From: an uncultured Clostridia bacterium
GTDB lineage: Bacteria; Bacillota; Clostridia; Christensenellales; Borkfalkiaceae
Length of the DNA: 64,000 nt
Assembly: GCA_944368925.1 (NCBI GenBank)
Contig: CALVXG010000001.1
Location: 1-64,000, forward strand
Direction: 5' to 3'
The notes under the pieces are model-generated. The model had not been told where the DNA came from. It searched no databases and saw only the letters and a list, made by a program, of their open reading frames with translations. The position numbers were made by a program, and so were the translations under genes. Positions 1 through 64,000 of this stretch are shown in pieces (within the stretch, counting starts at the first letter, position 1; every line of letters begins with the position of its first letter).

Positions 1-16
1 CTATTATAATGTATTC

Positions 17-72
17 AGAGGATTTTCGCAAGCAAACATACAGGTTTGAATTTGCAAAAATCCTCTTTTTTG
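17..72 (+). terminator. Hairpin with T-run upstream of the IS transposase
   Basis: A long imperfect hairpin. Positions 17-26 pair with 57-66, 28-31 with 52-55 and 33-37 with 44-48, leaving a short loop, and a run of T follows. It lies just before the transposase start. Such structures at IS ends usually block read-through transcription from outside into the transposase. This role is inferred. Confidence 0.5.
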
Positions 73-101
73 ATATAGTGTTCCTTCAAAGGAGCTATTC
101 A

Positions 102-1262
102 ATGACCACTAACACAATATTATCCAGAAACGACTATTCGGAAAAATTCAAGAAAAATATTATTACCATGTTTTTGCGGGGACAGAATGGCAGACGGCTA
201 CGTGATAAATACCATATTCCAAAAAGCACGTTTTACTATTGGGTAGAAGAATATAAAAAAATTTATTCCCAAGATGGACTTATCATCACAAAACATGATT
301 ACAAAAAACTTGAATGGGAAAATGCTCGCATGAAAAAGCAATTGGAAGTATATCGAATCACAGGCTGTTCGCCGCAATCCACTGATGAAGATAAACTTGT
401 TGCGGTCGATAAATATAGGTCATCATACCCCATCAAGTATTTATGCGAAGTACTAAATATTAACCGTACCAAATTTTACCGTTACAAAGCGCATAAAGAA
501 ACACAAACCGAAAAGCGCATCAAGAAACTTACTTGTAAAATTAAAGAAATTGCCGCCAACAATCCATGTTACGGTTCTAAACGTATTTGCCACGAGCTAA
601 AAAGGCAAGGATTTATCACGTCTTACAAAACAGTATCACGACTTATGCGAGAAAACGGTATTCAAGCCATTTTCGGACAAGCTCCGTCTCGCCAACAAAA
701 CAAAGATACGTTGAATGATAATGTTCTAAAATGGCAAAAGAAATATGCTTTGTCTGCGCCCGACATTGCTTGGTTAAGCGATGTTACCGAAATAAAACTT
801 TTCGGTATAAAATTCTATATTTGTTCAATCGAAGATATTTATTCACGTTATATCATTTCCTATACAATATCCCCTACCAATGATTCTGCTCTTGTGGCAA
901 ATACTTTTATGGATGCCTATGCAAAACGAAATCCGCCATATGGACTGATTTTTCACAGCGACAACGGCGCAAATTTTACCGCTACAGCAATCCGTGCACT
1001 TTTAAAATCTTATGGTATCCGCCAATCTTTTTCAAAGGTCGCCACTCCGCAAGACAACGGACACATGGAATCTTTTTTTGCGACACTGAAAAAGGAAGAA
1101 CTCTATCGGAAAACATACTTTTCTCCAGAAGAATTCTTCCAATCTATTAAAGAATATATTGAGTACTATAATAATTCACGTTTGCACTCTCGGCTCAACT
1201 ATCGCACTCCGAAAGAAGTTTTAGATGAGTATGATGAGAATCATAACTCATTACCATTTTAA
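102..1262 (+). CDS. IS3-family (IS150-like) transposase, single ORF
   Basis: Cut-and-paste type transposase of the IS3 family. An N-terminal helix-turn-helix (about residues 15-55, with a YYW motif) is followed by a coiled stretch, an HTH_21-like segment and an rve integrase core. The DDE residues are visible as D in SDVTE, D in HSDNG and E in the ESFFATLKKE segment. The ATG at 102 was chosen over an upstream in-frame ATG because AAAGGAG sits 7 nt before it. Most IS3 elements split this product between two frames joined by a -1 frameshift; here it is one continuous frame. The stop directly abuts the stop of the convergent nuclease gene. The element's ends are not seen: the left end may lie outside the window, and no terminal repeat is clear on the right. 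Confidence 0.88.
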   Translation: MTTNTILSRNDYSEKFKKNIITMFLRGQNGRRLRDKYHIPKSTFYYWVEEYKKIYSQDGLIITKHDYKKLEWENARMKKQLEVYRITGCSPQSTDEDKLVAVDKYRSSYPIKYLCEVLNINRTKFYRYKAHKETQTEKRIKKLTCKIKEIAANNPCYGSKRICHELKRQGFITSYKTVSRLMRENGIQAIFGQAPSRQQNKDTLNDNVLKWQKKYALSAPDIAWLSDVTEIKLFGIKFYICSIEDIYSRYIISYTISPTNDSALVANTFMDAYAKRNPPYGLIFHSDNGANFTATAIRALLKSYGIRQSFSKVATPQDNGHMESFFATLKKEELYRKTYFSPEEFFQSIKEYIEYYNNSRLHSRLNYRTPKEVLDEYDENHNSLPF

Positions 1263-3185
1263 CTATTTAGATAATTTCATTGACATTTGACCTACACTTA
1301 ATGCTTTTTCAACAATAGATTTGTCATCCATGGAATCATACCGTTTTTGCAATTTTTCTCTTAATTTAAATAATTTTAATTTCGATGTTTGCACAAGTTG
1401 CCCAAATGTAACTACGTTTATATCTCCGCTTTCATTGCTGCTTGTGGCATCAATATCACCAATTTTCGCACCAACAACAAAAGCATGGATGTGCGATTCC
1501 TTATGAAGAATACCTGATTTTTTAATTTGCCTGACATATTGTTCAGCTTGTGATTTTTCTTTGTAACCTATTTCAAAGCCACCTTTCTTCAACTCAATAA
1601 TCAAAATATTATCTGGCTTAAGAATTTCGCGACAATCTTTTTCAGTCCGCTCAGAACACACCGCACCAATTGTGCTTTCCGCAAGGCATACAACATCCGG
1701 TCTTTTAGAAGCAAAAGATAAAGCATTTACATCATAATCGCTTTCTTTAAATAGATTTTTGATAACAGTGGTCAATGCTTTATTAGCCGTATACATGGGG
1801 GAATCAAATTCTGCACCAAAAAGCCAACGAGATTCTAAAATTAAAGGATGTAACTGATGCAATTCATCTACCGAAGGATCTTCTCGCAACCTGTCTATTG
1901 CTTCAATAACAATTATGCGATTATCAATTTCACGCAACACTGTTAAAATATCTTTTATGTCCCAGTTATTTAGTAAATTTGTTAACTCATCTAAATCACT
2001 AGAATCTAGTTTTGCCAATTTACCTAAAAGTAACGCACCGTTTTGAGATTTTTGTATATTCACTAACGCATCTATCGCAAGAGACATAAACTCTTGTGAA
2101 ATCATAGGATTCTTTCTTGTAACGCTTTCAATGAATACCGAAACATCCCTTTTTTCATAAGGTGCCAAATCAAAAAGTACGTGACGCTCCTGTTGAATAA
2201 TAGCTTCTTGCGTTTCACGAATATGCTCACTTAATATATCCGATATTACTTCTTTCATGAAAGGAATAAAAAAGGAAAAAAATATTTTTGTATTTTGAAT
2301 TTCTAAAAAGCTCCCCCAGTCTGGCGATATCAAATCTTCTAAATCGTCGGCTTGAACAATAATTGTAAAACGTTTTGCCGGTTTACTACGACCATCCAAA
2401 AACTGTGTATCACCATAAACCCACGACGGTTTTCCTACCAGTCTCCCTTGTACCCAAAAAGCTATTCCATGTTGTTGTGATTTTAAAGCGGTTTTGGTTG
2501 AATCAACTACATAAATTTTTAAGAATTTATTGTTAATAGTTCTTTCAATTGTTTTAATTACACCTTTATGTTGAGTCAATTCTATTAACTCACCATTAAT
2601 TATGATTTTGAAGTTTGGATCATATAAAAATCTCGATGAAATTATTTCTTTCATCTCTGCTACATTAGGAGTATTTGTACAAGAATATGTCCATATTTTT
2701 GTACCGTGTCCTTCACTTTGTTCACTGTTGTGCTCAAGAATTTTAAATGGTGCATTTCCTGATGAAACAGTTATATGATAAGTATTTTTAGTCCCATTTT
2801 TCCATGTTGAAATATAATAGTTGTCATTAAAACAAAGCAATCCATGGCGCCCCACTCCATTCTTACCATAAGCCCTGCGCACGCCATGCTCGTTATTGTC
2901 AGGAAAAACAACATTGAGTCCTTGGTGGCGTTTTCTATTATAACTGAGAACCATCCAGCGTTTCATGAATTCTTCTTCGGTCATTCCAGTTCCGTTATCT
3001 TCGATAGAAATGATACCTCCTTCATTTTCAGGTAATCCAATGTTTACCTCTGTCGCACCCGCATCCCAACAATTGGCAATAGCTTCAGTAAGTGCATAGT
3101 CCGGATTTGAAATTATTGTTCTATTTGTTCGATATAGATAATCTTCTTCAAATGTAACTACTTTTTGCTCATTTAAATCTCCCAT
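1263..3185 (-). CDS. GHKL ATPase fused to a PD-(D/E)XK (Shedu/DUF4263-like) nuclease domain
   Basis: A 640-residue protein. The N-terminal third is a GHKL (Hsp90/MutL/MORC-type) ATPase: an N-box around E34-N38-D41, DNGTGM at 63-68, an ATP-lid GKNGVGRHG near 107-115 and GHGTK at 159-163. A helical middle region follows. The C-terminal region (about 445-600) looks like a PD-(D/E)XK nuclease of Shedu type: HPLILESRWLFG at 446-457, RPD with D497, and ELK at 531-533 with a following Q/Y-rich helix. The expected role, inferred, is an ATP-gated nuclease that defends against phage or plasmids. No SMC, helicase or methylase partner is adjacent. The codons are AT-rich, unlike the housekeeping genes, which suggests horizontal transfer. 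The stop is TAG, one base from the transposase stop. Confidence 0.8.
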   Translation of the reverse strand: MGDLNEQKVVTFEEDYLYRTNRTIISNPDYALTEAIANCWDAGATEVNIGLPENEGGIISIEDNGTGMTEEEFMKRWMVLSYNRKRHQGLNVVFPDNNEHGVRRAYGKNGVGRHGLLCFNDNYYISTWKNGTKNTYHITVSSGNAPFKILEHNSEQSEGHGTKIWTYSCTNTPNVAEMKEIISSRFLYDPNFKIIINGELIELTQHKGVIKTIERTINNKFLKIYVVDSTKTALKSQQHGIAFWVQGRLVGKPSWVYGDTQFLDGRSKPAKRFTIIVQADDLEDLISPDWGSFLEIQNTKIFFSFFIPFMKEVISDILSEHIRETQEAIIQQERHVLFDLAPYEKRDVSVFIESVTRKNPMISQEFMSLAIDALVNIQKSQNGALLLGKLAKLDSSDLDELTNLLNNWDIKDILTVLREIDNRIIVIEAIDRLREDPSVDELHQLHPLILESRWLFGAEFDSPMYTANKALTTVIKNLFKESDYDVNALSFASKRPDVVCLAESTIGAVCSERTEKDCREILKPDNILIIELKKGGFEIGYKEKSQAEQYVRQIKKSGILHKESHIHAFVVGAKIGDIDATSSNESGDINVVTFGQLVQTSKLKLFKLREKLQKRYDSMDDKSIVEKALSVGQMSMKLSK

Positions 3186-3213
3186 AATTTACCCCACAAC
3201 AAATTTTATAATA

Positions 3214-3411
3214 TTATAAAATTAAACTAACACGATATCCAATCAGTTTTGATAAAGCAACCAAACGCTCCTCTTTCCAATTATATCTCGAATGCTTCTT
3301 GAATTTGAAATTAATCAGCCTGCGCAACTTTTCTCTTTGCTCATGCCCCATTAACTGTTGTGCAAGTTCAATAAAATCCGAATAGGTCGCAGGGACGCGC
3401 GTTTTGGGCAT
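3214..3411 (-). CDS. Small basic protein of unknown function upstream of the GHKL-nuclease gene
   Basis: A 65-residue, strongly basic ORF. The chosen ATG has GGAG 4 nt upstream; an in-frame ATG nine codons earlier has no SD. It ends 28 nt before the GHKL-nuclease start, so the two may be co-transcribed. I recognise no domain. A second open frame just upstream (about 3370-3490) ends in a tract where a one-base shift would join it to this frame. The ORF may therefore be the surviving 3' part of a decayed gene, for example a toxin once paired with the upstream antitoxin. Confidence 0.4.
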   Translation of the reverse strand: MPKTRVPATYSDFIELAQQLMGHEQREKLRRLINFKFKKHSRYNWKEERLVALSKLIGYRVSLIL

Positions 3412-3486
3412 AAGTCTCCAAATCTTGCAAATCGTCATCCATAGAATATGTCAGCAAAGATAAACTGTGATCGAATTTCCATTGTT

Positions 3487-3699
3487 TCAAAATATAACTC
3501 TTTGATTTTTCTCCCCTTTTTCCGCAAGCCTTAACAACCGATCATATTCATCGGGTGACAGCAAAATTGCCGTAGGCACATTGTTTTTCAATACCACGAT
3601 TTGTTTTTCATCGTGCAGGCGAGAAAAAATTTTCGAAGCCTGTCCTTGATTAAACATTGTTATAGAAACCAAATTGTTCAATATATTTTTCTCTGTCAT
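3487..3699 (-). CDS. Phd/YefM-family antitoxin
   Basis: A 70-residue DNA-binding antitoxin of the Phd/YefM superfamily. The family pattern is seen as a short N-terminal strand, the FNQGQASKIF helix, a VVLKNNVPTAILLSPDEY core and a charged C-terminal tail. The ATG at 3699 is preceded by GAGG and a consensus sigma-A promoter; an upstream in-frame ATG lies inside the promoter and was rejected. Such antitoxins normally neutralise a RelE/Doc-type toxin encoded just downstream and repress their own promoter. No intact toxin follows, only a small basic ORF in a possibly frameshifted stretch, so this copy looks orphaned. Confidence 0.8.
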   Translation of the reverse strand: MTEKNILNNLVSITMFNQGQASKIFSRLHDEKQIVVLKNNVPTAILLSPDEYDRLLRLAEKGEKNQRVIF

Positions 3700-3715
3700 G
3701 GTTAACCTCTTTTTT

Positions 3716-3744
3716 ATTATAGCAACACACAATACAAATGTCAA
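3716..3744 (-). promoter_or_regulatory. Consensus sigma-A promoter of the Phd antitoxin gene
   Basis: TTGACA at 3739-3744, a 17-nt spacer and TATAAT at 3716-3721 (minus strand). Both boxes match consensus fully. The predicted start is about 3709, with an SD and ATG at 3699 downstream. Confidence 0.8.
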
Positions 3745-4470
3745 TAGTAATTTAAATTTTAATTATAATTTATTGTATCTCTATCTAAAAAGATGATTTT
3801 AAAAGTTGCCCTAAAATTTTTAGAAAATTTGAAAATTTTAAAAAAATTTAGCCTCAAAAACGCCATTTTTAAGCGTTTTTGAGGCTTTTTCGCCTGTTTT
3901 TATGCAATTTTAGCCTTTCAGGATAATCGCGTCTCCCCTGCCACAATATCTCAACCACGTTACATCGCGGTTGAGATATTTTTTTGTCCGTTTTCCGAAT
4001 TGCTTGCACGTTCTGTCCGTGCGGTTTACTGTATTCTATTTTAGCCGAAACAAAACATAATGTCAAACGTTGCCGTTGCTTTTTTACATTTCGTTTTTCA
4101 AACCGCATTCATTCGCAAAGCAAAAAAATGGCTTTATAGAATTCTCTTTTTTCTTTCTTCTTCCGAACATGCAAAAACTGCAGCCGATAAATTTTTCACG
4201 TTGTCACAACACTTTTTCGTATCAGATTTCAAAATGCAGGTTTGTTGATCACTGTATTACTCCGCAAGGGCGCTGAGTCCATACTTACCATACTCCCCTC
4301 CCATTCCCATGGTATTTCTCAGCAAGCAAGACTCCGCAAATCGCATTCGCGTTTTTTCATCCAAGAAACATCCCCCTCACTTCACAGATTCGATATTCTG
4401 TTTCCTTGATTCGGGCGTTTCGTTCTTTTGCTTTTTTCTCTATAAAATAACTTTAAAACGATCAAATATA
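3745..4470. other. AT-rich intergenic block with two terminator-like hairpins, no supported gene
   Basis: No ORF here has a convincing SD or recognisable protein. The block holds a 13-bp stem (3851-3863 with 3873-3885) flanked by T-runs on both strands, and a 12-bp stem (3945-3956 with 3969-3980) followed by a T-run on the plus strand. The remainder to 4470 shows nothing I can interpret. It separates the accessory genes from tRNA-Pro. Confidence 0.5.
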
Positions 4471-4513
4471 AAAAAACCTGCATTTCCTAAATTTTAGGAA
4501 ATGCAGGTTTTTT
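4471..4513 (-). terminator. Terminator of tRNA-Pro
   Basis: A near-perfect 14-15 bp stem (4477-4491 with 4493-4507) with A-runs on the left and T-runs on the right, so it can act in both directions. It begins a few bases past the tRNA 3' end. Confidence 0.85.
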
Positions 4514-4517
4514 ATCT

Positions 4518-4594
4518 TGGTCGAGGTGACGGGACTTGAACCCACGACCTCTTGGTCCCGAACCAAGCGCGCTACCAAACTGCGCTACACCTCG
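4518..4594 (-). tRNA. tRNA-Pro (anticodon CGG)
   Basis: A cloverleaf is readable on the minus strand. The 7-bp acceptor stem CGAGGTG/CACCTCG is followed by discriminator A and an encoded CCA. The anticodon stem CTTGG/CCAAG encloses TTCGGGA, giving anticodon CGG for CCG codons, and the T-loop is GTTCAAG. The 3' end faces the AT-rich accessory block. I found no direct repeat of the tRNA end that would mark an attachment site. Confidence 0.95.
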
Positions 4595-4611
4595 ACAGCC
4601 AGTATATTGTA

Positions 4612-5292
4612 TCAAAGTTTTCTTTTTTTGTCAAACATTCCATTATCTTTTTCGGGCGAATTTTCAGAAATATTTAAATTTTGACCTTGTCCTTCATCGT
4701 TCATTTTTCTGCGCGATTTTCTGAGCATCGGGTACACCCTTTTGGCAAGCAGCGCCGCCAAAAAACACAGTACGATATCCTTCGGCAGGTAAATCAGATT
4801 GTAAAGCAGCAGCGCATTCCACGCCCCCGCATTTTGATAATAGAAGATCCACATCAGCATAAAATAAAGGCTCCCGAACACATAGTTTGCCGCCACAGCT
4901 GCCAAAGCCGCCGACACGATGCGTCGGAACGTCGGCGCGCTTTCCCCCGCGAGCAGTCCCGCGACAAATGCGGCCACAATAAACCCGATCAGATACCCGA
5001 AGGAAAGCTGGAAAACATACCCGAAACCGCCCGCTCCGCCCGCAAACACGGGAAGTCCGAGCAATCCCATAAACACATACACGGCCACCGCCACCGTTCC
5101 CCATTTCGGTCCCAAAAGCAGTCCCGCCAATACGGCCGCAACCGTCTGAAAGGTCAGCGGTATGTACGGGATCGGTATGCGTATAAACGCAGAAACAACC
5201 ATCACGACCACAAACAACGCACACTTCGCGATATCGGCCGCGGTCTTGGCCACCGCCCCGCTTTTCTTGTTTTCTTTATTCATGTCAGGCAT
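4612..5292 (-). CDS. bioY: BioY, biotin transporter S component
   Basis: Membrane substrate-binding subunit for biotin uptake, used alone or with an ECF energizing module. The 226-residue chain has about six hydrophobic helices and BioY signatures such as IPIPYIPLTFQT, a PVFAGGAGG segment and FGYLIGF. The tail after residue 195 is hydrophilic and longer than usual, rich in N, E and K. Its start lies 23 nt behind the birA stop, so the two form a birA-bioY operon. No biotin biosynthesis genes are in the window, which fits a salvage strategy. BirA-biotinyl-AMP probably represses both genes through the operator upstream of birA. Confidence 0.93.
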   Translation of the reverse strand: MPDMNKENKKSGAVAKTAADIAKCALFVVVMVVSAFIRIPIPYIPLTFQTVAAVLAGLLLGPKWGTVAVAVYVFMGLLGLPVFAGGAGGFGYVFQLSFGYLIGFIVAAFVAGLLAGESAPTFRRIVSAALAAVAANYVFGSLYFMLMWIFYYQNAGAWNALLLYNLIYLPKDIVLCFLAALLAKRVYPMLRKSRRKMNDEGQGQNLNISENSPEKDNGMFDKKRKL

Positions 5293-5315
5293 AATATTCT
5301 CTTTCCGTTATGATT

Positions 5316-6278
5316 TTAAATTTTTATACTAACTTCGCCCGAAGAAAGCGCCTTAACGGTGCCGTCATCGAACCGGACTTTCAGAAAACAATTCTCATCC
5401 AGATCCAAAACTTCCGCTTCTCCCTCCACATTCCCGGAATATACTTTCACACGCTTTCCGATCACGACGGAGCGCTTTTTATATTCCGCAAAAAAAGTCC
5501 TCTGCGGGATCCGCTCGTAATAATAACGAAACCGCTCCAAAATCGCACCGACCAGCTTCGCGCGCCCTTCCTGCGGATATTCGCCCTCCTCAAACACCGT
5601 CCCCGCAATCTTGGCAAGTTCCGGCGAAAAGACCTGCGGCAAAACGTTCACCCCGATTCCGACCACCGCGTATCGAAGCCCGCCGCTCTCAACGTCGAAC
5701 GACGCTTCCGTCAAGATGCCGCACACCTTCTTTCCGTTCAGCAGAATATCGTTCACCCACTTGATCCCTGCCGACTTCCCTGCCAATTTCTCGATCGCCT
5801 CGCATACGGCTACCGCCGCGCACGTCGTAATAAAGAGCGTTTCCGATGCCGTAAATTTCGGCCGCAAAACAATGCTTATATAAATTCCGACTCCTTCCGA
5901 CGAGACAAACTTCCGCTCATACCTGCCCCGCCCGCTCGTCTGCTCCTCGGCAATTACACAGTCCCATTCCCGCGCTCCCGATTCCGCCGATTTTTTTGCC
6001 TCGTCGTTCGTAGACGCCACAGTCTTTTCCACGCGAATCCTGCACGGAAACGCTACATACTGCTTGATGCCCGCTTCCGTAAGAAGATCGTTTTCCGCCG
6101 CAAACGTATAGCCGCGGTGCGTTGTCGCCGAAATCGAAAACCCCGCTTGCTGCAGCGCTTTTACCGCCTTCCATACGGCCGCACGGCTCACGCCGTACAT
6201 CCTCGCAAGCTCCGCCCCCGAATAGCTCTTCCCTCTCGAATTTTCCAGTTCCTTCAAAATCTCTTCTTTCAGTCCCAT
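5316..6278 (-). CDS. birA: BirA, biotin protein ligase and biotin repressor
   Basis: Activates biotin to biotinyl-5'-AMP and transfers it to carboxylase lysines; with an N-terminal HTH it also represses biotin genes. The 320-residue chain shows a winged HTH in residues 1-60 (GAELARMYGVSRAAVWKAV), the ligase GRGR-type loop (TSGRGRYERKF), KWVNDIL and a C-terminal SH3-like domain. The length is normal for the bifunctional class. It heads the birA-bioY operon. The ATG has no SD and lies exactly where transcription should start from the upstream promoter, so the mRNA appears leaderless. Confidence 0.95.
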   Translation of the reverse strand: MGLKEEILKELENSRGKSYSGAELARMYGVSRAAVWKAVKALQQAGFSISATTHRGYTFAAENDLLTEAGIKQYVAFPCRIRVEKTVASTNDEAKKSAESGAREWDCVIAEEQTSGRGRYERKFVSSEGVGIYISIVLRPKFTASETLFITTCAAVAVCEAIEKLAGKSAGIKWVNDILLNGKKVCGILTEASFDVESGGLRYAVVGIGVNVLPQVFSPELAKIAGTVFEEGEYPQEGRAKLVGAILERFRYYYERIPQRTFFAEYKKRSVVIGKRVKVYSGNVEGEAEVLDLDENCFLKVRFDDGTVKALSSGEVSIKI

Positions 6279-6284
6279 GCGCCC

Positions 6285-6339
6285 AGTTTACTATATTTTT
6301 TCTTAATTGTCAACTATTTTATTGTATTTGGTTTACATT
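6285..6339 (-). promoter_or_regulatory. birA promoter with overlapping BirA operator
   Basis: A BirA-type operator: half-sites ATTGTCAAC (6306-6314) and GTTTACATT (6331-6339) with a 16-nt spacer, matching 7 of 9 symmetric positions. On the minus strand the inner half-site contains the -35 box TTGACA (6308-6313). Then come a 17-nt spacer and -10 TAAACT (6285-6290). The predicted +1 is 6278, the A of the birA ATG. Bound BirA would cover the -35 box. Confidence 0.8.
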
Positions 6340-6360
6340 TTAAAATCAGTAAACTGCAAA

Positions 6361-6397
6361 GCGAGGGCCGTCGGCATCGCCGACGGCCCTCGCTTTA
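6361..6397. terminator. Hairpin between birA operator and aspS
   Basis: A perfect 15-bp GC-rich stem (6361-6375 with 6379-6393) and a 3-nt loop. The T-tracts on either side are short. It is the likely end of the aspS transcript and may also insulate it from birA. Confidence 0.7.
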
Positions 6398-6409
6398 TTA
6401 TAGATTCCG

Positions 6410-7741
6410 TTACGGAGTTACACGGTTGATATCGCGGGGGAACATGGAAGCGTAACGAACGTTCTTGAACCCAAGCAAATGCATGGTAATGCGTTCCAGC
6501 CCGAGCCCCAATCCGCCGTGCGGCGGCATTCCGTATTTGTGCGCCATCAGATAACTTTCGAAATCGTCGGGATTCATCCCGCGCGCTTTCATCTTTGCGA
6601 TCTGCTGATGATAATCGTGAATTCTCTGCCCGCCCGTCGTGATTTCAATTCCGCGGAAAAGCAAATCAAAACTCAAAGTATAAGCAGGATCTTCGGGATC
6701 ATCCATCGCATAGAACGGTCTCTTTTCCGAAGGGTAATGCGTCACAAACAAAAAGTCGGAATCAAATTCCTGCTTCGCCCACTTGCCGAGGATCTGCTCC
6801 TCTTCCGGCTCGAAATCGCGATAATCGGTGATCTTCTTTTTGTATTTTTTGGTGATGATCTCCTTTGCGTCCATGAATTTGATCATCGGGATCTCTTTGA
6901 TCTCCGGCAAATTTACGTTCAGAAGCGCCAGCTCTTCCGCATAGTCCTTTTTCAGAAGCGCCATAATGTATTTCAGCGCCCCCGTTTCCATGTTCATGAT
7001 GTCATAGAAACTGTCAATAAAGCCCATCTCAAAATCCATGCTGATGTATTCGTTGAGATGCCGCGACGTATCGTGATGTTCCGCACGGAACACGGGCCCC
7101 ACTTCAAACACGCGCTCATAGACAGGTACGAGCATCTGCTTGTAAAACTGCGGGCTCTGCGCCAAAAATACCTGCTTCCCGAAATAATCGAGTTTAAAAA
7201 TATTCGCGCCGCCTTCCGCGCCCTGCGCGTTGATTTTCGGCGTACGGATCTCCGTAAAGTTCTGCGTAAATAAAAATTCACGGAACCCGCGCGCGATCCC
7301 TTCCTGGATCTTGAATACCGCACGCTCCTTCGGATTGCGAAGCGTGACCGGACGCATATTCAGATTCAAGTCCAAAGGAATGTTATCCAACTGCTTTTTA
7401 TTGATGACGATCGGCATCTGCTCGGCCGGCGTGGAAAGCACTTCGATGTTATGAATCTGCATCTCATAACGCCCTTCCCTCGTCTCGTCCTTCACGATTT
7501 TTCCCGTCAGCTTGACCGCACAGCCTTCCACGACAGAATCGTCCATGCGATAATCCGAGAAATCCGGCGAATACACGCATTGCACTACGTCCCTCGCCGT
7601 GCGGATGATGACAAACGCAAACCCTGTCATCTCGCGAATGCGGTGTATCATCCCCTTCATCACAACTTCTTCGTTCACATGCTGCGGAAACTCTTTATAT
7701 TCGACGCACGTTTTCGCTATTACGCCATCCATCTTTTCCAT
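6410..7741 (-). CDS. aspS: Aspartyl-tRNA synthetase, archaeal-type (probably non-discriminating, Asp/Asn)
   Basis: Class II synthetase charging tRNA-Asp and, if non-discriminating, mischarging tRNA-Asn for GatCAB. The 443-residue chain has an N-terminal OB-fold anticodon domain (about 15-105) and a catalytic core with motif 2 FRAEHHDTSRHLNEY and a motif 3 GLGLGLERITMHLLG end. It is short and lacks the GAD insertion of bacterial AspRS, so it is the archaeal-like form found in many Clostridia. The ATG at 7741 has GAGG 7 nt upstream; an upstream open extension has no similarity and was dropped. The 258-nt upstream region shows no T-box motif. Confidence 0.9.
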   Translation of the reverse strand: MEKMDGVIAKTCVEYKEFPQHVNEEVVMKGMIHRIREMTGFAFVIIRTARDVVQCVYSPDFSDYRMDDSVVEGCAVKLTGKIVKDETREGRYEMQIHNIEVLSTPAEQMPIVINKKQLDNIPLDLNLNMRPVTLRNPKERAVFKIQEGIARGFREFLFTQNFTEIRTPKINAQGAEGGANIFKLDYFGKQVFLAQSPQFYKQMLVPVYERVFEVGPVFRAEHHDTSRHLNEYISMDFEMGFIDSFYDIMNMETGALKYIMALLKKDYAEELALLNVNLPEIKEIPMIKFMDAKEIITKKYKKKITDYRDFEPEEEQILGKWAKQEFDSDFLFVTHYPSEKRPFYAMDDPEDPAYTLSFDLLFRGIEITTGGQRIHDYHQQIAKMKARGMNPDDFESYLMAHKYGMPPHGGLGLGLERITMHLLGFKNVRYASMFPRDINRVTP

Positions 7742-7999
7742 ACGTTTACCTCTTGCTGAATTTATCTCTTCTATTTTATACGTTTGCCGCCAAAATTGCA
7801 AGCAAAAAACGGCAAAGAACAAAAAAGCTGCCTGCCCTCTCCAGACTCTTGCCTGCTTCACCTTGCCAAACCAGAACTCATTCATTTTTTGCAGTTACGT
7901 TCGGCCGACAATCATCCCGAACGATCGCAAACATTTTCGATACAGTCATGGTCCTGTATTTTCCGTCCTTAACCGAATGCACGGCGTTTTTCAACCCGA

Positions 8000-8500
8000 T
8001 CAATAATTTGCCACATGTGAATTTTTATAGACGGCAAACCGTATCGTATAACCGTTGGTTTCGATCGGATCTCCGATACTGACGCATTTCCAGTTTTCCA
8101 GTTTATCCAGATTTTCAAAGAACACTTCCGCACCGCCGTCCGCATCCGTCTTCGTGACGATCACCTCGTCGCAATACGGGAGAAGCGTCCTGTACAGCAT
8201 GGCGCCACCGATCACAAAAACGTCCTCGGGTGGAAATTTCTTGACTTCCGCGAATAACTCTTTCAAATCGTGCACGACGGTACAATCGTCCCTTGCCTCG
8301 CCCTCCGGCCACAACACGATATTGGTTCTGTTTTTCAAAGGTTTGCCGCCGGGAAACGATTTTAACGTATTGCTCCCCATAATGACCGTCTTACCTTGCG
8401 TCGTCTCGCGGAAATGCTTCATATCCGCCGGAAGTGAAAAGAGAAGATCGTTCTTTTTCCCGATGCCCCAATTACGGTCCACAACTACAATCGCGCGCAT
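8000..8500 (-). CDS. folA: Dihydrofolate reductase
   Basis: Reduces dihydrofolate to tetrahydrofolate with NADPH, recycling the DHF made by ThyA. The 166-residue chain carries the family pattern: AIVVVDRNWGIGKKNDLLFSLP at the N-terminus with the W-G-I-G loop, the GKTVIMGSNTL region and VIGGAMLY near residue 97. It follows thyA, separated by a 59-nt gap that holds a copy of the repeated 18-bp motif. GGAG precedes the ATG. The usual acidic substrate-binding residue on the first helix (after LPADMKHF) is present as D. Confidence 0.93.
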   Translation of the reverse strand: MRAIVVVDRNWGIGKKNDLLFSLPADMKHFRETTQGKTVIMGSNTLKSFPGGKPLKNRTNIVLWPEGEARDDCTVVHDLKELFAEVKKFPPEDVFVIGGAMLYRTLLPYCDEVIVTKTDADGGAEVFFENLDKLENWKCVSIGDPIETNGYTIRFAVYKNSHVANY

Positions 8501-8522
8501 TTTAACTCTCCTTTTGCATATT

Positions 8523-8540
8523 TATGTCAGACATAGTACT
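8523..8540 (-). repeat. Repeated 18-bp motif, copy 1 (thyA-folA spacer)
   Basis: The plus strand reads TATGTCAGACATAGTACT. The first 13 bases are a perfect palindrome around a central A, and AGTACT is a palindrome too. Three other copies lie at 29064, 59477 and 61090 in the same orientation. On the minus strand this copy also contains an ATG opening a 10-codon frame that runs through the folA SD. Confidence 0.65.
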
Positions 8541-8559
8541 GTGTAAATTTTAAAAATGA

Positions 8560-9390
8560 TCAAATAGCGACAGGGATTTTGTCTTTAAATTCGTTATATT
8601 TATAATCTTGTAAAGTAAAACTGTCTTTCGTAAACCGATAGAAATCTTTCACCGATTCGTCCACAATCAGTTTCGGAGCAGGATATTGCGGTTTTTTCAA
8701 GATTCTCTCGACGATCGGAACATGGCGGTCGTAAATGTGTGCATCCGCCACCACATGAACCAGCTCCCCTGCCTCCAATCCGCATGCCCGCGCAAACATC
8801 ATAAGCAAAATACTGTACTGTACGACGTTCCAGTTGCTCGCAGCCAACATGTCCTGGCTCCGTTGATTCAAAATCCCGTTTAACGTATTTCCGCTCACGT
8901 TGAATGTCATCGAATACGCACACGGATAGAGGTGCATATCCTTCAGATCGGCAACGTTATACATATGCGCGATGATGCGTCTGCTTGCAGGGTTGTTTTT
9001 CAGATCGTACAGCACTTTGTCGACCTGGTCAAACTCCCCTTCCGGAAACGTGTACTTTATTCCCAACTGATAACCGTACGCTTTCCCGATCGAGCCCGTC
9101 TCATCCGCCCAACTATCCCAGATATGCGAAGAAAGATCGTGAATGTTATTGCTCTTTTTTTGCCATATCCATAAAATCTCATCAATCGCCGATTTGAGAT
9201 AGGTGCGCCGTATCGTGAGGATCGGGAATTCCTCCCTAAGATCATAGCGCGATACCTGTCCGAACTTTTTGATCGTATGGGCGGGCGTTCCGTCTTCCCA
9301 ACGGGGCCGCACCTCCCGATCTGTATCCCATACCCCGTTTTCCAAAATATCTTTGCAATTTTTAATAAAAATTTCATCCGCTCTGCTCAT
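8560..9390 (-). CDS. thyA: Thymidylate synthase ThyA
   Basis: Converts dUMP to dTMP using methylene-tetrahydrofolate and releases DHF. The 276-residue protein has the catalytic Cys at 157 in YPCAYSM, the R-S-Q-D phosphate site (LNQRSQDML) with the following N, and a C-terminal PVAI end typical of ThyA. AAAGGAG precedes the ATG. The thyA-folA order on the minus strand is the usual pairing for the dTMP cycle. The dCMP deaminase at 55.1 kb supplies dUMP in the same pathway. Confidence 0.96.
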   Translation of the reverse strand: MSRADEIFIKNCKDILENGVWDTDREVRPRWEDGTPAHTIKKFGQVSRYDLREEFPILTIRRTYLKSAIDEILWIWQKKSNNIHDLSSHIWDSWADETGSIGKAYGYQLGIKYTFPEGEFDQVDKVLYDLKNNPASRRIIAHMYNVADLKDMHLYPCAYSMTFNVSGNTLNGILNQRSQDMLAASNWNVVQYSILLMMFARACGLEAGELVHVVADAHIYDRHVPIVERILKKPQYPAPKLIVDESVKDFYRFTKDSFTLQDYKYNEFKDKIPVAI

Positions 9391-9443
9391 GGATTTATCT
9401 CCTTTCCGTGCTCGTTAGTGCGCCGCGATTCCCTCCCGAGAAG

Positions 9444-10931
9444 TCAGCGTATTTTATATTTATACATCGTACGCTGCAGTGCTTCTTCCCACAGCCGCAG
9501 CTTTTCCGTCCTTTCCGCGTCGCTCATTCGAGGGCGAAACACTTTCATTCCTTTTGCGCTCTCACGTTTTTTATCCAAATCTTTATACAATCCGCAATAC
9601 TGGCCCGCAAGATACGCCGCTCCCAATGCCGTCGTCTCCGAAATCTCAGGACGAGCCACCTCGGCAGACAAAATATCGGCCTGAAATTGCATCAAGAAAT
9701 TATTCGTGCTTGCACCGCCATCGACGCACAACCTGTCGATCCCGATCCGAAGATCCTGTTCCATCGCATTGACCATGTCAAACGTCTGAAAAGCAATCGA
9801 TTCCAAAGCCGCCCGCACGATATGCTCACGCGTTGTGCCGCGCGTGATCCCGCTCAGCATGCCGCGGCATTCCGAATCCCAATGCGGCGCGCCCAATCCG
9901 ACAAAAGCCGGAACAAGCACGACGCCGCCCGTATCGGGTACCGATTCTGCCAACGCCTCCGTTTCGGGCGCCGCCTTGATCAGCCCGAGCCCGTCACGCA
10001 GCCATTGAACCACCGCACCCCCGACGAACACGCTCCCTTCCAACGCATAATCGGGCGTGCCGAGCGATGCCGCAAGCGTCGTTATGAGGCCGTTTTCGGA
10101 TACCACAGCCTTTTTGCCCGTATTCATCAGAAGAAAACAACCCGTTCCGTATGTATTTTTCACGTCTCCGGGCCGAAAACACAGCTGGCCGTACAAAGCG
10201 CCCTGCTGGTCGCCTACCGCCGCGCAAATTTGCACAGATTCGCCTAAAATTTCCCGCCGCGTCTTCCCGTAATCCGCACCGGAGGGCTTAACCTGCGGGA
10301 GCATCGCCATCGGTATGCCGAACAAACGGCAAAGCTCTGCGTCCCATTGGAGCGTGTGGATATTGAAAAGCATCGTCCGCGACGCATTCGTGTAATCTGT
10401 CGCATGCACTTTGCCGCCCGTCAGATGCCATATCAGATAACTGTCCACCGTACCGAACAGCAAGTCTCCTTTTTCGGCTCGCTCACGGGCAAACGGGACG
10501 TTGTCCAAAATCCATTTCAGCTTCGAAGCCGAAAAATATGCGTCTATGTTCAGCCCCGTACGCTCGTACACAAATTTTTCATGATGCTGCTTTACTTTTT
10601 CGCAGTATTCGGCCGTTCTCCTGCATTGCCAGACGATCGCGTTGTAGATCGGGCGGCCCGTATAACGATCCCACACCAACACGGTTTCCCTTTGGTTCGC
10701 GATCCCGATCGCCGCTACTTGCGAAATGTCTGTCCCGCTCTCCGCCAAAACCGCACGTAAAGCCTGCATCTGCGAAGAAAGTATTTCCTTCGGATCATGC
10801 TCCACCCAGCCGGGTTTCGGATAGATCTGCGGAAACTCTCTCTGTGCCTTTGCGACCAGGTGCCCCTCCGCATCAAATAAGACGGCGCGCGAACTGGTCG
10901 TCCCCTGATCCAACGCAATGACGTACTCCAT
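9444..10931 (-). CDS. glpK: Glycerol kinase
   Basis: Phosphorylates glycerol to sn-glycerol-3-phosphate with ATP (FGGY family). The 495-residue protein shows the N-terminal LDQGTTSSRAVLFD phosphate loop, the GWVEHDP and NQRET substrate motifs, and the C-terminal GGAVVQWLRDGL and DGGASTNNFLMQ segments. The ATG at 10931 follows a strong GGAGGGG; a GTG-like upstream extension was rejected. It starts 14 nt after the stop of the SDR gene, so the two are probably one transcript. No glpF or glpD is adjacent. Confidence 0.95.
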   Translation of the reverse strand: MEYVIALDQGTTSSRAVLFDAEGHLVAKAQREFPQIYPKPGWVEHDPKEILSSQMQALRAVLAESGTDISQVAAIGIANQRETVLVWDRYTGRPIYNAIVWQCRRTAEYCEKVKQHHEKFVYERTGLNIDAYFSASKLKWILDNVPFARERAEKGDLLFGTVDSYLIWHLTGGKVHATDYTNASRTMLFNIHTLQWDAELCRLFGIPMAMLPQVKPSGADYGKTRREILGESVQICAAVGDQQGALYGQLCFRPGDVKNTYGTGCFLLMNTGKKAVVSENGLITTLAASLGTPDYALEGSVFVGGAVVQWLRDGLGLIKAAPETEALAESVPDTGGVVLVPAFVGLGAPHWDSECRGMLSGITRGTTREHIVRAALESIAFQTFDMVNAMEQDLRIGIDRLCVDGGASTNNFLMQFQADILSAEVARPEISETTALGAAYLAGQYCGLYKDLDKKRESAKGMKVFRPRMSDAERTEKLRLWEEALQRTMYKYKIR

Positions 10932-10945
10932 TTTCCCCTCCGATA

Positions 10946-11749
10946 TCAAAACGCATCTTTCTCGATCTTCGACCAGCGACGCGCTATAAACCGCATTCTG
11001 ACCCGCAGCGGCATGACGCGCGGTACGGTCGCAATGAATTTATTCCAAAAACCCGGGCGGATCAACCGCTTGTTCTTTGCGACCGCCGCGAGGCTTTTTC
11101 TCGCTATGTATTCCGGCTTCTTTGCCGAAAGTTTTCCCCAAAGTCCCTGCCCTTTGATATTCTCGCAAATATCCGGCCGCGTGTAGATCCCGCCGGGCTC
11201 GACCACCGTGACGTGCACGTTTTTCTTTTTCAATTCCAGCCGCAAGGAGAAAAAAAATGAAGTCAACGCGCATTTCGTCGCGCTGTACTCCGCAAAATAC
11301 GGCATCGGATACACGCCGCTGAGGCTGGAAACCGTCACGATATCCAACCGCGGAGCGCGGTTGTGGAGCACAAAATGCGTGAGAGAAAGCGCCGCCTCAA
11401 AATTTACCCGCGCCTGAAAGACGATCTTTTCCTGGGTATATTTTTCAAACGCCTTCTGAATGTCTACACCCGCCACGTTGCAGAGCCCGCCGAATCGGTA
11501 GCCTTTGCCTTGTATGTAAGCGAACATCGCTTCGCGCTGCTTCTCGTCTGCCAGATCGCAGGCAAAAAAATCAACCGCGATTCCGCCGAAAGTCTCCTCC
11601 AGCTCGCTCTTTAAGTGCAAAAGTTTTTCGCTGCTGCGCCCCGTAAGAAACAACGCGCCGCGCGGCGCACAGGCAAATGCAAACGCTTTGCCGACCCCGC
11701 CCGTTGCACCGCTGATCATGATATATTCGCGTTCCGAAATACCTTCCAT
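10946..11749 (-). CDS. Short-chain dehydrogenase/reductase
   Basis: NAD(P)-dependent classical SDR of about 267 residues. A Rossmann motif SGATGGVGKAFA is near residue 12, an N-A-G equivalent CNVAGV near 87, then the catalytic Ser in VSSLSG and YSATK (YxxxK). The C-terminal part (FIATVPRVMPLRVRMRFI) resembles membrane-associated SDRs acting on lipids or ketones. The substrate is unknown. It precedes glpK, which hints at glycerolipid metabolism. The ATG at 11749 was chosen because all conserved sequence follows it. There is no SD; the promoter -10 box places the RNA start only about 3 nt upstream. Confidence 0.85.
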   Translation of the reverse strand: MEGISEREYIMISGATGGVGKAFAFACAPRGALFLTGRSSEKLLHLKSELEETFGGIAVDFFACDLADEKQREAMFAYIQGKGYRFGGLCNVAGVDIQKAFEKYTQEKIVFQARVNFEAALSLTHFVLHNRAPRLDIVTVSSLSGVYPMPYFAEYSATKCALTSFFFSLRLELKKKNVHVTVVEPGGIYTRPDICENIKGQGLWGKLSAKKPEYIARKSLAAVAKNKRLIRPGFWNKFIATVPRVMPLRVRMRFIARRWSKIEKDAF

Positions 11750-11758
11750 AATGATTCT

Positions 11759-11787
11759 ATTGTACCATATTTTCTCGCCCTTGTAAA
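11759..11787 (-). promoter_or_regulatory. Promoter of the SDR-glpK operon
   Basis: TTTACA at 11782-11787, a 17-nt spacer and TACAAT at 11759-11764 on the minus strand. The predicted +1 is near 11752, three nucleotides before the ATG, giving an essentially leaderless mRNA. Confidence 0.65.
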
Positions 11788-11900
11788 CCGTACCCGAAGC
11801 AATCGTCCGAAAAACTTTCTCCCTCTCTTCCCGCCACAAAGGCGCGCAAAAATGCACCGTGCCGTAACTGTCTTTTCGCAGAAATAACACCTTTCTTTGC

Positions 11901-11929
11901 TTGACAAAGTTTCCCCGTCATTTTATAAT
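11901..11929 (+). promoter_or_regulatory. Consensus sigma-A promoter of the pyridoxal kinase gene
   Basis: TTGACA (11901-11906), a 17-nt spacer and TATAAT (11924-11929). The predicted +1 is about 11936, leaving a 21-nt leader with GGAGG at 11943-11947. Confidence 0.88.
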
Positions 11930-11956
11930 TATTTAATAAATACGGAGGCGACACAT

Positions 11957-12799
11957 ATGCGCGTACTTGCCATCAATGATATATCCTGCGTCGGAAAATG
12001 TTCTCTGACCGTCGCACTTCCCATTATTTCCGCCTGCGGAGTTACCTGCGATATTCTTCCCACGGCGATCCTTTCCACCCATACGGGCGGTTTCCAGGGC
12101 TATACGTTCCGCGATCTGAGCGACGATATCCCCGCCATTCTCGCACATTGGAAGAGTCTCGGATTAAAATATGACATCATCATCAGCGGATATCTCGGCA
12201 GCATAAGTCAGATCGATATGGTAAAATCCGTCAAAAAAAATTTTCTCAAAGAGGGCGGATTGTTCATCGTCGACCCCGTCATGGGCGACAACGGCGTACT
12301 CTACTCCCATTTCGATCAAAAATTCGTCGAAGAGATGAAAAGTCTTTGCAAAATAGCGGATATTATCGTCCCGAATCTGACGGAAGCCTGCTTTCTTACG
12401 AACACAGACTATGCCTCTTTGACCGAAGACGGTTACGATGCGCTCCTTCAAAAGCTGAAAATTCTTTGCCCACAGCCTTCCGTTACCGGATGCGACATTT
12501 TGCGAGGCGGCAAAAAATACAGCGCCGTCTTTTACGCGGATCTGAACGGATCCGTGAAACAATACGCGACCGAAAAAGTCGAGGGCACTTTCCACGGTTC
12601 GGGCGACGTCTATGCGAGCGCCTTGGTCGGAGCGTTGGCCCGCCATGTGCCCATGGACGAAGCCGTCAGAATTTCGGCTGATTTTACAAAAAATTCCATC
12701 GCGCAGACAAAAGCAGACAAAACCGAAGCCCGTTATGGACTCAACAGCGAAAGCCAGATGCTCCCCTTCCTGCTTGCTCTGGATAAAGTCGCCCAATAA
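11957..12799 (+). CDS. pdxK: Pyridoxal/pyridoxamine kinase
   Basis: Phosphorylates the 5'-hydroxyl of B6 vitamers in salvage of PLP (PfkB/ribokinase superfamily). The 280-residue protein has ISCVGKCSLT at the N-terminus, the DPVMGDNGVLY segment and the GSGDVYAS anion hole with catalytic Asp near residue 218. It belongs to the Firmicutes pyridoxamine-kinase group rather than ThiD, judging by the N-terminal SLT motif and the THTGGFQGYTF segment. The ATG at 11957 has GGAGG 9 nt upstream. It is monocistronic, followed by the 6S RNA promoter. Confidence 0.88.
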   Translation: MRVLAINDISCVGKCSLTVALPIISACGVTCDILPTAILSTHTGGFQGYTFRDLSDDIPAILAHWKSLGLKYDIIISGYLGSISQIDMVKSVKKNFLKEGGLFIVDPVMGDNGVLYSHFDQKFVEEMKSLCKIADIIVPNLTEACFLTNTDYASLTEDGYDALLQKLKILCPQPSVTGCDILRGGKKYSAVFYADLNGSVKQYATEKVEGTFHGSGDVYASALVGALARHVPMDEAVRISADFTKNSIAQTKADKTEARYGLNSESQMLPFLLALDKVAQ

Positions 12800-12821
12800 T
12801 CGATTTTTTATCGCGAAACAC

Positions 12822-12850
12822 TTGAATTTTTTCAGAAAATCGCATATAAT
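12822..12850 (+). promoter_or_regulatory. Promoter of 6S RNA
   Basis: TTGAAT (12822-12827), a 17-nt spacer and TATAAT (12845-12850). Predicted +1 near 12857. Confidence 0.75.
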
Positions 12851-12856
12851 ATAGAT

Positions 12857-13118
12857 AGTTGATTTGATTGTTTTCAAATCTTGAAAAGTTAATAATTACG
12901 GTCTGCGGTGTTCGGAGTTCGAATTATCTTAATCCACATTTGAAATTCGGGAGCGCTTTCGAAATGGTCTATGTCGATAGGCGAGGTCTGTTTATGAACG
13001 GAAAGGCTGAGGCGGCAAGCGGCGCACCCACCTGCGAGAAGCGGGTTAACACTTTTTCGTTCTGCGGCACAGGCGGATCCCTCTGTAAAATACGCCGCAA
13101 ATTTTTTGCGGCGTTTCT
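12857..13118 (+). ncRNA. ssrS: 6S RNA (SsrS)
   Basis: Non-coding regulator that binds the sigma-A RNA polymerase holoenzyme. Features typical of 6S are visible. A 5' CTGCGGTGTTCGG segment can pair with a 3' CTGCGGCACAGGC segment to close the structure. The GGGAGCGC stem lies in the middle. A 3' CACCCACCTGC/GCGGGTTAACAC hairpin corresponds to the CACC-GGGTT arm of other 6S RNAs. A consensus promoter lies upstream and a terminator (10-bp stem 13092-13101/13105-13114, then T's) downstream. The mature 5' end may lie some tens of bases inside this interval. No ORF fits. Confidence 0.82.
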
Positions 13119-13120
13119 TT
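13092..13120 (+). terminator. Terminator of 6S RNA
   Basis: A 10-bp stem ACGCCGCAAA/TTTGCGGCGT with a 3-nt loop, followed by TTCTTTT. Confidence 0.85.
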
Positions 13121-13516
13121 TACATTGTGATTATTCCCCCCTTCGTATCTCGAAAGGAAACTAATCTTGTGCAAAATACATGAGCCGTCCGCAACGTATG
13201 TTGCGGACGGCTCATGCTTTTATTTATCGAAAGCAGTTTCCGCTTTCGAAAATTAAGAAAATCGATTTACATGTGTCCCCCAAAAGCACAAATGCGACAC
13301 TCCACTATTCTTACCTCAAAGCCGTAGATCTGAGCAAGGATACTCCGCGTTCATACCCCTGGAAAGCTATACTCCCGATCGATCACTTTCAGCGTTCTCC
13401 TACGAAGAATCAGCTCAAAAGATAAGCCTTTACAGACGTACTGCCGCACCAAACGGCAGTATGTTGATACTTTAAAGCGCCGCTGCAATTTTTTGCAGCG
13501 GCGCTTTATTTTTTCA
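13121..13516. other. Intergenic block with three hairpins; possible unrecognised small RNA
   Basis: Two strong terminator-like stems bound a 250-nt stretch: 13180-13194 with 13201-13215 (15 bp, then GCTTTTATTT), and 13474-13488 with 13493-13507 (15 bp, then ATTTTTTC). Between them are smaller inverted repeats, for example GAAAGC/GCTTTC near 13240 and TACTGCCG/CGGCAGTA near 13439-13462. Open frames exist but none has an SD or a recognisable protein. A structured transcript ending at one of the terminators is possible. I cannot name a family. Confidence 0.4.
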
Positions 13517-13557
13517 TAAACTTTTCCGAAAAGTTCTTACGTAGATCGGCTTACTCT

Positions 13558-13974
13558 TTACGGAAGAATACGGATATTTCCGATCAGAGGAAGTTTTGTT
13601 TTTTCGTTTTGGACAACCGCCACGACCCCGAGAATGCACCCGATAAAAATGATCATTCCCAAAACGCCCCCGATGACCCCGAAAATAACGCCGATGGCGG
13701 GGATCATTCCCAAAACGCTGCAAACCGCACTCACGATGATGCTCGTGAGCAGAATCACAAGCGATTGATTTGCGTGAAATTTTGCAAAATCGTCCTTCGG
13801 ATAGAGAATCAGCGGCAAAAAGAACAAAATGCCGAAAATGTACGCGAGACAGCACACGAGCATTTTTTTCTGACGCTCTTCCCGCTCTTTCTCTTCCTTC
13901 TCTTCGTCTGTCTTCACGCTCTGTTTTTGCTCTGTCTCCGGCTCTTTATCTTGCTCGAAAGGATCTTTTTCCAT
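13558..13974 (-). CDS. DUF4870-like small membrane protein
   Basis: A 138-residue protein with a highly charged, probably cytoplasmic N-terminus (residues 1-37, E/K/Q rich) followed by three or four hydrophobic helices. The pattern YPKDDFAKFHANQSL leading into a membrane segment matches DUF4870/Tic20-like proteins of unknown function. GGGGAGG precedes the ATG. It follows the Lgt-family gene by about 20 nt, so the two are probably co-transcribed. Confidence 0.75.
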   Translation of the reverse strand: MEKDPFEQDKEPETEQKQSVKTDEEKEEKEREERQKKMLVCCLAYIFGILFFLPLILYPKDDFAKFHANQSLVILLTSIIVSAVCSVLGMIPAIGVIFGVIGGVLGMIIFIGCILGVVAVVQNEKTKLPLIGNIRILP

Positions 13975-13993
13975 CCGTCAACCTCCCCATCCG

Positions 13994-14851
13994 CTATTTT
14001 TCGGGCGCTTGCGCATCCTGTTTCAGATCGGGTGCAAGAAAAACATCCCGCCCCTTTTTCTTTCTTATTATGTAATACGCAACAATCAGCGCAATGCCGA
14101 TCAGAATCATGAGGATCGCCGTCGCCTGCGAAGGGGTAAGACCGGGTATGAACGAAGCGCCGCGATCGTCCGTACGGAAAAACTCGACGATGAATCTCCA
14201 GACGCCGTATCCGATCAGATAGCCGGAGAGCCCGAAGCCCTTTTTCTTCCACACCAGGACAAACAGGCACGCCGCCAACACAAAAAGAAACAGTGCTTCA
14301 AACAGCTGGATCGGAACCACCGTCTCCCAGCCGTATTTCCCGGGAGAAACCTCCACCCATTGCGAAATCCCGTACCACGCATCCGTGACGCCGCCGTGAC
14401 AGCAACCCGCCGTAAGGCAGCCGATCCGCCCAAATCCGTGTGCCAAAGGAATACACGCCGCCGCTATATTGGCAAAGGTCGGTAGCCACTCCAACGACGT
14501 CTTCCAGCCTTTGAAAAGCACCCTGCCGCCAATAAAATAGATCAACAGCATACTGACCGCTCCGCCGATAAATCCGCCGTAAAACGTCGAACCCGTGCTC
14601 CCGTTCAGTTCAAATTTTCCCGTCTCCAGCGCATTGTAGATCGCCTGAAAAAATACCGCCGAAAGATAGCCGATCACAAACGCCGCAACGGCGCCGATCA
14701 GAATCAGATTCTGCAATTTCGCGGGCATCTTGCGGCGGTCCGCAAGAATGCGGAACAGAACAAGCGCCGCAATCACGCCGATCAGAATAAATATCTCATA
14801 CAGCGTGATCCCCGTCCCGTCCGGAAATGTAAAAATTTTATAAGGATACAT
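13994..14851 (-). CDS. lgt: Lgt-family prolipoprotein diacylglyceryl transferase
   Basis: Polytopic enzyme of the Lgt family, which transfers diacylglycerol from phosphatidylglycerol to the lipobox Cys of prolipoproteins. The 285 residues contain about seven membrane helices, the YGGFIGG segment and AHGFGRIGCLTAGCCHG, the cysteine-rich form of the Lgt signature seen in many clostridial paralogues. A VEFFRTDDRG motif near residue 232 matches the Lgt C-terminal EFFR-R pattern. The Cys-rich variant could be a divergent paralogue rather than the main Lgt. The window contains at least one likely lipoprotein substrate, the ApbE protein at 38.1 kb. Confidence 0.85.
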   Translation of the reverse strand: MYPYKIFTFPDGTGITLYEIFILIGVIAALVLFRILADRRKMPAKLQNLILIGAVAAFVIGYLSAVFFQAIYNALETGKFELNGSTGSTFYGGFIGGAVSMLLIYFIGGRVLFKGWKTSLEWLPTFANIAAACIPLAHGFGRIGCLTAGCCHGGVTDAWYGISQWVEVSPGKYGWETVVPIQLFEALFLFVLAACLFVLVWKKKGFGLSGYLIGYGVWRFIVEFFRTDDRGASFIPGLTPSQATAILMILIGIALIVAYYIIRKKKGRDVFLAPDLKQDAQAPEK

Positions 14852-14867
14852 CGTTTATTTCCCGTTA

Positions 14868-16445
14868 TCAGCTGTTCGTTATGTCGAGATATTCGTCATA
14901 CGTGACATTCTTGTCGAAAGTCTTCTTTCCGTTGATCTCGATGATGCGATTGGCAACCGTGTTCATCAATTCCTGATCGTGCGACGTAAAGCACATGCAT
15001 CCTTTGAAATTCTGCATTCCGTTGTTCAGCGCCGTGATCGATTCCAAGTCCAGATGGTTCGTCGGCTCGTCCATAATCAGGAAATTGCTGCCTTCCAGCA
15101 TCATTTTCGCGAGCATACAGCGCACTCTCTCGCCTCCGGAAAGAACTTTCGCTTTTTTGAGCGCTTCCTCTCCCGAAAACAACATCCTGCCCAACCAGCC
15201 GCGCAGGTATTCTTCGTAGTGATCGTTGGAAAACTGGCTCAGCCACTCCACCAGGTTCAGATCGCAGTTTTCAAAATACTCGTTGTTGTTCTGCGGGAGT
15301 ACCGAAAGCGAAATCGTTTTGCCCCACTTGACCGTGCCTGCATCGGGTTCCACTTTGCCTGTCAGAATATCGAACAGCATCGTGATCGTCGTACTCTTGT
15401 CACTGACAAAACCGATCTTGTCATTCCTCTGCACGATGAAATCCACGTTCTCAAAATACCCTTTTTTGGTCAGCCCTTCGACCATCAGAATATCGTTACC
15501 GATCTCCCTCTCGAATTTAAAATCAATAAAAGGATATTTCCGAAGCGAAGGCTTGATATCGTTCAGCGTGAGACGCTCCAATTCCTTCTTACGGGACGTA
15601 GCCTGCCGCGATTTGGAAGCATTCGCCGCAAACCTTGCGATAAAGTCCTGCAATTCCTTGGCGCGCTGTTCCATCTTCTTGTTCTGATCACGCATCTGCC
15701 GCGCAATCAGCTGGCTCGTCTGATACCAGAAATCGTAGTTTCCCAAATACAGCTGAATCTTCCCGAAATCTACGTCGCAAATATACGTGCAAACTTTGTT
15801 CAGAAAATGCCTGTTGTGCGAAACAATGATGATCGTATTTTCAAAATCCAGCAAATAGTTTTCCAGCCAGCGAACCGTCTTGATGTCCAGGTTGTTGGTC
15901 GGCTCGTCCAGCAGAAGAACATCCGGATTCCCGAAAAGCGCCTGCGCCAACAAGACCTTGACTTTCATCTTTGCATCCAGATCGCCCATCAGCGTATAAT
16001 GGTATTCCGCGGGAATATCCAGCTCGTTTAAGAGGGTCTGCGCTTCCGATTCCGCTTCCCATCCGTTCAGCTCCGCAAACTCGCTCTCCAGCTCGGACGC
16101 GCGTATGCCGTCTGCTTCCGAAAAATCGGGCTTTGCGTAAAGCGCATCTTTTTCATCCATGATCTGCACGAGCCTCTTATGCCCCAGCATCACCGTGCGG
16201 ACAACCGTCTGATCGTCGTACGCGTTCTGGTTCTGCATCAGCACGGACATGCGCTCGTTCTTGTCCAGCGTGACTTCGCCTTTGTTCGGCTCGATCTCAC
16301 CCGACAATACCTTCAAAAACGTAGACTTGCCCGCTCCGTTTGCCCCGATGATCCCGTAGCAATTCCCTTTCGTAAATTTTAAATTGACATCTTCAAACAG
16401 TTTCTTGCTGCCGTATTGCAAGCTGACGTTCGTTACCTGTAACAT
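14868..16445 (-). CDS. ABC-F family ATPase, YbiT-like
   Basis: Soluble twin-ATPase of the ABC-F translation-factor group, thought to act at the ribosomal E site. The 525 residues hold NBD1 (Walker A IGANGAGKST near 34, LLLDEPTNNLD), the linker with ANASKSRQATSRKKELE, and NBD2 (LSGGERVRCML, LIMDEPTNHLD). NBD1's signature reads MGDLDAKMKVKV, which is degenerate as in YbiT. NBD2's Walker A reads GFVSDKSTTITML, lacking the normal glycines and GKST, so one of the two composite ATP sites should be inactive. AGAGG and a TATAAT box lie upstream. Confidence 0.88.
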   Translation of the reverse strand: MLQVTNVSLQYGSKKLFEDVNLKFTKGNCYGIIGANGAGKSTFLKVLSGEIEPNKGEVTLDKNERMSVLMQNQNAYDDQTVVRTVMLGHKRLVQIMDEKDALYAKPDFSEADGIRASELESEFAELNGWEAESEAQTLLNELDIPAEYHYTLMGDLDAKMKVKVLLAQALFGNPDVLLLDEPTNNLDIKTVRWLENYLLDFENTIIIVSHNRHFLNKVCTYICDVDFGKIQLYLGNYDFWYQTSQLIARQMRDQNKKMEQRAKELQDFIARFAANASKSRQATSRKKELERLTLNDIKPSLRKYPFIDFKFEREIGNDILMVEGLTKKGYFENVDFIVQRNDKIGFVSDKSTTITMLFDILTGKVEPDAGTVKWGKTISLSVLPQNNNEYFENCDLNLVEWLSQFSNDHYEEYLRGWLGRMLFSGEEALKKAKVLSGGERVRCMLAKMMLEGSNFLIMDEPTNHLDLESITALNNGMQNFKGCMCFTSHDQELMNTVANRIIEINGKKTFDKNVTYDEYLDITNS

Positions 16446-16609
16446 GTTTACCTCTTTTCCGATTTATCCGTTTCATTATAACACAGAACTTCCAAAAGTA
16501 CAAACAAATCAACGCCGCCCTGCGGAAAATTCCCACACTCTCCCCTGCACCCGTCCGTCGCAAGAGATTCCGCACTTTTTGATTGCGGTTATCCTTTCCA
16601 TACGGCCAA

Positions 16610-16645
16610 GCCCTGCGCCCCGCAAATTTTTGCGGGGCGCAGGGC
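16610..16645. terminator. Long GC-rich hairpin between abc-F and the atp operon
   Basis: A 17-bp stem (16610-16626 with 16629-16645) with a minimal A/T loop. It is one of several similar palindromes in the window whose inner arms read GCAAA/TTTGC. Confidence 0.6.
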
Positions 16646-16683
16646 CATAAAGCGCACAATTCTTATCCGCGGGCAAAATACGG

Positions 16684-16715
16684 TAAAAAGGCGCCGCGGA
16701 ATCCGCGGCGCCTTA
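16684..16715 (-). terminator. Terminator of the atp operon
   Basis: A 13-bp GC-rich stem (16688-16700 with 16702-16714), followed on the minus strand by TTTTT, right after the atpC stop. Confidence 0.85.
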
Positions 16716-16721
16716 TCGGTT

Positions 16722-17138
16722 TTACTCGTCTGTCATGTTGTAATGATGCTTTACGCGAAGCCTTGCAAACGCACGCTGCAGGGCCATGCGGTTCAAGCGG
16801 TATTCCGCCGCGCTGCGATTGCGGCGCAGCTGCTCTTCGGCACGCTCCTTGGCCTCTTTCGCCCTGCGCTCGTTGATCTCTTCCGGCCATTCCACCGCCT
16901 GCGAAAATACGATCGTCTCGTCCGGGCGCACTTCGATGAAGCCGTCGCTCATAAACGCTTCCCGCTTCTTGCCGTTTTCTACGATAAAGATCGAACCCGG
17001 CTCCGTGGCAAAAACCATCGGCTGGTGCCCCGCAAGCACCGTACATGCTCCGCCCAGCGCGGGTATATCCAGACTCTCCACACGGCCGCGATAAAAAGTC
17101 TTCTCGGGCGTGATGATTTCAAGAAAAAACGTATTCAT
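16722..17138 (-). CDS. atpC: ATP synthase F1 epsilon subunit
   Basis: Central-stalk subunit and inhibitor of F1. The 138 residues form an N-terminal beta-sandwich (TFFLEIITPEKTFYRG, then LPALGGACTVL-type sequence, GFIEV-type strand) and a C-terminal two-helix domain rich in A, E and R with a long KHHYN end. The ATG at 17138 sits 8 nt from AGGAGG; another ATG two codons upstream is too close to it. It is last in the atpBEFHAGDC operon and is followed by a strong terminator. Confidence 0.93.
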   Translation of the reverse strand: MNTFFLEIITPEKTFYRGRVESLDIPALGGACTVLAGHQPMVFATEPGSIFIVENGKKREAFMSDGFIEVRPDETIVFSQAVEWPEEINERRAKEAKERAEEQLRRNRSAAEYRLNRMALQRAFARLRVKHHYNMTDE

Positions 17139-17168
17139 TTTCATGCCCTCCTTTTCCGCTTACGGTCT

Positions 17169-19449
<2,281 letters not shown>

Positions 19450-19450
19450 A

Positions 19451-21022
19451 TTACTTCACATCCGAAGCGTTTTCGACGCTTTCGGCCTCCGCTTCGGCAT
19501 CTGCCTGGTGCGAATCTTCTCCCACGGAGCAGTTCACATAATCTTCGGCCACATTCAGAATTTCCGCACGCAGCTCCTCGTCCACTTTCTTATCCGGATC
19601 GATCTTTTCCAAAAGATCCGCATGATTGGCATGAATATAATCCAACAGCCCTTCGTTATAGGCCGTCATCTTTTTCTCGGGGATCTTGTCGACAAGATCG
19701 CTCTGCGAAACGGTCAAAAGCACGATCATCTCACGTACCGAATAATTCAGATACTGGCGCTGTTTTAGCGTATCGGTCATCTTCGCGCCGCGGTTGAGCG
19801 TCTTCTGCGTCTCCGCATCCAAGTCGGAACCGAACTGCATGAAGATCGCAAGCTCTCTGTACTGCGCCAGATTGACACGCAGCTGACCGGAAATCTGACG
19901 AATCGCCGCGCGCTGCGCGCTGCCGCCCACACGCGAAACGGAAAGTCCCACGTTTACGGCAGGACGTACGCCGCTGTTGAACAGCTCGCTTTCCAGATAG
20001 ATCTGCCCGTCCGTAATCGATATGACGTTCGTCGGAATGTATGCCGAAATATCGCCCGCCAGCGTCTCGACGATCGGAAGCGCCGTGATTGAACCGCCTC
20101 CTTTCTCCGGCGAAAGTTTCGCCGCACGTTCGAGAAGCCTCGAATGCAGATAGAATACGTCGCCCGGATATGCCTCACGCCCTGCAGGACGCTTCAGCAA
20201 AAGGCTCATCGTACGATATGCCACCGCGTGCTTCGACAAGTCGTCGTAGACGATCAGCACGTCTTTCCCGCGGTACATGAAATACTCCGCCAGCGCACAC
20301 CCACTGTACGGCGCAAGATACTGCAACGGTGCATCGTCATCCGCCGTCGAACATACGACACAGGTGTACTCCATCGCACCCCTGTTCCGCAGCGTCGTAA
20401 TGATCTTCGCAAGCGACGACGCTTTCTGCCCGATCGATACATAAATACAGATAACGTTCTCACCTTTTTGGTTCAGAATCGTATCGATCGCGATTGCCGT
20501 TTTTCCCGTCTGACGGTCACCGATGATCAACTCACGCTGGCCGCGCCCGATCGGGATCATACTGTCGATCGCAAGAATCCCCGTCTGCAAAGGCTTGTTT
20601 ACCTTTCCACGATCCATGATCGCGGGTGCGGGAAACTCCACCGGACGATAATCTTCCGCTTCAATGTCGGACAACCCGTCGATCGGCTCGCCCAACGGAT
20701 CTACAATCCTGCCCAAAAAACCTTCTCCGACAGGCATCTGCACCGTCTTGCCCGTCGAATATACCAGATCGCCGAAACGTACCTTGTCTTCTCCCGAAAA
20801 CAAGACCGCCCCGACACTGTCCATTTCCAAATTCAGCGCAAGCGCTTTGTAGCCGCCCTGCACTTCAAGAAGTTCGTTGTACTTTACGTCGCTCAGCCCG
20901 GATATATGTATGATACCGTCGCCCGAGTAAATAATCCTCCCGCACGTCCTCTCATCCGAATACCCGTTCGCAGACTGTACTTTCTCAACGATCGTCTTTC
21001 CTATCGCTTTTACGTCAACCAT
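19451..21022 (-). CDS. atpA: ATP synthase F1 alpha subunit
   Basis: Non-catalytic nucleotide-binding subunit, 523 residues. The P-loop GDRQTGKTA, the YDDLSKHAVAYR segment and the C-terminal helical domain are present. The N-terminal 25 residues, which normally dock on the delta N-terminal domain, differ from the usual SIRPEEI-type sequence. The C-terminus ends in an unusual acidic Ala/Glu-rich tail of about 25 residues. Both features are of interest because the delta partner here is truncated. Confidence 0.97.
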   Translation of the reverse strand: MVDVKAIGKTIVEKVQSANGYSDERTCGRIIYSGDGIIHISGLSDVKYNELLEVQGGYKALALNLEMDSVGAVLFSGEDKVRFGDLVYSTGKTVQMPVGEGFLGRIVDPLGEPIDGLSDIEAEDYRPVEFPAPAIMDRGKVNKPLQTGILAIDSMIPIGRGQRELIIGDRQTGKTAIAIDTILNQKGENVICIYVSIGQKASSLAKIITTLRNRGAMEYTCVVCSTADDDAPLQYLAPYSGCALAEYFMYRGKDVLIVYDDLSKHAVAYRTMSLLLKRPAGREAYPGDVFYLHSRLLERAAKLSPEKGGGSITALPIVETLAGDISAYIPTNVISITDGQIYLESELFNSGVRPAVNVGLSVSRVGGSAQRAAIRQISGQLRVNLAQYRELAIFMQFGSDLDAETQKTLNRGAKMTDTLKQRQYLNYSVREMIVLLTVSQSDLVDKIPEKKMTAYNEGLLDYIHANHADLLEKIDPDKKVDEELRAEILNVAEDYVNCSVGEDSHQADAEAEAESVENASDVK

Positions 21023-21041
21023 ATATTCAACCTAATTTCTT

Positions 21042-21269
21042 TCAAGCGGTCACATCGCTCTTGATCTTGTCAAGCCGGCTCCTCACCGAACCGTCAAATA
21101 CCGTATCACCGATATAAATGATAACCCCGCCGATAATGCTCTTGTCTATCTCGTACTTCACCTTGCCGCATCCGCGCTCTTGAACAAATTTCTCGATCAT
21201 GGCTTCCGTCTCGGCATCCGGCGTTCTTGCAAGAATAACATTTGCAGTAATATTATTTTTATTTGTCAT
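21042..21269 (-). CDS. atpH: ATP synthase delta subunit, C-terminal domain only
   Basis: Peripheral-stalk connector between F1 and subunit b. This ORF has only 75 residues against about 180 in typical delta/OSCP. It corresponds to the conserved C-terminal end: a strand-helix unit, then DKSIIGGVIIYIGDTVFDGSVRSRLD, which matches the family's DPSLIGGF-IGD-DGSVR pattern. The six-helix N-terminal domain that caps the alpha subunits is missing. The ATG at 21269 follows AAGGAG and overlaps the atpF stop region, so the start is well defined. The missing part is not fused to atpF or found upstream. Confidence 0.88.
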   Translation of the reverse strand: MTNKNNITANVILARTPDAETEAMIEKFVQERGCGKVKYEIDKSIIGGVIIYIGDTVFDGSVRSRLDKIKSDVTA

Positions 21270-21270
21270 A

Positions 21271-21801
21271 TTATTGCTCCTTACTCCATTGAGCAAGGCA
21301 TTCGGCAATCATTTTCTTATCGTCTTCCGGAGAAATATCCCTTTCAAGAATTTTTTCGGCTACCGCCATCGAAACATCGGTGATCTGACGCTCGATATCC
21401 GTCTGCAAACCGCGGCGCTCTTCGTCCAGTTCTTTTTCCGTGCGATCGATCAGATTCTTCGCCTGATTCTTCGCTTCCGCAAGAATATCGTCCGCTTTCT
21501 GGTTCGCCGCTTTCACCGCATTCTCATGAATGACCGCCGCTTCCTTCTTCGCCTCGGAAAGTACGACTGCCGTACTGTCTTTCATCTTCTTGACTTCTGC
21601 ATTGAGGTCGGAATTTTCTTTCTCTATATTTTTGATCTTGTCCTGCCGTTCCTTGATCATCCGCTTCACCGGCTTGAACAGCAAAAGGTACAGACCGACG
21701 GTTAGAATGATCAACGCGATCAGATGGCAGACTACACTCTCCCATTCCACCAGCTCGCCTATACTCGCAAGCATCTGGTTTCCGACTAATTCTACGTACA
21801 T
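21271..21801 (-). CDS. atpF: ATP synthase F0 b subunit
   Basis: Peripheral-stalk subunit with one N-terminal membrane helix (about residues 25-45, LIALIILTVGLYLLLF) and a long charged coiled coil. The conserved F-K-P-V after the helix and A-E-A-K repeats are seen. At 176 residues its length is normal, so it has not absorbed the missing delta N-terminal domain. The start has AAAGG; the stop is part of the atpH initiation site. Confidence 0.95.
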   Translation of the reverse strand: MYVELVGNQMLASIGELVEWESVVCHLIALIILTVGLYLLLFKPVKRMIKERQDKIKNIEKENSDLNAEVKKMKDSTAVVLSEAKKEAAVIHENAVKAANQKADDILAEAKNQAKNLIDRTEKELDEERRGLQTDIERQITDVSMAVAEKILERDISPEDDKKMIAECLAQWSKEQ

Positions 21802-21827
21802 TTTACACCTTTGATATCTTTATTTTG

Positions 21828-22085
21828 TTATGCAACGAAAATCAGCAATATGCTCACCAACAATCCGTAAATAGCCGTCGTCTCCGCAAACGCAAGACCG
21901 AGCAGCAACATCGTTCTGATTTTGCCGACCGCTTCCGGCTGGCGCGCGGTCGCTTCCACCGCTTTGCCCGTCGCGATTCCCATACCAATACCTGCTCCAA
22001 GCCCCGTCAGCGCCGCAATACCTGCGCCGAGCAACGCTCCGTCCGTGGCAAGAAGATTTGCCAGCATCGTAACCAAAAGTTCCAT
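21828..22085 (-). CDS. atpE: ATP synthase F0 c subunit
   Basis: Ring subunit, 85 residues in two helices joined by the polar loop ARQPEA. The ion-binding Glu lies in [12 protein letters not shown] with Tyr five residues on resembles the Na+-type E65/T66/Y70 set. The helix-1 position that is Gln in Na+-translocating rings is Met here ([10 protein letters not shown]). Coupling ion is therefore uncertain, with H+ somewhat more likely. The start ATG at 22085 was chosen for its position before MELLVT and the GAGG upstream. Confidence 0.95.
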
Positions 22086-22136
22086 CGTTCGTACCTCCTT
22101 CAAGGGTTATATGGATAAATTTTAAACAGTTTATGT

Positions 22137-22931
22137 TCAGGCTGTCGCCTGCTTTCCCGCCGCTTCGCCGTCAGACACTTTCTGCTTTTTCGGCTTCTTC
22201 TGCCTGCGCGGCGGCGTCTCGATCGCTTCCTGCACAAACGTCAGCGTCAGCGACGCAAATACGTAAGACTGGATAAACGCATGAAACAACGTGAAAAGCG
22301 GCGTAAGCACCGCAGGCAATACCAGCGGCAGCCCGAAATACCAAATGCTTTCCACCAAGATATAGACCATGTCCATAATCACCATGCCGCTCAAAATACT
22401 TCCGAAAAGTCGGAACGTCATGGATACGGGCACCGATAAATCCGTCACGATGTTGATCGGGTTCAGATAATGCGTAAATCTGCGGAATTTGTTCTTGGCA
22501 AACCCCAGCGTGTGTATAAACAAAAACGTACACAGCGCCAGCGCAAAACATGCGCCGATATCCGCAATCGCAGGCCGCAGCCCGAACATCTCGATGAGCA
22601 CCCCGCAGCAAATGTACGTCGCCGCTCCAAGCGTATACGGCCCCATCAGCTTGCTGTAATTTTCCGTCATCTCGTCCGCGCTCTTGTCAAAAAACGACAC
22701 GAGCCATTCCAGAAACATCTGGATCGCCGACGGCGTCGTCTTCCAATGCCTGATCACCGTCAGCCGCAGAATCAATGCCGCAATCAGCAATACAAACACC
22801 ACTATAAATCCCGTAATCACACTGTCGTTGATGCGGAATCCGCCGATCACGATCACATCCGACGGAAATATCTTATCTTTCAGTCCCGCAAATTTATCCG
22901 TTGCGAGAAGTTGTGCTGAAAAATTCTCCAT
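22137..22931 (-). CDS. atpB: ATP synthase F0 a subunit
   Basis: Stator channel subunit, 264 residues, with about five or six membrane helices. The essential Arg is in the MTFRLFGSILSG helix; the preceding NPINIVTDLSVPVS and the later FIQSYVFASLTLTFV helix are family features. The tail is basic (RRQKKPKKQK) and ends in an Ala/Gly-rich stretch. First gene of the operon; no atpI is upstream. Confidence 0.95.
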   Translation of the reverse strand: MENFSAQLLATDKFAGLKDKIFPSDVIVIGGFRINDSVITGFIVVFVLLIAALILRLTVIRHWKTTPSAIQMFLEWLVSFFDKSADEMTENYSKLMGPYTLGAATYICCGVLIEMFGLRPAIADIGACFALALCTFLFIHTLGFAKNKFRRFTHYLNPINIVTDLSVPVSMTFRLFGSILSGMVIMDMVYILVESIWYFGLPLVLPAVLTPLFTLFHAFIQSYVFASLTLTFVQEAIETPPRRQKKPKKQKVSDGEAAGKQATA

Positions 22932-22963
22932 TTCGTCAACCTCTGTACCTTAAAATCATATTC

Positions 22964-22992
22964 ATTCTACTACTTTTCGAAAAAATTTTCAA
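22964..22992 (-). promoter_or_regulatory. Promoter of the atp operon
   Basis: TTGAAA (22987-22992), a 17-nt spacer containing the palindrome TTTTCGAAAA, and TAGAAT (22964-22969), on the minus strand. It is followed by an SD (GAGG) before atpB. Confidence 0.65.
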
Positions 22993-23173
22993 GTAAATCA
23001 CCGCGGGAGAAAGATAATAAATACTTATACTTAAACAGTTTTTCTTTCCCGCAGTCTGCCATTTTTTTGCGTCCAACCCCTGCCTTCGACAAAAAAACAC
23101 CCGCCATTTTTTCTCTTTCCCTTGCTTTTTATGTGCAATTATGCTACAATTTTTGCAAACGGAGTATCTATTT

Positions 23174-23647
23174 ATGAACACATATCGTTTCAAACTTTCC
23201 AAAGCCGCTATTATCGGCTGCATTTTCGGCATCTTGCTCGGCATCGTCGGGATCGGATTTACCGTCTATCGGATCCTCTCCCCTTCGCTCGGCTTCTCTT
23301 CACCGCAGCTGATCATCCAACACGTCGTCATCATTATCGCCTCCCTTCTGGCTCTGAGCGTATTCCCTTCCATTCTCATCCGCTCCGTCTATAAGGTCGG
23401 CGACAAGGAACTCGTCTTATGGTTCGGGTTCATTAAATCCGTCTATAAAATCCAGGACATGGAATCCATCCACCTCTTTACCAAATCCAACAAACTTGTC
23501 ATCTACTTTAAGGACGAGCGCTATACCGTCATCGTCGTCAAACCCGAATGGTATAACGAATTCACAAAAGACATCTGTTCCCGCAACGATAAGATCCGCT
23601 ACGACGTTTCCACCGCGGAAATCGACGACAAACCCGATGATTTTTAA
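23174..23647 (+). CDS. Membrane protein with a PH-like C-terminal domain, unknown function
   Basis: A 157-residue protein. Two hydrophobic helices (about 10-32 and 45-68) are followed by a soluble beta-rich domain with KVGDKELVLWFGFIKSVYKI, resembling the bacterial PH-like domains of small membrane proteins (YdbT/DUF-type). GGAG lies 9 nt before the ATG. A promoter-like TTGCTT-17-TACAAT precedes it and a strong terminator follows, so it is monocistronic. I cannot assign a function. Confidence 0.65.
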   Translation: MNTYRFKLSKAAIIGCIFGILLGIVGIGFTVYRILSPSLGFSSPQLIIQHVVIIIASLLALSVFPSILIRSVYKVGDKELVLWFGFIKSVYKIQDMESIHLFTKSNKLVIYFKDERYTVIVVKPEWYNEFTKDICSRNDKIRYDVSTAEIDDKPDDF

Positions 23648-23662
23648 GCGGAATATTTCTTC

Positions 23663-23704
23663 AAAATGCAAGGCATGTCGACGGACATGCCTTGCATTTT
23701 GCAA
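23663..23704 (+). terminator. Terminator after the PH-like membrane protein gene
   Basis: A perfect 17-bp stem (23663-23679 with 23684-23700) and a 4-nt loop, ending in TTTT. Confidence 0.85.
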
Positions 23705-23757
23705 GACGTTCCGATTGCACACTATGTTATCACGTTCACTTAGGAACGAAGCTTGGT

Positions 23758-23800
23758 GCGAGAGGCGGCCGTCCGCAAATTGCGGTCGGCCGCCTCTCGC
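23758..23800. terminator. GC-rich palindrome upstream of the rubrerythrin terminator
   Basis: A stem of about 20 bp with one mismatch (left arm from 23758, right arm ending 23800), inner arms CCGCAA/TTGCGG. It is of the same design as other intergenic palindromes in this window. Confidence 0.55.
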
Positions 23801-23810
23801 TTTCCGATAA

Positions 23811-23847
23811 AAGAAAAAAAGCCTCCGACTTAACCGAAGGCTTTTTT
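23811..23847 (-). terminator. Terminator of the rubrerythrin gene
   Basis: A stem with AAAAAAGCCT against AGGCTTTTTT and a T-run on both strands, 32 nt past the rubrerythrin stop on the minus strand. Confidence 0.75.
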
Positions 23848-23878
23848 CAGATAAATTCATTTAAACCCGTTGGAGATA

Positions 23879-24412
23879 TTACTTGTTGAAGTATCTCTTC
23901 AGAAGGCCGTTGAAGCCTGCGCCGTGACGCGCTTCGTCTTTCGCCATTTCGTGAACGGTGTCGTGAATCGCATCGTAACCGAGCTCTTTCGCACGTTTCG
24001 CGATCGCAAGTTTCCCCGCGCAAGCGCCCGTTTCCGCCGCTACGCGAAGCTCAAGGTTCTTTTTCGTGGAATCGGTGACGCACTCACCCAGAAGTTCAGC
24101 AAACTTGGAAGCGTGCTCTGCTTCTTCCATCGCATAACGTTTGTATGCTTCCGCAACTTCGGGATACCCCTCTCTCTCCGCTACACGAGCCATCGCAAGA
24201 TACATGCCGACTTCCGTGCATTCGCCTTCAAAGTTCGCACGCAGTCCGGACACAACTTCTTCGTCCAGTCCCTTCGCAATCCCTACTTCATGCACGCAAG
24301 CAAATTTTATTTCAGCGCTGTTGTCGATCGGCACAAATTTCGTAGCCTTGCAAACAGGGCATACCATTACGGAATCATCTACAATTTCACCGCAAATTGC
24401 ACATCTTTTCAT
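23879..24412 (-). CDS. Reverse rubrerythrin (H2O2 reductase)
   Basis: Non-haem di-iron peroxidase protecting anaerobes from H2O2 and O2. The rubredoxin domain is at the N-terminus (CxxC pairs CAIC and CPVC in residues 4-21), the opposite order to classical rubrerythrin. A four-helix di-iron domain follows with E-x-x-H motifs in EEAEHASKF and DEARHGAGF. Length is 177 residues, normal for the class. The SD AGGAGAGG precedes the ATG. Monocistronic. Confidence 0.93.
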
Positions 24413-24487
24413 TGTAATTACCTCTCCTTTCTTCCGGAAGTATTCCTCCCTTTATTTGCTTCTATTTTATCATTCCTGACAAAAAAA

Positions 24488-24510
24488 TACTGTTGCATTT
24501 GCAACAGTTA
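24488..24510. promoter_or_regulatory. Inverted repeat in the rubrerythrin/GT2 intergenic region
   Basis: ACTGTTGC and GCAACAGT flank a 4-nt centre between the two divergent genes. It could be an operator for a redox regulator of the rubrerythrin gene; I recognise no specific box. Confidence 0.3.
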
Positions 24511-24647
24511 TAATAAAAATCCGTAAGATCACTTTTCACTGAACCGACCTGCTTTTGTTTGTACAGCCTCAAACTTTCGCTTCCCTGCGTATCGATTCTT
24601 TAAAAATGCGCATGCTATTATAATAAAATAAGGAAAGGGAGGACGCG

Positions 24648-25445
24648 ATGATTTCCGTGATCATGAGCGCTTACAACGCGGAAAAGACGGTGTGCCGCGC
24701 CGCCGAAAGCATTTTGCACGGCACGTACGAAGATCTGGAACTGATCATGGCTGACGACGGCAGCTCGGATTCCACATATGCGATTTTGCAGGATATCGCA
24801 AGGCAAGATTCGCGGTGCGTCTGTATCCGCAATACCGCGAACAAGGGTCTTGCCTGTTCTTTGAATGCGTGCCTGTCCGCCGCGCGGGGCGAGCTGGTTG
24901 CGCGGATGGACGCAGACGACTGTGCGTTTCCCGAACGGCTGCGCGTCCAGGCAGACTTTTTAACCTCGCACCCCGACATCGGATTTGTCGGGAGCGCTGC
25001 CTATCTCTTCCACGCGGGCGAAATTTACGGTGTGCGGCAATTCGAAGAACGACCGTCCCCTTCCGACCTCGTCCGACACAACCCTTTCATTCACCCGAGC
25101 ATCCTCTTCCGCCGCAGCTGCCTTCAGACGGTCGGAGGATACAGAGATACTCCGTTTACACACCGCTGCGAAGATTACGATTTATTCTTTCGGCTCTACG
25201 CGAAGGGTATACGCGGATACAATCTTCCGAAGCCTCTCCTACTGTACGAAGAAGATCCCGCCGATACGTCCAAACACACGATCCGCTCCCGTATCTGCGA
25301 ATTTTGTACCCGCCTACGCGGTTCCGCAGGTCTAAAAAAACCGCTCGGCTTTTTACTCTCTTTCAAGAGCCTTGCCGCCGTATTCGTGCCGAGAAAACTA
25401 TATCTGAAAATCCGATCCGCCCGAAAGGAGAATAAAGCGCTATGA
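24648..25445 (+). CDS. Family 2 glycosyltransferase
   Basis: A GT-A fold enzyme of 265 residues that adds a sugar to a growing surface glycan. Visible: ISVIMSAYNAEKTV at the N-terminus, the DDGSSDST nucleotide-binding turn near 37 and the DxD-type ARMDADD near 88. The catalytic segment around HRCEDYDLFFRL is typical of GT2. The C-terminus is basic and lacks a membrane helix. SD GGGAGG is present. The stop overlaps the next gene's start (ATGA), so it is coupled to the exporter. Confidence 0.9.
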   Translation: MISVIMSAYNAEKTVCRAAESILHGTYEDLELIMADDGSSDSTYAILQDIARQDSRCVCIRNTANKGLACSLNACLSAARGELVARMDADDCAFPERLRVQADFLTSHPDIGFVGSAAYLFHAGEIYGVRQFEERPSPSDLVRHNPFIHPSILFRRSCLQTVGGYRDTPFTHRCEDYDLFFRLYAKGIRGYNLPKPLLLYEEDPADTSKHTIRSRICEFCTRLRGSAGLKKPLGFLLSFKSLAAVFVPRKLYLKIRSARKENKAL

Positions 25446-26233
25446 CCAAAAAGAGAAATTTCTTTCAGGCCCTTTTCCTGCTGCGACTGCTCGTTCAAAG
25501 GAATATCAAAAACCAATACTACCGTTCCGTCATCGGCATCCTGTGGACCGTGCTCAACCCTTTACTGAACATGCTCGTCATGGCATTCGTCTTTTCCGTC
25601 TTGTTCGGCTCGGAAACGGATGGTTTAGATTATCCCGTCTATATCCTGGCAGGCAATATCATTTTCAACGTCATGCGCTCGTCCACCGCTTCCGCCCTGC
25701 CCTGCCTTGTACAGCAGCGCGACATGCTCCTCAAGACAAAAGTGCACGCAGAAATTTTTCCGATCTCCAACGTGCTCTCCTCCCTCGTCACGTTTTTCTT
25801 TTCGCTGATTGCCCTCCTGCTCGTCATGATTCTGCGCGCCATGTCGGGGTTTTATTCCTTTCATTGGCAGATTATTCTTTTCCCCTTACTTTTGCCTGCA
25901 CTCTCCCTCTTCTCTGCGGGCATCGCTTTCTTTTTAAGTGCGCTCTACGTCTTTTTCAGAGATATAAAACATATCTATTCCGTGATTCTCACCCTCTGGA
26001 CGTATCTGACCCCGCTCTTTTACAGTCTGAAAAAATTACAAAGCGAAACGGCCGCCCGCTTTATCCGTCTGAATCCCATGTATCATTTTGTAACGCTTTT
26101 CCGCACAATGCTCGTCGGCACCGTGCCGCCCCTTTCCTCTTTTGCTCTCTGTTATTTATTTTCAGCAATCTCGATTGCGCTCGGCTGTCTGTTCTTCAGT
26201 CTTCTCCGCCCGAGAATTGCCGCGAGGCTCTGA
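25442..26233 (+). CDS. ABC-2 polysaccharide exporter permease (Wzm/TagG-like)
   Basis: Membrane subunit, 263 residues with about six hydrophobic helices, exporting a lipid-linked glycan. The amphipathic N-terminus VQRNIKNQYYRSVIGILWTVLNPLLNMLVM is the family hallmark, as is the LNPMYHFVTLFR segment near residue 210. ATGA overlap with the GT2 stop and a 3-nt gap to the ATPase gene make a GT2-wzm-wzt operon. Confidence 0.9.
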   Translation: MTKKRNFFQALFLLRLLVQRNIKNQYYRSVIGILWTVLNPLLNMLVMAFVFSVLFGSETDGLDYPVYILAGNIIFNVMRSSTASALPCLVQQRDMLLKTKVHAEIFPISNVLSSLVTFFFSLIALLLVMILRAMSGFYSFHWQIILFPLLLPALSLFSAGIAFFLSALYVFFRDIKHIYSVILTLWTYLTPLFYSLKKLQSETAARFIRLNPMYHFVTLFRTMLVGTVPPLSSFALCYLFSAISIALGCLFFSLLRPRIAARL

Positions 26234-26236
26234 CCT

Positions 26237-27013
26237 ATGACACATTCTGACCTTTCACGGAGATTGCTCTCCGTCGAGCACGTATCCATGAGTTTCCGCC
26301 GCTATGACGTCGGCGTTGACTCTCTGAAAGAACTGATCGTGCGCGCTTTTCGCCGTGATCTGCATAAAAACAAATTTCAATGTCTGAAAGACGTTTCCTT
26401 TCAGGTGGACCGCGGAGAAGCGGTCGCGCTGATCGGAAAAAACGGTGCAGGCAAGAGTACTCTGTTGAAAATCGTATCCGGCATTCTCCCGCCCGAACAG
26501 GGCTCTGTTTTCTGCGGCGGCAGAATAACACCCCTTCTCCGCCTGGGTGCAGGTTTCGACAGCAATGCGAGCGGCCTCGAAAATATTTATCTCAATGCCG
26601 CTATCTTAGGCTATCCGAAAAAAGAAATCGACGAAAAACTTTTGCCAATCATCGAATTTTCGGAATTGGGCGACTTTATCCGTGCCCCCATCAAGACCTA
26701 TTCTTCCGGCATGCTCGCAAGGCTCGGCTTTTCCGTCGCTGTCAATTTGCCTTCCGAAATTTTACTCATCGACGAAATTCTTGCGGTGGGCGATCTCGCA
26801 TTCAGCCGAAAATGCTATCGGAAACTGGACGAGCTGCGCGCAAACGGCACCACCTTTCTCATCGTCTCCCACAGCGAATCTGTGCGGCGCTATTGCTCGC
26901 GCGCCATCTGGCTGGACGGCGGTACGATACGCGCCGACGGCGACATCGACCAAATCTTTAAAGAGTATTCCGCCTGCATGCTTCAAAAAACCGAATTCAA
27001 GACCGCACCTTAA
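26237..27013 (+). CDS. Polysaccharide ABC exporter ATPase (Wzt/TagH-like)
   Basis: ATPase partner of the upstream permease, 258 residues. Walker [11 protein letters not shown]-loop region, the [16 protein letters not shown] signature typical of Wzt (SSGM rather than LSGGQ) and Walker [13 protein letters not shown] are seen. It has no C-terminal carbohydrate-binding domain, so export probably does not depend on a terminal cap. A terminator follows. Confidence 0.92.
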
Positions 27014-27045
27014 AAAGTATGCTTATCCCGTTTCTTTTGTATCGG

Positions 27046-27080
27046 AAAAAGCGGCCGCATGACAGACGGCCGCTTTTAAT
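27046..27080. terminator. Terminator between the two convergent glycan operons
   Basis: An 11-bp stem AAAAGCGGCCG with its complement ending in CTTTTAATTTTTT; usable from both sides. Confidence 0.8.
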
Positions 27081-27125
27081 TTTTTATGGTTTTATCCCAA
27101 AAAGGTTTACCGATCCCGAAGCGAT

Positions 27126-29366
27126 CTATTGCAAAAATATCGTCTTTTTAAAATTGCTTTGCGGCGGAGTATAGTCTTTGAGGATTTCTGAAAGGAAAAC
27201 ATTGTCCTTCAGCTCCTCCCGCCTCTCATATAAGAGGCGCAGGATTTCCTCCCAAAATCTGTTTTTATAAACCGATTTCGCGCGAATGTTTTTAAGGATT
27301 TTCTTTTTTCGCTCTTCGGTCAGATCAAACCCGAACTTTTGCGGATCTCCGCCCGCCGCATAGATTGCAAATATTGTTCTCCCGCACTTTTCGCAGGTAC
27401 AGCAATTCTCCCCCGTGATCTGTTCCCAACAAACGCGCAACTGCAAATATATTCCCGTCTTTTGCGCAAAGCGCAGGATCTGACGGACTTTGTCGGTACG
27501 GGTCTTTTCGAAACCGTCATGATAAATTTTACAACCGCAATAGCAAACCCTCTCGTCGATCACGGGATCGCTCGCACACGTCTGCCTGTCCCTGTCCGAC
27601 GCATCATAGGAAGCGGCTATCTTTATATCCGTTATGTCCTTTCGGTACGCGTACGGCGCCGCGTGTCCCAACAGCGCCAAACCGTGCTCAAATCCGTGCC
27701 ACCAGTTTTCCCCGACCTTAGCGGCAATGTCCGCCGTCAGTTTCTTTTCGTCCAAAATATAACGGAACGAGGTTTTAACCGACGTCTTCGCAATCTGCAA
27801 AATTTCGGCAGTATGTGCAACCTTCTCTTCCGTCAGCCGCCAAGCCTCTTCCTGCTCAAAATAAACGTCCGCCCCCCAGACCGTAAACAATTCGGGTTTG
27901 TAACATAAATTTGACAAAAGGGTCGATACGGCGTCCACTCCTCCGGAGAAAAAACACAGCGTACGCCGCAAACTGTGATCCACCGTATTTTTTATGGTTC
28001 GTCCGATTTTCATACGGCCGCGAAAAGCCAACGTCGGATACATCGAAGAGTATCCGCGCTTTACTTCGTCGATACATTCCGCAAAATCTTCGTCGATTTC
28101 CTTGACGGAAATTTCCGCATCCGTCAGCCAGCAAACGGGCAGAACCAAACTTAAAAACGGAATCGCCGCCACCGCGTCAGGCACATTTTCCATATTGCAC
28201 CCATATTCGACCGTAAAGGGTCGCCTCTCCGCAAAATATGCAGAAACAGGACCCGACACTTCATAATCGTAAACAAGTTTATTTTTCTCATGCAGAACTG
28301 CGCGCAAAACGATCCTGCTCTCTTTGCGCTTGCCGTCCGCCATACAAATATCTTGTTGACGTTCGCCAATTTTCGATGCCGCTTTTATCAGCCCGTTTTT
28401 TTCGGCAAACGCTCTAAAAGCTGCAAGGCGCGTCGGGTAAACACGGTTAAACTCCGTATAATCTGCCCGATCAAAATAATAGGCAAGCGGCCGCTCTTTT
28501 ATAAACCTCGTCAACGGAGCAGACGGCAGACGAAAGAATTCTGTCAGCTCTTTCGTGCGCGAATCGACCGTCAGAAAAAAAGCGCGGATACCATTTTGTA
28601 AAGCCATGACGTTGCCGTGAAATCTCCCGCCGATGGAAAAGGTGATTCCTCGCAAAGCGCTCTCCCACTCCGCCCGATCGGTCGGCAAGATCTTGGCTTT
28701 GTCCAGCCACTCCCGCACATAAGAATAATAGGCGGGATCGTTTACCGACGCGGGAAGAAATCCCCATTTCGTCTGTTCGATAAACTGCATCTTATGCGCC
28801 GCGCAATAGCTCAAAAAATGTTTCTCGGGGATCGTGAGCTTTCCGTAAAACGAACGAAAGTTACAGCTTGCCTGTCCCAATTCCGACCGCAAAGAAAAGC
28901 CCTTTTCCCCGCAATAATACATGGACGGACACCCGATCACGGCGATATTTTTCACGCCGTGTTTCGACAGTATTTCTGCGGTGTATTCTCCGCGGACACC
29001 GAGTTGCGCCCGCTCCTGCAGTTTATGCAGAAGACGCTGCGTATTCTTCGACATATGGAAGTTTATGTCATACATAGTACTCTGCAAACCTATACTTATC
29101 GGGATAAACGGTATGTTATTCGCGTCGACGATTCGTTCCAGATAGTCAAAATCCGTATTTTCGCGGATCCATATAAGATCTGTCAGAATCACTCTGTCAA
29201 AGTCTTTCAGACGATCGGTTTCATTATACCCTATTCGGATCGGCGAGAACAGCTTTTCGATGGCGTCCCAAAAGACGAGGTTTCCGCTGTTTTCCCCAAG
29301 ATCGATCAGCTTTTCCGCCGCGGTCGCATTTTCTCTGACTTTATTTCGCAATATACCGATTTTCAA
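27126..29366 (-). CDS. Polysaccharide pyruvyl transferase fused to a QueC-like PP-loop ATPase domain
   Basis: A 746-residue, two-domain protein. Residues 1 to about 345 match polysaccharide pyruvyl transferases (CsaB/WcaK type): GILRNKVREN start, FIPISIGLQ, GVRGEYTAEIL, SIGGRFHGNVMAL. After a linker, a PP-loop appears with SGGVDAV at 474-480. A Cys cluster C655, C656, C658, C661 follows in the ENCCTCEKCGRT arrangement of QueC-like enzymes. The PP-loop domain should adenylate a carboxylate and could drive amide or ester formation on the glycan. The start is TTG at 29366 with AAGGAGG 8 nt upstream, overlapping the previous stop (TTGA). A copy of the 18-bp motif lies at 29064. Confidence 0.8.
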   Translation of the reverse strand: MKIGILRNKVRENATAAEKLIDLGENSGNLVFWDAIEKLFSPIRIGYNETDRLKDFDRVILTDLIWIRENTDFDYLERIVDANNIPFIPISIGLQSTMYDINFHMSKNTQRLLHKLQERAQLGVRGEYTAEILSKHGVKNIAVIGCPSMYYCGEKGFSLRSELGQASCNFRSFYGKLTIPEKHFLSYCAAHKMQFIEQTKWGFLPASVNDPAYYSYVREWLDKAKILPTDRAEWESALRGITFSIGGRFHGNVMALQNGIRAFFLTVDSRTKELTEFFRLPSAPLTRFIKERPLAYYFDRADYTEFNRVYPTRLAAFRAFAEKNGLIKAASKIGERQQDICMADGKRKESRIVLRAVLHEKNKLVYDYEVSGPVSAYFAERRPFTVEYGCNMENVPDAVAAIPFLSLVLPVCWLTDAEISVKEIDEDFAECIDEVKRGYSSMYPTLAFRGRMKIGRTIKNTVDHSLRRTLCFFSGGVDAVSTLLSNLCYKPELFTVWGADVYFEQEEAWRLTEEKVAHTAEILQIAKTSVKTSFRYILDEKKLTADIAAKVGENWWHGFEHGLALLGHAAPYAYRKDITDIKIAASYDASDRDRQTCASDPVIDERVCYCGCKIYHDGFEKTRTDKVRQILRFAQKTGIYLQLRVCWEQITGENCCTCEKCGRTIFAIYAAGGDPQKFGFDLTEERKKKILKNIRAKSVYKNRFWEEILRLLYERREELKDNVFLSEILKDYTPPQSNFKKTIFLQ
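29064..29081 (-). repeat. Repeated 18-bp motif, copy 2 (inside the pyruvyl transferase gene)
   Basis: TATGTCATACATAGTACT on the plus strand; differs from copy 1 at one position. On the coding strand it encodes S-T-M-Y-D-I. Confidence 0.65.
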
Positions 29367-32300
29367 TCTGCCTTCCTCCTTGCAAGTCTTTTCATTCTCT
29401 TCCTCGCCCTGTATTTGGTCCGAAATTTTTCCCGGTCGAACAGCCAATAAAACAACCCTTTCAGCCAAAGCGGTTTCCCGACGAGAAAGGCGCATTGCCC
29501 GTTTGAGGCGTTGCTGTTTACGATCGCTCTTTCACTATTCCCGTTTTTTTTTAATTGCGCAAGATGCCAGTTCCAGACGTCAAAGAAATTTTTCCGCGCA
29601 TACCCCCCATATACCTTGTCTTCCAGATATGAGTTCGAAAACACCTTTCTGTCAAACTCTTCCGCATTCCATAAAAAGTTTTCAAACGATACGGAAACGT
29701 CCAAAGGCCGCAGAGAAAACCGATCGATGTCATCTTTGAAACACCGCTTTACGAAGCGGCAATAATCAAGCGCTCCCCTTTGCAATTCTCTGACGGCATA
29801 TGTTTCGGAATATTTTGCCGACTGCTCCTTTTCAAAAAGGAACCGAAGCTTTCCGTTCTCCTCTTCATAACCGATGCAGGATCCGTCCGGCTGTGAGATC
29901 AGATATTCCCTTAATACGGAAGTGACGGCGGGCGTGTGCCTGTAAAAATCATAAATGCGGAACCCGTTCCTCTTCGCGAGCGCCTGCGCGCTGCTGCCGT
30001 TATCATGCAGATAAAAAACGTCGATCGGCTTTTCGGCAATACCGCAAAGAATCGCCTGCAATCTTCCGCTGTAACCGATGTCAAAACAGGCGCATTTTCC
30101 TCTGAATTCCGAAGCAATCGCGGCGCGCAGTCTGTCCGTTTTTTCATTTTGCAAAACGGTATTTTGTTCTGCCATCACCTCGCATGCGGCTTGCGCAAAA
30201 TCAAAGAACGATGATCTCCCGTAAAACGGCTTTTGAAGATCGATTCCCCTCTTATGAAAGAGCAGCGCCTGCTTTGCCGTGAGCTTCCCCCAAAGCGGTT
30301 CGAGTATTTCGAGCACGTCCCGCGGCGAGGTCTTATCCAGGTCGAAATAACGGTACAGCCCGAACAGATCTTCCTTATTTTTTACCGCAAACGGAAGCAA
30401 TGTTTTGCGGTTGGCATAGAAATACGAAGTCTGCAGCGTATCTCCGAACAACATATCGAAAACCTTTTTCACAAGATATCCGTCGCGCGCCAAAAACACG
30501 ATACGATCGTATCCTTTTTCTTCGGCTGTATCCCGAATGAATTTCGCAAGCCCCAAAAGATGCATCCCCAGCGCCGCAAAACCGATAAAATAGGCGTCTG
30601 CATCGTAGAGCGACCCCGCATGAAAACTTCGAAACGGATCGTCAAAACATCCGTATGCCGCACACGACAAAAGACAACGCAGCGGCAGCTGCTCCATTAC
30701 ACACCTGCTGTCACAGATCTTGTGTGCCCCCTCGTAAATCTGCTTGAACGCATCCCCCGTATAAATATTGGAAATATTGTTGGTGTACGTCTCCACCGCC
30801 TTCGGGAAAAACAGGGACAAGAGTCCTTCCTTCTGCGAAGACATGATATCCGACTCCCAATTATCCCCGATGTGAAGAACGGAATTCCCCGCCGCCTTTT
30901 CCTCCTTTTTCAAAACCTTGAAAAGTCCTCCGCCCGCTTTCAGTTTTTTGAACGCGGAAGACAAATAAAGCCTGTCGTACCCTTCGATACCGCATTTTCG
31001 GAGCATTTTCTCAACCAAAGGTTGTTCAAGATATATATCCGATGTCAGCACCACGCGCCTGCCGATAAACTTCGCCAATTCGAAAAGTTCCCTGCCCGCC
31101 CGCCGCGGCATGCAGAGATTTAGTTCCGCCTCTTTTTCCGCCTCCAGCATGGCGGCCGAATCCTGCGCAGTATACCCGAAAAGATCGGACATACATTTGT
31201 AGATTTCAGTCAGCGTGACATCTTCCGCCTTTGCGTCTGCCATCCGCGCAAACAACCTGCATTTCGTCTCGGCTTCCTTGCGCATTGCGGCAAAAGTCTC
31301 GGGTTCCGCAACGATCCGCCCGATCTTTTCCCCGACAAACAGAAAAAGATCGTCCGGCGTCCAAAACGGACGCTCGATCAATGTGTCAAAAATATCAAAA
31401 CTAATAATCTTAACATTCTCTTTGCAGATCTTGTAACGCAATTCTTCAAACTTTTCGTCCCACTGCGTCGTTTGTTCATAAAAGTAAAATTCATGCTCGC
31501 AAGGTTGCGAAAGTTTTTCCTTTTGAAAGCTTTCCAACAAACTCCCCACGATTTCCCGATCGTTTTCATATCTCGTCGCGCGGATATTTCCCGACCAGAT
31601 GCGAAAATATTTTTCCTTGAATAGCTCAAAATCCCGCTTTACTTCCCGCAGCTTTCCCGTCTGTTCCAAAAAACGCTCCGCCAACGCAAATACGTTGCCG
31701 ATGTCCCGCACATACCCGTGCAAGCGTTCTTTGGATTGGTACAGGCTCGTGGACGCCTTGCCGTGCCGATAGTAAAAATAACAATCGTTGTCGCAAAAGG
31801 AAAGTTTTTCGGCAAGCGCATAAAACACCGTTGAAAAGAGAATGTCTTCCCCCATAATAAGATGCAATTCCATCTTTTCCAGAAACGGAAGGGCCCGCCC
31901 GATCAGTTTTCGGCTGTACACTTTGTTCCATACCGTATGCCAGATAAAACACTCTCCCTGCTGCGCAAAAAAACTGCGCAAAAGCACCTCTCCTTCGAGA
32001 GGTTCTCTGTTTCGGTTAAAACTCCGATAATGATTAAAATACGTTCTGACGCCCGATTCATCTACGTTTACGGTATTGCCCACAACCATGTCCGCCCCGT
32101 CCGCCGTTAGCGTCTTTATAAGCGGTCTGAACCAATCCACGGAAACAAAATCATCGCTGTCCACAAAGGCGATCACGTCCCCGCGGGCGGCTTTCATGCC
32201 CGTGATGCGCGCGCGAAAAAGGCCTTCGTTCTTTTCATGACGCACATAGCGGATCCTTCCGTCCTCCTCCGCCAGCCTTTGAATGATCTGCGCGCTTGCA

Positions 32301-32434
32301 TCGGGACTGTTATCGTCCACGCAGACGATCTCTATACTTTGATAGGACTGCTCCTGCAAACTTCGGATGCACTTTTCAATGTGCTCTTCCACATTGTAAA
32401 CAGGCACGACGATCGTCAATAGCGGCATATCCAT
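29363..32434 (-). CDS. GT2 glycosyltransferase fused to a COG5610-type HAD hydrolase and ARDG domain
   Basis: A 1023-residue, three-part protein. Residues 1 to about 320 are a GT2 transferase (VVPVYNVEEHIEKCI, DDNSPD, FVDSDDFVSVDWF). From about 344 a HAD-like domain begins with SFDIFDTLIERPF, with HIGDNWESD later supplying the phosphatase motif. The last part has RIVFLARDGYLV near 640 and ACFDIGYSGRLQ near 784, a domain shared with the next gene upstream. The architecture is typical of surface-glycan loci; the HAD substrate is unknown. The ATG at 32434 follows GGGAGGG. It overlaps the next gene by TTGA. Confidence 0.85.
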   Translation of the reverse strand: MDMPLLTIVVPVYNVEEHIEKCIRSLQEQSYQSIEIVCVDDNSPDASAQIIQRLAEEDGRIRYVRHEKNEGLFRARITGMKAARGDVIAFVDSDDFVSVDWFRPLIKTLTADGADMVVGNTVNVDESGVRTYFNHYRSFNRNREPLEGEVLLRSFFAQQGECFIWHTVWNKVYSRKLIGRALPFLEKMELHLIMGEDILFSTVFYALAEKLSFCDNDCYFYYRHGKASTSLYQSKERLHGYVRDIGNVFALAERFLEQTGKLREVKRDFELFKEKYFRIWSGNIRATRYENDREIVGSLLESFQKEKLSQPCEHEFYFYEQTTQWDEKFEELRYKICKENVKIISFDIFDTLIERPFWTPDDLFLFVGEKIGRIVAEPETFAAMRKEAETKCRLFARMADAKAEDVTLTEIYKCMSDLFGYTAQDSAAMLEAEKEAELNLCMPRRAGRELFELAKFIGRRVVLTSDIYLEQPLVEKMLRKCGIEGYDRLYLSSAFKKLKAGGGLFKVLKKEEKAAGNSVLHIGDNWESDIMSSQKEGLLSLFFPKAVETYTNNISNIYTGDAFKQIYEGAHKICDSRCVMEQLPLRCLLSCAAYGCFDDPFRSFHAGSLYDADAYFIGFAALGMHLLGLAKFIRDTAEEKGYDRIVFLARDGYLVKKVFDMLFGDTLQTSYFYANRKTLLPFAVKNKEDLFGLYRYFDLDKTSPRDVLEILEPLWGKLTAKQALLFHKRGIDLQKPFYGRSSFFDFAQAACEVMAEQNTVLQNEKTDRLRAAIASEFRGKCACFDIGYSGRLQAILCGIAEKPIDVFYLHDNGSSAQALAKRNGFRIYDFYRHTPAVTSVLREYLISQPDGSCIGYEEENGKLRFLFEKEQSAKYSETYAVRELQRGALDYCRFVKRCFKDDIDRFSLRPLDVSVSFENFLWNAEEFDRKVFSNSYLEDKVYGGYARKNFFDVWNWHLAQLKKNGNSERAIVNSNASNGQCAFLVGKPLWLKGLFYWLFDREKFRTKYRARKRMKRLARRKAD

Positions 32435-32460
32435 TTTTCCGTCCCTCCCTTTTTTACGAT

Positions 32461-33693
32461 TTACCCCTTATTTCGGAATGCGATCCGCAAAAGCCGCATT
32501 ACCTCCCACACAAAACAGTTCCAGCGATACAGACACTTGAATTTTAAATCGGAAGCTTCTATCGAACCGTACAGCCAGTACACGGAAGGAAGCTGTCTTT
32601 TCCCTTTTCTCGTAAAACGGACGCGCAGACGATTCAGTACAAGAAACCGCTTTGCTTCCCTTTTTGTCAATTTGCGGACAATGCTTTCCCGATGGCCTTC
32701 CGCAGGGTCATCGGAAAACCGATACCGCGAAAAACACTCCAACTCCTTACTTCCGGGCTTATACATTGTCCCGATGAGCTTTTTCCCGATTTCTCTCGTC
32801 TGTACGGCATCGCCTCTTTCAAGGCGATCGTTGAGCCATTCCTGTAAAATCTTATGATCCTGCGAAAACCATTCCGATCTCTCTTTTTTAAGAATCGGCC
32901 TTATTCGCCCTGCCTCTTCGCGATATCCCTGCGTCATGCCGTGCGGAGAAACAAACATCGTTTCCAGCAAATTGTTGTTAAACTTCGCCTTGCGAAAAAA
33001 ATGATCACATGGCCCAAAAAAATATGTCCTCGTACGGCACTTTATCTTTTTCGGGCAAGCGTATAAACCAAAATAAATTCCGCATTTCGGCCCGATCGCA
33101 CCCTGCGCCTTCAAAATCGTTTCCAGACACGTTTGCATAGAACCCGACCAACCTGTGTCGCAGACGGCAAACGGGCCGTCTGTGAGCTTTTCCTGCCGAA
33201 AATATTGCATCGTAATCGCAAGCGCGTTTTCTGAATTCTTTCGCACAATGCGCCAAAAATCGCTGTTTCGGGCAGCCGCGTTTCGCATGGCGTTCAGATC
33301 GGAACCTGTGAGCACTTCGTCTTCACAAACCCCGAACAATTTCGTCAAAAATTCTTTTTCCGTTTGCGTCGCGCCGACCCGCTCCCAAATCATTGCGGGC
33401 GTCACCGACTGCGACGGAGAAAACAAAAGCTCCAGCGTCTTGCTCTCGGAAAACAACGCATAGCCCGCAAGCCGCCAAGCCAGCCGCGATGCAAACAAAT
33501 ATCGGCATTCCAATTCCGCACATCGCGCCGCCGCTATCTTTTTGGAAAATATATACGGTTCATATCCGTCCCGCGCCAAAAAATATATTCTCCGTACATT
33601 GTTCTCTCGCGCCGTATTTAAAACATATTCCGAAAAGCTGTACAAAAGCGGAGCATTCAGCTTGCTTATCGTCTCCCTTACTTCTGTGCTCAT
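32461..33693 (-). CDS. Stand-alone ARDG/GxSG-domain protein of a glycan locus (COG5610 C-terminal type)
   Basis: A 410-residue protein that repeats the C-terminal domain of its neighbour: IYFLARDGYEPYIF near 36 and AVCDTGWSGSMQT near 174 correspond to the neighbour's RIVFLARDGYLV and ACFDIGYSGRLQ. There is no GT2 or HAD part. The pair of motifs resembles a Rossmann-like or PRTase-like active site, but the function is unknown. It heads the three-gene minus-strand operon, 26 nt from the next start. The SD is weak (GGGA), so the start is less sure than others here. Confidence 0.7.
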   Translation of the reverse strand: MSTEVRETISKLNAPLLYSFSEYVLNTARENNVRRIYFLARDGYEPYIFSKKIAAARCAELECRYLFASRLAWRLAGYALFSESKTLELLFSPSQSVTPAMIWERVGATQTEKEFLTKLFGVCEDEVLTGSDLNAMRNAAARNSDFWRIVRKNSENALAITMQYFRQEKLTDGPFAVCDTGWSGSMQTCLETILKAQGAIGPKCGIYFGLYACPKKIKCRTRTYFFGPCDHFFRKAKFNNNLLETMFVSPHGMTQGYREEAGRIRPILKKERSEWFSQDHKILQEWLNDRLERGDAVQTREIGKKLIGTMYKPGSKELECFSRYRFSDDPAEGHRESIVRKLTKREAKRFLVLNRLRVRFTRKGKRQLPSVYWLYGSIEASDLKFKCLYRWNCFVWEVMRLLRIAFRNKG

Positions 33694-33786
33694 TGCAATT
33701 TTCCCGTATTCAGTATGCGAAAAAATTGCGGCGTTCAGTCATTCCGATTTTCGGAAATATTTTCCGTTTCATGCGCCTCGCCATAA

Positions 33787-33840
33787 GAAAAGACCGATAA
33801 GATCCGAATGCAAAACATTCAAGATCCTATCGGCCTTCTT
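33787..33840 (-). terminator. Terminator of the fruK operon
   Basis: Interrupted stem with AAGACCGATA and GATC arms pairing across 33789-33838, followed on the minus strand by TCTT-rich sequence, 45 nt past the fruK stop. Confidence 0.7.
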
Positions 33841-33883
33841 TGTCTCTTATTTACTTTTTGAAAATCATCTGCGCGCCGCGCCC

Positions 33884-34813
33884 TTACAAATCAATGGCAG
33901 GTGCCCTGCGTATACCGTTTTCCATCAGCAATCGCGTTTCGGCAGCCGTAGCCAAACCGGAACGGAAAGCCGTCGCACACCCCGCAGCAACACCCAACGC
34001 CAGTGCCTGGCTGTTGTTTGCTCCACTTTCCTTGCCAGCAAGAAACGCCGCCAACAACGCATCTCCCGCCCCGACTGTATCCTTTACGTTCCCGAAGTAA
34101 GAAGGTGCCGCTACCCGCTCTCCGCTTTCCGACACAAATATGGCGCCGTCTTCCCCCAAACTCACAATCACATTCGCGGTGCCCTGCGTCAGCAGTTTTT
34201 CGGCGAGCGTGAGCGCCTGTAAGGGGTCTTTTACCTCTTCCCCAAAAATTTCTCCCAGTTCTTCCCTGTTCGGTTTTATGAGCCAGGGACGGTATTTTAC
34301 AATCTGCTTTAATTGTGCGCCTGCCATATCCGCAACGATCCGCACGTCGCGTCCGCACAATGCGTCGAACAGGCATTCATAGCTGTCTTTCGGGAGCGTC
34401 GCAGGTATGCTTCCCGACAATACGACAACCGATCCGTCCGGAATCTGCATAAGTTTTTCCGTCAGACGTTTCAGATCCTTCAGATTGACTTCCGGCCCTG
34501 CCCCGTTTATGTCCGTTTCCGCCTCTTTTTCGCGTATCTTCACATTGATCCGCGTAAGCCCTCTCACCCGAAGAAAATCACTCTCGATCCTCTCCTGTTC
34601 CAACGCGCGGCGCAACATTTCTCCCGTCAATCCGCCTATAAACCCCATGGCCGTCGCGGGAATCCCAAAACTTTTGAGCACAACCGCCACATTGATCCCT
34701 TTACCTCCCACATGAATCTCTTCACGTTCGGATCTGTTGATCAAACCATGGTATATGCTTTCCGTATAAATGCGATAATCCAAAGCCGGATTCATCGTAA
34801 CGGTGTAAATCAT
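33884..34813 (-). CDS. fruK: 1-phosphofructokinase family kinase (FruK/LacC)
   Basis: PfkB-family kinase of 309 residues, probably converting fructose-1-phosphate to fructose-1,6-bisphosphate (tagatose-6-phosphate kinase is the alternative). TMNPALDYRI at the N-terminus, GGKGINVAVVL near 37, LSGSIPATL and the anion hole DTVGAGDALLAAF near 250 are characteristic. The ATG overlaps the stop of the upstream gene (ATGA), with a G-rich SD. No fructose PTS or FruR is next to it. A long upstream open extension overlaps the previous gene in another frame and was rejected. Confidence 0.88.
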   Translation of the reverse strand: MIYTVTMNPALDYRIYTESIYHGLINRSEREEIHVGGKGINVAVVLKSFGIPATAMGFIGGLTGEMLRRALEQERIESDFLRVRGLTRINVKIREKEAETDINGAGPEVNLKDLKRLTEKLMQIPDGSVVVLSGSIPATLPKDSYECLFDALCGRDVRIVADMAGAQLKQIVKYRPWLIKPNREELGEIFGEEVKDPLQALTLAEKLLTQGTANVIVSLGEDGAIFVSESGERVAAPSYFGNVKDTVGAGDALLAAFLAGKESGANNSQALALGVAAGCATAFRSGLATAAETRLLMENGIRRAPAIDL

Positions 34814-35289
34814 TTTCGGACTTCCCCCTCTGCATCCAATATTCCCTGTTCTTTCAAGTAATCTTCCAGAATTTTCGCTGCTTCGGCACAAAGCTTCGAA
34901 CAAGGACGCTTCTTGTAATATTCTGGCGTGCGCGCTTCCGCCTGCGGCGAACAATCGCTCGTCACCCCCGCAAGTAGCTCCCTGCATACGATCGAACCTT
35001 CCTTCTTCCGAAACCGCGCCGCAAACTCCTGCTCTCTCGCATACAACGCAGATTTTTCCGCCAACGTCGGCGTTTTTGCATGATAAAATAACAGTCCTGC
35101 CACCATAGCCATCGCGGAAACCGTACCGCAAATCTCGCGCATCCTGCCGACCCCGCCTCCGAACGGCGCACTCACCCTGAGAAGGTCTTCTTCACTCATT
35201 CCCGTAAGGTCCGAAAACGCAAGCACCACCGACTGCGCACAATTTAACCCGCTTTTAAAATTTTCTTCCGCTCTCTTTGCCCTGTCCAT
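34810..35289 (-). CDS. C_GCAxxG_C_C family redox protein
   Basis: A 159-residue protein of the C_GCAxxG_C_C family: G-x-N-C-A-Q-S (residues 13-19), GGGVGRMREICGTVSAMAM in the middle and two later Cys (CRELL, PCSKLC). The conserved cysteines suggest metal or disulfide chemistry; the biochemical role is unknown. The ATG at 35289 follows GAGGAG. The coupled fruK gene does not explain it. Confidence 0.85.
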   Translation of the reverse strand: MDRAKRAEENFKSGLNCAQSVVLAFSDLTGMSEEDLLRVSAPFGGGVGRMREICGTVSAMAMVAGLLFYHAKTPTLAEKSALYAREQEFAARFRKKEGSIVCRELLAGVTSDCSPQAEARTPEYYKKRPCSKLCAEAAKILEDYLKEQGILDAEGEVRK

Positions 35290-35332
35290 CTGCTCTCCTC
35301 TTTGTTTATACCCGCGATTTGCAAAAAAGCCT

Positions 35333-35359
35333 TGCATTCTTTAAAATCTATGGTATAAT
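35333..35359 (+). promoter_or_regulatory. Promoter placing +1 on the phosphopantetheinyl transferase ATG
   Basis: TTGCAT (35333-35338), a 15-16 nt spacer and a perfect TATAAT (35354-35359). Seven bases on is 35366, the A of the ATG. There is no SD. Confidence 0.7.
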
Positions 35360-35365
35360 GAAACT

Positions 35366-35869
35366 ATGATCGATATATTCTATACTTATGATCCGACAAC
35401 TTCAGACGATTTTATACGAATGATTCTGTCTCGGTATTATAATATACCAAAACCCGTCATTTGTAAATCGTTTAACGGCAAACCTTTCATCGAGGGCAGA
35501 AAAATTCACTTTAACCTTACCCACAGCAAACAAATCACTGCCCTCGCCGTCGGGAAAAAACGCGTGGGATTCGATTGCGAATCGCTGACAGGAAAGGCCC
35601 GCCCTGCCGTATTGAATAAGTTTACCGACCGCGAAAAGAGCGAGATCCTCAGCGTGGCCGATTTCTATGCTCATTGGACCGCCCGCGAAAGTTATATTAA
35701 ATTCTACGGCGAAACTCTCGCGAATCTGTGGAGAAAAGTCGAATTTTACCGCGGTAATATTTACTTGCGCGGCGAACTGACAGACGCCCGCATCACTCAA
35801 TTCGAAATGGATAATTACGTTTTCAGCATCTGCGGAGATTATTCTAAATTCAACCTCAGAAAAGTATGA
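35366..35869 (+). CDS. 4'-phosphopantetheinyl transferase (Sfp-like, compact)
   Basis: Transfers phosphopantetheine from CoA to carrier proteins. The 167 residues contain KPFIEGRKIHFNLTHSK, the Mg-binding GFDCE (GxDxE) and the WTARESYIKFYG helix (W-x-x-KE-type), the three family motifs in order. It is shorter than Sfp (about 220), nearer to the compact stand-alone class. The partner carrier protein is not in the window. The mRNA appears leaderless. AT-rich compared with its neighbours. Confidence 0.85.
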   Translation: MIDIFYTYDPTTSDDFIRMILSRYYNIPKPVICKSFNGKPFIEGRKIHFNLTHSKQITALAVGKKRVGFDCESLTGKARPAVLNKFTDREKSEILSVADFYAHWTARESYIKFYGETLANLWRKVEFYRGNIYLRGELTDARITQFEMDNYVFSICGDYSKFNLRKV

Positions 35870-35900
35870 CACCGTATACCTTCATCCATAAACTTTTAAA

Positions 35901-35934
35901 AAGAGCAAAGCCGATCTTAGCTTTGCTCTTTTTC
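35901..35934 (+). terminator. Terminator of the phosphopantetheinyl transferase gene
   Basis: An 11-bp stem AAGAGCAAAGC/GCTTTGCTCTT with an 8-nt loop, then TTTCTTTT. Confidence 0.88.
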
Positions 35935-36065
35935 TTTTATCGTTGCCGCAAAAAACGTAACAGATGCTTTTGTCTGCCGTATATAAAAATGCTGTACAGA
36001 CTTAAAAATTCATTTTTTCCTCTTGAGCAATTGCAATCAGCAATACTGAATTTTTAACACCACTG

Positions 36066-36118
36066 ATCTTGTATTGTAATACAAGATTATTTTTGCGAAG
36101 TATAGTGGGCTATACTTC
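36066..36118. terminator. Two AT-rich hairpins between convergent genes
   Basis: ATCTTGTATT/AATACAAGAT (36066-36087) followed by TTATTTTT, and GAAGTATAG/CTATACTTC (36097-36118). They lie just past the CPBP gene stop and probably terminate it. Confidence 0.6.
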
Positions 36119-36139
36119 TATTAGAAGTTATAATGAAAA

Positions 36140-36910
36140 CTATTTAGTATTTGTCGTCTGATTACTTAAAGTTTTTGTCCGCTTTATGTCAAGTAGCCAA
36201 AGTGCAATTGCAACGGCTGTCGTCAGTAGAATCCCGACAATCAATATCAAGTTCAGTTTTAACACGAATGACGACAACATCACATTGACAAAACCGTGAA
36301 AGAGCATACACAGCGGCAGGCATTCAGACCGCTTATAAATTATGCCAAGCCAGAAACAGAGGAATATGCCAAGTGTAGCTTGTACCCAAAATGGCATTGA
36401 CTGATTAGGGTGACCTTCTATAAACCAAAGCGGTAAATGCCATAACGCCCATATAACGCCGCACGCGAGCGCGGCAAGCGGGAATGTTATTTTCTTTGAC
36501 AATGCAGGGTGCAAAATACCGCGCCAGCCTAATTCTTCCTCGCCGCCGTAAATAAAGGTGGAACCAAGCAGGGAGATAAAAAAGTTCAACACCGTCATTT
36601 GCGGGTTCCATTCCATTGAAGAAAGTCCCACAGTGAGCGTAACGAGGGCGGCAAACAAAAGGAAAAACCATATCCCGCGTTTTTTGTATGAAAACAAAAA
36701 TTTTTTCAGTGAGTGCAGATATGGCCTGCCGTCAATGCAAAATAATGCTGCAATGGCTGGACCGAAGTTACCTATAATATATATAATTGTCGGCAATATG
36801 TCGCCATATACAAAATCAGTATATGCAACAAGTGCAGCTACGCCCCACCAACAAGCATAAGTTATGACAAATGTAATAATAAGATATTTCACAACCGCTT
36901 TTATCTTCAT
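36140..36910 (-). CDS. CPBP-family intramembrane metalloprotease
   Basis: A 256-residue polytopic protein of the CAAX protease/bacteriocin-processing (Abi) family. The catalytic motif EEELGWRG (EExxxR) is near residue 124, followed by ALWHLPLW with the second-motif His and LFHGFVN (HxxxN) near 215. About seven hydrophobic helices. The substrate is unknown; relatives process prenylated peptides or protect against bacteriocins. AT-rich relative to its neighbours. The TATAAT box (extended TGCTATAAT) ends six bases before the ATG and no SD exists, so the mRNA is probably leaderless. Confidence 0.88.
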   Translation of the reverse strand: MKIKAVVKYLIITFVITYACWWGVAALVAYTDFVYGDILPTIIYIIGNFGPAIAALFCIDGRPYLHSLKKFLFSYKKRGIWFFLLFAALVTLTVGLSSMEWNPQMTVLNFFISLLGSTFIYGGEEELGWRGILHPALSKKITFPLAALACGVIWALWHLPLWFIEGHPNQSMPFWVQATLGIFLCFWLGIIYKRSECLPLCMLFHGFVNVMLSSFVLKLNLILIVGILLTTAVAIALWLLDIKRTKTLSNQTTNTK

Positions 36911-37024
36911 ATAGCTATTATAGCATAGTAATGGAACGAAGTCACCTGTATGGGGTTATAAAAAAAGAAATAATCCGAACGCTCCGCCGACTAAAATCGG
37001 TTTCAGGTTCGGATTATACTCGTT

Positions 37025-37116
37025 TGGCGCAGAGAAAGGGATTTGAACCCTTGTTACCCTTATGGGGGTAAACACGATTTCGAGTCGTGCGCGTTCGACC
37101 GCTCCGCCATCTCTGC
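37025..37116 (-). tRNA. tRNA-Ser (anticodon CGA)
   Basis: A 92-nt type II tRNA. The acceptor stem GCAGAGA/TCTCTGC is followed by discriminator G and an encoded CCA. The anticodon arm CACGA-CTCGAAA-TCGTG gives CGA, and a long variable arm follows. It reads UCG codons. Confidence 0.95.
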
Positions 37117-37178
37117 ATTGTTGTCCGTACCTTTGTACGGACAGTTAATCTTTAACAGCCGTTTATTATTATAACTCT

Positions 37179-37700
37179 TTATTTTGGATTTGTCAATCTT
37201 TCAGGCAAGTGTTTTATACATAAAGTCGTTAAAATTCCCACGATTATTCCCGCCGCTATGCTGAACCCTGCCACAAACGGCAGCTGTACGTACAAAGACG
37301 GCGCTTCCATGATCAAAACCGCCACGCTCGTGCGCGCTATGTTGCTCAATATCGCGCCCGCAACGCTGATCGAAACAAGACTTACTTTCGGAAATACCAA
37401 CACATACAGGCCCGCCATCACCAAATATGCGCAAAGGCTTCCCGCAAGATTGAATACGATCGCAAACCCGCTCCAGGATATAAGTCCCGTCAGAAGATTC
37501 TTTGCCAAAACAAAAACAAACGCTTTGCCCGAGCCGTAACAGATGATCACAAACAACACAAAAACGTTGGCAAGGCCGATCCTCACGTACGGGGCGAACG
37601 GCAGCAACGGAGGAACCAAAGATTCGATCAGAAACACGATGCTGGCCCCCGCCAGCAAAATTCCCAAAACAGCGATCTCTTTTGCCGAAATTTTCTTCAT
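37179..37700 (-). CDS. Gx transporter family membrane protein (EetB/HepT-I type)
   Basis: A 173-residue protein with five hydrophobic helices, of the family labelled heptaprenyl diphosphate synthase component I or Gx transporter. ESLVPPLLPFAPYVRIGLANV and SNIARTSVA are typical. In Listeria-type extracellular electron transfer loci a homologue (EetB) pairs with a NusG-II protein (EetA). Here it overlaps the NusG-II gene by ATGA and follows ApbE, the same set. It probably helps anchor or assemble a flavin/quinone electron shuttle at the membrane. Confidence 0.82.
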   Translation of the reverse strand: MKKISAKEIAVLGILLAGASIVFLIESLVPPLLPFAPYVRIGLANVFVLFVIICYGSGKAFVFVLAKNLLTGLISWSGFAIVFNLAGSLCAYLVMAGLYVLVFPKVSLVSISVAGAILSNIARTSVAVLIMEAPSLYVQLPFVAGFSIAAGIIVGILTTLCIKHLPERLTNPK

Positions 37701-38134
37701 ACGTCCGTCTCCAACCCTTTGCCCCGTATTTCAATGCGCATGTCGTGCGGCACACAGATGATCTCGCCCCAGCTGCGCGCCCCCAGGTATTCACAGGTGT
37801 GATCGGCGCAATCTGCCTCCGCTACACGCACCGTACCTCCGCTGATAACGATCCTGTTGTAATTCTCGTATTCCGATGAACCGTCACTTTCTTCCACGAC
37901 GCCGACCCCGTCTTTTACATAAAAAATATATTCGGCTTCCGTTTCCAGCGAAGCGCTGAAAATCTGCTCCCCCTTGTAATAGACATAAAAGCTGTCCCCT
38001 CTTTCTTTGGGCGTCATGAACGCGATCAGGACAAACAAACCGAGCAGCAGAAGCGCCGCCGCGAACACGGCGACGTCTCCCCGAACAAAATATTTCTGTT
38101 TTCTGATCTGCGCTATTTTTTCGTCCCTGTTCAT
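37697..38134 (-). CDS. NusG domain II-like extracytoplasmic protein (EetA type)
   Basis: A 145-residue protein. A cytoplasmic N-terminus and one membrane helix (about 22-42) are followed by an extracytoplasmic beta domain of NusG-II type, with a DCADHTCEYLG segment holding two Cys and a C-terminal strand HDMRIEIRG. Such proteins accompany ApbE and Gx transporters in flavin-based electron transfer loci. It starts 3 nt after the apbE stop and overlaps the Gx gene. Confidence 0.8.
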   Translation of the reverse strand: MNRDEKIAQIRKQKYFVRGDVAVFAAALLLLGLFVLIAFMTPKERGDSFYVYYKGEQIFSASLETEAEYIFYVKDGVGVVEESDGSSEYENYNRIVISGGTVRVAEADCADHTCEYLGARSWGEIICVPHDMRIEIRGKGLETDV

Positions 38135-38137
38135 CTT

Positions 38138-39376
38138 TTAACCGTTTCTCGCCGCAACCGCCTCAATATATTCTTTTTCCTTTTCGCAGGGAATTACCTC
38201 GTCCCGCGCCGAAGAAATTTCATTATGTGTGAAGACATTTTCCACTTTGTCTGTCAGCGAAGGGTTCGTTAAAGCCGCGTATTCCTTCGGCTGTAAAACC
38301 GTATAATCGCCGACCGTATAATAACAAAAATCCGAAGTGATGACGACAGCCCCGATCCCGTACTCCGTCCAAAGCGATTCGTAAAAGGCCAGCGCCTGCG
38401 TCAAAGGCATACAAAAACCCGTCGTCGAAAATGCGTCCGCCAATGCTCCCGCATGCGCTACCTTCAAAGGCACCAGCACCGTTATGCTGATCACTCCGTT
38501 TTCCGACGGACGCCCGGAAACTGGATCTAAAATGTGCTTGTAGATCTTTCCGTCATAGACATAAAACCGATAATTGTCCGCACTCGTGCTGACCGCAACG
38601 TCGCTTAAACCCGTAAAATACAAAGCCCCCGACGCACTCAGTCCGCCCGTGACTTCCCTGCGCGGATTTTCCAGCGTCGCCGTATAACCCAATCCCGTCG
38701 TGTCGTTCTGTTTCTGTCCCGCCAGGATCGGATTCGACATCACCGAAAACGTACCCTGCACCTCTTTGTATTTCTCTTTCAGAAGGGACAGGACGCAGTC
38801 GCTCATGTACCCCTTCGCGATCCCGCCGAAATCGATGCGCGTTTCCGCATTTGATTTGACGATCTCGCCGCTTTCCGTTCTTTCAAGATCGGAAAACTGC
38901 GACGAGGCAAGCGCCGCGTCGATCGCGCTCTGCGAAGGCTCTTCCCGCGGCTCGGTATAGCGGTCGGCGTATTCGGGCGTAAAGCCCCACAATTCGCTCA
39001 GATTGTATAAAGCCGGCGTAAACGCTCCGCCTGTTTTTTCGTACAACTCTTTGCAAAGATCAAACAGTTCCAGTGTATTCGTATCCGCCGCAATCTTTTC
39101 ACCCGCGCCCGCCGCATTGATGCGCGCCACGCTGCCTTCCGCCTTCTCCGTGCTCAGCTCGTCCTCAAGCGAGTTCAACAAACTGCCGATCTCCTCTTTC
39201 AGCGCCCCGATCTCTCCCGCGCTCAGTTTTTCTCCTTCCGCATAAAAATTCGAGGATATGGAAAACTCGACAAAATAAGCGCCGCTTTCCTCCTTCGGAG
39301 CGGAACAGCCGCACGCAAACAAAAGGAGTGCACTCCATACCAAACAAAGAAATCTGCGAATATGCTTAACGGTCAC
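38138..39376 (-). CDS. apbE: ApbE-family FAD:protein FMN transferase, lipoprotein
   Basis: Covalently attaches FMN to Thr in extracytoplasmic flavoproteins. The 412 residues begin with a lipoprotein signal ending LLFACGCS. ApbE motifs include RIDFGGIAKGYMSD near 185 and YKHILDPVSGRP near 280 (usual HIIDPxTGxP), and a later D/T Mg site (ADAFSTTGF). It starts with GTG inside the degV end, with a weak SD, so coupling to degV is likely. With the NusG-II and Gx proteins it forms a flavinylation module; the flavinylated substrate is not seen here. Confidence 0.9.
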   Translation of the reverse strand: MTVKHIRRFLCLVWSALLLFACGCSAPKEESGAYFVEFSISSNFYAEGEKLSAGEIGALKEEIGSLLNSLEDELSTEKAEGSVARINAAGAGEKIAADTNTLELFDLCKELYEKTGGAFTPALYNLSELWGFTPEYADRYTEPREEPSQSAIDAALASSQFSDLERTESGEIVKSNAETRIDFGGIAKGYMSDCVLSLLKEKYKEVQGTFSVMSNPILAGQKQNDTTGLGYTATLENPRREVTGGLSASGALYFTGLSDVAVSTSADNYRFYVYDGKIYKHILDPVSGRPSENGVISITVLVPLKVAHAGALADAFSTTGFCMPLTQALAFYESLWTEYGIGAVVITSDFCYYTVGDYTVLQPKEYAALTNPSLTDKVENVFTHNEISSARDEVIPCEKEKEYIEAVAARNG

Positions 39377-40229
39377 CGTAAAAAATCAACCCCAACGTAC
39401 CCGGTCCGCAATGCGAAGCGATCACAGGCCCCACGATCTGATAATCGATCGTGATATCCGGCCCGAATTCATCTTTCAAAGCCTGCACAAAGGCGTCCCC
39501 CGTTGCCGGACAGTCAGCCTGCAGAACCTCGATCCTGTAATCCTTTACATTGCAATTATGCTCGTGCATGATCTTGATAAACTCGGAAAAAACGCGCTTC
39601 GATCCCTTGATCTTCCCCACGCTCTGCAACGATCCGTCTTCCACGATGGAGATCATCGGTTTGATCCCGAGAAGCGTCCCCAACGTCGCCGTCAGCGATG
39701 AGATCCTGCCGCCGCGTTTGAGATAGACAAGATCGTCCACCACAAAATATACGATCGTATGGTCGCGCAGCTGCGTCAGATACGCTTCCAGCTCGTCCAT
39801 CGTTGCCCCCGCACGGTATTTTTCCGCCGCATAACGCACCTGAAAACCGCTCCCGAGACTGATCGCCTTCGTATCGAACGTGCGGATCACGCGATCGGGA
39901 TACGCCTCTTTCAGCTTCGCGATCGCCTTATCCATACTCTCAAACGTCGCCGAAAGTTTGTGCGAAAAAGTAATATAATAAATGTCCTGCCCCTCTTTCA
40001 AGACAGGCTCAAAATAATCGATGTAGTTCTGCTCGTTGATTGCCGAAGTCGTCGGCACCGCCCCCGCACGCATACGATCATAAAAATGTCTGAAATCCGT
40101 CTTCTCTCCCAAATCATAATAGTACTCTTCCCCGTCCAGTACGTACGGCATGCGGATCACTTTCAGCCCGTATTCCTGCGCCGTCGTGTACCATAGCTCA
40201 CAATTCGAATCGCAAAATAACTGATACAT
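39366..40229 (-). CDS. DegV family fatty-acid-binding protein
   Basis: DegV-family proteins present fatty acids to the FakA kinase. The 287 residues show TTSAINEQNYIDYF, ITFSHKLSATFES, the FDTKAISLGSGFQV segment, LVYLKRGGRIS near 167 and a C-terminal ASHCGPGTLGLIF with the His that contacts the ligand. The usual PTSQPS stretch is replaced by PTTSAIN. AAAGGAG precedes the ATG. It heads the apbE cluster transcript. Confidence 0.92.
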   Translation of the reverse strand: MYQLFCDSNCELWYTTAQEYGLKVIRMPYVLDGEEYYYDLGEKTDFRHFYDRMRAGAVPTTSAINEQNYIDYFEPVLKEGQDIYYITFSHKLSATFESMDKAIAKLKEAYPDRVIRTFDTKAISLGSGFQVRYAAEKYRAGATMDELEAYLTQLRDHTIVYFVVDDLVYLKRGGRISSLTATLGTLLGIKPMISIVEDGSLQSVGKIKGSKRVFSEFIKIMHEHNCNVKDYRIEVLQADCPATGDAFVQALKDEFGPDITIDYQIVGPVIASHCGPGTLGLIFYGDR

Positions 40230-40332
40230 TCGTAACTCCTTTCCCTTTTCTTATGATTGTTCGCGTACTCTCACAAAAGTACATTGTCATTATACTATAT
40301 GACGCCGCCGTTTGCAATCGATTCGGGCAAAT

Positions 40333-41154
40333 TCAGAACTTTTTATGGACAATTTTTCTCAATTTGTCCTGTTCCAAAAGCCAGCAATTAAAGATAACCC
40401 CGATCACAAAGCAGATCATCAGCAGATACAGCCACAGCAAAAACACGATCAGAAAAACCGCCGCCCCGTACAACCGCTGCATTGAACCGAAACTCGCATA
40501 CACTGAAAAACCGAACGAGGCAACTCCCCCAAGCAACAGCGTGAGCAGGCTGCCCCATACCACGTTTTTAACACCGATCCTGTACGGACAGATATACAAA
40601 TTCAATAAAATCAGCAACCCGAACACGAAAACCCCGAACAGCGCGTATACCGCCACCTGCGCGATGAACGAGGGAAACAGCCGCTGCAACAGCGCATTGC
40701 CGAGCAAAAACAAGATCACGCAGAAAATAAAGAACACCATGACGATAAAGAGCAAAACCACCGCCGACAATCGGATCAGCCATCCGCCCTTTCTCCTCCC
40801 GAATTCGTAAATGATCTCCCCGCTGCGCCGCATATGATAAAAAAGATTGGTCGATGAATACAGCGTGGTCGCAAGCAACACCACCGATGCCCCCGCCGTG
40901 GCGCTCTGCGCCGCATCGCGAAGATATAAAAATACGTCTTTGACTTCGGAAAAGATCTCCAGCTCCAAAAGCTGCGTGTAATCGATGTTCAGTTTGCCGA
41001 ACAGCAAGGTCACCCAGAACAGAAAAGGCACTACCGACATTACGAGAAAAAATGCCATTGTCCCCGCCAAAGTGGTATATTTTTTTGCCGCAAGATAGGA
41101 AAATGCCCCGCGCACTTTCTCGTATGCGTCCCGAACCTGACTGCTGCTCTTCAT
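40333..41154 (-). CDS. YihY/virulence factor BrkB family membrane protein
   Basis: A 273-residue polytopic protein with about six helices. The N-terminal AAKKYTTLAGTMAFFLVMSVVPF is the YihY hallmark, and the ASFGSMQRLYGAAVFLIVFLLWLYL segment matches the late helices. Formerly called RNase BN, but no nuclease motif exists. The TAAAAT box ends six bases before the ATG and there is no SD, so the mRNA looks leaderless; the -35 box is weak. Confidence 0.88.
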   Translation of the reverse strand: MKSSSQVRDAYEKVRGAFSYLAAKKYTTLAGTMAFFLVMSVVPFLFWVTLLFGKLNIDYTQLLELEIFSEVKDVFLYLRDAAQSATAGASVVLLATTLYSSTNLFYHMRRSGEIIYEFGRRKGGWLIRLSAVVLLFIVMVFFIFCVILFLLGNALLQRLFPSFIAQVAVYALFGVFVFGLLILLNLYICPYRIGVKNVVWGSLLTLLLGGVASFGFSVYASFGSMQRLYGAAVFLIVFLLWLYLLMICFVIGVIFNCWLLEQDKLRKIVHKKF

Positions 41155-41254
41155 AAAGTTATTTTATGCAGTTTGCCGCAGAAAATTTATTCTTTTTCCC
41201 TTTTTGTCCGCCTCTTCGTCCCGCTCTTACATGCGCGCGATCGGTTCAGACAGT

Positions 41255-41293
41255 AAAAAGGGCGTGCGGTCATCACCGCACGCCCTTTTTTAT
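41255..41293. terminator. Terminator of hpf
   Basis: A perfect 16-bp stem (41255-41270 with 41275-41290) with T-runs on both strands, just past the hpf stop. Confidence 0.88.
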
Positions 41294-41304
41294 TTTGGTT
41301 TCGT

Positions 41305-41832
41305 TTACGCTTTCTGAGGGATCAAGAGCCCGATCTCGCCGTCTTCGCGCAGATACACGACACGCACTTCGCCCGTCCCGAAATCCTGATACACATAAAA
41401 GGAATGCCCCAAAAGATCCAGCTGTTCCGCCGCCTCTTCCGCCGTCATGGGCGTGAGTTTGAACGTCTTGGTCTTTACCAGCTTGCTCTCCGGCAAGGTT
41501 TCTTCTCTGAAAAACATCTGCTTTTCCGCAAAAGCGTCCTTTTTCAGCTTAGATTCGATCTTGGACTTGTGCTTGTAGATCTGCCGCTCGATCTTGGGCA
41601 GAACCTGATCGATGTTGTCGTAAAAATTATCGCCCGTAACTTCCGCCCGAACCATATTACCTTTATAGTACACCGTAAGCTCCGTTTTGCTGAGCTTGTT
41701 TTCCTGTTTCATGTAGACGGAACATACAGCGTCATCGTCAAAATATTTCTCGAGCTTTGCAACTTTTTTCTCCACAACCCCGATAAGTTTTTCACCGGCC
41801 TTACAATTCTTTTCACTGATTTCAATGCGCAT
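41305..41832 (-). CDS. hpf: Long ribosome hibernation promoting factor
   Basis: Dimerises 70S ribosomes into inactive 100S particles. The 175 residues have the S30AE fold at the N-terminus (helix KLIGVVEKKVAKLEKYF, strands with ELTVYYKGNMVRAEV) and the long-form C-terminal dimerisation domain (KTKTFKLTPMTAEEAAEQ... FYVYQDFGTGEVRVVY). AGGAGGG precedes the ATG. Confidence 0.95.
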   Translation of the reverse strand: MRIEISEKNCKAGEKLIGVVEKKVAKLEKYFDDDAVCSVYMKQENKLSKTELTVYYKGNMVRAEVTGDNFYDNIDQVLPKIERQIYKHKSKIESKLKKDAFAEKQMFFREETLPESKLVKTKTFKLTPMTAEEAAEQLDLLGHSFYVYQDFGTGEVRVVYLREDGEIGLLIPQKA

Positions 41833-41885
41833 AATTTTCCCTCCTGATGTTATTTTACTGCGGTTTTTCGTCGAAAAACCGGCGC

Positions 41886-44372
41886 TTACTGTTTCAGATT
41901 GCGAAACACGATCTTTCCGTCCTTGGCGTCGGCCAGAACTTTCTGACCGGGCAGCACTTTGTTGGCAAGGATCTCTTCGCTGAGCGCGTCTTCCATGCGG
42001 CGCTGAATGACCCTGCGCAGCGGACGCGCCCCGTATACCGTGTCGTACCCCTCGTCCAGCAAGAGCTGTTTCGCCGCCTCGCTCACCGAAAGCTCTACGT
42101 CACGCTTTTTCAGCCGTTCGCACAAAACTGACAAGAACAGATCGCACACCTTTGCCGCGTCCTCCCTCGTCAGTTTGTGGAAGATAATGATCTCGTCCAC
42201 ACGGTTGAGAAATTCCGGTTTGAACTGCGTTTTCAGTTCCTCCGTGATCTTGTCTTTCATGCGGTCGTATTCCGCCAGATCCGCGTCCGTTTCCGCGCCG
42301 CCCGAAAATCCCAGCCGACGCATCTCGTTGACCTTCCCCGCGCCCACGTTGCTCGTCATGATAATGATCGTGTTCTTGAAACTGACGACACGGCCCTTGC
42401 TGTCGCTCAGACGTCCGTCGTCGAGAATCTGCAAAAGAATATTGAACACGTCCGGATGCGCCTTTTCGATCTCGTCAAACAAAACGACCGAATACGGTTT
42501 GCGGCGGATCTTCTCCGTCAGCTGACCGCCCGCGTCCTCAAACCCCACGTATCCAGGAGGCGCCCCGATGATCTTGCTCACCGAGTGCTTCTCCATAAAC
42601 TCGCTCATGTCCAGGCGCACCATCAGCCGCTCGTCCCCGAACATCGCCGCAGCCAGCGCTTTGCTCAACTCCGTCTTCCCGACGCCCGTAGGCCCGACAA
42701 AAATAAACGAACCGATCGGCCTGTTCGGGTCTTTCAGCCCCGCGCGCGCACGGCGGATCGCCTTCGCCACCGCCGAAACCGCTTCGTCCTGCCCGATCAC
42801 GCGCTTATGCAACTCGTCTTCCAGATGCAGAAGGCGCTTGCTCTCCTCTTCCGTGAGCCGCACGACGGGTATTCCCGTCCAGCTCGCCACGATCTTCGCC
42901 ACGTCTTCCGCTCCGATGCTCGCATGGCTCTCGTGGCGCGTCTTTTCCCAGTCTTCGCGGATCTTTGCGATCTCACTCTCCGTCTGCTTGATCTTTTGCA
43001 GAAAATTCTGCGCCGCAAGAAAATCATCCTTGCGTACCGCCTTGTTTTTCTCCGCCGTGAGGCGCTCGATCTCCTGCTCTTTCTCCTTGATCCCCGCAGG
43101 GCCGTTGTAACTGTCCAGCCGCGCACGGCTCGCCGCCTCGTCGATCAGATCGATCGCCTTGTCCGGCAGAAAACGATCCGTGATATACCGATCGGAAAGG
43201 CTCGCCGCCGCCACGATCGCATCGTCGCTGATCGTCACTTTGTGATGCGCTTCGTATTTATCCCGCAACCCGCGCAAAATTTCGATCGTCTCTTCCACGC
43301 TCGGCTGCTCTACGTTCACGGGCGTGAACCGACGTTCCAGCGCAGGATCTTTTTCAATGTATTTGCGGTATTCGTCCAGCGTCGTCGCGCCGATCGTCTG
43401 CAATTCGCCGCGCGCAAGCATGGGCTTTAGTATATTCGCCGCATCCATGCTGTTGTCCGAACTCGCTCCCGCTCCCACGATGTTGTGGATTTCGTCAATA
43501 AAAAGGATAACGTTCCCGCTTTTTTGAATCGCTTCGATGCTCTCTTTCAGCCGCTCTTCAAAATCGCCGCGGTATTTCGCCCCCGCCAGCATCCCCGGAA
43601 GATCCAACGAAAACACCGTCTTGTCAGACAAAAGATCGGGCACTTCGCCGCGTACGATCGCCTGTGCCAACCCTTCCACGACAGCACTCTTTCCTACGCC
43701 CGGCTCTCCCACCAGCACGGGATTGTTCTTCGTGCGGCGCGACAAAACCTGTATGATCTTGTCGATTTCCTTTTTCCGTCCGATGACCGGGTCGATCTTT
43801 CCTTCCCGCGCTTTCTGCGTCAGGTCCGTACCGAAACGCAGCGTCAGTCCGCCGCCCGTCTTGCTTTGCCCTTCATGCGCCTGCTGGTTCGCCCGCTGCA
43901 TGCGGAATTCATACATATCCAGCTCCGGATCGGGTTTCGGTTCGCCCATCTCCGCATCCAAAGCCGAAAGCAATTCGTCTATATCGATCCCCAGCATGCG
44001 CAGCAGCCGCACCGCCACCGATTCGCCGTCCACAAGGATCGCCAAAAGCATGTATTCCGTCCCCACGCTCGCGCCCGTGCCGTCGTGATCTACCGCAAAC
44101 TCCCATGCCTTGTCAAACATTCCCTTCGTCCGAGGCGTAAACCCCGCGATCCGCGAATGTTTATCCAGCGTGCGCACAAACACCGAACGATACTCCGGCT
44201 CCGTCACCCCCGCCGAACTGAGAATGCGGCACGCACGGCATTCCGGTACGTTCATGATCCCGAACAGGATATGCTCGCTGCCGACATACGTGCTGCCGTA
44301 ATATTTCGCTGCGTCCACCGACAATTTCAGGACGCTGCGAAGATTGTTGGAAAATTTATTAAAGTCGTACAT
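41886..44372 (-). CDS. clpC: ClpC ATP-dependent unfoldase
   Basis: Hsp100 unfoldase feeding ClpP; with McsB it degrades phospho-arginine-tagged proteins. The 828 residues hold the N-terminal Clp repeat domain (1-145), NBD1 ([16 protein letters not shown]), a middle domain with a UVR-like coiled coil (EKEQEIERL ... FLQKIKQTE) that binds adaptors, and NBD2 ([19 protein letters not shown]). It follows mcsB by 18 nt. The operon has no ctsR. Confidence 0.96.
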
Positions 44373-44390
44373 TGCCCGCTCCGTTATTTA

Positions 44391-45425
44391 TTATTTGCTC
44401 CTGCGCACCGCTTTGAGCGCCGCGCGGCATTTTTCCGCCCTGCAGATGTCGCGCTCCGATGCCGTCAGCGGTTTGTCTACCAAAAGATTCAGATTGGACG
44501 GCCGCACCGAAGATATCAGCTCGTCCATCGCCGCAAAGCGCCGCGTTTCCAGAAAATCCAGCGCGATCCCCAGCTTCACCGCCGACGCAAGCTGTATAAA
44601 TTCGCCGTACGATACCTGCTCACAGTTGCACAAGACCCCGTACGCACGGCAGCATTCGTCCTTCATTCCGACATAATCGCTCGTCTTCAACGCCTTGCGC
44701 GCCTGCGCTTCCAGGTTCACGATCTCCAGCACCGCGCGCTGCACTTCCGAAAGAATATAATTTTCATCCACGCCCAGCGTCACTTCGTTGCTGATCTGGT
44801 ACATATATCCTTCCGCCGCGCTGCCTTCCCCGTACACGCCGCGCACCGTATGCCCCAGCCGCGATATCTCCCGCGTGAGCCGGTTCATCTTGTGCATCCG
44901 CGTCAGTCCCGGCAAAAACAGCATGACCGACGCCCGCAATCCCGTCCCGAGATTGGTCGGGCACGCCGTCAGATACCCAAGCTGCGAATCGAACGCAAAC
45001 CGCAGTTCCTTCGACAGTTCGTCGTCCACCGCCGATATCTTCCGGTACGCCAAAGGCAGATTCAGCCCGTTCACGATGTATTGCTCCCGCAAATGATCCT
45101 CTTCGTTGATCATCAGAGAAAACTTTCCGTGCGGGCCGTCCGCGTCGCTCTCCTCTTCGTCGATCAGTGCCGCCCCGCATTGCTTGTTCGCCGCAAGCTC
45201 CGCGCTGATCAGATGATCGTCGCACAGCGACTGTGCGACCGTTTCGCTGATCTCGTTCATGACATACAGGCTGAACCCGCGCGCACGCGCCGCCGCATCA
45301 TAGACCGCCCGTATCACTTTTTTGCCCTGCACCGCATTTTTATACGCCGAAGGAAACGGATAATCTCCGAGATTGCGCGCCAGCCGCACACGGGTGGATA
45401 CGACCGTACTCTCTATGTTATTCAT
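44391..45425 (-). CDS. mcsB: McsB protein-arginine kinase
   Basis: Phosphorylates arginines on aberrant or regulatory proteins, marking them for ClpC. About 344 residues of the guanido-kinase fold: STRVRLARNL near 10, the NEEDHLR loop and the CPTNLGTGLRASVMLFLPGL ATP-site segment. The ATG at 45425 has GGGAGG and overlaps the mcsA stop. Order on the minus strand is mcsA-mcsB-clpC. Confidence 0.95.
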   Translation of the reverse strand: MNNIESTVVSTRVRLARNLGDYPFPSAYKNAVQGKKVIRAVYDAAARARGFSLYVMNEISETVAQSLCDDHLISAELAANKQCGAALIDEEESDADGPHGKFSLMINEEDHLREQYIVNGLNLPLAYRKISAVDDELSKELRFAFDSQLGYLTACPTNLGTGLRASVMLFLPGLTRMHKMNRLTREISRLGHTVRGVYGEGSAAEGYMYQISNEVTLGVDENYILSEVQRAVLEIVNLEAQARKALKTSDYVGMKDECCRAYGVLCNCEQVSYGEFIQLASAVKLGIALDFLETRRFAAMDELISSVRPSNLNLLVDKPLTASERDICRAEKCRAALKAVRRSK

Positions 45426-45906
45426 CCTCGCCTCCCGCATCGTTGATCATCCGACTGATCTCCCGTATGTCCCGATTGATCTTTTCCGCATCTTTCATGC
45501 GCTTTTCCCGAAGCGCCCGCTCCAAATCCGTGCGAAGCCCTTTGAGCGCGTCCAAAAGCTCAAACAGCTTTCCGCTGCCGAGCGGCCGCTTTCCTTCATG
45601 CTGCGTCCTGCCGTGGATCCTGCGGATCACAGGCATCAGCTCTTCGCGGAAAGTGTCATAACACGCCGCACACCCGACCAGCCCCGTCCGCGTATAATCT
45701 GACAGCGTCGTCCCGCAGACAGGACACTTCAACGCGTCGTCTTTCTCGGGAGGCAGAAAATTAACAAAAAAATCCGGCCCGTCTCCGAGATATGCCGCCG
45801 CTCCCCCCAACCGCTCAAAACAGCCGTCGCACAAGTGCATTTCTTCCCCGTCGTTTCCGCATACCGTGTGCGTCGCTTCCCTTTTTTTGCAGTTGGTACA
45901 GAGCAT
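45418..45906 (-). CDS. mcsA: McsA, zinc-finger activator of McsB
   Basis: Activator of McsB, 162 residues. Four CxxC motifs are present (CTNC, CDGC, CPVC and CAAC), forming zinc sites, and a C-terminal UVR-type helix (ERALREKRMKDAEKINRDI) contacts the partner. The first ORF of the operon in this window. A promoter TTTACA-17-TATAAT lies at 45996-46024, about 90 nt upstream. Confidence 0.93.
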   Translation of the reverse strand: MLCTNCKKREATHTVCGNDGEEMHLCDGCFERLGGAAAYLGDGPDFFVNFLPPEKDDALKCPVCGTTLSDYTRTGLVGCAACYDTFREELMPVIRRIHGRTQHEGKRPLGSGKLFELLDALKGLRTDLERALREKRMKDAEKINRDIREISRMINDAGGEDE

Positions 45907-45995
45907 GTCGCACCCCCGTAAGTAAACCGAATTTCTCCCGCCGCAGACTTGTCCGCGGCACTCTCCGCGCCTTTTTGCGCTTCTTCCTTTTCTTT

Positions 45996-46024
45996 ATTAT
46001 AACACGAGATCGCCCCTTTGTAAA
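45996..46024 (-). promoter_or_regulatory. Promoter of the mcsA-mcsB-clpC operon
   Basis: TTTACA (46019-46024), a 17-nt spacer and TATAAT (45996-46001). I see no CtsR heptamer repeat (GGTCAAA-type) near it, consistent with the absence of ctsR. Confidence 0.75.
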
Positions 46025-46083
46025 CGGTTTTTCCAAAAAATGACTCCCGCCCGCTCATTTCCCCGCTTTCCCGCCCTTCCTCA

Positions 46084-46782
46084 TTAAGTGTAATCGCTTC
46101 GGTCCATGTTCGCCCTCACCTTCTCGATCGCCCGCTTCTCGATCCTCGATATGTATGACCTGGATATCTTCAAAAAGACCGCCACCTCCCTTTGCGGCAT
46201 GGGCGCGCCGCCCTTTAAACCGTATCTTAAACACAACACAGTATATTCCCGCTCCGTAAGCGACTGCTTTAAAACCCGCATAAACTTCTCTTTCACCAGC
46301 TTGTTTTCCACCGTCTTGAATACGCCCTCTTCTTTCTCAAACAGAAGATCCATCAGCGTAAGCTCGTTTCCCTCTTTGTCCACCCCGACAGGGTCGGATA
46401 AATAGACGTTCCCTTTATGCTTTTTGTTGCTGCGGATCAGCATCAGTATCTCGTTTTCGATGCACCGCGCCGTATACGTTGCAAGCTGCGTACCCTTGCC
46501 GTCCTTGTAGGTATCGATCGCCTTGATCAGCCCGATGCTCCCCACCGAGATCAGATCGTCCGTCTCCGCCGCCCCGTTGTACTTCTTTACGATATGCGCC
46601 ACCAAACGCATATTGTATCTGACCAGAATGTCCTTCGCCGCTTTGTCCCCCTCCCTCGCAAGTTTTAAATACTTCGCCTCTTCTTCCGCCGAAAGCGGCT
46701 TCGGAAAAGAACTCTTCCCCCCGATCGCCCCCGTAAAAAACAACAGCTTCCCGATGATCGCACACAAAAAATCAAACAACAT
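46084..46782 (-). CDS. sigK: Sporulation sigma factor sigma-K
   Basis: Late mother-cell sigma factor, 232 residues in one uninterrupted gene (no skin element). The hydrophobic N-terminal pro-sequence (MLFDFLCAIIGKLLFF, then FPKPLS) matches pro-sigma-K and would need processing. Region 2 has RLVAHIVKKY and DLISVGSIGLIKAI, region 4 has SRSYISRIEKRA. GGAGGGG precedes the ATG. The gene is the clearest sign of a sporulating ancestry. Confidence 0.95.
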   Translation of the reverse strand: MLFDFLCAIIGKLLFFTGAIGGKSSFPKPLSAEEEAKYLKLAREGDKAAKDILVRYNMRLVAHIVKKYNGAAETDDLISVGSIGLIKAIDTYKDGKGTQLATYTARCIENEILMLIRSNKKHKGNVYLSDPVGVDKEGNELTLMDLLFEKEEGVFKTVENKLVKEKFMRVLKQSLTEREYTVLCLRYGLKGGAPMPQREVAVFLKISRSYISRIEKRAIEKVRANMDRSDYT

Positions 46783-47096
46783 GCTTTCCCCTCCTTCCGA
46801 TCCGTACGCTCACCATTACTATATGTCCCCCGCGGCTTGTACCATGCCCTTTTTCCGCCTCTCTGCCTGTCCCTTTTTTCTACGGGCGCCATCTTCCCTG
46901 CTATTTTATGACCGTCAACCCCGTATAGTTTGCAAGAAGCCCGAAAAATGCTTGTTTTTCAAGAAATTCAGATACACGAAAAACTTAAAAAATAAGCGGG
47001 GCGCGGCAAAAATTGCCGCGCCCCGCTCAAATCCGAAAGCCGCCGCCCGCAAAGTTTTTTGCGGGCGGCGGCTTTCTTCTGTTGTTTTCCCTGTTT
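46783..47096. other. Intergenic region upstream of sigK with two GC-rich terminator palindromes
   Basis: Two strong stems end the LTA-synthase-like gene transcript: 46995-47009 with 47013-47027 (15 bp) and 47035-47053 with 47058-47076 (19 bp, inner arms GCAAA/TTTGC). A sigK promoter is expected on the right side, but I cannot define a sigma-E box with confidence. No gene is seen. Confidence 0.6.
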
Positions 47097-49535
47097 TCAG
47101 GAAATTTTACGGACGTAATTTGCAATATCGCGGTACGCAAAATAATTGCAGCGGTACATTTCCTCTAACTTATCCTGTTTGGCGTAATAGACGTTCACCT
47201 TTTCCAAAAATTCTTTGGCACTGTCGCAGAGATAGTCTTTGCCTGCGGACGTATCCACAATAATATAATTGCCGCTCTCGTCCGCATAGATGCCGGGTTC
47301 CGTTTCGCTCATCGTATACTCTTTGGTTTCGCCGTCCTGTCTGACGGATACCTGCCGCCCGTCCAGGACGATCTCTTTGTCCCAGGACATCAGCTTTCCG
47401 TCTTCTTCCGTCGCCGCATAATACAACATGTCGGAATCAAAATAAATCCCTTTCATAAATATTCCCGATTCGCGGCTGACAAAAGCATGCGTGCCTTCCG
47501 TAAATACGCTCGAACCCTGGTAGAGATTTGTGTTGTATTCGTACCCGAGCAAATACAACATCGTAGGCAAAATATCAAAAGAATTGCATTCCTTTTCTAT
47601 GACCTTTCCCGTTTTGCCCGTTGTGCCGCGGTAATGAATCTCATAGTAAAAATCTCCGTCGTACGCTGTCGCAAAATCGTTCGCGTTTTCATAGCTTTCG
47701 CCTTCGTAAATATTTTTGACGTCAAGATTCAACTGCCCCGACCAAATGAAGAAAGGAATATTATGCAGACGCGTATCCCAGAAATACTTTTCCGATTCCA
47801 CTCCCTTTAACGGATACTGAATGTTATGATAATAGGCACAATGATCCGCATAGGCGATAAACACCGTATTGTCCAGCTCGCCTTTTTCCGAAAGATCATG
47901 GATCAGGCGATTCAGCCCCACGTCCAAATCCATCACGCCCGCCTGCTGCCGCTTGTATTCCAGATAGACGTCCGTCAGCTCGCCGTTTTCGCCCCGCTCC
48001 TCCTGGCGTATCGTAAATTTGTCGGCTATATACGTCCCCTCTTCCGGATAAGAGTCTATTTTTTCATAATATTTTTCCAGGCCCTTCACCTGGTATTTTT
48101 CCGACCGCTCCGCTTTCTCCGCCGCATCCAGATCCGCCGTATAATCGCCCTTCGATACGAGATCAGAATAATTTCCGTGACTTGTAAGAGACAGCATCAT
48201 CGTGAAAAACGCATCGTCGCCTTCCGCCGTGTATTCGAATTCGTCCAGATATTGACTGATCATCTCGCTGTCTTTATCAAAATCATAAAAATTCTTCTTG
48301 TCGTGATACCCCTCCAGTCTGTCCATTGAATCCAGAAAATGCGTATTTTCAAATCCGTACAGCGCATGATGCGTCTTGTTCCGGCTGTAAAACGCAGAGT
48401 CGTTCGCATGAAAATAATTCGTGGTATACCCGCCGTTGTTCAGAATATTCGCACTCGTGAACGCCAGCCGATTGTCCAAAAGCCCCTCCGGATTGTTGAT
48501 CGACGGCAATATACTGTTGTCCAGCGCCGAAGGATAACTCCCCAAAATCGATATCGCTTCCGAATGATTGGTCTTGTCGCGCGCATAATACTCCGTCATC
48601 GCGTATCCCTGCGACGCCAAAGCGTACAGCGTCGGCGTGTACTGCGCATTTATATCGTACCACTCACCCGATTCGATCACCACCAGCACAACGTTCATCC
48701 CGTCATATACGCCGCTATACAATCCGTCCGCTCCGCTGTAAGGCTTCAGCGAAGAACTCCATTCCCCTTGCGAAAAATATTCGTCCACATCCGTCAGCTG
48801 GTCGTTCAGCTCCAGCTCATCCTTCACATACTTGCTCCCCGATACAAAATTCAGAAAATTTTTGACGTAAAACCCGAACGTCCCAAACTTTTTATACGCT
48901 GTACCCGTTATAAACTGCGTTTCCCACAAATACATGTCATCATTGTACATGAAAAGTAAATCGTTCGGATCATCTCTCTGAAAATGATTTTTCGTCACCC
49001 CCACAAGATTCAGCGACGCCAGCGCCCATAAAAAAAACGTAAGCGTCATCAGAACCAACCCGTGCATCGTATAATCCGCCGTGACCGTCATCCGCTTATT
49101 GATCAGAACAACCGCATAAATCGAACACCCGTATATAAGAAGCAATACCCCAATCAGCAGAAAATTTACCATATCCGCTGAAAATACCAACCCAGCTTCC
49201 CCGATTACGTTCAGCATCGAAAAACTGAATACCATGTTGCTCATGTTGTACAACGTGTTGTTCACGACCGTCAATACCAACTGAAACAATAAAAAAATCC
49301 CGATACAAATCGATTCAAACAAAAAACCGGGCAACATAAAAAGAAGCGCCGTCACCAAAATCATGACGCCAAGATCCAGCGGCCAATACGTCGGCACTCC
49401 GCCTACAACCCACCAAAGCGTCACCACTTCCAACAGGAACGCAACCGCAAAATATGTACCCGCCAACGCCGCCTTCTTGATCATAAAACGACGCATATTC
49501 TCCGTTTTTATTCTCGCCGATAACGTTGAGGACAT
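47097..49535 (-). CDS. LTA-synthase-like sulfatase-fold membrane enzyme
   Basis: An 812-residue protein of the LtaS/alkaline phosphatase superfamily, probably a glycerophosphate transferase on surface polymers. About five membrane helices (to about residue 180) are followed by an extracellular sulfatase domain: NVVLVVIESGEWYD (metal Glu), the DKTNHSEA segment with the catalytic Thr, AYADHCAYYH with metal ligands D and H. The C-terminal 130 residues add a beta-rich extension. GGAAGC precedes the ATG. Confidence 0.88.
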   Translation of the reverse strand: MSSTLSARIKTENMRRFMIKKAALAGTYFAVAFLLEVVTLWWVVGGVPTYWPLDLGVMILVTALLFMLPGFLFESICIGIFLLFQLVLTVVNNTLYNMSNMVFSFSMLNVIGEAGLVFSADMVNFLLIGVLLLIYGCSIYAVVLINKRMTVTADYTMHGLVLMTLTFFLWALASLNLVGVTKNHFQRDDPNDLLFMYNDDMYLWETQFITGTAYKKFGTFGFYVKNFLNFVSGSKYVKDELELNDQLTDVDEYFSQGEWSSSLKPYSGADGLYSGVYDGMNVVLVVIESGEWYDINAQYTPTLYALASQGYAMTEYYARDKTNHSEAISILGSYPSALDNSILPSINNPEGLLDNRLAFTSANILNNGGYTTNYFHANDSAFYSRNKTHHALYGFENTHFLDSMDRLEGYHDKKNFYDFDKDSEMISQYLDEFEYTAEGDDAFFTMMLSLTSHGNYSDLVSKGDYTADLDAAEKAERSEKYQVKGLEKYYEKIDSYPEEGTYIADKFTIRQEERGENGELTDVYLEYKRQQAGVMDLDVGLNRLIHDLSEKGELDNTVFIAYADHCAYYHNIQYPLKGVESEKYFWDTRLHNIPFFIWSGQLNLDVKNIYEGESYENANDFATAYDGDFYYEIHYRGTTGKTGKVIEKECNSFDILPTMLYLLGYEYNTNLYQGSSVFTEGTHAFVSRESGIFMKGIYFDSDMLYYAATEEDGKLMSWDKEIVLDGRQVSVRQDGETKEYTMSETEPGIYADESGNYIIVDTSAGKDYLCDSAKEFLEKVNVYYAKQDKLEEMYRCNYFAYRDIANYVRKIS

Positions 49536-49673
49536 AGCTTCCTTTCCCTTTCGCTTTCTTCCGTTTCTTCTCCTATCATACCACGAATCGCCCCTTTTTG
49601 CAATTATATTTATCTGAAATTCACGTTTACCAAAATTTCAGCAAAATTTCTTTTTCCCCGCACCCGAAAACAT

Positions 49674-49702
49674 TTGCAAATCTTTACGTTTTCGTGTAAA
49701 AT
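49674..49702 (+). promoter_or_regulatory. Promoter of the SRP RNA
   Basis: TTGCAA (49674-49679), a 17-nt spacer and TAAAAT (49697-49702). The predicted +1 is 49709, which matches the RNA 5' end. Confidence 0.75.
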
Positions 49703-49708
49703 GATACT

Positions 49709-49979
49709 GCTGTGCTAGGTGGGGAGTCAGCGGTGCCCTGTATCTGCAATCCGCTATAGCAGAACCGAACGCCCCCTTCGGACCGACGCGTGGAAGGCCG
49801 CGCACCGTAAGGGATGTCGATAGCAAGGTCTTATGCAACGGACTGCCGTGAACCGTGTCAGGATAGGGATATAGCAGCACTAAGCGGATTTGTTCGTGTG
49901 CCATAAGGTAGCTTTGAAGGAGTTACCTGCGGCGTTTCCGCTTCGGCGCGTCCTTTCAACGGGGGATGCACAGTTTTTT
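49709..49979 (+). ncRNA. ffs: Signal recognition particle RNA, large Firmicutes type
   Basis: About 271 nt. The 5' arm GTGCTAGGTGGGGAGT, the Alu-domain GGTGCCCTGTA and the CTGCAATCCGCTATAGCAG hairpin match Bacillus-type scRNA. Helix 8 at 49857-49878 reads GTCAGG-ATA-GGGA-TAT-AGCAGC: the symmetric loop bases are conserved, but the usual TCC/GGA closing pairs are replaced by ATA/TAT and the loop is GGGA. Terminal stem CTGTGC (49710-49715)/GCACAG (49968-49973) then T6. Confidence 0.93.
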
Positions 49980-49987
49980 GAATCGTC

Positions 49988-50080
49988 AGCCGCCGCGCAA
50001 AAACTTTGCGCGGCGGCTTTTCCGTAACAAATTTCAAACGCGCCGCCCGCAAAAAATTTGCGGGCGGCGCATTTTTTCTT
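49988..50080. terminator. Two GC-rich terminator palindromes after the SRP RNA
   Basis: A stem 49988-50001 with 50005-50019 followed by TTTT, and a stem 50040-50053 with 50057-50070 followed by ATTTTTTCTTTTTTT. They separate the SRP RNA from the convergent epimerase gene. Confidence 0.75.
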
Positions 50081-50147
50081 TTTTTCTCTCAAAAGGGTCG
50101 ACACCGCATATAGCCTCCGTTCCCGCCGCGGGGGAACGGGTAAAACT

Positions 50148-50978
50148 TTAATCTTCCGCTCCGAAAAATTGCAGAGAAAAAGAGAGCGATTGCTCTTTGC
50201 CAGGCAAAAGCTCGCAAACGCCTTCCTTGTGCGAAAGCTCCCCGTCGGTATCTGCACGGTCGGGCAAGCCGTTCCACGGCTCCATGCAAAAGAATGGCGC
50301 CCCCTCTTTTTTCCATAAGACGAAATAGGGAAAATCGGAAAACTCTGCCGAAACAACCGTCCGATCGTTCCGTTTCAGTTCGACAGACGCGGGACGCAAG
50401 TTTTCAAAAAGGAGCGAATCTCCCGAAAAAAGCGCGGGCGTGACAGGAAGCGTATGCGCGTTTTCAGAAATCTCGATTTTTTTGCCGCCCAAAAAACCGG
50501 GCGGAATCAGTTCTCGGACGGAAAGATTTTGCGCCTTTGCGAACCCGACAGACCATTCCCCGTCTTGCGTATAAAAGGCGGTATGCACCCCGATATTCCA
50601 AAACATCGGCCCGTTCCCCGTATTGCGTACCGTGTAGCGCACGGTAAGGCGGCGATTCGAAAGCACATAGCTGACCGCAAGATGAAAGGGAAAAGGATAT
50701 TGCGAAAGCGTATCCTCGTCCTCGCCGAGCGAAAACACGGCCTTGCGGGAGGAAGTCTGTTTTGCCGAAAATACTTTTTCGCGTGCAAACCCGTGCATGT
50801 GCATGGCATAAGTCTTCCCGCCGAAACGGTAACGATCGTGCAACAACCTCCCGCAGACGGGAAATAATACGGGACTGTGCCATCCCCAGAACCGTTCGTC
50901 GCCCTGCCAGATGTATTCCCTGCCACCGAGCCGCACGCTGCAGAGCTCTGCCCCGCGCTCGCTGATGCAGACCGTCAA
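50148..50978 (-). CDS. Aldose 1-epimerase family protein (LacX-like)
   Basis: Galactose-mutarotase fold protein of 276 residues. The catalytic elements HMHGFARE (His), PFHLAVSY and the Glu in CMEPWNG are visible. The annotated start is TTG (50978). In-frame sequence upstream (SILLKDED) also fits the family's N-terminus, which usually begins MxxLxNExL, but no ATG, GTG or SD is found there. The true start is uncertain by about ten codons. Downstream palindromes terminate it. Confidence 0.82.
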   Translation of the reverse strand: MTVCISERGAELCSVRLGGREYIWQGDERFWGWHSPVLFPVCGRLLHDRYRFGGKTYAMHMHGFAREKVFSAKQTSSRKAVFSLGEDEDTLSQYPFPFHLAVSYVLSNRRLTVRYTVRNTGNGPMFWNIGVHTAFYTQDGEWSVGFAKAQNLSVRELIPPGFLGGKKIEISENAHTLPVTPALFSGDSLLFENLRPASVELKRNDRTVVSAEFSDFPYFVLWKKEGAPFFCMEPWNGLPDRADTDGELSHKEGVCELLPGKEQSLSFSLQFFGAED

Positions 50979-51060
50979 ATCTTCATCTTTTAAAAGAATT
51001 GAGAAAATTGATAAATTTTAAGCCCCTCGCCGCACAATTTTATCCTTTACAATAATTCTT

Positions 51061-51110
51061 TAAGGGCCAAAGAGACGGGAGCGTTTTGCTTCCGTCTCTT
51101 TGGCCCTTGT
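51061..51110. terminator. Terminator of the spo0A operon
   Basis: A perfect 17-bp stem (51062-51078 with 51092-51108) with a 13-nt loop between the epimerase start and the small spo0A-linked gene. Confidence 0.75.
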
Positions 51111-51164
51111 ATTCTCTTATTTTTTCATGCAACTCTTATTTTTCAGATTGTTCTTTCATTCCTT

Positions 51165-51482
51165 CTATGTCTTTTCACAGTCTGCCCGACGAGATTTGCC
51201 CCGCCCCGACGACTGTTCTTTTAAAATCGGCGGCAGGTTCACCCGCACTCCATGCCGTCCGAACTTATCCAGGATCTCCCCCAGCAAGGCATATACCTCC
51301 TGCGAACGATCTGCCCGCTCCTTGACGTTCGGTTTGCACACGGGCAGCAACACCGCCGCTTCCAGCAGGCAGTCAATCTTTCGCAGCAAAGCCTTTTTCC
51401 CCCGCAAAGATTCCCGCATACACCTGCGCACATATCCCGCGTCCCCCTCCGCAAGATATCCCTTATAGGAACGAGCTTTCAT
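51165..51482 (-). CDS. Small basic protein encoded directly downstream of spo0A, unknown
   Basis: A 105-residue protein, rich in R, K and L, predicted mostly helical. The ATG has a strong AAAGGAGAGG that overlaps the spo0A stop, so the two genes are translationally coupled. No motif is recognised. It is not SpoIIB, SpoIVB or any standard spo0A neighbour I know. A helical bundle around CLLEAAVLLPVCK and NLPPILKE may form a partner interface. Confidence 0.6.
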   Translation of the reverse strand: MKARSYKGYLAEGDAGYVRRCMRESLRGKKALLRKIDCLLEAAVLLPVCKPNVKERADRSQEVYALLGEILDKFGRHGVRVNLPPILKEQSSGRGKSRRADCEKT

Positions 51483-51493
51483 CCGCCTCTCCT

Positions 51494-52252
51494 TTACCGA
51501 TAATTCGCGATCCCTTCGAGAATCAGCTTGTCCGCCACCAACGCGATAAATTCGCTGTTCGTCGGCTTTTCCGACCCGATGTATACGCGCACTCCGAATA
51601 CCGCGTTGATCGCTTCGATCCGCTGTCTGTTCCATGCCACTTCGATTCCGTGACGGATCGCACGCTCTACTTTGCTCGCCGTCGTGTTGAACTTTTCCGC
51701 TATCTGCGGGTACAGCTCCTTCGTCACGTTGTTGATGATCCCCGGGCGCTCCACCGCCAGCTTGATCCCTTCCCGCAAATATCCGTATCCCTTGATGTGC
51801 GGAGGGATCCCGATCGCAATGAAAATGTTGCTGATCTTCTCGTCCAGTGTCACCGCATTCTTTTTCTCCTTCGCCGCAGCGACAACCTTGTCTCCTTCCG
51901 AAACTTCCTTGACCCTCTCCGCTACAACTTCCGCCGCGATCGGCTTCATCAGATAAAACTTCGCACCCGCCGCAAGCACCTTTTCGATGATCTCGTCGTC
52001 CGAATATCCTCCCGTCACGATCAGTCTGACTGCGGAATTTTCGCGGTGCAGCCGCTCCAGCACGCCGAATCCGTCCAGCCCCTTCAAGACCAGTCCCACT
52101 ACCGCAACGTCCGGTTTTTCCGTCTCAATCATCCGCAGCCCTTCTTCCCCGTCGTTCGTAACCCCCGCAACATCCAATCCCGTCATTCTGACCGCTACCG
52201 CGATCTCTTGCGCCGTTTCGGCGTTTCCTTCCATGATTACAACTTTTTTCAT
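51494..52252 (-). CDS. spo0A: Spo0A-like response regulator with a degenerate receiver domain
   Basis: Master sporulation regulator homologue, 252 residues. The C-terminal DNA-binding domain is highly conserved (IGIPPHIKGYGYLREGI, FNTTASKVERAIRHGIEVAW, KPTNSEFIALVADKL). In the receiver domain the phosphoacceptor position is Gly: KPDVAVVGLVLKGLDG where others have KPDVLLLDIIMPHLDG. The acidic pair near residue 10 is also altered (IMEGN instead of VADDN). The switch Thr (IVTG) and Lys (LMKPI) remain. Canonical phosphorelay control is therefore unlikely. GGGAGG precedes the ATG. Confidence 0.93.
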   Translation of the reverse strand: MKKVVIMEGNAETAQEIAVAVRMTGLDVAGVTNDGEEGLRMIETEKPDVAVVGLVLKGLDGFGVLERLHRENSAVRLIVTGGYSDDEIIEKVLAAGAKFYLMKPIAAEVVAERVKEVSEGDKVVAAAKEKKNAVTLDEKISNIFIAIGIPPHIKGYGYLREGIKLAVERPGIINNVTKELYPQIAEKFNTTASKVERAIRHGIEVAWNRQRIEAINAVFGVRVYIGSEKPTNSEFIALVADKLILEGIANYR

Positions 52253-52286
52253 GGTTTGTTTCCTCCCTCGGTAAATTTGTAGCTCA

Positions 52287-52315
52287 ATTATACAACATAT
52301 TTCGCCGTTTGTTAA
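52287..52315 (-). promoter_or_regulatory. Promoter of spo0A
   Basis: TTAACA (52310-52315), a 17-nt spacer and TATAAT (52287-52292), minus strand. The spacer contains GGCGAAA, close to a 0A-box core. Confidence 0.75.
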
Positions 52316-52365
52316 GCATATTTTGTACAAATTTCTTTATTTATAAAAAAATATATTACTTATTT

Positions 52366-52372
52366 TGTCGAA
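52366..52372 (+). promoter_or_regulatory. 0A-box upstream of spo0A
   Basis: TGTCGAA, a perfect match to the Spo0A box TGNCGAA, lies about 50 nt upstream of the spo0A -35 box in an AT-rich leader. It suggests autoregulation. A 7-mer alone is weak evidence; position supports it. Confidence 0.5.
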
Positions 52373-52444
52373 TTTTGTATATTATTGTAGAAAACAATTT
52401 TGCCAGACAAAAAGGACAACAAAAAACGCCCGCGCAAACGCCCG

Positions 52445-53236
52445 TCAGCTTTTTTTCGTCAAAAATTTTTGAAGGTTTTCCGCGAAAATTTTATCCGCAG
52501 AAGATCGCGGATAGCCCGCTTTCAAAAACATCTCGTACAAAGCCGCACAATCGCCGTAACTTTTTAAGTCCTCGGGAAGATCGTCCGTCCCGTTGAAGTC
52601 CGTACCGAAACAGAAAAAATCGTCCCCGAACTTCTGCACGGCGTAATCTGCATGGCGGAAGACGTCCTTTATCCCCGCCTTGCCCTCCGCGAGAAATTTT
52701 CCGACAAACGCGATCCCGATCAATCCCTTTCTCGCAACGATCTCCCTTATTTGCGCATCGTCCAGATTGCGCGGGTGACTGTGTACGCCGCTGAAGCAGG
52801 TGTGCGTGTCGACGACGCTCCCGACCGTATCGAGAAGATCGTAAAAACTGCGCCTGTTCAAATGCGCGCAATCCAAAGAAATCCCGTTTGCCGCCAATAT
52901 TTTCGCCACCGCCTTTCCGCGGGCCGTGAGTCCCCCGTCACTTTGACATCCGCCCGCAAGTTTGTTGCTCCCGTTCCACGTCAGCGACACGCTCACAGGC
53001 TTCCATGCGCACACTTCCTCTGCATTCCGCTCATTCAGATAGGACGCATCTTCCAGGGCGAGAAACAAATTTTTCTTTCGTTTGCGTCTGAATTTTTCCG
53101 CAAGCCCGCGCACCGTCTCCCACCGTCTGCTCCCCGTGTAAATCGCACAGACACAACTCTTTACTTCCTTCGAGATCGCACAAAGATCGGGCGAATCTTC
53201 TTTCGTCAGAACGTCGTTATGAAAATCCGCTATCAT
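52445..53236 (-). CDS. Membrane dipeptidase family (M19) metallopeptidase
   Basis: Zinc dipeptidase of the renal dipeptidase family, about 263 residues. Metal and catalytic residues appear in order: ADFHNDVL (H, D), LALEDASYL (bridging Glu), LDCAHLNRRSFYD (His), THTCFSGVHSHPRNL (His) and FGTDFNG (Asp). It is shorter than the usual 320 or more residues, so parts of the barrel periphery are trimmed. The ATG at 53236 was chosen because the HxD motif follows at once. TATTAT ends six bases before it and there is no SD, another apparent leaderless start. Confidence 0.85.
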   Translation of the reverse strand: MIADFHNDVLTKEDSPDLCAISKEVKSCVCAIYTGSRRWETVRGLAEKFRRKRKKNLFLALEDASYLNERNAEEVCAWKPVSVSLTWNGSNKLAGGCQSDGGLTARGKAVAKILAANGISLDCAHLNRRSFYDLLDTVGSVVDTHTCFSGVHSHPRNLDDAQIREIVARKGLIGIAFVGKFLAEGKAGIKDVFRHADYAVQKFGDDFFCFGTDFNGTDDLPEDLKSYGDCAALYEMFLKAGYPRSSADKIFAENLQKFLTKKS

Positions 53237-53345
53237 TCTTATATAATATGTCGCGCGCACGTTGAGGCGTGTTATATATCCAAAAGCATTATTCCCGAAG
53301 TCAGATTTTCTATGCCGCGGCCGCAACAATATCTTTTTGCACAAA

Positions 53346-53384
53346 AAACGCCCGCCGCGCAACAACGTTGCGCGGCGGGCGTTT
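53346..53384. terminator. GC-rich palindrome upstream of the dipeptidase gene
   Basis: A stem of about 17 bp (ACGCCCGCCGCGCAAC with its complement) centred near 53365, of the shared palindrome design. Confidence 0.6.
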
Positions 53385-53395
53385 CCGACCGACAC

Positions 53396-53428
53396 GTAAA
53401 AAGCGGACGTTTAAAAAACGTCCGCTTC
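53396..53428 (-). terminator. Terminator after the SPFH locus
   Basis: A 12-bp stem (53401-53412 with 53416-53427) followed by TTTTT on the minus strand, 12 nt past the SPFH stop. Confidence 0.85.
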
Positions 53429-53439
53429 CTTTCTTCGAT

Positions 53440-54552
53440 TCAGTTCTGACCGGAAACGCTGTCCTGCGTTCCACCATCGGGGATCGGAAGAATTACGGAA
53501 GCACTTCCGTCCGTAATCACCGTTGCGGGAAGTTTTCCGTCCCACTTGGAAAGATATTCGATGTATTTGAGATATTCCGTGATCAAAGCCACTTCTTCGG
53601 CTGTCTTTCCTTCAAAATCGATCGTGTATTCTATACTTTGCGTACCGTCTTCGCCCTCCAGAAGGCTCTCCGTCACGGTAAAGCCCAGCGCACGCGCCAC
53701 TTCGACAGACTTTAAACGGATCGCCCGCGCCTCCGCCTGCGCTATCTCGATCTGCGCCTGCGCATCGGCCTTGGCTGTTTCGATCCGCGCTTCCGCGTTC
53801 AGCTTCGCCACTTCCAATTCCTTCTCCGCGTTTACGATCGCCGTCTCTTTCTCGTATTCCGCTTTCAGCTTTTCCTGCTCCGCGATCATCTTGTCTTCCA
53901 CCGTCTGTTCGAACGCATCGCTGAAATCAATATTCGTCAAAACGACCGCTTCAATATTCACATAGTAATTTTCGTCGACCGATTGCTTGATCGCCTGTTC
54001 CACTTCCGGAGAAATCGTTGCCCGCGTCTCAATGATCGTCATCGCCGAATACGCCGACAAAGTCGATTTCGCTTTCTCCACCGATATACTCTGAATTCGG
54101 TTCGCAAGCGTGCTCAAAGTCCCATAATGATTCGCAATGTCGATCGCTTTGCTCTGATCGATCTGTTATTGCACTGTCATGGCGATATCCATCGTCTGCG
54201 CATCCTTGGAATACGCCGACGTCGTTATATCCATGTTCTGCACTTTCGCATCATAGAATTCATACTTTTCCGTGACCCAGAAATCAAAATATGTACCCGC
54301 CGTACGTATGCCCGTCGCTTTTCCCATATGCTTCACGACCGCCACTTGGCCCGCTTGCACCGTATGAAAACTGAACGGGATCATGAGAAACAGCAAAAAA
54401 CATACCGCACCCGCCGCCAAAAGCAGATAGCCGCGCTTTTTCAAAACAGCCGCACCGCCCTTTCTGTTCGCACGGAAACTTACGGCCGCCACAACAAACG
54501 AACCAATAAACAACCCACCGAACAATATGCCCAGTATTACACCTATTGTCAT
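53440..54552 (-). pseudogene. SPFH/band 7 (prohibitin-like) protein interrupted by an in-frame TAA
   Basis: Read through, this is a 370-residue SPFH protein: two N-terminal membrane helices, the band-7 domain (FHTVQAGQVAVVKHMG, FDFWVTEKYEFYDAKVQNMDITTSAYSKDAQTMDIAMTVQ as start of the core), then the coiled coil rich in A, E and K. A TAA at 54166-54168 falls after MTVQ where relatives have Tyr (VQYQID). A single base change from TAT or TAC explains it. The frame is otherwise open on both sides (128 and 241 codons) and coding quality is unchanged. It may be a recent mutation, a sequencing error or a read-through site. AAGGGAG lies upstream. Confidence 0.8.
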
Positions 54553-54578
54553 CTTCTCACATTCTCCCTTGTTTTTAT

Positions 54579-55100
54579 TTACCTTGCGTGTTTCGGCTCG
54601 GGATAATCTTCCCCGAACGTCTCCGCCGTGACCGTACGGATTACCTGAGGCTCCAACGGCTTGTCGCGCATGTCCGTCGCCGTCTTCGCGATGGCATCCA
54701 CGACATCCATTCCCTCGATCACTTTCCCGAACGCCGCGTACTGCCCGTCCAGATGCGACGCGTTTTCATGCATGATGAAAAACTGCGATCCCGCACTGTC
54801 CGGCATCATCGAGCGCGCCATCGAAAGCACCCCGCGCGAATGCTTGATATCGTTCGCCGCATAGCCGTTCATCCGGAACTCGCCCTTGATCGTATAACCC
54901 GGCCCGCCCGTTCCGTTGCCCGCAGGGTCTCCGCCCTGGATCATAAAGCCTTCGATCACGCGATGAAAGGTCAGCCCGTCATAAAATCCGTGCCGCACCA
55001 GCGAAAGAAAATTGTTCACCGTGTTCGGCGCCTTCTCCGGATACAGCTCCGCCTTGATCACCCCTCCGTTTTCCATCGTAATCGTCACTATCGGATTCAT
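54579..55100 (-). CDS. Cyclophilin-type peptidyl-prolyl isomerase
   Basis: Catalyses proline cis-trans isomerisation, cytoplasmic (no signal peptide), 173 residues. The fold motifs [25 protein letters not shown], the AR-type [21 protein letters not shown] and [14 protein letters not shown] are all present. The ATG at 55100 has AAGGAG that overlaps the end of the dCMP deaminase gene. Confidence 0.95.
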
Positions 55101-55104
55101 CTCT

Positions 55105-55566
55105 TTACTCCTTTTCCAAATCTTCATATTTTTCTACACGCACGTTCGCCTCCGCAAACAATTGCATGGAAAATTCATCCGGATATCCGTTTTTGTATAC
55201 CACCCGCACAATCCCCGCGTTGATGATCATCTTCGCACAGATCACGCACGGCTGATGCGTACAGTACAGCGTCGCCCCCTCGATCTTGATCCCGAGCCGC
55301 GCCGCCTGTATGATCGCGTTCTGCTCCGCATGCACCGCATAACATAACTCCTGCCGCGTCCCGCTCGCGATGTTCAGCTTCCGCCGCAGACATTCCCCTC
55401 GGTCCGCACAGCTCATGATCCCCGCCGGCGCTCCATTATACCCCGTCGTCATCACGCGCTTGTCCATCACGATCACCGCGCCTACATGCCGGTTTTCCTG
55501 ATAACAACTCGACCACTCCGCGACCGTCTCCGTAAGCTCCATAAACCGCTTGTCCCACTTGTTCAT
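55105..55566 (-). CDS. comEB: dCMP deaminase (ComEB)
   Basis: Zinc enzyme that deaminates dCMP to dUMP, feeding ThyA. The 153 residues have the metal motif HAEQNAI and PCVICAK (H, C, C ligands). The ATG at 55566 has GGAGGAAG upstream. A promoter TTGCAA-17-TACAAT lies about 60 nt upstream. An in-frame upstream extension lacks similarity. Confidence 0.95.
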
Positions 55567-55661
55567 CCCGCTTCCTCCTGCGCCTTCTTTCCTCCCATTG
55601 TACCATATACCCTCTTGAATTGCAAGTTCCATTCACTCTTTCTTCCCCCATTTTTCCCGAT

Positions 55662-55688
55662 TTAGCACTCAATCAAGAAAAGTGCTAA
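55662..55688. promoter_or_regulatory. CIRCE element 1
   Basis: TTAGCACTC, nine bases, AAGTGCTAA: one mismatch from the HrcA operator consensus. It lies upstream of the groESL promoter. Confidence 0.93.
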
Positions 55689-55715
55689 AATTTTCATTTT
55701 TTTCCTTTCAAACGT

Positions 55716-55743
55716 TTGACTTTTCCGTTTTATTGTATATAAT
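55716..55743 (+). promoter_or_regulatory. groESL promoter
   Basis: TTGACT (55716-55721), a 16-nt spacer and TATAAT (55738-55743). It lies between two CIRCE elements. Confidence 0.8.
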
Positions 55744-55753
55744 ATATAGTAAA

Positions 55754-55780
55754 TTAGCACTCAGGATATACAAGTGCTAA
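55754..55780. promoter_or_regulatory. CIRCE element 2
   Basis: TTAGCACTC, nine bases, AAGTGCTAA, just downstream of the predicted +1, where bound HrcA would block transcription and which would be in the 5' leader of the mRNA. Confidence 0.95.
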
Positions 55781-55811
55781 CATCCTTAGAAATTTATTGG
55801 AGGCGTATCAT

Positions 55812-56096
55812 ATGAACATCAAACCTTTATTTGATAAAGTTGTTGTTGAAAGCGTTCAGACCGAAGAAAAGACCAAGAGCGGATTTATTCTTCCGTCTTC
55901 TGCACAGGAAAAACCGCAGACAGCCCGCGTCGTAGCTGTCGGCCCCGGGGGAAACGTGGACGGCAAAGAAGTGAAAATGGTCGTCAAAGTCGGCGATACC
56001 GTTCTCTTCTCGAAATATTCGGGCAGCGAATTCAAAGTGGACGGAAAAGAATTCACGATCATTCGTCAGAGCGATATTTTGGCAATTGTTGAATAA
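55812..56096 (+). CDS. groES: Co-chaperonin GroES
   Basis: Heptameric lid of GroEL, 94 residues. IKPLFDKVVVE at the start, the mobile-loop region EEKTKSGFILPSS and the DTVLFSKYSGSE segment are typical. GGAGG lies 10 nt before the ATG. Controlled by HrcA through the two CIRCE elements. Confidence 0.97.
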   Translation: MNIKPLFDKVVVESVQTEEKTKSGFILPSSAQEKPQTARVVAVGPGGNVDGKEVKMVVKVGDTVLFSKYSGSEFKVDGKEFTIIRQSDILAIVE

Positions 56097-57752
<1,656 letters not shown>

Positions 57753-58128
57753 GAATTCAATCTGACAGCTTAAATAAGGGCCGCCGTCCGCAATCTATTT
57801 GCGGACGGCGGCTTTCATTTACGGCCTATAAAAGCGTAGGCGGCAAAAGAGAACTTTCGCCGCGCGCTCTTTCGTTGTGAGATAATTATTTTCCATTGCC
57901 AAAAGTTAATCTCGCTGTTTGGGATAAAAGTCTAAATCGCAAAAGTTTTTTCGACAAATTTAAAGGGCGCAGAATTTTTCTGCGCCCTTTTCGTCTGTTT
58001 TCAGTTTTTAAAACCGCAGGCCGAACGGCACTTGCGTGATGATTCAAAAGCGCCAATGCTGTCTTCCGATTTTCAGCGCTTGTGCCGCTTCGCTTTAACC
58101 GCGAATACAATTTCCGTTTTGAACGATA
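57753..58128. other. Intergenic region after groEL with two terminators
   Basis: The groEL terminator is a 14-bp stem (57780-57793 with 57799-57812) then CTTTC. A second stem (57962-57974 with 57978-57990, then TTTTCG) ends the PLP-enzyme transcript from the minus strand or acts alone. The rest shows no supported gene. Confidence 0.65.
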
Positions 58129-59352
58129 TTAAACATTTTTTATAATTTTATTTAAAATCTTTGTCAAAGCATACTTGCAATGCTCGTAGGTAAGTCCGCC
58201 CTGGAAATACGCAATATACGGCTCCTTTACGGGCGCATCGGCGGAAAGCTCGATAGACGCACCCTGCACGAACGTACCTGCCGCCATGATCACACGGTCT
58301 TCATACCCCGGCATATCCCACGCTTCCAGCTTTACAAAACTATCCACAGGCGAGGCTTCCTGCACCGCCTGGATAAAACCGGTAAGCTCCGCTTCCGTAT
58401 TGAAACGAATGGCACGCGTGATGTCATAAGGCTGCTGATCCACCGACGGAGACGTACGATACCCCAATTCTTCCAGACATGCCCCGATCAAAAGTCCGCC
58501 TTTGAGCGCCTGGCAGACAACGTGCGGCGCAAGGAAAAGGCCTTCGTAAAAATATTGGTAGCCGTATGCGTACGACCCGACTTCCGCCCCGATCGAAGGA
58601 GATGTCAAACGTCCCGCAATCTTGTCCACGTACTCTTTTTTTCCGACAATATAGCCGCCCGTCGGAGCGATCCCGCCCCCCGCGTTTTTGATGAGCGATC
58701 CCACGCAGACGTCGGCGCCGTTTTGCGTCGGCTCGGTTTCTTCCACAAATTCGCCGTAACAATTATCGACAAAGATGCACCCGCCAAACCCGCACGAACG
58801 CACAAATTTGCACACTTTTCCGATCTTCTCTTCGCTCAAAGCGTCGCGCCATTCGTATCCACGCGAACGCTGGATAAAGACCACTTTCACGCTCGGATCG
58901 GCAAGTCCTTTCCGGATCGAATCGAAATCGAAATCACCGTTTTTCAGATCGCACTTTTTGAACGCGATCCCGTAGTCTGCCAGCGATCCGATATCCTTGC
59001 CATTGATCACTTCCTGCAGCGTGTCGTACGGATTTCCCGCAATGGAAAAGAGGGTATCCCCCGTCCGCAAAAGCCCGAACAGACCGATCGTCAAAGCATG
59101 TGTCCCCGACAAAATATTCGGGGAAACAAGGCCGGCTTCCGTCCCGAATACGTCCGCAAACAACATGCCGAGCGTATCCCTGCCCTCGTCGCCGTAACCG
59201 TAACCGCTCGTCGCCGCAAAATGCCGCAACGCTATTTTATTTTTCTGAAACGCCTCCAGCACCTTTACCTGGTTTGCATACGCCGTCTGCTCCAGTTTTG
59301 CAAACTGCGGCGCAAGCCTTTTTTCACATTTTTGTATCAGTTCGTCAATCAT
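58129..59352 (-). CDS. Met-gamma-lyase-fold PLP protein (YnbB / aluminium resistance family)
   Basis: A 407-residue PLP enzyme of fold type I. The PLP Lys lies in GSLIKNAGGG, with the Asp in VDNCYGEF and SGTHALTIGLFG as cofactor contacts. The family is annotated as methionine gamma-lyase or aluminium resistance; the natural substrate is not established. Its start overlaps the miaA stop, so it is coupled to the mutS-mutL-miaA operon. Confidence 0.88.
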   Translation of the reverse strand: MIDELIQKCEKRLAPQFAKLEQTAYANQVKVLEAFQKNKIALRHFAATSGYGYGDEGRDTLGMLFADVFGTEAGLVSPNILSGTHALTIGLFGLLRTGDTLFSIAGNPYDTLQEVINGKDIGSLADYGIAFKKCDLKNGDFDFDSIRKGLADPSVKVVFIQRSRGYEWRDALSEEKIGKVCKFVRSCGFGGCIFVDNCYGEFVEETEPTQNGADVCVGSLIKNAGGGIAPTGGYIVGKKEYVDKIAGRLTSPSIGAEVGSYAYGYQYFYEGLFLAPHVVCQALKGGLLIGACLEELGYRTSPSVDQQPYDITRAIRFNTEAELTGFIQAVQEASPVDSFVKLEAWDMPGYEDRVIMAAGTFVQGASIELSADAPVKEPYIAYFQGGLTYEHCKYALTKILNKIIKNV

Positions 59353-60253
59353 CCTGCATTGCCTCCGTCACCAACGCCTCGTTCTCCGCTCCGTGCGGAT
59401 CCAACCATACTATGTTTGGGAATTTTTTAAAAAAAGTAATCTGCCGCTTGGCATAATGCCGCGTATTTTGCCGAATCATGTCACACATAGTACTGTACGA
59501 AATACCGCCTTTTAAGTATTCAAGCACTTCTTTATAGCCGATTCCCTGCATACATTGGCATTTTTCATCCACGCCCGATTCCCAAAGCGAGCGCACTTCC
59601 TCTACCAATCCCGCTTCCAGCATATTCTCCACACGGCGGTTGATGCGCTCGTACAACTCCTCGCGCGGATAATCGAACGCGACCGCCGTATACGGGAAAC
59701 GCGGTACAAACCCGTCGTTTTGCTCGGACTTTTTCTTTCCCGTCAGTTCGAAAATTTCCAACGCGCGTATGACGCGCTTCAAATCGTTTGGATGCAGACT
59801 TTCCGCGCTCTTTGCGTCCATTTTTTCCAACAGCGCAAAGACGGCCTCATTGCCCTGCTCCCGCGCCATGCGCTCGTATTTTTCACGGATCTGCGGGCTC
59901 GCTCCTGCATGCCCGTGGCCGCGCTCAAAACAAAGCGACTGAATATAAAAACCCGTGCCGCCGCAGATGACGGCCGTCTTGTTTTCCGAAATCAGTTTTA
60001 CGAGTACGGGCAGCGCCGCCTTCTCGTAATCTCCGACAGAATAGGACTCGGCAGGCTGCACGACGTCGATCATATGATGGCGCACCCCCTGCATTTCCTC
60101 CGCCGTCGGTTTCGCTGTCCCAATATCCAGCCCCTTATAAACCAGCATGCAGTCCGCCGAAATAACTTCTCCCGAAAGCCGCTTTGCCATTCGTACGGCA
60201 AAATCTGTTTTTCCCGAAGCCGTCGCACCGCACACGACAAGTACTTTCTTCAA
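59345..60253 (-). CDS. miaA: tRNA dimethylallyltransferase MiaA
   Basis: Prenylates A37 of tRNAs that read UNN codons. The 302 residues show the P-loop GATASGKTDFA, VISADCMLVYKGLDIGTAKP, the GGTGFYIQSL segment and the C-terminal NTRHYAKRQITFFK. The start is TTG at 60253, downstream of mutL with a distant AGGA. The 18-bp motif lies inside the gene at 59477-59494, in the variable stretch before NTRHYAKRQ. Confidence 0.94.
   Translation of the reverse strand: MKKVLVVCGATASGKTDFAVRMAKRLSGEVISADCMLVYKGLDIGTAKPTAEEMQGVRHHMIDVVQPAESYSVGDYEKAALPVLVKLISENKTAVICGGTGFYIQSLCFERGHGHAGASPQIREKYERMAREQGNEAVFALLEKMDAKSAESLHPNDLKRVIRALEIFELTGKKKSEQNDGFVPRFPYTAVAFDYPREELYERINRRVENMLEAGLVEEVRSLWESGVDEKCQCMQGIGYKEVLEYLKGGISYSTMCDMIRQNTRHYAKRQITFFKKFPNIVWLDPHGAENEALVTEAMQDD
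59477..59494 (-). repeat. Repeated 18-bp motif, copy 3 (inside miaA)
   Basis: CATGTCACACATAGTACT on the plus strand. The coding strand encodes S-T-M-C-D-M, in a poorly conserved segment of MiaA. Confidence 0.65.
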
Positions 60254-60255
60254 AA

Positions 60256-62346
60256 TTACACGATCCTTTTAAACATTTTTTCGATTTCCGTCTTCGTAAG
60301 TTTAACCGCAACAGGCCTTCCGTGCGGGCATTTGAGTCCCATATCGCCGTGGAGCATTTCAAACAGCTTGTCTTTTTCCGAATCGCTTAAAGACATTCCG
60401 CCCTTCACCGCATGCTTGCACGCCGTCATCGCCAATTTGTCCCGCAAGATCTCCGTCAGACGGATCCCGCGCAGCGTCCCTACCTCTTTGAGAACCTCCG
60501 TGAAAAACCCGCCGATGTCGATATCCTGCAGATCCAGCGGCACCGCCGAGACCTTAAAACAGTTTGACCCGAATTCCTCGATCTCAAACCCGATCTCCTC
60601 CAACGTCTTCGCGTTTTCCGAGAGAAAATCAAACTCATCGCGGTTCAGATTCAGAACGTACGGAACAAGCATCGGCTGGCGCACTACTTTCCGCTCTTGC
60701 ATTTCCTCTTTCAGACGGTCGAAAATCAGACGCTCGTGCGCCGCGTGCTGGTCGATCATATACACGTTGTCTCCCTCCTCATACAGAAGATAGGTATTAA
60801 AAAGACAACCCCGAAACACCGCATTTTCAAAAACAAATTTCTGCTGTTTCGCTTTCTGCTGCAACGCTTCCAGATATCTCTTGTTTTCGGCAAACACGTC
60901 GACATCTGCATTCTCTTTGTTTTCCTCCTGCGCCGAAACCTTTGACTCCGCGCCGCTCTCCGCTTTTAAACCCTCTCTGTTCCCGCTGTCATGGAAAACG
61001 ATCTTCTCCTGCCCGCTCGGATGACCGAAATCTTTCCGCAGGTGCGCCAGGTCGTATTCCGTACTGAAATTGCCCTGTTTTTTCGGATCTATGTCAGACA
61101 AAGTACTCTCATTCTGATGATTTTTAATAAGTTCCGTGTAAAAACTGCGCTCTGCCGCGGATTCCGATTTTTTATCCGCTGTATACAACGCCGTAAAATC
61201 CGAGCCACTTTGTGCAGCCGATCCCGAACGCGGCGCGCTTTCCGCATGCGTCGGCGCACTTTTTATCCCCTCCGCCGAAGGGGCTTTTTGTACGGGCGCA
61301 ACAGATTCAAACGTCGGAGAAGAAGACCGCGGCCCGTCCGCCACAAATTCGAGAGCGCTCGCATTCCCGTCCAAAACGGCGGAAACGACGGAATAGATAC
61401 TCCCGTAAATAATCTGATTGTTTTCAAAGCGCACGTCCGCTTTGTTGGGGTGTACGTTCACGTCCACCACTTCCGACGGGACGTCGATGAACAGAATGTA
61501 AAACGGGTATTGCCTCTTCATCAGATAGCTGCCGTAGGCATTCATGACAGCCGAACCGATCGTGTTGTTCACGACGTACCTGCCGTTTACGAACGTATTC
61601 TGATAGGTGCGGTTTGCCTTTGTAAAGGAAGGCTTGCCGAGGTACCCGCGTATACGCACTCCGTGCTTTGTCGCGTCGATCTTATAGCATTCGCCGATGA
61701 CGGCACTGCCGTACACGGCCGCGACCGCCTCTTCCAATCCCCCGCCGTACGATTGCAGGACAAGTTTCCCGTCCGCGAAATAACGGAACGCAACCTGCGG
61801 GTTTCCGAGAATAAAGCGGGACACAAAATTCGTGATCTCGCTCTCCTCTCCTTTGTCCGTCTTGAGAAACTTTGCACGCACGGGCGTGTTGAAAAACAGG
61901 CTCTCCGCCGTCATCTCGGTTCCGCCGCCCAAAGCGCAGGGATGAATTTCTCCCAACTTACCTCCCGAACAGGTCAGTTCGTACGCTTCCGCCGCTCCCG
62001 CCGCGCGCGAACGCACCGTGACGTTGCTCACCGACGCGATGCTCGCTAAAGCCTCTCCGCGAAACCCGAGCGTATGGATATTGTCCAGATCTTCCGCTTT
62101 GGCGATCTTGCTCGTCGCGTGCGGCATAAAGGCAGCGCGCAGATCGTCTTTCTCGATACCGCTCCCGTCATCGCTGACGCAGATCAGATCTTTTCCGCCC
62201 CGCTCGATCGTCACCGTGATATTCTTCGCACCCGCATCCAGACTGTTTTCCACAAACTCTTTTACGACGGAATACGGCCTGTCCACCACTTCGCCCGCCG
62301 CAATGCGATTATAAACACCGCTGTCCAGTATGTTGATCTTTGCCAT
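60256..62346 (-). CDS. mutL: DNA mismatch repair protein MutL (endonuclease type)
   Basis: GHKL ATPase and nicking endonuclease of mismatch repair, 696 residues. The N-terminal ATPase has FVENSLDAGAKN, SDDGSGI and GFRGEALASIAS. After a long variable linker, the C-terminal domain carries the metal-binding endonuclease motif DQHAAHERLIFDRL plus ACKHAVKGG and CPHGRP, so this is the endonuclease-type MutL used by bacteria without MutH. It precedes miaA and follows mutS. The 18-bp motif is in the linker at 61090-61107. Confidence 0.96.
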   Translation of the reverse strand: MAKINILDSGVYNRIAAGEVVDRPYSVVKEFVENSLDAGAKNITVTIERGGKDLICVSDDGSGIEKDDLRAAFMPHATSKIAKAEDLDNIHTLGFRGEALASIASVSNVTVRSRAAGAAEAYELTCSGGKLGEIHPCALGGGTEMTAESLFFNTPVRAKFLKTDKGEESEITNFVSRFILGNPQVAFRYFADGKLVLQSYGGGLEEAVAAVYGSAVIGECYKIDATKHGVRIRGYLGKPSFTKANRTYQNTFVNGRYVVNNTIGSAVMNAYGSYLMKRQYPFYILFIDVPSEVVDVNVHPNKADVRFENNQIIYGSIYSVVSAVLDGNASALEFVADGPRSSSPTFESVAPVQKAPSAEGIKSAPTHAESAPRSGSAAQSGSDFTALYTADKKSESAAERSFYTELIKNHQNESTLSDIDPKKQGNFSTEYDLAHLRKDFGHPSGQEKIVFHDSGNREGLKAESGAESKVSAQEENKENADVDVFAENKRYLEALQQKAKQQKFVFENAVFRGCLFNTYLLYEEGDNVYMIDQHAAHERLIFDRLKEEMQERKVVRQPMLVPYVLNLNRDEFDFLSENAKTLEEIGFEIEEFGSNCFKVSAVPLDLQDIDIGGFFTEVLKEVGTLRGIRLTEILRDKLAMTACKHAVKGGMSLSDSEKDKLFEMLHGDMGLKCPHGRPVAVKLTKTEIEKMFKRIV
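61090..61107 (-). repeat. Repeated 18-bp motif, copy 4 (inside mutL linker)
   Basis: TATGTCAGACAAAGTACT on the plus strand; the coding strand encodes S-T-L-S-D-I in the variable linker. Confidence 0.6.
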
Positions 62347-62406
62347 AATTTCTTCCTTTCTTCACTCGCGCACATTCCCGAGCCGATCGTCTGCGCGCGG
62401 ACAAAT

Positions 62407-64000
62407 TCAATCTTTTGCGCTGCTCTCTTTCACCTTTTCGCTCAGCTCCGAAAGCAGGTTGAACGCCTGCATCGGCGTCATATTGTTCATGTCCGTCCGC
62501 AGCAAAATGCGCTCCGCTTCGCTCATTTCGCGCACCTCTTCTCTCTCTTCCGCCGCCGCGCCGCGCGCTATGTCGTTTTTCTCCAGCTTTTTCAGAATCT
62601 GTTTGGCGCGCGCCGTGATTTCGTTCGGAATGCCCGCAAGTCTCGCAACTTCTATCCCAAAGCTCTTGTTCGCGCCGCCCCGCACGATCTTGCGCAGGAA
62701 CAGGATTCCTCCCGCCGTTTCCCGAACCGTCACTTTATAGTTTTTCACGCCCTCGATCTTTCCTTCCAGTTCCGTCAGTTCATGATAATGCGTCGCAAAA
62801 AGCGTCTTCGCCTTGATATGCCCCGTCAGATATTCCAGCACCGCCCACGCGATCGACAGGCCGTCAAACGTACTCGTGCCCCTGCCCACTTCGTCCAGTA
62901 TCAAAAGCGAATTTTCCGTCGCATTCATCACAATGGACGCAACTTCCGTCATTTCCACCATGAACGTACTCTGATCGAAGATCAGATTGTCGCTCGCCCC
63001 GACCCTGGTAAAGATCCGATCGATGACGGGGATCTGCGCCTGCTTTGCAGGAACAAAACTCCCCATGTGCGCCATCAGCACGATGAGCGCATTCTGCCGC
63101 ATGTACGTACTCTTTCCCGCCATGTTCGGCCCCGTGATCACCATCGTCTGCGTTTCCCCGTCCAGCGTCGTGTCGTTCGGCACAAAACGCTCTTTGGAAA
63201 GTTTCTCCACGACCGGATGACGCCCTTCCGTTATGATCAGCGGCCCGCCCTGCTCCTCGATCTGCGGGCGGCAATAATTGTTTTCCTTTGCCACCGTCGC
63301 AAAAGACGTCAGGCAATCCAGCATCGCCAAAGCGCCCGAAAGCGCTTTCAATGCGCCGATATTGTCCGAAAGCACGCCGCGGATCTGATTGAACAACTCG
63401 ATTTCCAGACTCAAACTGCGCTCCGAGCTCGTCATGATCTTTTCTTCCACCGCTTTGAGCTCGTCCGTCACGTAACGCTCCGCCCCCGCCAGCGTCTGGC
63501 GCCGATGGTATTCAAACGGAACTTTATCTTTGAACGAGTTCGTCACTTCGATCATGTACCCGAACACGCGGTTGAATTTTATCTTTAAATTTTTGATCCC
63601 CGTCTTTTCGCGCTCGCGCGATTCCATCTCGCCGATCATACGCGCGCCGTTGTCATGTATATCCCGAAACTCGTCCAGCTCCGCACTGTATCCCTTTCGG
63701 ATATACCCGCCTTCCTTGACGTTCACGGGAGGATTTTCGATAAACGCGCGCTGCAAAAGATCCGTAAGCGCCGAAAAATCTCCCAGCGAAGATAAAATCG
63801 ATTGCACTTCCGAAGAAGCAAATCCCGACAGCTGAAATTTCAGATTGGGGATCAACGCCAAAGATTTGCCCAGCGCCTCACAGTCGCGCGGGGTCAGATT
63901 GTTGTTGGATATTTTTCCCGCGATCCGCTCGATATCGCGGATTCCTTTCAGCGTGTCCGCAATTCCCACACGGATCACCGTAGCATTGAAAAACTCGCCG
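62407..64000 (-). CDS. mutS: DNA mismatch repair protein MutS (C-terminal part, cut by the window edge)
   Basis: Mismatch sensor ATPase. The visible part covers the lever/clamp domains and the ATPase: GPNMAGKST Walker A, LLILDEVGRGTSTFDG Walker B, FATHYHELTELEG. The frame stays open to the window edge, so the mismatch-binding and connector domains lie outside. The C-terminus ends in a short NMTPMQAFNLLSELSEKV dimer helix. First of a mutS-mutL-miaA-lyase operon. Confidence 0.96.
   Translation of the reverse strand, partial: GEFFNATVIRVGIADTLKGIRDIERIAGKISNNNLTPRDCEALGKSLALIPNLKFQLSGFASSEVQSILSSLGDFSALTDLLQRAFIENPPVNVKEGGYIRKGYSAELDEFRDIHDNGARMIGEMESREREKTGIKNLKIKFNRVFGYMIEVTNSFKDKVPFEYHRRQTLAGAERYVTDELKAVEEKIMTSSERSLSLEIELFNQIRGVLSDNIGALKALSGALAMLDCLTSFATVAKENNYCRPQIEEQGGPLIITEGRHPVVEKLSKERFVPNDTTLDGETQTMVITGPNMAGKSTYMRQNALIVLMAHMGSFVPAKQAQIPVIDRIFTRVGASDNLIFDQSTFMVEMTEVASIVMNATENSLLILDEVGRGTSTFDGLSIAWAVLEYLTGHIKAKTLFATHYHELTELEGKIEGVKNYKVTVRETAGGILFLRKIVRGGANKSFGIEVARLAGIPNEITARAKQILKKLEKNDIARGAAAEEREEVREMSEAERILLRTDMNNMTPMQAFNLLSELSEKVKESSAKD

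Follow-up and report, generated by a model that had tools for sequence, protein, structure and literature searches.

A Spo0A orthologue without the phosphoacceptor aspartate and the spread of this loss in the Clostridia family Borkfalkiaceae

A spo0A gene whose product lacks the phosphoacceptor aspartate was identified in a 64,000-nucleotide stretch of DNA from an uncultured Clostridia bacterium (the window), and most Spo0A genes of the same family were found to share the loss. The receiver would keep its fold but not the residues for Asp phosphotransfer, which would make it a pseudo-receiver. On balance, such a Spo0A probably works without phosphorylation, its activity most likely being set mainly by its own abundance. 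In bacilli and clostridia, the phosphorylation of Spo0A is the switch launching sporulation (PMC3533761).

The gene was read from the list of open reading frames and its translation as a 252-residue protein with an ATG start at position 52252. Pfam placed Response_reg at residues 4–114 and Spo0A_C at residues 140–243, which gives the receiver plus Spo0A_C architecture. TIGR02875, the NCBIfam equivalog model of Spo0A, scored 231.9 bits (cut-off 200), and any pipeline with that model would hence call the gene Spo0A. By this score and its place in a quick tree of Spo0A proteins, the gene is, as judged from sequence, a Spo0A orthologue. Its features are as follows.

51494..52252, minus strand: spo0A, 252 aa, pseudo-receiver form (Pfam Response_reg and Spo0A_C; TIGR02875)
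51893..52252, minus strand: receiver domain, residues 1–120, degenerate (Pfam, alignment, dN/dS against locus L072)
52226..52231, minus strand: Glu8-Gly9 at the acidic-pair position (translation, multiple alignment)
52094..52096, minus strand: codon GGA, Gly53 at the phosphoacceptor Asp position (translation, alignments)
52010..52012, minus strand: Gly81 at the switch Thr/Ser position (translation, multiple alignment, 1dz3)
51944..51946, minus strand: Lys103, conserved receiver Lys (multiple alignment, 1dz3; K in 139 and R in 12 of 151 family rows)
51524..51835, minus strand: Spo0A_C DNA-binding domain, conserved (Pfam; near 1fc3 and 1lq1)

The labels D10, D11, D56, T84 and K106 are taken here to be residue numbers of B. 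subtilis Spo0A. In the window protein, the phosphoacceptor Asp is replaced by Gly53, encoded by GGA (52096–52094, minus strand) within DVAVVGLVLKGLDG, and the acidic pair by Glu-Gly at residues 8–9, both as the initial annotation of this DNA had read them. It had also rightly taken the receiver Lys (Lys103) as conserved, and the structural alignments agreed with its view of the DNA-binding domain, which is 54% identical to 1fc3 and 59% to 1lq1 and near both by sequence and fold. Its claim of a conserved switch Thr proved wrong. Against 1dz3, the solved Spo0A receiver, Thr80 aligns with Leu, and it is Gly81 that occupies the place of the switch Thr. In the multiple alignment, the Gly81 column holds S in 50, T in 9 and N in 1 of 60 non-family sequences, nine genes of genus g36 that lack the Asp having been excluded. 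This correction strengthens the case for receiver loss, as the lesion read from the alignments is larger than first noted. Four residues after the Asp, Lys57 likewise takes the place of a Pro. Among the five canonical receiver residues (E8, G9, G53, G81 and K103 in the window protein), only Lys103 and the acidic Glu8 are left. The full set of a phosphorylation-activated response regulator (Asp, acidic pair, switch Thr/Ser and Lys) is not there, and the protein falls among the pseudo-receivers, or aspartate-less receivers, that is, those with a receiver fold and key phosphotransfer residues missing. With Gly at position 53, Asp phosphotransfer there is chemically impossible.

The closest comparison was provided by L072, an independent assembly encoding a protein 91% identical to the window Spo0A with Gly at the same position. 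The two receivers differ by dN 0.073 and dS 1.33, and the dN/dS of about 0.06 demonstrates, at the codon level, purifying selection on this domain. Some receiver positions, for example 16, 69 and 85, are more conserved within the family than outside.

The window's genome belongs to a Borkfalkia-like gut bacterium, and its family is taken to be Borkfalkiaceae of the order Christensenellales (GTDB). Both PMC11536998 and PMC12536801 place Borkfalkiaceae in or near Christensenellales. A Spo0A_C match was present in 114 of the 121 family genomes, and one full-length gene was read from each of 71 of these 114, the window's included. The alignment of related genomes proposed in the initial annotation revealed that the loss is common to relatives, Asp being absent in 55 of the 71 genes; the position holds Gly in 21, Ser in 19, Asp in 16, Glu in 9, Asn in 5 and Ala in 1. 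The genus of the window's genome lacks the Asp in all 13 genomes read (10 Gly, 3 Ser). All five receiver residues are kept in 1/71 family genes versus 52/69 elsewhere in the order, and both acids occur in only one (L060) of the 16 Asp-keepers. A set of 80 named loci, which overlaps the first and includes Candidatus Borkfalkia, Gallimonas and Coproplasma, contributed 81 genes, 79 of them without the Asp. Because L072 and 21 of the 71 family genes (window's included) have Gly, the loss in the window is not a sequencing error, one of the two objections that the initial annotation had foreseen. The other, a second intact Spo0A in the same genome, found no backing either: the assembly (2.70 Mb, 44 contigs, 93.74% complete) holds a single Spo0A_C match.

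In the quick tree, the family Spo0As form one clade among those of the order (SH-aLRT 100). Five or six changes are required to explain the Asp label on this tree, and starred branches force three of them. Independent branches gave only 3 to 5 pairs for a comparison of the Asp state with the switch residue, too few for power. Phosphorylation of a Ser at the Asp position was also considered, as Ser occurs there in 81 of 151 family rows; it is ruled out for the window Spo0A, in which this residue is Gly.

Further Spo0A_C copies were searched for at 20 places in 20 family genomes; 19 gave a match and L363 (G108) none over the threshold. Five were stand-alone Spo0A-type DNA-binding domains without a receiver in frames of 124–139 aa (L359, L360, L361, L364 and L366), six were divergent, low-scoring Spo0A_C proteins (L350 to L355), and L348 was an Asp-less extra copy. 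L349 (G047) bears the Asp and closely resembles the main gene of its genome, and the three divergent proteins L356, L357 and L358 have a receiver with Asp; such divergent Asp-bearing extra proteins belong to genomes G032, G007 and G104. Of the 13 genomes of the window's genus, 12 contain just one Spo0A_C match, and the extra copy of G010 (L347, 177 aa) is mostly missing its receiver. L362 and L365 turned out to be the best Spo0A_C matches of their genomes. L362 (G081) contains an in-frame stop between the receiver and the DNA-binding domain and may be a pseudogene, a split gene or an assembly error.

For the rest of the order, one Spo0A was taken from each of 69 of the 199 other genomes with a match: the 30 best-scoring, 19 from the lower end of the matches listed and 20 covering more families and one odd genus. 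The Asp is present in 60 of these 69 genes, including all 30 best-scoring ones, and the 39 further genes added nine with Glu. All nine belong to one genus, g36 of family f19, at the following loci.

L314, L322, L327, L328, L329, L330, L332, L333, L335: genus g36 Spo0A loci, Glu at the Asp position

Glu stands at the phosphoacceptor position in 9/9 genes read, from a genus with 11 genomes among those with a match; both acids are gone, and Ser and Lys are kept. The other f19 genera read (G282, G293 and G313) keep the Asp, so the change to Glu in g36 is apparently an independent loss, possibly a phosphomimetic one. A non-canonical acidic pair (Glu-Arg) with the Asp kept was seen in L320 (G304, family f24).

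The DNA upstream of spo0A was searched for regulatory motifs, TGTCGAA being taken as the 0A box consensus. The following sites were found.

52366..52372, plus strand: putative 0A box TGTCGAA upstream of spo0A (TTCGACA in the gene's direction; motif search)
52287..52315, minus strand: sigma-70/sigma-A-type promoter-like site TTAACA-17-TATAAT (11/12 matches, consensus match only)

The putative 0A box lies 114–120 bases upstream of the spo0A start. In 128 distinct family spo0A upstreams, 91 exact 0A boxes were found in 82 sequences, the first rank among 630 motif permutations, which averaged 2.4. One orientation between -160 and -90 was found in 64 of 123 family upstreams (200 permuted motifs: mean 0.4, highest 38), and with one mismatch allowed the count rose to 98/123 against a permuted average of 7.4 and a highest of 101. 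These counts establish a predicted 0A box fixed in place upstream of spo0A in about half of the family. A box within 200 bases of spo0A accompanies 66 of 107 Asp-less genes and 12 of 16 Asp-keepers, and 10 of 15 relatives outside the family also have one upstream of spo0A. In the window, the conserved DNA-binding domain goes together with a 0A box upstream of its own coding sequence, and binding to this box is predicted. Promoter-like sites numbered 2 in the searched region, with 1.0 expected.

Exact 0A boxes at the sporulation operons were sparse. One precedes spoIIE in the window's genome, and none was found upstream of spoIIAA or spoIIGA there. The family counts were 5/30 for spoIIE within 450 bases (window's genome included; 1/10 outside the family), 5/18 for spoIIAA, sharing one orientation and lying between -110 and -71 (0/3 outside), and 1/11 for spoIIGA (0/1 outside). 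Several permuted motifs match or beat the 0A box at these three genes, and the putative boxes are suggestive at most. As proof of a kept regulon, the boxes at spoIIE, spoIIA and spoIIG were set aside as too few.

A sporulation sigma gene was located on the same contig as spo0A.

46084..46782, minus strand: sigK, sporulation sigma factor (TIGR02846 300.5 bits, cut-off 298.65)

Elsewhere in the window's genome, sigma E and SpoIIAB score above their cut-offs, sigma G does so with one of two models, and two SpoVA matches pass. Sigma F and a sigma-H-like protein are the best matches but stay below the cut-offs of their own models, as do SpoIIE (266.1 bits, below the curated cut-off) and SpoIVA (L210, C5:184745-186133; 274.5 bits, model positions 145–492), in the frame of which a Walker-A-like GAGGTGKS remains in the N-terminal part. 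The window Spo0A hence co-occurs with a sporulation sigma cascade in which several scores lie below curated cut-offs. Elsewhere in the order, SpoIIE is also below the cut-off in 19/22 genomes and sigma F in 18/18. Across the family, the sigma F model at E 1e-50, which also catches sigma G, had matches in 49/49 genomes (two in 43 and one in 6; order 18/18), SpoIIE in 57/58 (missing in G034, 79% complete; rest of the order 22/22), SpoVA in 56/56 (15/16) and SpoIVA in 56/58 (missing in G093 and G037; 22/22). By these profile matches, the family has kept its core sporulation genes. One SpoIVA match (G114) contains a stop. In the sub-clade of the window's genome, eight genomes match only the C-terminal part of the SpoIVA model and the ninth (G093) has no match; a partial match was likewise seen in G073 and G116, two genomes of another genus. 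Family genomes measure 1.1 to 2.7 Mb. Published gene-content predictions disagree: SpoMAG (PMC12536801) predicts Borkfalkiaceae to be non-sporulating, and PMC11536998 counts Borkfalkiaceae MAGs as potentially sporulating via the presence of spo0A, the criterion that it puts first when judging sporulation potential from metagenomes. The window's lineage, known here from metagenome assemblies, may form endospores, the published predictions being in conflict.

The window's genome encodes 5 receivers and 11 HATPase_c (PF02518) matches. Four of these matches are sensor kinases, each with one of the four receivers other than Spo0A close by (contigs C2, C4, C7 and C11), and the remaining HATPase_c matches are two GyrB-like proteins, a MutL-like and an HSP90-like protein, SpoIIAB and two small proteins; SpoIIAB was named by profile score and the GyrB-, MutL- and HSP90-like names came from reading the translations. 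The HATPase_c and receiver searches found neither an orphan kinase nor a free-standing Spo0F-like single-domain receiver in this genome. Unpaired HisKA kinases, with no listed receiver within 3.5 kb among the 150 of 172 receiver matches listed, made up 2 of the 32 HisKA kinases of ten family genomes without the Asp, 0 of 11 in three that keep it and 2 of 40 in seven genomes outside the family. As they are rare in all three groups (20 genomes), the scarcity is not special to Asp-less members, and the idea that kinase loss tracks Asp loss was not supported. Among the matches listed, kinase-receiver fusions in the same open frame were seen by eye in the Asp-keeping G007 and G064 and in G265 and G211 from outside, and none in the ten Asp-less genomes, numbers too few for a claim. 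In G007 (L307:2969-8016), which keeps the Asp, two ORFs precede spo0A, one for a 661-aa hybrid histidine kinase and one for a 510-aa receiver-HD-GYP-like protein, both named from their translations; the kinase ORF is a possible retained phospho-input.

Downstream of spo0A, the window contains the following.

51165..51482, minus strand: 105-aa ORF downstream of spo0A (no Pfam match at E 0.001; narrow distribution)
51063..51107, strand not assigned: 20-bp inverted repeat, terminator-like, downstream of the 105-aa ORF (repeat search, listed on the plus strand only)

The 105-aa ORF was found in 5 of 181 loci (L001, which is the window's own, L018, L072, L075 and L077). The Asp, by contrast, is lost across the family, and the 105-aa protein was rejected as a general Spo0A partner. 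No widely conserved downstream neighbour was detected, the largest cluster of same-strand ORFs having 16 members among 128 loci.

The window Spo0A shares the domain order, equivalog score, DNA-binding domain and upstream 0A box with the Spo0A of B. subtilis and clostridia (TIGR02875), but is without the Asp, the second acid, the switch Thr and the Pro after the Asp. Engineered Spo0A mutants that are independent of phosphorylation (Sad67 type) exist as laboratory constructs; the Asp-less Spo0A described here is natural, occurs in many genera and presumably also acts without phosphorylation. Clostridial Spo0A is phosphorylated directly by sensor kinases (PMC3533761, PMC6136694), and here likewise no Spo0F-like receiver was found, but the acceptor is missing and there is no orphan kinase among the PF02518 matches. 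Aspartate-less receivers such as ChxR, CmrT, BldM/WhiI and RitR (PMC4395418, PMC12632262) similarly carry a receiver fold without phosphotransfer residues on a DNA-binding domain, and the options considered for them are constitutive activity, expression-level control and partner control; the difference is that here a developmental master regulator appears to have become a pseudo-receiver, family-wide. In the main texts searched, PMC4395418 mentions Spo0A twice, once for Asp-to-Glu substitutions and once in its reference list, PMC12632262 does not mention it, and neither describes a natural Asp-less Spo0A. No report of one was found in the available parts of the open-licence literature, including PMC11536998, PMC4395418, PMC12632262, PMC6136694, PMC3533761, PMC12536801 and PMC11115286, and the same literature yielded no activity, binding or sporulation data for Borkfalkiaceae.

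The initial annotation had offered constitutive activity, control by another signal or partner (the 105-residue protein being its candidate), or sporulation rewired or lost. That the family at large lost the receiver chemistry but kept sporulation genes speaks for rewiring or for an action independent of phosphorylation; the candidate partner did not stand, and outright loss of sporulation was not borne out, as the sigma factors are present. The conserved receiver, the conserved DNA-binding domain and the 0A box at spo0A point to control by concentration and feedback or by a partner. Abundance is weighted above a partner because no linked partner is conserved and because PMC12632262 discusses expression-level control for constitutively active pseudo-receivers in other systems. 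Under abundance control, Spo0A would still bind 0A boxes and still take part in sporulation control without phosphorylation. A promoter of vegetative type, with feedback through the 0A box ahead of the gene, would set its level, the receiver would stay fixed in a state that is either competent for dimers or not inhibiting, and input would come from transcription or turnover, not from a sensor kinase. A small molecule or protein partner that binds in the phosphate's place and switches the pseudo-receiver, as proposed for others, would fit the selection on the receiver, its family-specific conserved positions and the partner- and modification-based control reviewed in PMC12632262; with the 105-aa neighbour so rare and the largest downstream cluster so small, we consider such a switch quite improbable.

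Sporulation could instead be in the course of being lost, with Spo0A kept as a vegetative regulator (an autoregulator or growth-phase repressor), the other sporulation genes as relics and the receiver decayed since sporulation kinases no longer matter. The SpoMAG call, the missing or C-terminal-only SpoIVA in the nine genomes of the sub-clade and the partial ones in G073 and G116, the small genomes and the sparse exact boxes at spoIIA/E/G agree with such a course. The open frames of sigma F/G, SpoIIE, SpoVA and SpoIVA in nearly all of the divergent family genomes searched are unlike neutral decay (the G114 stop apart), SpoIVA of the window's genome retains its Walker-A-like motif and PMC11536998 lists family MAGs as potential sporulators, so that this course is judged unlikely. 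The Asp-keeping relatives may, alternatively, be an intermediate with weak phosphorylation and the window's species a terminal loss of an inefficient receiver, which is compatible with the other readings. It is in line with the 16 Asp-keepers of which one has both acids, with the kinase ORF upstream of spo0A in G007 and with the statement in PMC12632262 that phosphotransfer can survive substitutions at DD, T or K; it is silent on how the Asp-less majority works, the co-change of Asp and switch residue on the tree has no power, and we regard it as possible, if rather unlikely. An artefact (a wrong base call, a contig binned into the wrong genome, or a second, intact spo0A in what the 93.7% complete assembly leaves out) might be suspected from the Asp-bearing extra proteins of G047, G032, G007 and G104, but is scarcely credible in view of the loss in 55/71 family genomes, with Gly in 21, and of a genus with Asp-less main genes throughout and one extra copy mostly without a receiver.

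Taken more broadly, it is slightly less than an even prospect that a gut Clostridia family starts its endospore programme with an unphosphorylatable Spo0A under abundance or partner control, and that a genus of another family did so independently via Asp to Glu. Counts of spo0A genes do not reveal whether the classical phospho-switch is present, and many natural sequences are now available on how a receiver behaves once freed from phosphorylation. With the cascade kept and the phosphorylation site gone, a start of sporulation without phosphotransfer becomes directly testable: the family may start spores another way, or its ability to form them may be in the process of being lost.
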